23,810 bases of DNA from a virus. The stretch spans positions 1 through 23,810 of the IMG/VR virus record IMGVR_UViG_3300032516_001137, one strand, 5' to 3'. The notes under the pieces were generated by a model. It was not told the origin of the DNA. It searched no databases and saw only the letters and a program-made list of their open reading frames with translations. A program made the position numbers and the translations under genes. This document shows positions 1 to 23,810 of the stretch, one piece after another. The stretch's first letter is position 1. Every line of letters starts with the position of its first letter.

Positions 1-84
1 TCATTAAGGTATGATATCATGCAACAAGCAATAGCAATTTCCAAAATATATAAGAAAATGTTAATCCATTATATTGGAAGATAA
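1..84 (+). CDS. C-terminal end of an unrecognised protein (partial)
   Basis: The first plus-strand frame is open from the window edge to a TAA at 82-84 and gives 27 residues ending in KKMLIHYIGR. The other two plus frames meet stops within the first dozen or so bases. Since the following genes are packed end to end, this is probably the tail of a gene that starts outside the window. It is too short to assign a function. An open stretch this short could also be chance. Confidence 0.4.
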   Translation, partial: SLRYDIMQQAIAISKIYKKMLIHYIGR

Positions 85-124
85 TCAACATGGAGATAAT
101 CAACATGGAGATAATCAACATGGA
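80..124 (+). repeat. Three perfect tandem copies of a 15-bp unit
   Basis: The unit GATAATCAACATGGA occurs three times without a mismatch (80-94, 95-109, 110-124). Each copy ends in ATGGA, so each junction makes an ATGGAG that can act as a start codon or as a Shine-Dalgarno-like GGAG. The last GGAG lies 8 bases before the ATG at 134. A frame opened by the ATG at 90 runs through the repeats and ends in a TGA that overlaps that ATG. Confidence 0.9.
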
Positions 125-133
125 GTTGTTAGC

Positions 134-268
134 ATGAAACTAATTATTGCTTACTTGCTACTCTATCATATGCAAATGCCTTGGTACTGTTATTTCTTAG
201 TTCTGATTGCACAAGCAATTATATTTACAATAACTGAATCAGAAATACCTTGTAAAAAGAGGAATTAA
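134..268 (+). CDS. Small single-pass membrane protein
   Basis: This encodes 44 residues. Residues 3-12 and about 18-33 are strongly hydrophobic (LIIAYLLLY, then CYFLVLIAQAIIFTI), and the tail is polar with a basic KKRN end, so one or two short membrane segments are likely. The ATG at 134 was chosen because GGAG ends 8 bases upstream. An in-frame TTG at 74 would place the tandem repeats inside the protein, which looks less natural. The next gene starts three bases after the stop. I do not recognise the family. Confidence 0.5.
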   Translation: MKLIIAYLLLYHMQMPWYCYFLVLIAQAIIFTITESEIPCKKRN

Positions 269-270
269 GT

Positions 271-474
271 ATGAAACTGCCGAAAACTGCGTATAGACTA
301 GATTGTTGGGATGATGATAAATCTGAATGGACACCTGTAGCCTACTCAACCACTCGAAGCATTATTAATAGTGAACGAACAAACTATCACAATCATGGTT
401 ATCGTGAATGCGATTTGAGAATTGTAATTTTGGATAATAAAACTCAGAAACCTAGGAAGGCAACCAAACAATGA
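271..474 (+). CDS. Hypothetical protein, 67 aa
   Basis: An AGAGGA ribosome binding site precedes the ATG at a normal distance. The protein is soluble and rich in Trp, Asp and Arg (for example LDCWDDDKSEW near the N-terminus) with a basic Lys/Arg-rich end. Its TGA overlaps the start of the kinase gene as ATGA, so the two are probably translationally coupled. No family was recognised. The position beside a nucleotide kinase suggests an early or middle gene. Confidence 0.7.
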   Translation: MKLPKTAYRLDCWDDDKSEWTPVAYSTTRSIINSERTNYHNHGYRECDLRIVILDNKTQKPRKATKQ

Positions 475-1127
475 GTCCTTACCCAATGAATCCTAATCTA
501 CAACACTCTCCAACAATCATTGGCATTGCTGGAAGGAAAAGGGTAGGAAAGAATACAGTTGCAAATAATATTGGTAACTATTTTGATGAGCGACTAAAAG
601 TGTGGTTCATTCGCTCATTTGCTCAACCTATACGTGATACAAGTTATGTCTTAGGATGGTCAGCATCTGAAATGGATATTGTCAAGGATGCAACCCATCC
701 CATTTGGGAAATGTCATGGCGACAATTTGCTCAGAGATTAGGTGATGCTTTCAGGAATGATATCCGTTCTGATGTACTATTAAAGATGATGGATATTCAA
801 TTAAGTAAAATAGGCAAACATGTTGATTACGTAATCATTGATGATATAAGAATGCAGAATGAAGTAGATTATGTTTTAAATAAGGGTGGTTTCATTGTAA
901 ATGTTTTACGTGAAAATGTTTTGCCCCAAACTGAATATCAAAAAGAAATAGCTTCTCATTCAACTGAACAAGGAATAATTAGATACCAGTATACACTAGG
1001 AAATAATGATTCATTAATTAAATTAAAATCAAATTGTGTACAATTAGCTAAAGATATATTGGAGTGGAGTAGGAGCAAGAACAATGTCACACAAAAAATT
1101 AATGGGAGGCCCAACAATGTTGGATGA
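471..1127 (+). CDS. Deoxynucleoside monophosphate kinase
   Basis: This 218-residue protein resembles the phage dNMP kinases of the T4 gp1 type, which phosphorylate dNMPs to dNDPs to feed phage DNA synthesis. Residues 21-28 form the P-loop GRKRVGKN. The residue after the lysine is Asn, where T4 has Asp, followed by Thr as usual in this group. Residues 123-130 (DDIRMQNE) match the conserved aspartate/arginine segment after a buried strand (YVII). AGGAAGG lies about a dozen bases before the ATG. The start overlaps the preceding gene and the end overlaps the following zinc-finger gene. The DYVI codons carry an exact copy of the 14-bp palindrome seen between the structural genes. Confidence 0.85.
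   Translation: MSPYPMNPNLQHSPTIIGIAGRKRVGKNTVANNIGNYFDERLKVWFIRSFAQPIRDTSYVLGWSASEMDIVKDATHPIWEMSWRQFAQRLGDAFRNDIRSDVLLKMMDIQLSKIGKHVDYVIIDDIRMQNEVDYVLNKGGFIVNVLRENVLPQTEYQKEIASHSTEQGIIRYQYTLGNNDSLIKLKSNCVQLAKDILEWSRSKNNVTQKINGRPNNVG
824..837. repeat. Intragenic exact copy of the TGATTACGTAATCA palindrome
   Basis: This is the same 14-bp perfect palindrome found at gene junctions of the structural block, here inside the kinase gene, where it encodes part of the conserved strand DYVI. It may be a functional site or a coincidence of codon choice. Confidence 0.6.
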
Positions 1128-1359
1128 ACAGGAGGTTGATTCAAACAGGTCTGAATGCCCTATTTGTCATGGGATAGGAACAGTCGAACATAACCGTTGT
1201 CATGGACGAGGTTGTGATGGTTGTGAAAATGGGGAATTAGTTTGTATGAAATGTGATGGATTAGGCTTTGTATGTGATGGTAATGTGGAAGATGAGGAAC
1301 TAGATATTGAAGAGGAAGATAATGATAACATAATCAAGGAGGAAGATGATAATGGATAA
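1084..1359 (+). CDS. Small acidic DnaJ-type zinc-finger protein
   Basis: This encodes 91 residues. Cysteines at 25, 28, 39, 44, 47, 54, 57 and 64 are arranged as CPICHGIG, CHGRGCDGC and CMKCDGLG, the CxxCxGxG pattern of the DnaJ/Hsp40 cysteine-rich domain, which binds two zinc ions. The last 25 residues are almost all Asp and Glu. There is no J-domain, so it is not a co-chaperone itself; similar stand-alone fingers occur in phages with unknown roles. AGGAG precedes the ATG at 1084 by 8 bases, and GGGAGG precedes an in-frame ATG at 1117 by 7 bases, so either start is possible. A related protein lies at 4684-4932. Confidence 0.75.
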   Translation: MSHKKLMGGPTMLDEQEVDSNRSECPICHGIGTVEHNRCHGRGCDGCENGELVCMKCDGLGFVCDGNVEDEELDIEEEDNDNIIKEEDDNG

Positions 1360-1933
1360 TCCCAATTCAAACAAACGACTAGTAAAATGTATTATTGATT
1401 GTGAAACTACTGGATTAAATTGTTTTGAACATGACATGATTCAATTCGCAGCTTTACCTATAAATGATAAGTGTGACACAATTATGTCGCCACTCAATAT
1501 TAGAGTTAAAGCTATTACACCTGAGTCTGCTTGTCCATTGGCTATGAAGGTCAATGGCTTAGACCCCACTCAAGGACTATCTATTGATGATTCCAAAGTT
1601 GCATTAGCAAGTTGGATGCGAGAGAATAGTATCGAACAGATTATACCTATTGCTTTCAATTATATATTTGATTATGGTTTCATCAACAAATGGCTAACAG
1701 TTTGTGGTATCCGATATAAGGAGGTTTTTCATTATGCCCATCGTGATGTCTTCGTTCTTGCTAATTGTGCTAATGATGCTCAACGATTACGTAGTCAACA
1801 TATCTTATTTAAAAGTGTATCATTAGCATCCGTTGGTAAAGACCTACGTATTGAGCATACTCAAATGCACAATGCGTTATCTGATTGTTATTTGACACTT
1901 GAAGTATATAAGAAACTATTGTTGATAGCATGA
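1352..1933 (+). CDS. DEDDh (DnaQ-like) 3'-5' exonuclease
   Basis: This 193-residue protein has all motifs of the DEDDh exonuclease fold: Exo I D16-x-E18 in IDCETTGL, Exo II with N103 and D107 in AFNYIFDYGF, and Exo III H173 and D178 in HNALSD. These residues bind two metal ions and cleave DNA or RNA from the 3' end. The length fits a stand-alone exonuclease, with no polymerase domain in the same gene. The ATG at 1352 was preferred to 1346 because AAGGAGG ends 9 bases before it but only 3 before 1346. The start lies inside the end of the zinc-finger gene. It may act in proofreading, nucleotide recycling or host DNA breakdown; the sequence does not decide which. Confidence 0.85.
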   Translation: MDNPNSNKRLVKCIIDCETTGLNCFEHDMIQFAALPINDKCDTIMSPLNIRVKAITPESACPLAMKVNGLDPTQGLSIDDSKVALASWMRENSIEQIIPIAFNYIFDYGFINKWLTVCGIRYKEVFHYAHRDVFVLANCANDAQRLRSQHILFKSVSLASVGKDLRIEHTQMHNALSDCYLTLEVYKKLLLIA

Positions 1934-2133
1934 AAATAGATTTATCAAATGTTAATAGTATTAAAAATATTAATGCACCCTATCAATTTTTTACAATAGA
2001 TGAATACATAAAACATTATAAGCCAAGATATGTCAAAACTATTAAAAATGAACCCTGGTTTTGTGTTTACACATACATAGGTTACGTTTCAACTGACCCT
2101 AAAGATTGGAATATAAAAACAACAACATGTTAA
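1930..2133 (+). CDS. Hypothetical protein, 67 aa
   Basis: The ATG overlaps the exonuclease stop as ATGA, which implies translational coupling, and there is no strong ribosome binding site of its own. The product is basic and aromatic, with many Tyr, Phe and Trp residues and a centre reading PWFCVYTYIGYV that could be a beta hairpin. No family was recognised. Confidence 0.65.
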   Translation: MKIDLSNVNSIKNINAPYQFFTIDEYIKHYKPRYVKTIKNEPWFCVYTYIGYVSTDPKDWNIKTTTC

Positions 2134-2143
2134 AAGGATTGAC

Positions 2144-2296
2144 ATGAGCCTCGAAGACTTTGAACTAAGAAAAGATAAATGTTTCAGATTTAATAGAAAA
2201 TATTACGAAAAGGAAAGGAGGAAGGAACTGGAGCAAGAACAGCAGAAACGTTGGGAAGAGGAGGATAAGAAAGAAATGGAGAAACTAAATGAGTAA
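2144..2296 (+). CDS. Small highly charged helical protein, 50 aa
   Basis: An AAAAGGA site lies a few bases before the ATG at 2144, and the frame stays open to a TAA at 2294-2296. After an N-terminal MSLEDFELRKDK the rest is almost only Lys, Arg, Glu and Gln with a few aromatics, which predicts one long charged helix. Its stop overlaps the start of the next gene by eight bases. It fills the only gap left between 2133 and 2289 on this strand. The function is unknown. Confidence 0.65.
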   Translation: MSLEDFELRKDKCFRFNRKYYEKERRKELEQEQQKRWEEEDKKEMEKLNE

Positions 2297-2513
2297 GATG
2301 AATGCCGTTGGTTCAGTATGGAAAAATGAAGCTGGTTACTGGGATGCTAAAGTAGAAGCTAAAGACCATGAATCGAATCTTTGTTTTAGTGTTTGGGGTG
2401 AGAGGAGAATGAAAGATGCAATGAATATATGTAATATTTATTGCGAAGACTTTCTTAAATGGAAAATTACAGTATGGGAACACACCCCAATTTTCCAGGT
2501 TAACTTTAATTAG
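2289..2513 (+). CDS. Hypothetical protein, 74 aa
   Basis: GGAG lies 7 bases before the ATG at 2289, inside the preceding gene. The product is rich in Trp (WKNEAGYWDAKVE, SVWGERR, WKITVWE), suggesting a compact beta fold. The last codons (FQVNFN) form the left arm of a 17-bp perfect inverted repeat that reaches into the next gene. No family was recognised. Confidence 0.65.
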   Translation: MSKMNAVGSVWKNEAGYWDAKVEAKDHESNLCFSVWGERRMKDAMNICNIYCEDFLKWKITVWEHTPIFQVNFN

Positions 2514-2544
2514 AGGTATGAAATGAAAAAGTTAACCTGGAAAA
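2491..2544 (+). promoter_or_regulatory. Stem-loop holding a ribosome binding site and start codon in its loop
   Basis: TTTTCCAGGTTAACTTT (2491-2507) and its exact reverse complement (2528-2544) form a 17-bp perfect stem with a 20-base loop. The loop contains AGAGG (2512-2516) and the ATG at 2523 of the next small gene. The left arm encodes the end of the upstream protein and the right arm the start of the downstream protein. There is no T-run after the stem, so a role in translation or RNA stability is more likely than termination. The pairing is seen directly; the function is inference. Confidence 0.7.
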
Positions 2545-2678
2545 ATGTCGCACTAAGTATTGGAGAACAAATTGCTCCGATTGGTATTTCAAATTACTAT
2601 AAATTGACACCCCGACAATGGTATAATTGGGTTTTACAAATAATTAATAAAAAGTCAACTAGTGGAGCAAACAAATGA
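2523..2678 (+). CDS. Small hypothetical protein, 51 aa
   Basis: The ATG lies 6 bases after AGAGG and inside the loop of the inverted repeat at 2491-2544. The frame continues to a TGA at 2676-2678 that overlaps the next start as ATGA. The product is basic, with MKKLTWKNVALSIGEQ at the front and a Tyr/Trp-rich middle (YYKLTPRQWYNWVLQ). It resembles no family I know. Its expression may be controlled by the hairpin. Confidence 0.65.
   Translation: MKKLTWKNVALSIGEQIAPIGISNYYKLTPRQWYNWVLQIINKKSTSGANK
2619..2627 (+). promoter_or_regulatory. Possible extended -10 promoter element
   Basis: TGGTATAAT matches an extended -10 box (TGnTATAAT) perfectly. A TTGACA lies at 2604-2609, but only 12 bases separate the two hexamers, too few for a normal -35/-10 pair, so any activity would rest on the extended -10 alone. 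It would transcribe the genes from 2675 onward. Confidence 0.25.
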
Positions 2679-3013
2679 GCAATAACAAAAATCTTTTTAA
2701 TTGGTTAAAGAAACTAATCAATGAATGGACTAATAGAAATATTTCTGATTCCGTAATCGAAGAAAAGATTCCAGGTACCGTTAATGAATTAAAATGTGCT
2801 TGTGGAAATACATTACATCTTGATTCGGAAATCACAAAATTAAGGTGTGTGAATTGCCAAACCAGTAAGCCAATTACTATTAATGCAACTAATCTTGGAT
2901 ACTTCTCAAATATTGGTACATTGAAGAATCTATATCCTAGAGCTGGAGAAGGTGACTTAGCAACAGTTGGTACTATTACTTATGTATACAAGGGGAAGTG
3001 GATGAAATTATGA
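2675..3013 (+). CDS. Zinc-ribbon protein, 112 aa
   Basis: Cysteines 41, 43, 58 and 61 (CACG ... CVNC) look like one zinc-ribbon knuckle pair in the middle of the protein. The first 30 residues are helical and charged. The C-terminal part (AGEGDLATVGTITYVYKG) is a short beta-type segment like those seen in other small phage proteins. The ATG overlaps the preceding stop (ATGA), and the 3' end overlaps the next start. The role is unknown; a nucleic-acid or protein-binding adaptor is a guess from the ribbon alone. Confidence 0.7.
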   Translation: MSNNKNLFNWLKKLINEWTNRNISDSVIEEKIPGTVNELKCACGNTLHLDSEITKLRCVNCQTSKPITINATNLGYFSNIGTLKNLYPRAGEGDLATVGTITYVYKGKWMKL

Positions 3014-3288
3014 ATAATTTAATGACTAAATCATTAGTCAACAAATACCTCTTCGTTGGTGGGCCGGTGAGCGGTATGGTTCTGCTTCTGCCATCTGATT
3101 CAAAGAAAATAAATATCAAAGATAGAGAACGGATTATACAAGTATATAAGAAAGTATCAATAGCCTATGGCAACAAGCATTTAAGACTAATGACTTATGA
3201 AGTATTCACGCCCAATGGTGAGCAGACACCCGAACTCAAGGCTGAGTTCGAGAGACAACTCCCTCATCTTTTGGAACAAATATGCTAA
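3010..3288 (+). CDS. Hypothetical protein, 92 aa
   Basis: The ATG at 3010 overlaps the preceding stop as ATGA; a GTG at 2998 in the same frame is the alternative. The protein begins with a Gly-rich hydrophobic segment (LFVGGPVSGMVLLLP), followed by a charged helical half. A perfect 8-bp hairpin (3231-3250) lies inside the coding sequence. The end overlaps the glycosyltransferase start by seven bases. No family was recognised. Confidence 0.65.
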   Translation: MNNLMTKSLVNKYLFVGGPVSGMVLLLPSDSKKINIKDRERIIQVYKKVSIAYGNKHLRLMTYEVFTPNGEQTPELKAEFERQLPHLLEQIC

Positions 3289-4037
3289 CCACTATTATAT
3301 GTACTTATAATATGGGAACAGGTTCTCGTATTGATGGAAGTGATTTCTTAAGTAAGTGTCTATATAGTTTCTATGATACTAAGAGAACTGATAATCCACT
3401 AATCATTATAGATGATGGTTCAAATGATGATACTGATTCCATAATCAGAAGTTTCATTATAAAAGGCTTTCCAATCCAAAGATATATGAGACACCCAGTA
3501 AATGTTGGATTGAAATTATCATTCAATGAAGCAGTCTTTTACTGTGATACACCATACTTCATAAGAGTAGATGCTGATATAGTTTTCACTACGCCCGCAT
3601 GGGATACATTACTGATTAAACATATGAATAAGTATAAATGTTGTGGTGTAGTAGGTGCAACACAGATTGACCATTTGAAACGTGTTCATTCGGTTGGTGA
3701 TAAGTTCTATCCATATTATCATCATCTCAAGAAAAGAATAAAAGGTAGTCACGCTGTCTGTGAATCAGTAATGGGTTGTTTCTCATGTTTCAGAATGGAA
3801 GCATGGAAAAAAGTAAATGGCATCACCTGTCCTCAATGGTTACGCTGTGAAACAGAAGACATCAACTTGCGTATAAGGAAAGTAGGTTACGAGATACATT
3901 GTCTACCTTGGGAATTCCAACACAATCATGGATTAGCCAATAAGAAAACTGGGAGGTACAATGACCTAGAGCAGCAGATGAAAGATATCCAAGAATTCAT
4001 GAAGAAACAACATAATATAACCTTTTATAAAGAGTGA
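3282..4037 (+). CDS. Family 2-type (GT-A) glycosyltransferase
   Basis: The 251 residues show the GT-A fold of family 2 enzymes, which transfer a sugar from a nucleotide-sugar donor with inversion. The N-terminal strand LTTIICTYN leads into the donor-binding IIIDDGSNDDT (residues 41-51). PVNVGLKLSFNEA and the metal-binding D97-A-D99 (FIRVDADI) follow, and E-D in CETEDINLRIRKVGY is the usual acceptor-side catalytic region. There is no membrane segment. The target (phage DNA base, virion protein or host surface) cannot be told. tRNA-Leu follows eight bases after the stop. A second, larger glycosyltransferase is encoded on the opposite strand at 5562-7013. Confidence 0.85.
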   Translation: MLTTIICTYNMGTGSRIDGSDFLSKCLYSFYDTKRTDNPLIIIDDGSNDDTDSIIRSFIIKGFPIQRYMRHPVNVGLKLSFNEAVFYCDTPYFIRVDADIVFTTPAWDTLLIKHMNKYKCCGVVGATQIDHLKRVHSVGDKFYPYYHHLKKRIKGSHAVCESVMGCFSCFRMEAWKKVNGITCPQWLRCETEDINLRIRKVGYEIHCLPWEFQHNHGLANKKTGRYNDLEQQMKDIQEFMKKQHNITFYKE

Positions 4038-4044
4038 TACTCAT

Positions 4045-4126
4045 GCCCAGGTGGCGGAATGGCAGACGCAAGGGACTTAAAATCCCTCGGGAAACCGTGT
4101 GGGTTCGACTCCCACCTTGGGCACCA
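4045..4126 (+). tRNA. tRNA-Leu (anticodon UAA)
   Basis: The acceptor stem GCCCAGG pairs with CCTTGGGC before the discriminator A, and CCA is encoded in the DNA (4124-4126). The anticodon loop CTTAAAA between GGGA and TCCC places TAA at 4078-4080. The long variable arm CTCGGGAAACCGT marks a class II leucine tRNA, and the T-arm GTGGGTTCGACTCCCAC is standard. It would decode UUA, a common codon in this AT-rich genome. Confidence 0.95.
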
Positions 4127-4131
4127 ATACC

Positions 4132-4458
4132 ATGACTAATTACATCATCAATCTTCTACAATCCAAAGCATTGAAGAGTTCTTGTGTATTCAAGGTTTCA
4201 GCAGTAGCTTTAGATAGGAAGGGTACAATCCTTGGTACTGCTGTAAATAATCCCCGCTTCAATCGTTATCACGGTAGTATCCATGCTGAACATAAGCTCA
4301 TTATCAAGTATGGGAAACAAATCAAACAAATCATTATTGGTAGGGTAGGACGATATGGAACATTTCTCCCAATCAGTCCTTGTGCTAAATGTAGTAAAAT
4401 GGCTATGAAACTGGGAATCAAGATATTGAGTATTGGAGAGAAGCATGAATCCAATTAA
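4132..4458 (+). CDS. Cytidine deaminase-fold protein, 108 aa
   Basis: The protein has the zinc-dependent deaminase signature: H51-A-E53 (zinc ligand and catalytic glutamate) followed by P83-C84-x-x-C87 (two zinc ligands) with helical spacing as in the cytidine/deoxycytidylate deaminase superfamily. At 108 residues it is shorter than typical dCMP deaminases and lacks an obvious allosteric region. Substrates could be a free (deoxy)nucleotide, a nucleic acid base or a small molecule. The ATG at 4132 was chosen because the in-frame ATG at 4099 lies inside tRNA-Leu. No ribosome binding site is visible, and only five bases separate it from the tRNA 3' end. The end overlaps the next gene. Confidence 0.75.
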   Translation: MTNYIINLLQSKALKSSCVFKVSAVALDRKGTILGTAVNNPRFNRYHGSIHAEHKLIIKYGKQIKQIIIGRVGRYGTFLPISPCAKCSKMAMKLGIKILSIGEKHESN

Positions 4459-4687
4459 CTTCAAAGAACAGAATTGCATATTTGCTGAACATCAACAACC
4501 ATATTTACCTTTACCCGTCCATAAAACAGATGATGGAATGGTAGTATCCTGTTGGAAGCTAACGTGGAAAGAAAGACTTAAAATTATATTTACTGGAAAA
4601 ATCTGGTGTGCTTTACTTACTTTCAATTCACCGTTACAGCCTCAAAAACTTCAAATAGAAAGCCCATTTGAGCTGGGTAAACAATGA
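4445..4687 (+). CDS. Hypothetical protein, 80 aa
   Basis: GGAG lies 6 bases before the ATG at 4445. The protein has a polar N-terminal half with LPLPVHKTDDGMVVSCW, then the segment LTWKERLKIIFTGKIW and LTFNSPLQPQ. The combination of a WKER-x-K-hydrophobic-FTGK-W segment followed by a Pro-rich tail looks familiar from small phage proteins of unknown function; I cannot give it a role. Its stop overlaps the next start as ATGA. Confidence 0.7.
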   Translation: MNPINFKEQNCIFAEHQQPYLPLPVHKTDDGMVVSCWKLTWKERLKIIFTGKIWCALLTFNSPLQPQKLQIESPFELGKQ

Positions 4688-4932
4688 GTGAAATAACACC
4701 CATCTACGATTGCAGAATGTGTCAAGGCACAGGCGTAATAGTCTGCCCTAAATGTGATGGCGGGGGATGTGAGCAATGTTTCCAATGGGAAGGGGAAGTA
4801 ATGTGTCCTGACTGCAATGGCTCAGGGAAGAGTTACTTCGGAGTGTGTGTCCATGATTTCGTAATCAAACAGAGTGAAACCAAGGATGGTGGTCTCAAAC
4901 GTGTATGTACTAAATGTGGGAAGGAGGAATGA
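4684..4932 (+). CDS. DnaJ-type zinc-finger protein, second copy
   Basis: This 82-residue protein has cysteine pairs at 10/13, 21/24, 29/32 and 41/44 in the pattern CRMCQGTG, CPKCDGGGCEQC and CPDCNGSG, the DnaJ cysteine-rich type. A further pair at 75/78 (CTKC) lies near the end after an unrelated VHDFVIKQSETKDGG segment. It is a paralogue in design of the protein at 1084-1359 but lacks its acidic tail. There is no J-domain. The start is coupled (ATGA) to the preceding gene. The codons for HDFVI contain TGATTTCGTAATCA, one mismatch from the palindrome of the structural block. Confidence 0.75.
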   Translation: MSEITPIYDCRMCQGTGVIVCPKCDGGGCEQCFQWEGEVMCPDCNGSGKSYFGVCVHDFVIKQSETKDGGLKRVCTKCGKEE

Positions 4933-4933
4933 T

Positions 4934-5242
4934 ATGGAAGCCCGATGGGTAAATGTAACGTATAAGGATGGGACTGAAACCAAAACAGTAGAAGGATTAT
5001 TTGTTGGTGCAATGTCGCATAACTGTGTACCAAGTATATCAGTTAATTGGAATAATTTATCATTGCTAACGATACTTACAGAATCAGGGGAAACAATTGA
5101 ACTAGACGAAGAAATTCTTAGTCACGCTCAAATCATAGTTAGCGAGAGGAGATTGCCAAATGGTAATAGTAGTAATAGTGATGGGAAGAACTCAGAGAGT
5201 AAGAAAGCATTACAAGAAGAAGCAGGAAACAAAAAAGTATAA
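4934..5242 (+). CDS. Hypothetical protein, 102 aa
   Basis: AAGGAGG (4921-4927) lies 6 bases before the ATG at 4934; the longer frame starting at 4874 overlaps the zinc-finger gene and lacks such a site. The first 75 residues look like a beta-rich domain (VNVTYKDGTETKTVEGLFVG ... ILTESGETIELDEEIL). The last 30 are low-complexity Asn, Ser, Gly and Lys and share their DNA with a second frame (5160-5318). No family was recognised. Confidence 0.65.
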   Translation: MEARWVNVTYKDGTETKTVEGLFVGAMSHNCVPSISVNWNNLSLLTILTESGETIELDEEILSHAQIIVSERRLPNGNSSNSDGKNSESKKALQEEAGNKKV

Positions 5243-5318
5243 GAAGAACAAACAACAAGACATCAAACCCACCCAATACTTTTCAGATAGTGATTTAGAA
5301 CCGAATGATAAGGGTTAG
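5160..5318 (+). CDS. Small very basic protein overlapping the preceding gene
   Basis: AGAGGAG ends 8 bases before an ATG at 5160 that opens a 52-codon frame to TAG at 5316-5318. The centre is extremely Lys/Arg-rich (RTQRVRKHYKKKQETKKYK) and the tail acidic (FSDSDLEPNDKG). It overlaps the previous gene by 83 bases, more than other pairs here, so one of the two ends may be spurious. It fills the gap before the tRNA. If real, it is likely to bind nucleic acid. Confidence 0.45.
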   Translation: MVIVVIVMGRTQRVRKHYKKKQETKKYKKNKQQDIKPTQYFSDSDLEPNDKG

Positions 5319-5323
5319 TTCAC

Positions 5324-5397
5324 GGCCCCATAGCTCAGTTGGTTAGAGCAAATCACTCATAATGATAAGGTCGTAGGTTCGAGTCCTACTGGGGCTA
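5324..5397 (+). tRNA. tRNA with anticodon CAU, probably Ile2 (reads AUA)
   Basis: The acceptor stem GGCCCCA pairs with TGGGGCT (first pair G-U), with discriminator A at 5397 followed by CC but then T, so CCA is not fully encoded. The D-arm GCTCAGTTGGTTAGAGC, anticodon loop CTCATAA (CAT at 5358-5360) and T-arm GTAGGTTCGAGTCCTAC are regular; the top anticodon pair is an A-A mismatch. The acceptor and D-arm resemble bacterial tRNA-Ile2, whose C34 is changed to lysidine by host TilS so that it reads AUA. An elongator tRNA-Met is the alternative. Confidence 0.85.
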
Positions 5398-5523
5398 CCT
5401 TTTCTTCCTCATCAAACTTTTCTTGAATCCCTTAGTAGCATGATATAACATTACTTGCTTCTTGGAGAATACCCTGCCACTAGGACTACGATACTTCCCT
5501 CTACTAATCTTTGTGAATGGCAT
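5395..5523 (-). CDS. Small basic protein, 42 aa
   Basis: On the minus strand an ATG at 5523 opens a frame reading MPFTKISRGKYRSPSGRVFS, then a basic helical tail ending in KKSLMRKKR and a TAG at 5395-5397. GGAG lies 7 bases upstream. The design (KYRSPSGRVFSKKQV) recalls short phage proteins seen in other genomes; no function is known to me. Its stop shares three bases with the 3' end of the oppositely oriented tRNA. A 10-residue frame with its own AGAGGTGA site starts at 5535 and overlaps this start, suggesting a leader peptide or a chance start. Confidence 0.65.
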   Translation of the reverse strand: MPFTKISRGKYRSPSGRVFSKKQVMLYHATKGFKKSLMRKKR

Positions 5524-5550
5524 ATTGGGACTCCATATTAGTTCACCTCT

Positions 5551-5564
5551 TGATTACGTAATCA
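5551..5564. promoter_or_regulatory. Junction palindrome TGATTACGTAATCA, copy 1
   Basis: This is an exact copy, extended to an 18-bp perfect palindrome (5549-5566). The minus-strand TGA at its edge is the stop codon of the glycosyltransferase gene, and the start of the 42-residue gene lies 27 bases further on. Candidate operator or junction element. Confidence 0.7.
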
Positions 5565-7013
5565 AGCTTGTTTCTTACTGGGATACTGATACTCATGCTT
5601 CATGCCATCAAGTGTCTTATTAATAAGTGGTAAATGGTCTAGATATCTTTTCTTTTCCCCTCTAGGCTCATGGCCTATTGATGGTGCGTAATCACAGTTA
5701 GCATTTACGGCTGCATCACAAGCCATAAAAACTATATCTGAACATCCCCAGCATTTCGCTACTAGGACAGCTGTCTCAATGGACAGCGGGAATCGCTTAT
5801 CCTTAACAGCTAATTCAGAGTGAATAACTGTTAATACTTTCGGATGGTCATGATACCATTTGCAGTAGAAGGGCAGAATCATAGTCCCATACTTACTATA
5901 ACAAGTCTCACCAAGTATCGTGTCTTGCTGGACACAGTATAATGGATTAGCTATAGCACCATGTTTCTCGACACTATGAATAGCCTCGTTCAAGGCTATA
6001 ACTGGGCAGTCAGGCTTGAACAAATCTCCCTTATCAAATGGTATCTTATCGAGAGTTGGCCCCTTCGCAACAATATAACAAGTCTTATCCTTATACATAT
6101 CTTTCTGGGTTTTAACAAATTCTGAATCACCCATTGATACACGATGCAGAATCCATTTATTCTTTTCAACTGGCTTACATAGTCTATTAAGAATAGTTTC
6201 AGCTTGCTTATTCTGCCTAATCAAGATGATACCACCATCAGCAGTTCTCTTGATACCCTTCATTTTGAGGACAGCAGTAATATCCTTACCTGCTTGGGTC
6301 TTTTGATACATAGGTAATCGCAGCATATCAATATATAACTGTGCATCATCACCTAAGAGTTCTCTCAGTTTCTGGAACTCTACATCCTGTACTGGTAGGA
6401 ACGAGTGTCCACAACCGAATCCCCTCCTACCGGGTAGACCTTTCAATCCAATTAACATCTTCTTTTCAGCGAATTCTAGGTACTTCTTGCCGGCGGCATT
6501 GCGCCAAAATAGGATATCAATACCTGTACTATTACCCTTACCAGTAAGTTCACAAGCCTGTTTTAATTTCTCAATATTTATGGAAGTAAAACCTGTTTGA
6601 CAAAGAGAAGCATGATTCCTATTGTGCATATGACGATAGGTCTGGTTCTGAATATTATAATAAATTGCTTCACCCTGACCAACTATATGATTATGTGCTA
6701 ACCAATTATTCATTTGTTCGATATAATTGGCTGCATAATAGTCATCATCTTCAATGACCATTATGTGATTATATTTAATAAGAGGCAGGGCTACAAGTAA
6801 GTTGAGATGTAGAGTGTGCGGAGGTTCACCCGCCAATCTTTCTCTTTTCTTGTAGTCCTGCCCGAGTGTACAACGTGTGTCTCTTGTGATTCCGTCATCA
6901 ATAACTATCCATTGGTTAGGCTTAACAGTCTGCCTACCCATCCACATCTCACAAAACATAAATGTTTCGTATCTGTCACCTGTCGGGGTGATTAGCGTAA
7001 TACCGTTCTGCAT
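5562..7013 (-). CDS. Two-domain glycosyltransferase (GT-A plus DUF115-like domain)
   Basis: This encodes 483 residues from the ATG at 7013 (AAAGG 8 bases upstream); a TTG at 7031 is the longer alternative. The N-terminal domain has GT-A features: ITLITPTGDR, IDDG (38-41) and the acidic EDDD (88-91), which probably binds the metal and nucleotide sugar. Residues 309-345 (DKTCYIVAKGPTLDKIPF ... VIALNEAIHSVE) match the glycine-rich opening of DUF115/MAF-like and sialyltransferase-like sugar-transfer domains, followed by MACDA and a conserved-looking His/Asp-rich tail. The protein may modify virion or host surface glycans. Its start overlaps the patatin gene by 38 bases. The domain assignment of the second half is less certain. 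Confidence 0.7.
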   Translation of the reverse strand: MQNGITLITPTGDRYETFMFCEMWMGRQTVKPNQWIVIDDGITRDTRCTLGQDYKKRERLAGEPPHTLHLNLLVALPLIKYNHIMVIEDDDYYAANYIEQMNNWLAHNHIVGQGEAIYYNIQNQTYRHMHNRNHASLCQTGFTSINIEKLKQACELTGKGNSTGIDILFWRNAAGKKYLEFAEKKMLIGLKGLPGRRGFGCGHSFLPVQDVEFQKLRELLGDDAQLYIDMLRLPMYQKTQAGKDITAVLKMKGIKRTADGGIILIRQNKQAETILNRLCKPVEKNKWILHRVSMGDSEFVKTQKDMYKDKTCYIVAKGPTLDKIPFDKGDLFKPDCPVIALNEAIHSVEKHGAIANPLYCVQQDTILGETCYSKYGTMILPFYCKWYHDHPKVLTVIHSELAVKDKRFPLSIETAVLVAKCWGCSDIVFMACDAAVNANCDYAPSIGHEPRGEKKRYLDHLPLINKTLDGMKHEYQYPSKKQA

Positions 7014-7887
7014 AGTCGTAACCTTTCTCAATATTCTCCGCGTTTGTTTTGGGATTGAACTCCAGTAGTCCTAGTATGTATGGTATCTCGATAGTTGTAA
7101 AACTCTTATCATCACCGACAATTGCTTCTCCGAGCTTGATACTTAACTGTTCACATTGGTAACGAGCAATCCAAAAACAATGCGAAAGAGCTTCAATAGC
7201 TGACAATGAACCCCCTTTTTCCATAGGTTTGTAAGCACCGAGTCTTATAATTGTGTACTTGACATCTTTCCATGCGGGGTCGATAACGGAATAGTATTTG
7301 GCATACTTAACAGCATTCGCTACTGGACTATTACAAGCTACCCCACCATCATATAATCTATTATTATCAAATGGGTCAGCAATCGCTGCGAAGACACCGG
7401 GGATGTTAGTTGTGATTGCACAAGCATCGTCAACACGATACCCATCGCGCAAACTCTTAACTGAATTGACAGCATCAATATCAGTAGCAAATACTTCAGT
7501 ATAGACTTTCAAATCACTCATTACTAAATCTTTAGCAAAAAGATTATGTGTGACCTTCTTGATGTTAGAACGGAAATACCCACCTTTCATCCAACCAAAT
7601 AGGAGAGGATACTTAATCAAATCCCATTTGGATAATGTAGACATATCAGTTACAAGTTTCTCAATACTTCTTAACCATAAGAGTCTTTCGTTATTACTGA
7701 GTCCACCTTTTTCATTCTTTATATTGGTATAATTAGAAGCAAGACACAAACATACTGCTCCACCAATACTTGTTCCAAACATTGCATCAAACTGTATTTC
7801 CTTTACCTTAACAAGATATTCTACTACACCAGTAGCATACAATCCTTCAGCCCCACCACCTTCTATTATTAATACTTGTTTTGACAT
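6976..7887 (-). CDS. Patatin-like phospholipase
   Basis: This 303-residue protein shows the full patatin catalytic set: the oxyanion-hole loop GGGAEG (10-15, with Glu where Arg or Lys is usual), the nucleophile elbow G38-T-S40-I-G42, and the dyad aspartate in D180-G-G. Such enzymes cleave acyl chains from membrane phospholipids. The ATG at 7887 was preferred because GGTGG precedes it by 5 bases; an upstream ATG at 7899 overlaps the lipoprotein stop but has no site. There is no signal peptide. Its neighbours are a lipoprotein and two small proteins after the tail genes, so a role in host membrane damage at lysis, or in defence interference, is possible but unproven. Confidence 0.85.
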   Translation of the reverse strand: MSKQVLIIEGGGAEGLYATGVVEYLVKVKEIQFDAMFGTSIGGAVCLCLASNYTNIKNEKGGLSNNERLLWLRSIEKLVTDMSTLSKWDLIKYPLLFGWMKGGYFRSNIKKVTHNLFAKDLVMSDLKVYTEVFATDIDAVNSVKSLRDGYRVDDACAITTNIPGVFAAIADPFDNNRLYDGGVACNSPVANAVKYAKYYSVIDPAWKDVKYTIIRLGAYKPMEKGGSLSAIEALSHCFWIARYQCEQLSIKLGEAIVGDDKSFTTIEIPYILGLLEFNPKTNAENIEKGYDYAERYYANHPDR

Positions 7888-7898
7888 AGAGCCACCCA

Positions 7899-8351
7899 TT
7901 ATTTAACTGGAACATTTGTTATCGGAACATTTGTCACAGGAACATTTGTTATCGGAATGATTTCAATCTTAGTGGGAGTAAGCGGAGTAGCTGTTTCCTT
8001 GATATCAATAATAAAAGGAATCTTAATAATAGATTGGGGTTCCTTCTCAAGCTTTAATATGGCATCCTGGCCCATTGGATAAATAATTATTTCTTCACAG
8101 AAAAGTGGATGTCCTGAAAGTAATTCATAGGTTACAGCAGTAACCTTAGCACCCTGTCCACGAGCCATCGGAAAAATAGTTAGAGAACCATAGCCCATGC
8201 CTAGTTCAATCTTACCGGGAGTATTAGCATCCATAGGGCTAGCCTTAACCCAGCCACCAGTCCACTCTGTACGGAATCCATTGAGATTTGTGCTAGAGCA
8301 ACCAACTAACAACATTGATAACGTAATCAAACCAATGATTGATGCCTTCAT
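7899..8351 (-). CDS. Phage lipoprotein with NVP repeats
   Basis: This encodes 150 residues. A lipoprotein signal peptide (MKASIIGLITLSMLLVGC) ends in the lipobox L15-V-G-C18, followed by Ser-Ser, which in Gram-negative bacteria favours transport to the outer membrane. The mature part is beta-type and ends with the repeated ITNVPVTNVPITNVPVK, encoded by 15-bp DNA repeats. GGAGA lies about 7 bases before the start. The start overlaps the stop of the Cys-rich gene and the stop overlaps a possible patatin start. It could be a superinfection or lysis protein; it does not look like a standard o-spanin in length. Confidence 0.75.
   Translation of the reverse strand: MKASIIGLITLSMLLVGCSSTNLNGFRTEWTGGWVKASPMDANTPGKIELGMGYGSLTIFPMARGQGAKVTAVTYELLSGHPLFCEEIIIYPMGQDAILKLEKEPQSIIKIPFIIDIKETATPLTPTKIEIIPITNVPVTNVPITNVPVK
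7909..7953. repeat. Three 15-bp tandem repeats in the lipoprotein gene
   Basis: GGAACATTTGTTATC, GGAACATTTGTCACA and GGAACATTTGTTATC follow each other without a gap and encode the five-residue units (I/V)TNVP at the C-terminus. Copy number could vary by slippage. Confidence 0.9.
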
Positions 8352-8638
8352 ATTTCATTCTCCGTACAAGGGTCACACTTTATATGATTCGTTACGAAGC
8401 TTGTCTTATCGCAGAAGTATACATACTTCTTAGCACCACAAGGCGTAGGAACATTTCTGAAAGAACGGAACTTACATTGCTTATAGATACGATGATGTAC
8501 CCAAGAGTCTTTCTCGTCAGGTTCATATCCTTTCTGTGGCATTGGAGGTTTGTGTCCCTTATGAGGATAAATAATATCCCCATTGAACATGAGTCTTCCG
8601 CCATTTGGTATACGTTGGTTAATTGGTTGTTGCTCCAT
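8348..8638 (-). CDS. Cys-rich hypothetical protein, 96 aa
   Basis: AGGAG lies 5 bases before the ATG at 8638. The N-terminal half is Pro- and Gly-rich (IPNGGRLMFNGDIIYPHKGHK). The C-terminal half carries five cysteines (QCKF, PCGAKKYVYFC, KCDPC) that may bind a zinc ion. Its stop overlaps the lipoprotein start as ATGA, tying the two translationally. No function is known to me. A second minus frame (8392-8604) is a shadow of this gene. Confidence 0.65.
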   Translation of the reverse strand: MEQQPINQRIPNGGRLMFNGDIIYPHKGHKPPMPQKGYEPDEKDSWVHHRIYKQCKFRSFRNVPTPCGAKKYVYFCDKTSFVTNHIKCDPCTENEI

Positions 8639-8646
8639 AGTACTCC

Positions 8647-8745
8647 TTATCCGTGTCCATCAGTACTAAATAAAGTCATTGCTAATATAATAGCAATCAA
8701 TATTACTGCTGAACAAATCATCAGACATAGAAAAATTGTATTCAT
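8647..8745 (-). CDS. Tiny membrane peptide, 32 aa
   Basis: An AAAAGGA site precedes an ATG at 8745 that opens a 32-codon frame: MNT, a single hydrophobic segment (IFLCLMICSAVILIAIILAM) and a short polar end (STDGHG) before TAA at 8647. It fits exactly between the Kelch protein gene and the Cys-rich gene. A membrane peptide next to a lipoprotein and a patatin fits a lysis-associated role, but length and composition alone do not prove it. Confidence 0.6.
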   Translation of the reverse strand: MNTIFLCLMICSAVILIAIILAMTLFSTDGHG

Positions 8746-8759
8746 ATTGTTTCCTTTTA

Positions 8760-9764
8760 TCAGCCTCCCAATCCTCTTGATGTAGCAAATGGTGCAAAAG
8801 TAAAATATGTCCAAGTATCAGTACTAGGTACATATTTATAAATGTCACTATGATTATAATAAATCCAACCATCAAAAGAATATCCAAACATGCATATAAA
8901 ACTTCCATCTGCTTGAGGGGATGTCTTAGCTTCTAACCAATATGTATCATCAGTTGAACCTCCAGGCACTCTTCTAGATAAAGTAGTCCAAGCATTTGCT
9001 GTAACATTATATTTATACCATCCAGTATTATAAAAATAAGCACTACCAGTTCCATCACCTACAAAGAAGTTCTCTCCAATCATCGTTCCAGTATTAGATA
9101 TACCAATATTAGGACAGTCTGGAAGATTGCTCCAAGTATTTGTCATAATGTCATAGACATAAGCTTTCTTACAAGTTCCAGTTATAGGTGGAGAAGCAGC
9201 ATTACCTAATGCTGAGTATATCTTTCCATTGTATGCTCCGCATACTGGCCCTCTGATTTTTAAGGGGTAATCAGCTATTGCTGACCATGCATTAGTTGTA
9301 ATATCATATACGTAACATCTCTCAAGATTCTGAGCAGTTACTCTACTATTGCCACCAATGATATAAATTTTATTATTATGTGCAGCGATACCACTAAAAC
9401 TATATGAATCACCTATGAAATCAGCAAGTCTAGTCCATACTTTAGAAATAATATCATACTCAAACCATTTAACACTTGCATTAGCAGTTCCACCTCCTGG
9501 CCCTCTAGTACCCATTCCAGAATATAATTTATTACCAAATCTTATACTCATGGGTACAACTATATCACCATCTGGGTATGCTGTTTCTGTAGTCCAAGTA
9601 CCGTTGGAATATTTATGAAAAAGCGTATACCAGTTAATTGTATGAGTATAATACCAACCTTTACCATATAAGAACTCAGCCCCTGCATCAAGTTCTAAAA
9701 CACCAAGAGGTGATCTATATAGGCTACCCATTGGTGTTCTAGCTCTTGCACCAGTATATGACAT
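8760..9764 (-). CDS. Kelch-repeat tail tip protein
   Basis: This encodes 334 residues. A short N-terminal part (SYTGARARTPMGSLYRSPLG) is followed by five to six Kelch-type blades with the typical pattern of paired Gly and a later Tyr/Trp: KLYSGMGTRG ... WFEYDIISKVWTRL, KIYIIGGNSR ... CYVYDITTNAWSAI, KIYSALGNAA ... AYVYDIMTNTWSNL and WYKYNVTANAWTTL. These fold as a beta-propeller, a common carbohydrate- or protein-binding scaffold. As the last of the tail genes it is a good candidate for receptor binding. Copy 2 of the junction palindrome lies 10 bases before its ATG; only a weak AAAGA site is visible. Confidence 0.8.
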   Translation of the reverse strand: MSYTGARARTPMGSLYRSPLGVLELDAGAEFLYGKGWYYTHTINWYTLFHKYSNGTWTTETAYPDGDIVVPMSIRFGNKLYSGMGTRGPGGGTANASVKWFEYDIISKVWTRLADFIGDSYSFSGIAAHNNKIYIIGGNSRVTAQNLERCYVYDITTNAWSAIADYPLKIRGPVCGAYNGKIYSALGNAASPPITGTCKKAYVYDIMTNTWSNLPDCPNIGISNTGTMIGENFFVGDGTGSAYFYNTGWYKYNVTANAWTTLSRRVPGGSTDDTYWLEAKTSPQADGSFICMFGYSFDGWIYYNHSDIYKYVPSTDTWTYFTFAPFATSRGLGG

Positions 9765-9774
9765 ATAATCTTTC

Positions 9775-9788
9775 TGATTACGTAATCA
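9775..9788. promoter_or_regulatory. Junction palindrome TGATTACGTAATCA, copy 2
   Basis: Exact copy. The minus-strand TGA at its edge is the stop codon of the 961-residue tail gene, as in copy 1; the Kelch gene starts 10 bases further on. Confidence 0.7.
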
Positions 9789-12671
9789 AGGACTGGGAGG
9801 TGCGTACTTACTATCATGAGCAAATGCTCTACTATCTGTATTAATATCCATCCAAACACATTTCCCATATTCCTTTGATGTCAAACCAGTTCCATTAAGT
9901 TGATATTGAACAGTAATTATAGTCCCAGGTTCCTTACTAGTTTCAGCAACATACTTTGGAGTAATTATTTGATATTCATCCGATTCACCACTTTTTACAG
10001 CCTTACGTACTTGTAACGTGTTCCATTGAATAGCTGAATAATCTATACCGCCAATAGTTTTTCCATTCCAAGTCATTTGTCTTAATGCAATCGGCATTGA
10101 AGCATACAGGAAACCATTTATATCAACAATCTTATTCTTAATAACAAATTCTTTAACTATTGTACTAAATCCAGAACTATCTACTAATCTACAATATAAA
10201 GTATTTGTATTAATTTTAACTATCATTGCATTGAAAAGAGTAAACATAAGAGTATCAAGAATCTCAGATTCTGTTAATGTTTGGTCGGCTAATGTAGCAT
10301 TTTCTTTACGATGTCTACCATGTTTTAATATGGACGGTAAAACACGTTTCATTGGACGTTTCTTCGTGATTGCATAAGCAAGTGTTCCTAAGCCAGCAGC
10401 AGGGTCGCCAGGATGTACATCCAAACTATCATCAAGATAGGCTTCACCTACTCCATGCTTCAGAGGTAGCCAAACACTCAATACTATTTGATGAGTGACA
10501 CTATCATGTCCTACCCCACGTACCTCACCCAATACTGGTGTGCCACCATTTATGAAAGGCACGTTGATTCGTATTGCATCCCATACCTGAACATTTAGAC
10601 TATATAGGAAAGTATTAATTTCAAGTGTATACCAACAATTACTCTTTCTATTCATCCAGAAATCATGACTCTTCTGTACTAATGATTTGAAATTATATAT
10701 AACACTATTTATCTCGAAATCATGTTCACCATATATATCAACATTATTTTCACTTTTAATTTTACTTTTTTCCGTTTCTTCGTAAGTAAAATTCCAGAAA
10801 GAAGTAAATTTAGTAAAGATATCATCTGAAGATGTCTTGGATATATCCATACTTTTGAAACGAATATTTGCTGCTAATGCCTCAAAGACATAACTAGTTG
10901 GTGCTTTAGAGAGATACTTTAGAAATATTTCTCCGGCATCTATGAATACACCAAGTCTAGCTAACCATGCAACTTCTTGTATTGCTTCAAGTGCATCACG
11001 CTGAGTCAGGAACGCAAAATGACTTGGATAATTTGTAATTAAAATACCTACTGCTGTAAAGTTTCCAGCATTAGGAATAAGAGATGTACGATTAAGAGCT
11101 ATCCAATTGATTACATCAGTAGCAGTATTACTATTAATAGATGAACGTAATGACATATAAATATTATTATCATCCCATCCATTTTGTGTAATATCTTTTG
11201 TTAAGTATAAAGTAGTCAATGTTTCCATATTTCCATTAACATTCAATACGTGAGCTAATGTTACTACATAATCATCCTCAGGTAATAAATACAGCACACC
11301 TTCGTTCTTACAACATACCTCAATACATTCTGTACTGGCGACACTATTGAAAACATATAAATCAGGTGGCGCATTATGTATTTTAACTGTTGTTCCAGGC
11401 CCAATATCCCAACGTAATGGTGAACTATCTGAGGGAAGCATTACCCATTGATATGGAATCTGTCCTCTAGCTTCAGCAATAGTTGCATGTTCACCATTCT
11501 CATCATCAGTAGCCCCACCAAGCAATACATCACGACCGAAAGCATCCTTACAAGCACGACTAAAATATATCTTATTATTAATAGTATCTACTTCTGTAAT
11601 CTGAGCAACAAAACTTTCCATGCTAATTTTTTTACCAACATCAATTTTGCTATTATCTTCTGCATCATCAAGAGTAGTATACTGGTCACTATTAATTAGT
11701 TCATGACAAGTAGAACCATCATCACGAATGAACTCAATATAATAATAATGTGACATATAACGGATATGAACAAACTTTCCTTTGAGGTCAAAGAATCCTA
11801 CACCATTTACCCATGCACATGAAGCATTATTATAATCTGAATCATCTACATTACGACCTTGAATGGTAATATTATTACGCCAAGGAGCGTTGAATTGTAA
11901 TACTGACGAACAATTAAATGTTTTACCATCTCCCTGAAATGTTCCACCAAATAGACATCCACCTATTTCAAGTACCATTGATTGATTAGCATAAGCCTCG
12001 AAACCACTTACTTGGAATCTAGTTGTATCATAAGTAAGTTTGAAACTAGTTGGGTCATCAGGTACGCGATACCAAGTTGTCCATGAATATATTTGTGTGA
12101 GTAATTTACCAGTAGGCCCACGACTTACCCGTACACCCGGCAAGCGCAGAACTGTTCCAAAACAAAGTGGAAATACTGTACCAATCTCTTCCTCACTTGG
12201 AAAATCAACACTTGTTTCTTTTATTTCAAGTAAGACATCTTTGCTATCCCAATCATTATTAACCTCAAATGCAAGAGTTCTATCACCCTCACTCCATGTT
12301 ATAGGACTCATTATCTTGCCAACTAGTATAGGAGTAATATCTGATTGTGTTAATCCCTCAAACCAATGATAAATAGTTACAGGACGCTTCTCAATTATCT
12401 CAGAATCAAATACAGTTTTGAGGTCGCCATCTATATCACAAAGAGTAAGATTCGCACTATCTACTCCACCATATGTCCTATCATTTATTTTTGAACTAAC
12501 GGTTCCGAAATCTGTTATTCTACCTTCTATATTCAAAGTGCCAAGAGTAAAACTCTTGTCACCATAATACTTAGTTCCACTTACCCAATCAATCTTAACA
12601 ATAACAATAGGCTCAGAGCCAAGTCTACGAGTAGACTGAGCAATCGTACCAGCAGTCAATGTTCTAGCCAT
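9786..12671 (-). CDS. Tail hub/tip protein, 961 aa
   Basis: The N-terminal region (SEPIVIVKIDW ... YGDKSFTLGTLNIEGRITDFG, then YGGVDSANLTLCDIDGDL) is of the type found in distal tail or hub proteins of long-tailed phages, with repeated beta-strand modules. The middle and C-terminal parts carry no recognisable enzyme motif; the end (PMKRVLPSILKHGRHRKENATL) includes a short basic linker before a last beta domain. GAAGG precedes the ATG. It follows the 121-residue distal tail protein and precedes the Kelch tip protein, the normal place for the tail hub. No lysozyme or peptidase motif was seen. Confidence 0.7.
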   Translation of the reverse strand: MARTLTAGTIAQSTRRLGSEPIVIVKIDWVSGTKYYGDKSFTLGTLNIEGRITDFGTVSSKINDRTYGGVDSANLTLCDIDGDLKTVFDSEIIEKRPVTIYHWFEGLTQSDITPILVGKIMSPITWSEGDRTLAFEVNNDWDSKDVLLEIKETSVDFPSEEEIGTVFPLCFGTVLRLPGVRVSRGPTGKLLTQIYSWTTWYRVPDDPTSFKLTYDTTRFQVSGFEAYANQSMVLEIGGCLFGGTFQGDGKTFNCSSVLQFNAPWRNNITIQGRNVDDSDYNNASCAWVNGVGFFDLKGKFVHIRYMSHYYYIEFIRDDGSTCHELINSDQYTTLDDAEDNSKIDVGKKISMESFVAQITEVDTINNKIYFSRACKDAFGRDVLLGGATDDENGEHATIAEARGQIPYQWVMLPSDSSPLRWDIGPGTTVKIHNAPPDLYVFNSVASTECIEVCCKNEGVLYLLPEDDYVVTLAHVLNVNGNMETLTTLYLTKDITQNGWDDNNIYMSLRSSINSNTATDVINWIALNRTSLIPNAGNFTAVGILITNYPSHFAFLTQRDALEAIQEVAWLARLGVFIDAGEIFLKYLSKAPTSYVFEALAANIRFKSMDISKTSSDDIFTKFTSFWNFTYEETEKSKIKSENNVDIYGEHDFEINSVIYNFKSLVQKSHDFWMNRKSNCWYTLEINTFLYSLNVQVWDAIRINVPFINGGTPVLGEVRGVGHDSVTHQIVLSVWLPLKHGVGEAYLDDSLDVHPGDPAAGLGTLAYAITKKRPMKRVLPSILKHGRHRKENATLADQTLTESEILDTLMFTLFNAMIVKINTNTLYCRLVDSSGFSTIVKEFVIKNKIVDINGFLYASMPIALRQMTWNGKTIGGIDYSAIQWNTLQVRKAVKSGESDEYQIITPKYVAETSKEPGTIITVQYQLNGTGLTSKEYGKCVWMDINTDSRAFAHDSKYAPPSP

Positions 12672-12689
12672 ATTGAGCCTTCTATAGTT

Positions 12690-12703
12690 TGATTACGTAA
12701 TCA
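12690..12703. promoter_or_regulatory. Junction palindrome TGATTACGTAATCA, copy 3
   Basis: Exact copy between the 121-residue gene (stop 12 bases before it on the minus strand) and the hub gene (start 18 bases after it). Confidence 0.7.
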
Positions 12704-12715
12704 GAAACTATTTGT

Positions 12716-13081
12716 TCAAGGTACTACCTCAAACTTTATTTCAAAATTGTATGTGAACTGATACCCGGCCCTATGATTAGTATTAACAAATTCGATTTCT
12801 TCAGTAATAATCTTTCCAAAATATATATTACTTTGCTCATCAATATACCGAATAGTTTGTCCACGACATAATATAAAGAATGCTTCTGCTTCCAATTTCT
12901 TAGTGTGAGTAATCTCTTCAAAGGGAAGAGAAAATTTATCAGCAGCAGGAGTGTAACGATAACTATGTAATGCTCCAGTCATGTCATGTTCAAACTTAGT
13001 CTTGACATTGACAGTATGAGGCATTGGAATCTGCGGATTAGGCAGAATTAACGTTGTAGATAAATATGTAAAAGTAATCAT
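12716..13081 (-). CDS. Distal tail protein, 121 aa
   Basis: The start overlaps the stop of the 606-residue gene as ATGA, with GAGAGA a few bases upstream. The protein is a single beta domain; the part FFILCRGQTIRYIDEQSNIYFGKIITEEIEF ends in a Tyr/Phe-rich strand (YQFTYNFEIKFE). The same arrangement (a helix, a GxxI-x-x-xD strand pair, then K-E-I-x-F and an aromatic E-F-T-F strand) is present inside the 606-residue neighbour, so the two share a domain. Such small domains sit around the tail end or baseplate; the exact place is inferred from order only. Confidence 0.65.
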   Translation of the reverse strand: MITFTYLSTTLILPNPQIPMPHTVNVKTKFEHDMTGALHSYRYTPAADKFSLPFEEITHTKKLEAEAFFILCRGQTIRYIDEQSNIYFGKIITEEIEFVNTNHRAGYQFTYNFEIKFEVVP

Positions 13082-14898
13082 ATTCTCTCACAAGTTGTCC
13101 ATATGTGTGCATCATCAATTATATTTCTATCAGTTCTAGTTGCTGTTAAGACCCCATCATTCCATTCTATAAATTCAAATCCAGTATCGGGAATAACTGA
13201 AACTTCTGTACAGTCTTCGCCATCAGCTATTATCTGCCACATAGTGCCAACAAAAGTACAATTATATACATCATATCTTACAAGATGGTATACAGTTTCA
13301 TCATTCACCGAAAGAATAGTATTATAACCAACATTAATAAATACCATAGTAGGTGGATTCAAATCCTCAGTAGTTCCTTGCCAATAAAGCCATTGGAAAT
13401 CATCATCCTCATCAACTATCAACCATCCATTATCACCTTCTCCTACACTATCATACCATATTAATAAATTATGTGGATGTGTGACTCCCCTATAATATTT
13501 TCTTGAGCCTCCCTCAATGAGTTCATCTATATCTAATCCGATATTATATCTAAGATACGCATTGCCAGCAACTTCATATGTATCTTCTAAGGTTCCCCAA
13601 CTTCTATAAATATTGATAGTCCGTTCTCCTTCAAACGTGAATTCCCAACCATACAAACCATCATCAGGTTCAGGACAACTTGGGTCAGTATTGGTTCGTC
13701 CTGCCTCACGATTAAAATTAATCTCTTTATCAATAATACAACCAATCCATTCTTGACCACAGAAATCTATTAATGTAATCTCTAATCCAGCAGTAGCCTT
13801 ATAGAAAGCAATGAAAGCAGCTTTCTGTGATGCAGGCATACTTGTGAACTGATAGTGTAATTGTAGGAAGCGAGGATGGACACCAGTTTCCCTTAATTCC
13901 TCACCCCTTGAGTATCTATTGATGATATTGAGAATTACTTTAAGTGAGTCATCACTAGGATTACGTAAGTCAATTGTAGTAACTGGGTCAGTACAAGATA
14001 ATGTTATATGGTCACGGTCGCAAACGTATTCATCATCACAGATACCGTGTGATGGGTCAGATTCGTTATAAGCAGCACCAGCATCATTGAACTCAATACC
14101 AGTAGATGCTGCTCTATTGAACTCCATTGGTTCTCTGATTGCGGAATCAGAGAATTCTACCCCACTATCAACTGGCTTAGTTGCATATGCCTCAGCAATA
14201 TGACTAAGTTCAATTCCATTCTCACCAAATCTTACTTGCGTGATTGCTTCATCAAACTCAATTGCCCCTTCGCCATCCCTATAGATAATTCTTAACCGTT
14301 CATTTTCTTGGTCAAACTCAATATCAGTATTGGCTTCTACATTATATGTTAAATAGTTATCCTGACTGAACTCAATATCAGTTGAAGCAGAAACACTTAT
14401 TTCCCTATGGGCATCTGCATCTTGGCTGAACTCAGCGTCATTCTCTCCAAATACTTGTTGTTCAGTATCTGCTTCAGCCTCGAACTCGATATCATTCTCA
14501 GCATCTCTACCAAATGTCCCTTCTCTATCAGTATCAGAATCGAATTCAATATCATTTGAAGCTGATACTTCTACAGCCCCAGCCTCTGATAAAGTTATAT
14601 AACCACCTACGTCAACCCAAGAACCGACATAAGGAGTAACATCTGCTGTTTCTTCATAAAAATCTTCGACAACTCCAGAATCAGGAGTTCCTAAAATCCA
14701 ACCCCATTTATCATTACCAAGAAAATGTTTACAGTAGAATAGTTTTCTATCAGTATCACCATTCTTAGTATAGACCTGCCTAGAACCACCGCTATAGTAA
14801 GTAAAAATGTCGCCAGAAGCCCATTCATAATATCCAGCACCTGCGGCTGAATAGTCGCCATCAAATAGAGCATCATCACTTACTGTGTAATTAGCCAT
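13078..14898 (-). CDS. Repeat-rich tail protein, 606 aa
   Basis: Residues 1-110 form a beta domain. Residues 112-276 hold nine acidic units built around (D/G)-(I/V)-E-F, spaced 16-21 residues. Residues 297-430 are the same domain type as the 121-residue neighbour (FIAFYKATAGLEITLIDF ... WIGCIIDKEINF ... YGWEFTFEGE). The rest is beta-rich, and the last 45 residues (VIPDTGFEFIEWNDG ... TRTDRNI) resemble the bacterial InlB-type B-repeat. AAGGT precedes the ATG. A strong hairpin lies just upstream. It may be a tail spike or fibre-like appendage joined to the distal tail; this is inferred. Confidence 0.65.
   Translation of the reverse strand: MANYTVSDDALFDGDYSAAGAGYYEWASGDIFTYYSGGSRQVYTKNGDTDRKLFYCKHFLGNDKWGWILGTPDSGVVEDFYEETADVTPYVGSWVDVGGYITLSEAGAVEVSASNDIEFDSDTDREGTFGRDAENDIEFEAEADTEQQVFGENDAEFSQDADAHREISVSASTDIEFSQDNYLTYNVEANTDIEFDQENERLRIIYRDGEGAIEFDEAITQVRFGENGIELSHIAEAYATKPVDSGVEFSDSAIREPMEFNRAASTGIEFNDAGAAYNESDPSHGICDDEYVCDRDHITLSCTDPVTTIDLRNPSDDSLKVILNIINRYSRGEELRETGVHPRFLQLHYQFTSMPASQKAAFIAFYKATAGLEITLIDFCGQEWIGCIIDKEINFNREAGRTNTDPSCPEPDDGLYGWEFTFEGERTINIYRSWGTLEDTYEVAGNAYLRYNIGLDIDELIEGGSRKYYRGVTHPHNLLIWYDSVGEGDNGWLIVDEDDDFQWLYWQGTTEDLNPPTMVFINVGYNTILSVNDETVYHLVRYDVYNCTFVGTMWQIIADGEDCTEVSVIPDTGFEFIEWNDGVLTATRTDRNIIDDAHIWTTCERI
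14071..14565. repeat. Nine-unit (I/V)EF protein repeat
   Basis: In the 606-residue protein the motif D/G-I/V-E-F recurs with the hydrophobic residue at 117, 137, 155, 175, 193, 213, 229, 247 and 268 (the third unit has Ala, the seventh ends in Leu). Spacings of mainly 18 and 20 alternate. The units are diverged at DNA level, so this is an old protein repeat, not a recent duplication. Confidence 0.75.
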
Positions 14899-14919
14899 CT
14901 CACTACCTTATGAAGAAGT

Positions 14920-14951
14920 CCCTGACTAGGTGATTTCTCACCTAGTCAGGG
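14920..14951 (-). terminator. Strong 14-bp hairpin after the 168-residue structural gene
   Basis: CCCTGACTAGGTGA and its exact complement are separated by four bases that read GAAA (a GNRA tetraloop) on the minus strand. It lies about 13 bases after the stop of the 168-residue gene and 21 bases before the next start. No T-run follows, so it may stabilise or process the mRNA rather than end transcription fully. Confidence 0.6.
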
Positions 14952-14964
14952 TAGCGGGGGAGGA

Positions 14965-15471
14965 TTACGCAGCAGCCGCATTAATTGTGTAAGTAACCTT
15001 TAATACATCATCATCAGCCACAGTAACGGTACTTGCGAAATCAGCAGTAGCCCAAAGAGTACCAGTAGTACCACTCTTGGTATTATTACTGGTAAGGAAT
15101 AGGCCACGGACAGTACCCGAAGCACTCATAGTGAAATCAACAGGAGTGGCATTGGTAATTGACTGACCAGAAGCAGCACCTTCAGTCCAAGTCACACGGT
15201 TGGCTTCATCATAACTAGTCCACTCAGTCCAGCCACCATGACCACCCATATTATCGCCAGCAGCATAACCAGTGAAACCTGCATTATTAACAATACCAAT
15301 ATACCAAGTAGCAATCTTGGTCACATCATGAAACATTACATCAAGAATCTTATCAAGACCATCATCTACTACTGCATTCTTGAAATCGTATGTTCCAATT
15401 AGTTTTCCCTTACGGAAATGTTCCACATGGAACATACCCTTGAGCTTCAATCTTCCACTATTTGGCTTCAT
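14965..15471 (-). CDS. Phage structural protein, 168 aa
   Basis: The body (FKNAVVDDGLDKILDVMFHD, then TWYIGIVNNAGFTGYAAGD and GHGGWTEWTSYDEA) matches a structural protein type I know from many tailed phages, often placed with tail or decoration genes; its exact place in the virion is uncertain. It ends in KVTYTINAAAA. Two in-frame starts have excellent ribosome binding sites: 15471 (AAGGAG, 6 bases) and 15513 (AAAGGAG, 7 bases), the longer adding 14 residues. I chose 15471 because it leaves the palindrome outside the gene, as at the other junctions. The gene is visibly richer in G and C than the tape measure gene, consistent with high expression. Confidence 0.75.
   Translation of the reverse strand: MKPNSGRLKLKGMFHVEHFRKGKLIGTYDFKNAVVDDGLDKILDVMFHDVTKIATWYIGIVNNAGFTGYAAGDNMGGHGGWTEWTSYDEANRVTWTEGAASGQSITNATPVDFTMSASGTVRGLFLTSNNTKSGTTGTLWATADFASTVTVADDDVLKVTYTINAAAA
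15419..15434. other. parS-like palindrome inside the structural gene
   Basis: TGTTCCACATGGAACA differs by one central base from the bacterial chromosomal parS consensus TGTTCCACGTGGAACA bound by ParB/Spo0J. On the coding strand it encodes MFHVEH. It may be chance imposed by the protein. Confidence 0.3.
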
Positions 15472-15494
15472 CTTACTCTCCTTGTTGGGATTCT

Positions 15495-15508
15495 TGATTA
15501 CGCAATCA
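15495..15508. promoter_or_regulatory. Junction palindrome, copy 4 (one mismatch)
   Basis: TGATTACGCAATCA has one change from the consensus. It lies between the tape measure stop (15529) and the preferred start of the 168-residue gene, 23 bases before it; it falls inside the gene if the start at 15513 is used. Confidence 0.6.
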
Positions 15509-15528
15509 TTCATATCAATTCTCCTTTG

Positions 15529-18500
15529 TTATCTCTTATTTAACATTACCTGTCCATATGGAGTCTGTAATACTCCTGGTGTCACTTCGTATTCTCCACT
15601 TCTCCAAGGATTTGTATTATTAGGTTCTGTCATAATATTATTTTGTCCTCTCTTAGAACCTTTTTCAATACTTTCAACAACTTTACCAGTTATTTCTTTC
15701 CCATCAACATATATGGTGATTCGATTATTTATTTGAGGGGCAGGTCTAGTAGGAGCTAATGTTCTTGATGGGTCGATAGTCTTTCTACTAAATTGGTCTT
15801 GCCAACTAGGTATTGACACGTGTTCAGGTAGAGTACCAATAAATGCTGGTAATTGTTGAGTAGGACTTATTTTACGTTCTGCACCCTTCCACAATTTTCT
15901 TGTCCAATCTTGACTTGTCTGACCAATTGTGTTTCCACCCAATCCAAGTTCAAATGTCTTAAAGATATCATCCTTACGTAATCCACCTAGACCGGGAAGT
16001 CCCTTCTTTATTTCAGTAGTCTTAGTTTCCTTATCAAAGAACTTATTCATTACATCAGTATTTTTAGTCGTAGATTCAGAATTCTTATTCTGAGCATTTG
16101 TTAAAGTCTGAGCTACTGTCTTTAATTCTTCTTTATTTTGCTGTTCTGCAGCCCTACTTTTTTCTAATTGTTGACGTAATTCTTCTAATCTTTTCATTAA
16201 AGCAGGGTCACGACCTTCCGTACTTACAGTTCCAGTCGTATCTTCTTGATTCTCTAACTGCATTTGGTCTCGTATAGCTTCTGAAGTAGCAACAAGTTCT
16301 TCAAGTTCATCAACAAGTTTTGCTTGTATCTTACGTTCAGCCTCAATTTTATCAACTATTACTTTCAAACCGGGTACAGGTTCAGATATTTTTGATGTAT
16401 AAATAACTGATAAAATACCTAATAACTTATTTAATGAGGCTTGTTCTCCAGCAGGTCTAGCTAATGGTTTGCCTGTAGCCACTATAGAAGCTAAATTATC
16501 AATTTTACTTATTACTCTTTCATCCCACTTAACAGTTTCACTTATCTTATCTATTAATATTTTTTGTTGTTCTCTAGATAATGATGCAAAAGTATTAATA
16601 TATCCACCTAAAATATCATTAAGGGGTCCAACTGCTGATGCTTCACCAAATACATTAGTTCCTAATCTTTCTGTATTTAATCCAGAAGCAATGTCACCTA
16701 AAAATTTACCAAATTCATTTGGCTTAATAGCAACTTGTAATCTACCAATTTCATTTAATAGAGCAGTCAATTCTTCTTTTGAAGATTTCTGTTTTTCGAC
16801 TCGCTCCTTTTCTAAATCTGTAAATTTCTTTTGCTCTTCTAGCAATGCGTCTAAACGTTTTGTGCTTTCAGCTGCCTGCTTATCTAATATAGCTAATTCA
16901 TTTTGCTTATTAATTAATGTAGCAATCTCTGCTAACTTAGAAGTTGCAGCAGCTTTAAATTGGTCTACACTTTTAATACTACCAGTTGATATATTTTCAA
17001 TTTTACTTGTTAGTAGGCCAATACGTTCAGTCTCTTCTACACCACCAATTATAGCTTGTATTTTAGCAGATATCTCAGGAGAACTTGTCTTAGCAATCTC
17101 TTTATATAAATCATTAATAACTGATTTGTATACATCCATTTGCTTACTAAAATCTTTTTCAGTAAATTTTATTCCCTTTAATTCATCATATAAAGCTTTA
17201 ATAATTTCTAAGCGAGCTTTTTCTTGTTTCTCAAGTGCTTGCGCTTGTTCTAAGCGTTTCCTATTATTAGCTTGTATAACTAATTCAGCTTGCTTATATG
17301 ATTCTATAAGCAAAAGACGCCGTTTAAGTATTTCATTGTAACTGAATCCGAACTCACGCAATCTTTCAGTTAATCCTAATATCTTTTCAAATGACTCCCT
17401 AGCCGTATCTAAATTATCAGTTTTAATGGCTTCTTGGAATCCCCCAGCTATTAATTGAACATATTGCTTATAAATTTCAAATTGCCGAGCAAAAGTCTGC
17501 ATTTCTGTAGGCTTTTGACCGGGTTCAGGCTGGACAAATTTGCCTTTTTGTTCTAATGTAGCTTGATAATCTAATAATCTTACCCTAGCTTTTTCCCATG
17601 CCTCATCTACTTTACCTATATTCTGAACAAGTGTATCATAGAAAGATTCATTAATTTTACCGGTATTAATTTTGTCCACTATCTTTTCAGATTCTTTTAA
17701 TCTACTAACAATTGCCTTAATAGCCTCTCCAATTACTCTAACTCTATTTTCAAGCATACCAATAATTGATTCAACAAATGAACCTAAAGCATCCTGACCT
17801 TCTTTTATGCCCTTTGTTAATTCTTCTATTTCAGGAGTTAACATAGTTTTCCGTCTAGCTGTTAATTGTAAAAATTGTTGATTAACTTTTTGTAATCCTC
17901 CAGAAACTTTTTCAGCATCCTCATTAATTTTTTCTATTGATTTTGCATACGCTAAATTTACTTCAGTACCATCTTTAATATTTTTTTCTAATTCACTAGC
18001 CGCTGAACTAGTTTCAAGCCATTTTCTGATTCCATGAGTTAGCATAGCTATAGCAGTAGCAATTAAAGCAGTAATACCCAATACTTTAACCATTGAAGTA
18101 GCTCTGAACGAAGCTAACTGAGCTAATTCTTGTTTCTGTTGAGCTAATCTAGCAAAATGTTCAGAAGCTTCCAAATGCCCTAATTGAAGCATTTCTATTT
18201 CTTTTTCACGAATCTTAGCAATTTCAATATCCATTAACCCTAATTTAACTTTAAGTAAAGTTATAATTACACCCTGTTCAGTAGAAGTCATAGCTAAAGC
18301 TATTCTATATCCTGCATATATGGCAACCAATGCTTTAAGTGCATCAATAAATAACTTAGTAAGTGTTAATAATGAACGAGTATTACCGGTAATTTTTGCA
18401 GCACCGTTAATAACAATTTGTACAACTTCTAAGAATGACCTTCCAATCCCCGCAATAAAATAATTACGTACTTGATTAGCTTGTATCTGTAATTGTTTAC

Positions 18501-20499
18501 CTAAGCTTTCTACTGCTATCTGTGTTGCCTTAGAATAATATTGTATTGCCCCATTGAAATCTTTAAGAGTCTGATTGAATGCTTCTGCTTTATTACCAGT
18601 CAAACCAAGTATACCATTGATAGCACGTATTGAATTAAAGAAATCATTCATTTGCTCCGTACCCTTACCAATTCCCTCAGCTTCCAAACGTAAAAATTCT
18701 TCATTTAATTTATTAATTACTCCAATAAATCCAAATGTTTTAATAGCCATCTGACCAGTATCAACACCCCATGTCTTAAATATGGCAGTCATTTCTTCAG
18801 TAGGGGAGATAAGTTTTAAGAAAATGTTGCGTAACTCAGTCATTACAACTGCTGGTTTCTTGCCTTGAATGGTTAATTGAGCAATACCAGCAGCTAAATC
18901 TTTAAGTGGAACCCCTAATTGAGCAGCTATAACAGCTACTCTACCAAATGAATCTGCTACTTCATCAGCACGTACACGACCTAATTCAATCATCTTAAAT
19001 AGTATAGCAGATACCTCTGTACTATTTACAGCACTTAGACCATAAGCATTTAGAGCACTTGATAATAGATTAACTGAATTCTCTGTAGAAGTAACTGATG
19101 CGCGAGCAAATTCCATTGCATTACGCATGAATATGAAAGCATCAGCACCTTTAGCAATCTGGTTAGAGATTGCTTGATATGTACCTTCAATTGTATCCTC
19201 AAGTGTAGAACCGAATTCATCAGATAATCTCTTTGCTCCCTCGAACCATTGCTCAAATGGTAGTTGCACATCTTGTGATATTGTACGTATTTCACTAATA
19301 CGCTTTTCAATATCAGCAGTAGCCCTGATACCATCACGTATTTGCCTAATCAGAGCATAGATGGCACGATGTACAGTTTGTGCTACAGCAAATCGTAACC
19401 AGAACTTCCATGCCGCGTTCATTCGTGAAGCCATTTGCTCGCTACCATGAGCAGCAATTAAGGTGGCTTTGTTATATTCAAGTAAAGCCTGATTAGTCTT
19501 CTTCATCGGGTCAATAGGAACTGTGAAAGCTTGCTTTAACGTACTACCAATATTCTGAATAGCTTTACCATATCCAGTACCAATTCTTAATTGACCAGTT
19601 ACAGCATCAAGATTAAGAGATTTCAAAGCAGTCATGCCAGCTTTAATAGAAGCTGGGCTAAATGCCATTACATAATTTTTACCTAATGTTACTAATGACC
19701 TACTTAGATAATTATTATTGGCAATTTCTTCTAGACGAGATGCTTTACGTTGAGTAGCTGCTAATAAATCCTGTGCATATACTCGAAGGAGTTGACCACG
19801 TGATGCTATTTCTGTTTTGATTACAGAAGCAATACGACTTCTTAAAGAAGCTTGTTTTGCTATGGCTCTAGTAGCCTCATCTGTAAGCATAACATATTTA
19901 CGAAGCCGTAATAAATCCTTATCTGAGGTCTTATATGCAGCTAATTCAAGTGCGGAATAATTAGGAGGGGGAGCAAATTGAGGAGCGAGAGGTTGTCTTT
20001 GTGGCCCCTGCATTACACCAGTAGATTTAGTATAATCACCTTTTAATAGCCCAAGTTGAGCACCAGTAAATATTGAACCTAACCCTTTACCTCTTTCAGA
20101 TAGAGTAGCTAATGCTCTATCTTGAGCAGCTGAAACTTTATCTAATCCTAAAGCAGTATTATTGGCGGTAGTCTGCAATGTCCGTAAAGCTTTATCCTTT
20201 GCAGCCACCGCCGATACAAAATTTGTTTTTGCACCAGCAAATCCACTAGCTTTTGCTTCTAATTCTCCAAGTGCTTTTGAAGCATTGGCACTAGTCTTAT
20301 ACCAATTATCAAGTTCTTCTTGTACTTGTTTAAGACCAGTTGAAGTTACTTTAATATTAACAGCTGGATTCTGTGTATTATTAATAGCCTGTAAAGTGGC
20401 TGCAAAATTAGCACCACTTTGTGCTGCTTTGTCAAAATCAAGAGATAATTGTTCTACTGATTTTGAAGCTGGCGAGGTATCAATTTCAATTCTTTTCAT
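15529..20499 (-). CDS. Tail tape measure protein
   Basis: At 1656 residues this is the longest gene here and spans the tail tube, whose length it sets; at about 1.5 angstroms per residue this predicts a tail near 250 nm. The region from about residue 385 (RATADIEKRISEIRTISQDV ... QAISNQIAKGADAF ... LLSSALNAYGLSA ... VADSFGRVAVIAAQLGVPLKDLAAG) is the conserved core of TP901-type tape measure proteins. Two hydrophobic stretches lie at about 708-735 and 803-830 and may cross the host membrane during DNA entry. Long coiled-coil stretches follow. TAGGAG precedes the ATG and overlaps the stop of the preceding gene. The large open frames on the opposite strand are shadows. Confidence 0.95.
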   Translation of the reverse strand: MKRIEIDTSPASKSVEQLSLDFDKAAQSGANFAATLQAINNTQNPAVNIKVTSTGLKQVQEELDNWYKTSANASKALGELEAKASGFAGAKTNFVSAVAAKDKALRTLQTTANNTALGLDKVSAAQDRALATLSERGKGLGSIFTGAQLGLLKGDYTKSTGVMQGPQRQPLAPQFAPPPNYSALELAAYKTSDKDLLRLRKYVMLTDEATRAIAKQASLRSRIASVIKTEIASRGQLLRVYAQDLLAATQRKASRLEEIANNNYLSRSLVTLGKNYVMAFSPASIKAGMTALKSLNLDAVTGQLRIGTGYGKAIQNIGSTLKQAFTVPIDPMKKTNQALLEYNKATLIAAHGSEQMASRMNAAWKFWLRFAVAQTVHRAIYALIRQIRDGIRATADIEKRISEIRTISQDVQLPFEQWFEGAKRLSDEFGSTLEDTIEGTYQAISNQIAKGADAFIFMRNAMEFARASVTSTENSVNLLSSALNAYGLSAVNSTEVSAILFKMIELGRVRADEVADSFGRVAVIAAQLGVPLKDLAAGIAQLTIQGKKPAVVMTELRNIFLKLISPTEEMTAIFKTWGVDTGQMAIKTFGFIGVINKLNEEFLRLEAEGIGKGTEQMNDFFNSIRAINGILGLTGNKAEAFNQTLKDFNGAIQYYSKATQIAVESLGKQLQIQANQVRNYFIAGIGRSFLEVVQIVINGAAKITGNTRSLLTLTKLFIDALKALVAIYAGYRIALAMTSTEQGVIITLLKVKLGLMDIEIAKIREKEIEMLQLGHLEASEHFARLAQQKQELAQLASFRATSMVKVLGITALIATAIAMLTHGIRKWLETSSAASELEKNIKDGTEVNLAYAKSIEKINEDAEKVSGGLQKVNQQFLQLTARRKTMLTPEIEELTKGIKEGQDALGSFVESIIGMLENRVRVIGEAIKAIVSRLKESEKIVDKINTGKINESFYDTLVQNIGKVDEAWEKARVRLLDYQATLEQKGKFVQPEPGQKPTEMQTFARQFEIYKQYVQLIAGGFQEAIKTDNLDTARESFEKILGLTERLREFGFSYNEILKRRLLLIESYKQAELVIQANNRKRLEQAQALEKQEKARLEIIKALYDELKGIKFTEKDFSKQMDVYKSVINDLYKEIAKTSSPEISAKIQAIIGGVEETERIGLLTSKIENISTGSIKSVDQFKAAATSKLAEIATLINKQNELAILDKQAAESTKRLDALLEEQKKFTDLEKERVEKQKSSKEELTALLNEIGRLQVAIKPNEFGKFLGDIASGLNTERLGTNVFGEASAVGPLNDILGGYINTFASLSREQQKILIDKISETVKWDERVISKIDNLASIVATGKPLARPAGEQASLNKLLGILSVIYTSKISEPVPGLKVIVDKIEAERKIQAKLVDELEELVATSEAIRDQMQLENQEDTTGTVSTEGRDPALMKRLEELRQQLEKSRAAEQQNKEELKTVAQTLTNAQNKNSESTTKNTDVMNKFFDKETKTTEIKKGLPGLGGLRKDDIFKTFELGLGGNTIGQTSQDWTRKLWKGAERKISPTQQLPAFIGTLPEHVSIPSWQDQFSRKTIDPSRTLAPTRPAPQINNRITIYVDGKEITGKVVESIEKGSKRGQNNIMTEPNNTNPWRSGEYEVTPGVLQTPYGQVMLNKR

Positions 20500-20510
20500 T
20501 CCGTTTACTC

Positions 20511-21260
20511 CTAGAATGCTATATTAACTTTAATTGGTTTTGAAGCCCTAATAATTAAATCATTTAATTGTTTGTCAAGTTTTCTTGATGCTCTTACTTC
20601 TAATTCTTTTCTAACAGCAGGCATTGCACCAGTAAATCTTTCAGGTAGTAACTTTTGTCCCTTGAGTATTTTAACAGATGTTTTGACTATGTAATCATCT
20701 TGGTCAGGAATAATAGTATTGGACAATGCTGATATTGTTGCATCCGCCGCCCAACGTCCAACAATCATTGCCTGTTCAGGCCAAATCTTTTCTACAACTG
20801 ACATACTAAAATGATGAATACGTGTTTCAAAATAGAAATATGACTTCTTCATAGATATATAAAAATAATATCCTGACCTAGCTGCACCAGCTTCTTTATC
20901 TTTTCGTTCTCCACTCAAAAAATATACATAACTTAATTTATGTTTTCCCTTTAATAAAAATTTACTGCCGGGGCCAACTTTTAATTGTGAAGCAATATCA
21001 ATTGACCCCGGCGAATCTGTTAATCCTAAAAATACTTCTGCTCGTCTATTATAAGAACCCCCATCCATTCTTTCAATATGACTTTGAGCTAATAATGCAC
21101 CTTTTGCCATTCCTGACCATACTGGAATAAAACGTTCAGCGGCTAAAGCAAATTGAGTTGCAGCTTGCTTTAATACATTCAACATATTTCGTTGAAAGTA
21201 TTTATAATACTTTGCTTTATCAATAGCAAATATTTCTATATCTGCTTTAACCTTCGGCAT
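20511..21260 (-). CDS. Minor tail protein, 249 aa
   Basis: The ATG at 21260 overlaps the TAA of the frameshifted chaperone product (TAATG), with AGGAAG just upstream. The start is helical (FQRNMLNVLKQAATQFALAAERFIPVWSGMAKGALL), a pattern of small tail-completion or tail-assembly proteins that precede the tape measure; the rest is aromatic (GYYFYISMKKSYFYFETRIHHF) and ends in a basic helix. The function is inferred from position between chaperones and tape measure. The stop codon TAG is part of the tape measure's ribosome binding site. Confidence 0.6.
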   Translation of the reverse strand: MPKVKADIEIFAIDKAKYYKYFQRNMLNVLKQAATQFALAAERFIPVWSGMAKGALLAQSHIERMDGGSYNRRAEVFLGLTDSPGSIDIASQLKVGPGSKFLLKGKHKLSYVYFLSGERKDKEAGAARSGYYFYISMKKSYFYFETRIHHFSMSVVEKIWPEQAMIVGRWAADATISALSNTIIPDQDDYIVKTSVKILKGQKLLPERFTGAMPAVRKELEVRASRKLDKQLNDLIIRASKPIKVNIAF

Positions 21261-21930
21261 TATTTACTTCCTATAAATGGACAACCTATTGTCTGTGCCT
21301 CTTCATGTTCTCTGACTTCTTCATAAGCAATCAATAAAGCCTTATCCCAAACTGAGTTCTCTTCAAAATCTTCTATTATGTTTGGTGGTTTTATTCCTAG
21401 TCTTTCGCAAGCTCTCCAAATTATGTACTCAATAGTTCTTCCACTAGGATAAACAGGGCTTAACCCTGAACCACCTTTAAAGCTAAAAAACGTTTCTTTG
21501 CAGCCTCAATCTTTGCTTCATCAAGTCCATTTGCTTCCATTACTGCCGTAATCAATCGACCAATCTCAATTTGATTCAGACCAGCTTCACGTAACTCTTC
21601 CTCATATTTATCATAAGTGGAAGGGTCATTAATTTTGACCTTTTCCCACTCTAATTTTTCTGTTATAGACAGGGATTTCACAACCATGTAATTAGTACGT
21701 TGTTTTGCATAATTTTCGCAAGCAGCAATATACTTCTTATCAGTTAAATCCGGTACAGGACTCGATTCTCCCTTACGCTGAATCATTGGAGGTATTGGAG
21801 CAGGACATATAGTATCAAACTCCTTGAAGTCCAATACTGCTCCTGCCTTAAAGAATACCTCGCCACCCTCCCTAATAATTGGGACGATTACCTCTGGCGG
21901 CATGTCTAACCGCTTACCATCGATTTTCAT
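21260..21930 (-). CDS. Tail assembly chaperone, -1 frameshift product
   Basis: The upstream protein is read from 21930 to the codon AAG at 21477-21475. A -1 slip on TTTAAAG then continues at 21475 as GGT GGT TCA and stays open for 71 codons to TAA at 21262-21260, giving a 223-residue fusion. The extension (GLSPVYPSGRTIEYIIWRAC ... WDKALLIAYEEVREHEEAQT) has no start codon of its own and ends exactly at the next gene, as expected for lambda G-GT-like chaperone pairs upstream of the tape measure. The base signals are seen directly; use of the shift is inferred from the family. Confidence 0.85.
21454..21481 (-). promoter_or_regulatory. Programmed -1 frameshift signal
   Basis: On the minus strand the slippery heptamer T TTA AAG (21481-21475) sits in the right phase (X XXY YYZ). 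Six bases further on, CAGGG-TTAAG-CCCTG (21468-21454) can form a 5-bp hairpin, the usual stimulator at the usual distance. The unshifted stop TAA (21462-21460) lies inside this hairpin. Confidence 0.85.
21460..21930 (-). CDS. Tail assembly chaperone, unshifted product
   Basis: This 156-residue protein is the abundant form of the chaperone pair that coats the tape measure before the tube polymerises. GGAGG lies about 8 bases before the ATG. The N-terminal third is beta and Pro-rich (TICPAPIPPMIQRKGESSPVPDL), the rest helical and charged (LREAGLNQIEIGRLITAVMEANGLDEAKIEAAKKRF). It follows the tail tube gene and ends in VVQG three codons after the slippery site. A one-mismatch palindrome lies 39 bases before the start. 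Confidence 0.8.
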   Translation of the reverse strand: MKIDGKRLDMPPEVIVPIIREGGEVFFKAGAVLDFKEFDTICPAPIPPMIQRKGESSPVPDLTDKKYIAACENYAKQRTNYMVVKSLSITEKLEWEKVKINDPSTYDKYEEELREAGLNQIEIGRLITAVMEANGLDEAKIEAAKKRFLALKVVQG

Positions 21931-21969
21931 TTACACATCCTCCGCAGAATGTTTGAGTGGAATTTGTTT

Positions 21970-21983
21970 TGATTATGTAATCA
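21970..21983. promoter_or_regulatory. Junction palindrome, copy 5 (one mismatch)
   Basis: TGATTATGTAATCA lies between the tail tube stop and the chaperone start. Its last three bases are shared with the arm of the hairpin at 21981-22007. Confidence 0.6.
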
Positions 21984-22007
21984 TCCCCATCCACCCGATG
22001 GGGATGA
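21981..22007 (-). terminator. Strong 11-bp hairpin after the tail tube gene
   Basis: TCATCCCCATC and GATGGGGATGA form a perfect stem with a five-base loop, about 16 bases after the tail tube stop codon. No T-run follows on either strand, so partial termination or protection of the abundant upstream mRNA are both possible. Confidence 0.6.
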
Positions 22008-22023
22008 CTACATAGGTTACTAG

Positions 22024-22524
22024 TTACGAACTCGAAACGGCGATACGGGTCGGAGTGACCACGGTAACGTTGCACTTACCAGTTACCGCAATCTGACCAG
22101 CACGAAGGTCATAGTTAAGTTCTTCATGACGGAAGTCCGGCAGAAGAATTAACTCAGCCTTAGTACCATCCTCACAATCCGGGTCGATATAAATCTCGAT
22201 ATCGACACAATAGGGTTCGCACGGGTCGGAAGAAGATGACACCCAGCCCGATGCCTCACCACGCCTGTAGAGAACGTCTACGGGAGTCGGAGGATTGCCA
22301 GTATCTGCCTTCAGCCATTCCCATTGGAACTCAAGACTAACATCAACGGGGGCTTCATCACCGTTACGCACGGTATCAAGCCGGCCCTTATCAAGAGCGT
22401 ATTCACGAGCAATACGCTCAACGAAGGTAACATTACCTTCGCCTACCTTAATCTCAAGTTCATTGGGAGTCGGCGTAGCGCCGTCCTTGAACTTGATGGT
22501 TGCGTTCTTGATATCAACTTTCAT
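22024..22524 (-). CDS. Probable major tail tube protein, 166 aa
   Basis: The size, beta-rich sequence (DIKNATIKFKDG ... ELEIKVGEGNVTFVE ... VSLEFQWEW) and place between connector genes and the chaperone pair fit the tail tube subunit, present in hundreds of copies. TAGGAG precedes the ATG and overlaps the preceding stop. The gene is clearly richer in G and C than the tape measure gene, like the coat gene, which fits codon selection in highly expressed genes. A strong hairpin follows the stop. A second structural function cannot be excluded. Confidence 0.7.
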   Translation of the reverse strand: MKVDIKNATIKFKDGATPTPNELEIKVGEGNVTFVERIAREYALDKGRLDTVRNGDEAPVDVSLEFQWEWLKADTGNPPTPVDVLYRRGEASGWVSSSSDPCEPYCVDIEIYIDPDCEDGTKAELILLPDFRHEELNYDLRAGQIAVTGKCNVTVVTPTRIAVSSS

Positions 22525-22535
22525 CTGCCTTACTC

Positions 22536-23018
22536 CTAATAGCTATTATCCATATTAAGGTACATTTCATAATGTCCCTCAATCTGGCCTTGTTTGATGT
22601 TCTCACTAGGCTTAGTCTGCCCGAAATGACTCTCCACAAGTCTCTGCCTGAATTCTTGTAATAGTATTAACGAACCAACAAACGTACCATCATCTTCAAG
22701 TCCATTACCATATTTATATACTGGTATGCAACGTACAAAGGCTTTTTGAATTATTCCAAGCATCTTTAAAAGATTGTACATATCGGAGACGCTACATTGA
22801 GCTTGAGCATATACATTTACTTCCACAATCAAATTAAAGCAGTTCCTACTCATCTCAACCATATATGGGCCATCAATTTTTATCTCTGTAAAATTAGATT
22901 CTTTATTGGTAATTCTTACTGCACCATCAATATGTAGATAGTTAGTTTCTTTTCTATCATCAAAATGCTTGTTGATAGATGTAACTATCCATCTTGCAAT
23001 ATGTTGCTTAACGCTCAC
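22536..23018 (-). CDS. Tail terminator or completion protein, 160 aa
   Basis: It starts with GTG at 23018 (AAGGAG nine bases upstream) inside the end of the preceding gene. The helical N-terminus (VKQHIARWIVTSINKHF) and beta centre (VEVNVYAQ) with a long charged end fit a small protein that closes the tail at the neck. The order coat, connector, this gene, tail tube supports that reading. No motif proves it. Confidence 0.6.
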   Translation of the reverse strand: MSVKQHIARWIVTSINKHFDDRKETNYLHIDGAVRITNKESNFTEIKIDGPYMVEMSRNCFNLIVEVNVYAQAQCSVSDMYNLLKMLGIIQKAFVRCIPVYKYGNGLEDDGTFVGSLILLQEFRQRLVESHFGQTKPSENIKQGQIEGHYEMYLNMDNSY

Positions 23019-23517
23019 CAGTAGCCACTCCTTCTAATTGTAGAATCTGTACAACTTCTACTGGTAATACTTGCTCAGGTAATGTCCCTTTAATATGAGC
23101 AATTGAAATTAAGTAAGCTAATCCTTCATTGAAATCTGTAGCTTTGTAAAGTTGATAGGCTTTATTATTTATAATTAATTTATCGTTGAACTCAGGCTGT
23201 GTAGGGTCAAATCTCCACGCCCTAGGCAAATCACGCACATCCACAATCACATCTCTACGAGTCCTATCGTAGTAATCACCATAATTAAAATTCTTATTAG
23301 CTGCTAAGAATGATAATGGATATGCAAATGTCCTCATCCAATCATCAGGAAGAAGTATAGCACGTTTGATAGTCACAACATTCCATGTGGTATCCAACTC
23401 GCCAGTCTCGATATTAGTCGTAGAACTGACGAGTTGGTACCAATTCATGGGTACGGCCCAAGTCTTCTTTAGGTCGTACAGTATTCTGTGGATATGATGT
23501 TTGCCGTAGAAACGCAT
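23008..23517 (-). CDS. Head-tail connector (neck) protein, 169 aa
   Basis: The protein begins with a short basic helix (RFYGKHHIHRILYDLKK), then beta segments with TWNVVTIKRAILLPDDW and VIVDVRDLPRAWRFDP, and ends KATDFNEGLAYLISIAHIKG. It stands between the coat and tail completion genes, where head-closure proteins are found. The ATG lies nine bases after the coat stop codon with no clear ribosome binding site, so coupled translation is likely. Its end overlaps the next gene. Confidence 0.6.
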   Translation of the reverse strand: MRFYGKHHIHRILYDLKKTWAVPMNWYQLVSSTTNIETGELDTTWNVVTIKRAILLPDDWMRTFAYPLSFLAANKNFNYGDYYDRTRRDVIVDVRDLPRAWRFDPTQPEFNDKLIINNKAYQLYKATDFNEGLAYLISIAHIKGTLPEQVLPVEVVQILQLEGVATGER

Positions 23518-23526
23518 GAGTACTGA

Positions 23527-23810
23527 TTACCCAAGCAGGACGACGCCTTGACGAATATCCAACACAGCCGCACCACAAAGCATGTCAACAGTAATTAGAG
23601 TACCCTGCTTTATGCCGTCATAAGTCATAACAACACGAATCGAAAGGTCATTATAGGAAGCCACAGCAGCCGCAACAGGAGCCTTCGGGAGAGCCAAAGG
23701 CCGAGTTACAAGAGCCAGAGCATCCCTAATGAAACCGAAGTTATAGGAACCACCAGGGCCAACACCAAGAATCGCACCGTCAGCAATCGCGCCAACAAGA
23801 GGACGATTCA
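23527..23810 (-). CDS. P22-type major coat protein, C-terminal part
   Basis: The minus strand is open from the window edge to TAA at 23527-23529 and encodes 94 residues with no start in the window. FGFIRDALALVTRPL, APVAAAVASYNDLSIRVVMT and ITVDMLCGAAVLDIRQGVVL match the end of P22 gp5-like coat proteins (HK97 fold), where a helix with RDA-x-AL is followed by a SIR strand and a D-x-L-x-G-V ending. The sequence is rich in G and C, as expected for the most abundant virion protein. The head genes therefore continue beyond the right edge. Confidence 0.8.
   Translation of the reverse strand, partial: NRPLVGAIADGAILGVGPGGSYNFGFIRDALALVTRPLALPKAPVAAAVASYNDLSIRVVMTYDGIKQGTLITVDMLCGAAVLDIRQGVVLLG

Follow-up and report, generated by a model that had tools for sequence, protein, structure and literature searches.

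The window, that is the whole stretch of DNA that was analysed, is the entire IMG/VR record of 23,810 bp and represents a genome fragment of a tailed phage. Pfam and PHROG scans of its open reading frames (ORFs) revealed a tail module with a tape measure and several tail-tip proteins encoded on the minus strand (Table 1), and the plus strand was found to carry genes for a deoxynucleotide kinase, an exonuclease and a glycosyltransferase as well as two tRNAs. Among the minus-strand genes is an operon that starts with a Kelch-repeat protein, which, judged by its position, is likely to be a tail or receptor-binding component. It is followed by the genes for a short single-TM peptide (TM32), a Cys-rich protein, a lipoprotein, a patatin and a protein in which a glycosyltransferase-like and an MptE-like domain are fused. 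The operon is flanked by two exact copies of the palindrome TGATTACGTAATCA.

Table 1. Features of the tail module and of the patatin operon, with the evidence or remark for each.
Feature	Position	Strand	Evidence or remark
Tape measure	15529-20499	-	Tail module
Tail-tip protein p961, 961 aa	9786..12671	-	Homologues in 77 of the 99 relative loci; anchor for finding relatives
Palindrome TGATTACGTAATCA, exact, 14 bp	9775..9788		Directly upstream of the operon
Kelch-repeat protein	8760..9764	-	Opens the operon; Kelch match in Pfam (E about 1e-16), virion structural protein in PHROGs
TM32, single-TM peptide, 32 aa	8647..8745	-	AAGGAA upstream of the ATG
Cys-rich protein, 96 aa, 5 Cys	8348..8638	-	Cys4, zinc-ribbon-like pattern
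Lipoprotein, 150 aa	7899..8351	-	Signal peptide, lipobox LVGC, Ser at +2
Palindrome TGATTACGTAATCA, copy with one mismatch	8316..8329		Within the signal-peptide codons of the lipoprotein
Patatin-like phospholipase, 303 aa (307 aa from the alternative start 7899)	6976..7887 (6976-7899)	-	Pfam PF01734, motifs, alignment
Glycosyltransferase-like domain fused to MptE-like (DUF115-type) domain, 484 aa	5562..7013	-	Weak Pfam matches to GT2 and MptE-like
Palindrome TGATTACGTAATCA, exact, 14 bp	5551..5564		Where the operon ends downstream; includes the last part of the stop codon of the glycosyltransferase/MptE-like gene

The first-pass annotation had described the TM32, Cys-rich, lipoprotein and patatin genes as one coupled unit after the tail genes, in which several genes overlap, and had seen no endolysin, canonical holin or spanin in the window. 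All four ORFs were confirmed at this place on the minus strand. The Cys-rich and lipoprotein genes overlap by 4 nt and the patatin gene overlaps the glycosyltransferase/MptE-like gene, which begins with the ATG at 7013, by 38 nt. A patatin start at 7899 is required for the overlap of 1 nt between the lipoprotein and patatin genes, and the start at 7887 is preceded by a G-rich site that is better than the site upstream of 7899. The AAGGAG of the Cys-rich gene abuts the stop codon of TM32, and without TM32 a gap of 121 nt would be empty. These overlaps, together with the Shine-Dalgarno-like sites, argue for one operon. As judged from the sequence, the four genes are real and belong to a tightly packed single operon that is longer than had been noted at first. 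The tight packing is not special by itself, because intergenic DNA makes up no more than about 3% of the window. The best explanation places the patatin stretch in a single late transcription unit of a siphophage-type tail module.

The patatin matched PF01734 over profile positions 1-190 of 191 with an E-value of 6.3e-17 and 62.8 bits (curated cut-off 27.7), and it has no signal peptide. Its Ser-Asp dyad is intact, as had been read from the sequence at first, with Ser40 in GTSIG and Asp180 in DGG, both of which were also found in the alignment with a phage patatin. The motif of the oxyanion loop, GGGAEG, has the glycines, and Glu occupies the position where GGGx[RK]G has Arg or Lys. Most patatins have one of these two basic residues at that position. 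Because of this replacement the activity of the protein is not certain, but it is likely to be lipolytically active. At the usual limits tblastn retrieved no patatin relatives from 50,697 phage or 72,556 plasmid records; among genuine phages, a loose limit brought up the patatins of Wolbachia phage WO as the best matches over the full domain (E about 0.03). IMG/VR, queried with the patatin sequence and with patatin motif patterns, yielded no patatin relatives either. A phage-encoded patatin is uncommon, as the first-pass annotation had said of one beside a lipoprotein, though precedents exist. A scan of bacterial genomes with GGGAEGLY..GV returned four stretches, none of which was a patatin by tblastn. 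A weak patatin match labelled as phage, MT837297.1, was set aside, being surrounded by bacterial genes.

The lipobox and the Ser at +2 bear out the earlier assignment of the lipoprotein. This protein carries TNVPV/I repeats at its C-terminus and had no match in IMG/VR, phages, Pfam, PHROGs or PDB; its single-sequence structure prediction reached a pLDDT of 38 and was not usable. TM32 consists of one hydrophobic stretch in 32 residues, for which no family match was found in Pfam or PHROGs and no homologue among PHROGs or the 99 relative loci described below. Four of the cysteines of the Cys-rich protein are invariant in an alignment of 19 sequences of its family. Its structure was predicted with a pLDDT of 81, and the predicted structure matched no fold in PDB or BFVD.

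Relatives of the window were collected by means of its tail proteins. The first p961 relative, L035, was brought in by chance through a motif scan, and p961 alone as a query of IMG/VR had yielded no patatin or lipoprotein relatives. The final set of 99 loci consisted of 19 from the p961/L035 alignment and the best 80 of 308 from an alignment of the 182-aa tail protein p182. By tblastn, p961 was found in 77 and the tape measure in 79 of these loci, and tail proteins were present in most. Homologues of the patatin, the lipoprotein, TM32 and the Kelch protein were found in none of the 99, and PF01734 was absent from 69 whole records (the 19 and a further 50), some of which exceed 100 kb. A profile built from the 19 Cys-rich sequences detected that family in 31 loci, none of which has the patatin; the number of independent cases is below 31, because some loci are near-identical. 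The proposed coupled unit thus holds in the sense of one operon in the sequence and fails as a four-gene functional unit in the relatives, where the four genes do not occur together. The comparison corrects the natural reading of the window alone, in that it shows the four genes not to be conserved as a cassette. From its distribution, the Cys-rich gene is judged to be a family spread in the phage clade and not a partner of the lipase.

The closest relatives, L121, L127 and L150, are the most informative, since they carry the MptE-like gene as well, to which the C-terminal half of the glycosyltransferase/MptE-like protein is homologous. The Cys-rich gene immediately precedes the MptE-like gene in L121 (within 3 bp) and in L150, whose gene order was read from the fuller record L173. 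In L127 the MptE-like gene is preceded by an ORF of 141 aa whose cysteines are spaced in the same way; this ORF was recognized by eye and is below the profile threshold. A glycosyltransferase-looking stretch, for which no family model gave confirmation, follows the Cys-rich domain in the same ORF of L121. The most likely partner of the Cys-rich protein is the glycosyltransferase/MptE-like protein, not the lipase. As the Cys-rich gene precedes the MptE-like gene in all three loci, the lipoprotein and patatin genes of the window separate two genes that adjoin elsewhere. The simplest reading of this arrangement is that lipoprotein and patatin were inserted between adjoining backbone genes; it is possible that the direction was the opposite one and that the pair was lost in all three closest relatives. 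The architecture, i.e. the gene order, the intact catalytic motifs and the interrupted Cys-rich/MptE-like neighbourhood, is well supported.

Other genes of the envelope type were seen downstream of p961 in some of the relatives. L121 has at this place a TM/coil protein of 140 aa and a lipoprotein of 100 aa that is unrelated to that of the window, and L124 has a Band_7/SPFH protein (E 1e-19), which proteins of L139, L143, L145, L053 and L058 resemble by sequence. The pattern is consistent with a variable slot that holds genes acting on membranes. Against holin families the 140-aa TM protein of L121 gave weak matches only (best E 0.02).

No match to endolysin, holin or spanin families was obtained for the window ORFs scanned, in agreement with the first reading; this says little, because the record is a fragment of 23.8 kb. 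The search was extended to the relatives. PF05838, PF13539, PF01510, PF00959 and PF01464 gave nothing in 18 relative records, and PF08291, PF01551 and PF00877 gave nothing in 20 larger ones. There was no cell-wall hydrolase among the best 25 of 29 and the best 25 of 31 Pfam families for the ORFs of three relative records. Acidovorax phage AP1 and MW202615, which had been picked up through p182 only, were excluded from inference on the lysis genes of the clade. The absence of eight common endolysin families from the relatives tested leaves room for non-standard lysis; it is a lead towards an unusual mode of lysis in the clade, not proof of it. An i-spanin candidate with a periplasmic coil was not found beside the lipoprotein, TM32 being too short, and no protein of the window matched a PHROG spanin. 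TM32 is also short for a holin, and the lipoprotein is unlike any known spanin. The patatin itself cannot be the essential lysis enzyme of the clade, because it is not conserved there.

Patatin and lipoprotein are thus probably an acquired accessory module that would attack membranes and not a conserved four-gene lysis machine. The reading that we tentatively prefer, with a probability of roughly 0.4, is that this accessory pair is related to release, by way of a late phospholipase acting on the inner membrane and a lipoprotein of the outer membrane. The backbone common to the relatives would consist of the tail-tip protein p961, the Cys-rich protein and the MptE-like gene, and the lipoprotein-patatin pair, probably with TM32, would have been placed into it. 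The patatin would be a cytosolic phospholipase that is made late and hydrolyses phospholipids of the inner membrane, which would weaken the host membrane and aid virion release. The co-translated lipoprotein would be directed to the outer membrane, where it might help to rupture this membrane, comparable to the spanin type, or block re-adsorption, comparable to exclusion lipoproteins. Membrane action at release is possible, and a patatin operon in a clade in which common cell-wall hydrolases were not found offers a testable case for lipase-assisted release.

The pair could instead serve superinfection exclusion or anti-defence and have no role in lysis. The lipoprotein would then mask or block a receptor and the patatin would alter host lipids or act on competing phages or on host defence. 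In T5, as in some other phages, the gene of an exclusion lipoprotein, Llp, lies just downstream of tail genes, and the lipoprotein of the window has such a position, directly downstream of the tail genes. Moreover, the patatin scores against models of CBASS phospholipase effectors (2e-12 with PADLOC and 1e-9 with NCBIfam), though far under the NCBIfam cut-off, and a patatin away from lysis genes is known in Rhodothermus phage RM378. However, the lipoprotein showed no similarity to known superinfection-exclusion proteins and the window is without a cyclase or sensor partner, so that this function is considered rather unlikely. It is less likely still that the patatin is a lipid-metabolism moron, which would recycle or remodel phospholipids, e.g. 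by freeing fatty acids, without a direct role in lysis or exclusion. The enzyme is of the cytosolic type and has no conserved partner, and patatins are scattered in phages with differing neighbourhoods, as this would predict; its coupling to a lipoprotein and its position in a late operon suggest an envelope role, although neither is decisive.

Improbable, too, is a place for the patatin or the lipoprotein in the virion, where the lipase would ride on the tail tip and aid entry of the genome through the membrane. Both genes come after those of the Kelch and tail-tip proteins within one operon and late expression is expected from their position, but the patatin has neither an export signal nor a fusion to a tail domain, the signal of the lipoprotein points to the host envelope, and a component of the virion should recur among the relatives, none of whose 99 loci has either gene. 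That lipoprotein and patatin form a two-layer envelope-rupture pair, which replaces or supplements holin and spanin in a clade without recognizable endolysins, is equally improbable.

The window was also compared with known systems in which a patatin occurs. The CBASS effector CapV belongs to the same superfamily and has in common with the patatin of the window the GGG...GTS-G motifs and weak profile matches. Assignment to the CapV/CBASS effectors was rejected, as the patatin reached 38 bits vs the NCBIfam equivalog cut-off of 200 and no CD-NTase, the cyclase partner, was found among the window ORFs scanned. In the tailed phage RM378 the protein NP_835609.1, annotated as hypothetical, is a PF01734 patatin (E 2e-27). 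Its gene differs in its surroundings, as it is separated by one hypothetical gene from a DNA polymerase gene and does not lie in a lysis cassette, which counts against the general rule that phage patatins lie beside lysis genes. LR756508.1, a 484-kb uncultured phage, resembles the window in that its patatin (24% identity, full alignment) is part of a tightly coupled gene pair. The partner, however, is a GH108 lysozyme (PF05838, E 5e-21), which overlaps the patatin by 1 bp and has no counterpart in the window. The phage patatins that adjoin lysis-type genes, those of LR756508.1 and phage WO, were counted in favour of the release-related reading.

For phage WO it has been proposed that the patatin with which the tail module ends acts in exit or entry, as part of a putative patatin-based lytic cassette (PMC3173496, PMC9203015). 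The available text of these two papers reports no experimental test of the cassette, and in the portions of the literature covered by our search no experimental test of phage-encoded phospholipases as lysis factors was found. The window and phage WO both have, next to tail genes, a patatin of about the same length and close to it a small membrane protein, and in neither were canonical lysis genes recognized. They differ in that phage WO has ankyrin-repeat and holin-like proteins and no lipoprotein in the annotated region; in the window the patatin adjoins tail genes, but no ankyrin or holin-like match was obtained with Pfam or PHROGs. The patatins are about 27% identical over 206 residues and no other common gene was seen. 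After phage WO, the window is the second setting, unrelated to the first, in which a patatin stands at the tail end of a late operon.

The palindrome TGATTACGTAATCA looks like a binding site for a regulator. It is the sole perfect 14-bp palindrome of the window, where 23 copies were observed at up to three mismatches against 2.4 expected. Intergenic DNA makes up 3% of the window and contains five of the eight best-matching copies. At up to two mismatches, no copy of this candidate site was present in 19 loci of related phages. The window also carries 15-bp short tandem repeats at two places, and two of its late genes are separated by a perfect 14-bp stem with a GAAA loop and without a T run.

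Coordinates of repeats in the window and of genes in other phages
Feature	Sequence	Position
TGATTACGTAATCA, exact	window	824, 5551, 9775, 12690
TGATTACGTAATCA, one mismatch	window	4854, 8316, 15495, 21970
Tandem repeats, left end	window	79-125
Tandem repeats, lipoprotein gene 3' end	window	7906-7957
Stem, GAAA loop	window	14920-14951
SPFH/Band_7-type gene	L124	18491-19039
TM/coil protein and lipoprotein	L121	16479-17463
ORF, prepilin-like stretch	L045	14684-15712
Patatin and GH108 lysozyme genes	L062 (LR756508.1)	3420-4939
Patatin NP_835609.1	L083 (RM378)	5980-6945

In the relative L124, the homologue of the 961-aa tail-tip protein is followed directly by a gene for an SPFH/Band_7-type protein (Pfam, E 1e-19); look-alikes, judged by sequence appearance only, follow the homologue in L139, L143, L145, L053 and L058. 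Downstream of its homologue, L121 encodes a TM/coil protein of 140 aa, which matches holins weakly, together with a lipoprotein of 100 aa.

Prepilin-like stretches of the AFTLVEVLVVIAIIGMLIALL kind are common in Planctomycetota. In the relative L045, one ORF has such a stretch close to its start, which is a possible host hint for L045. A virus of an archaeon, Methanosarcina virus MetMV (MK170447.1), encodes a protein homologous to the 182-aa tail protein, at 38% identity.

Patatins are encoded by other phages as well. In LR756508.1, a 484-kb uncultured phage, the patatin gene overlaps a GH108 lysozyme gene by 1 bp. The patatin of Rhodothermus phage RM378 (PF01734, E 2e-27), annotated as a hypothetical protein, is encoded near a DNA polymerase gene.
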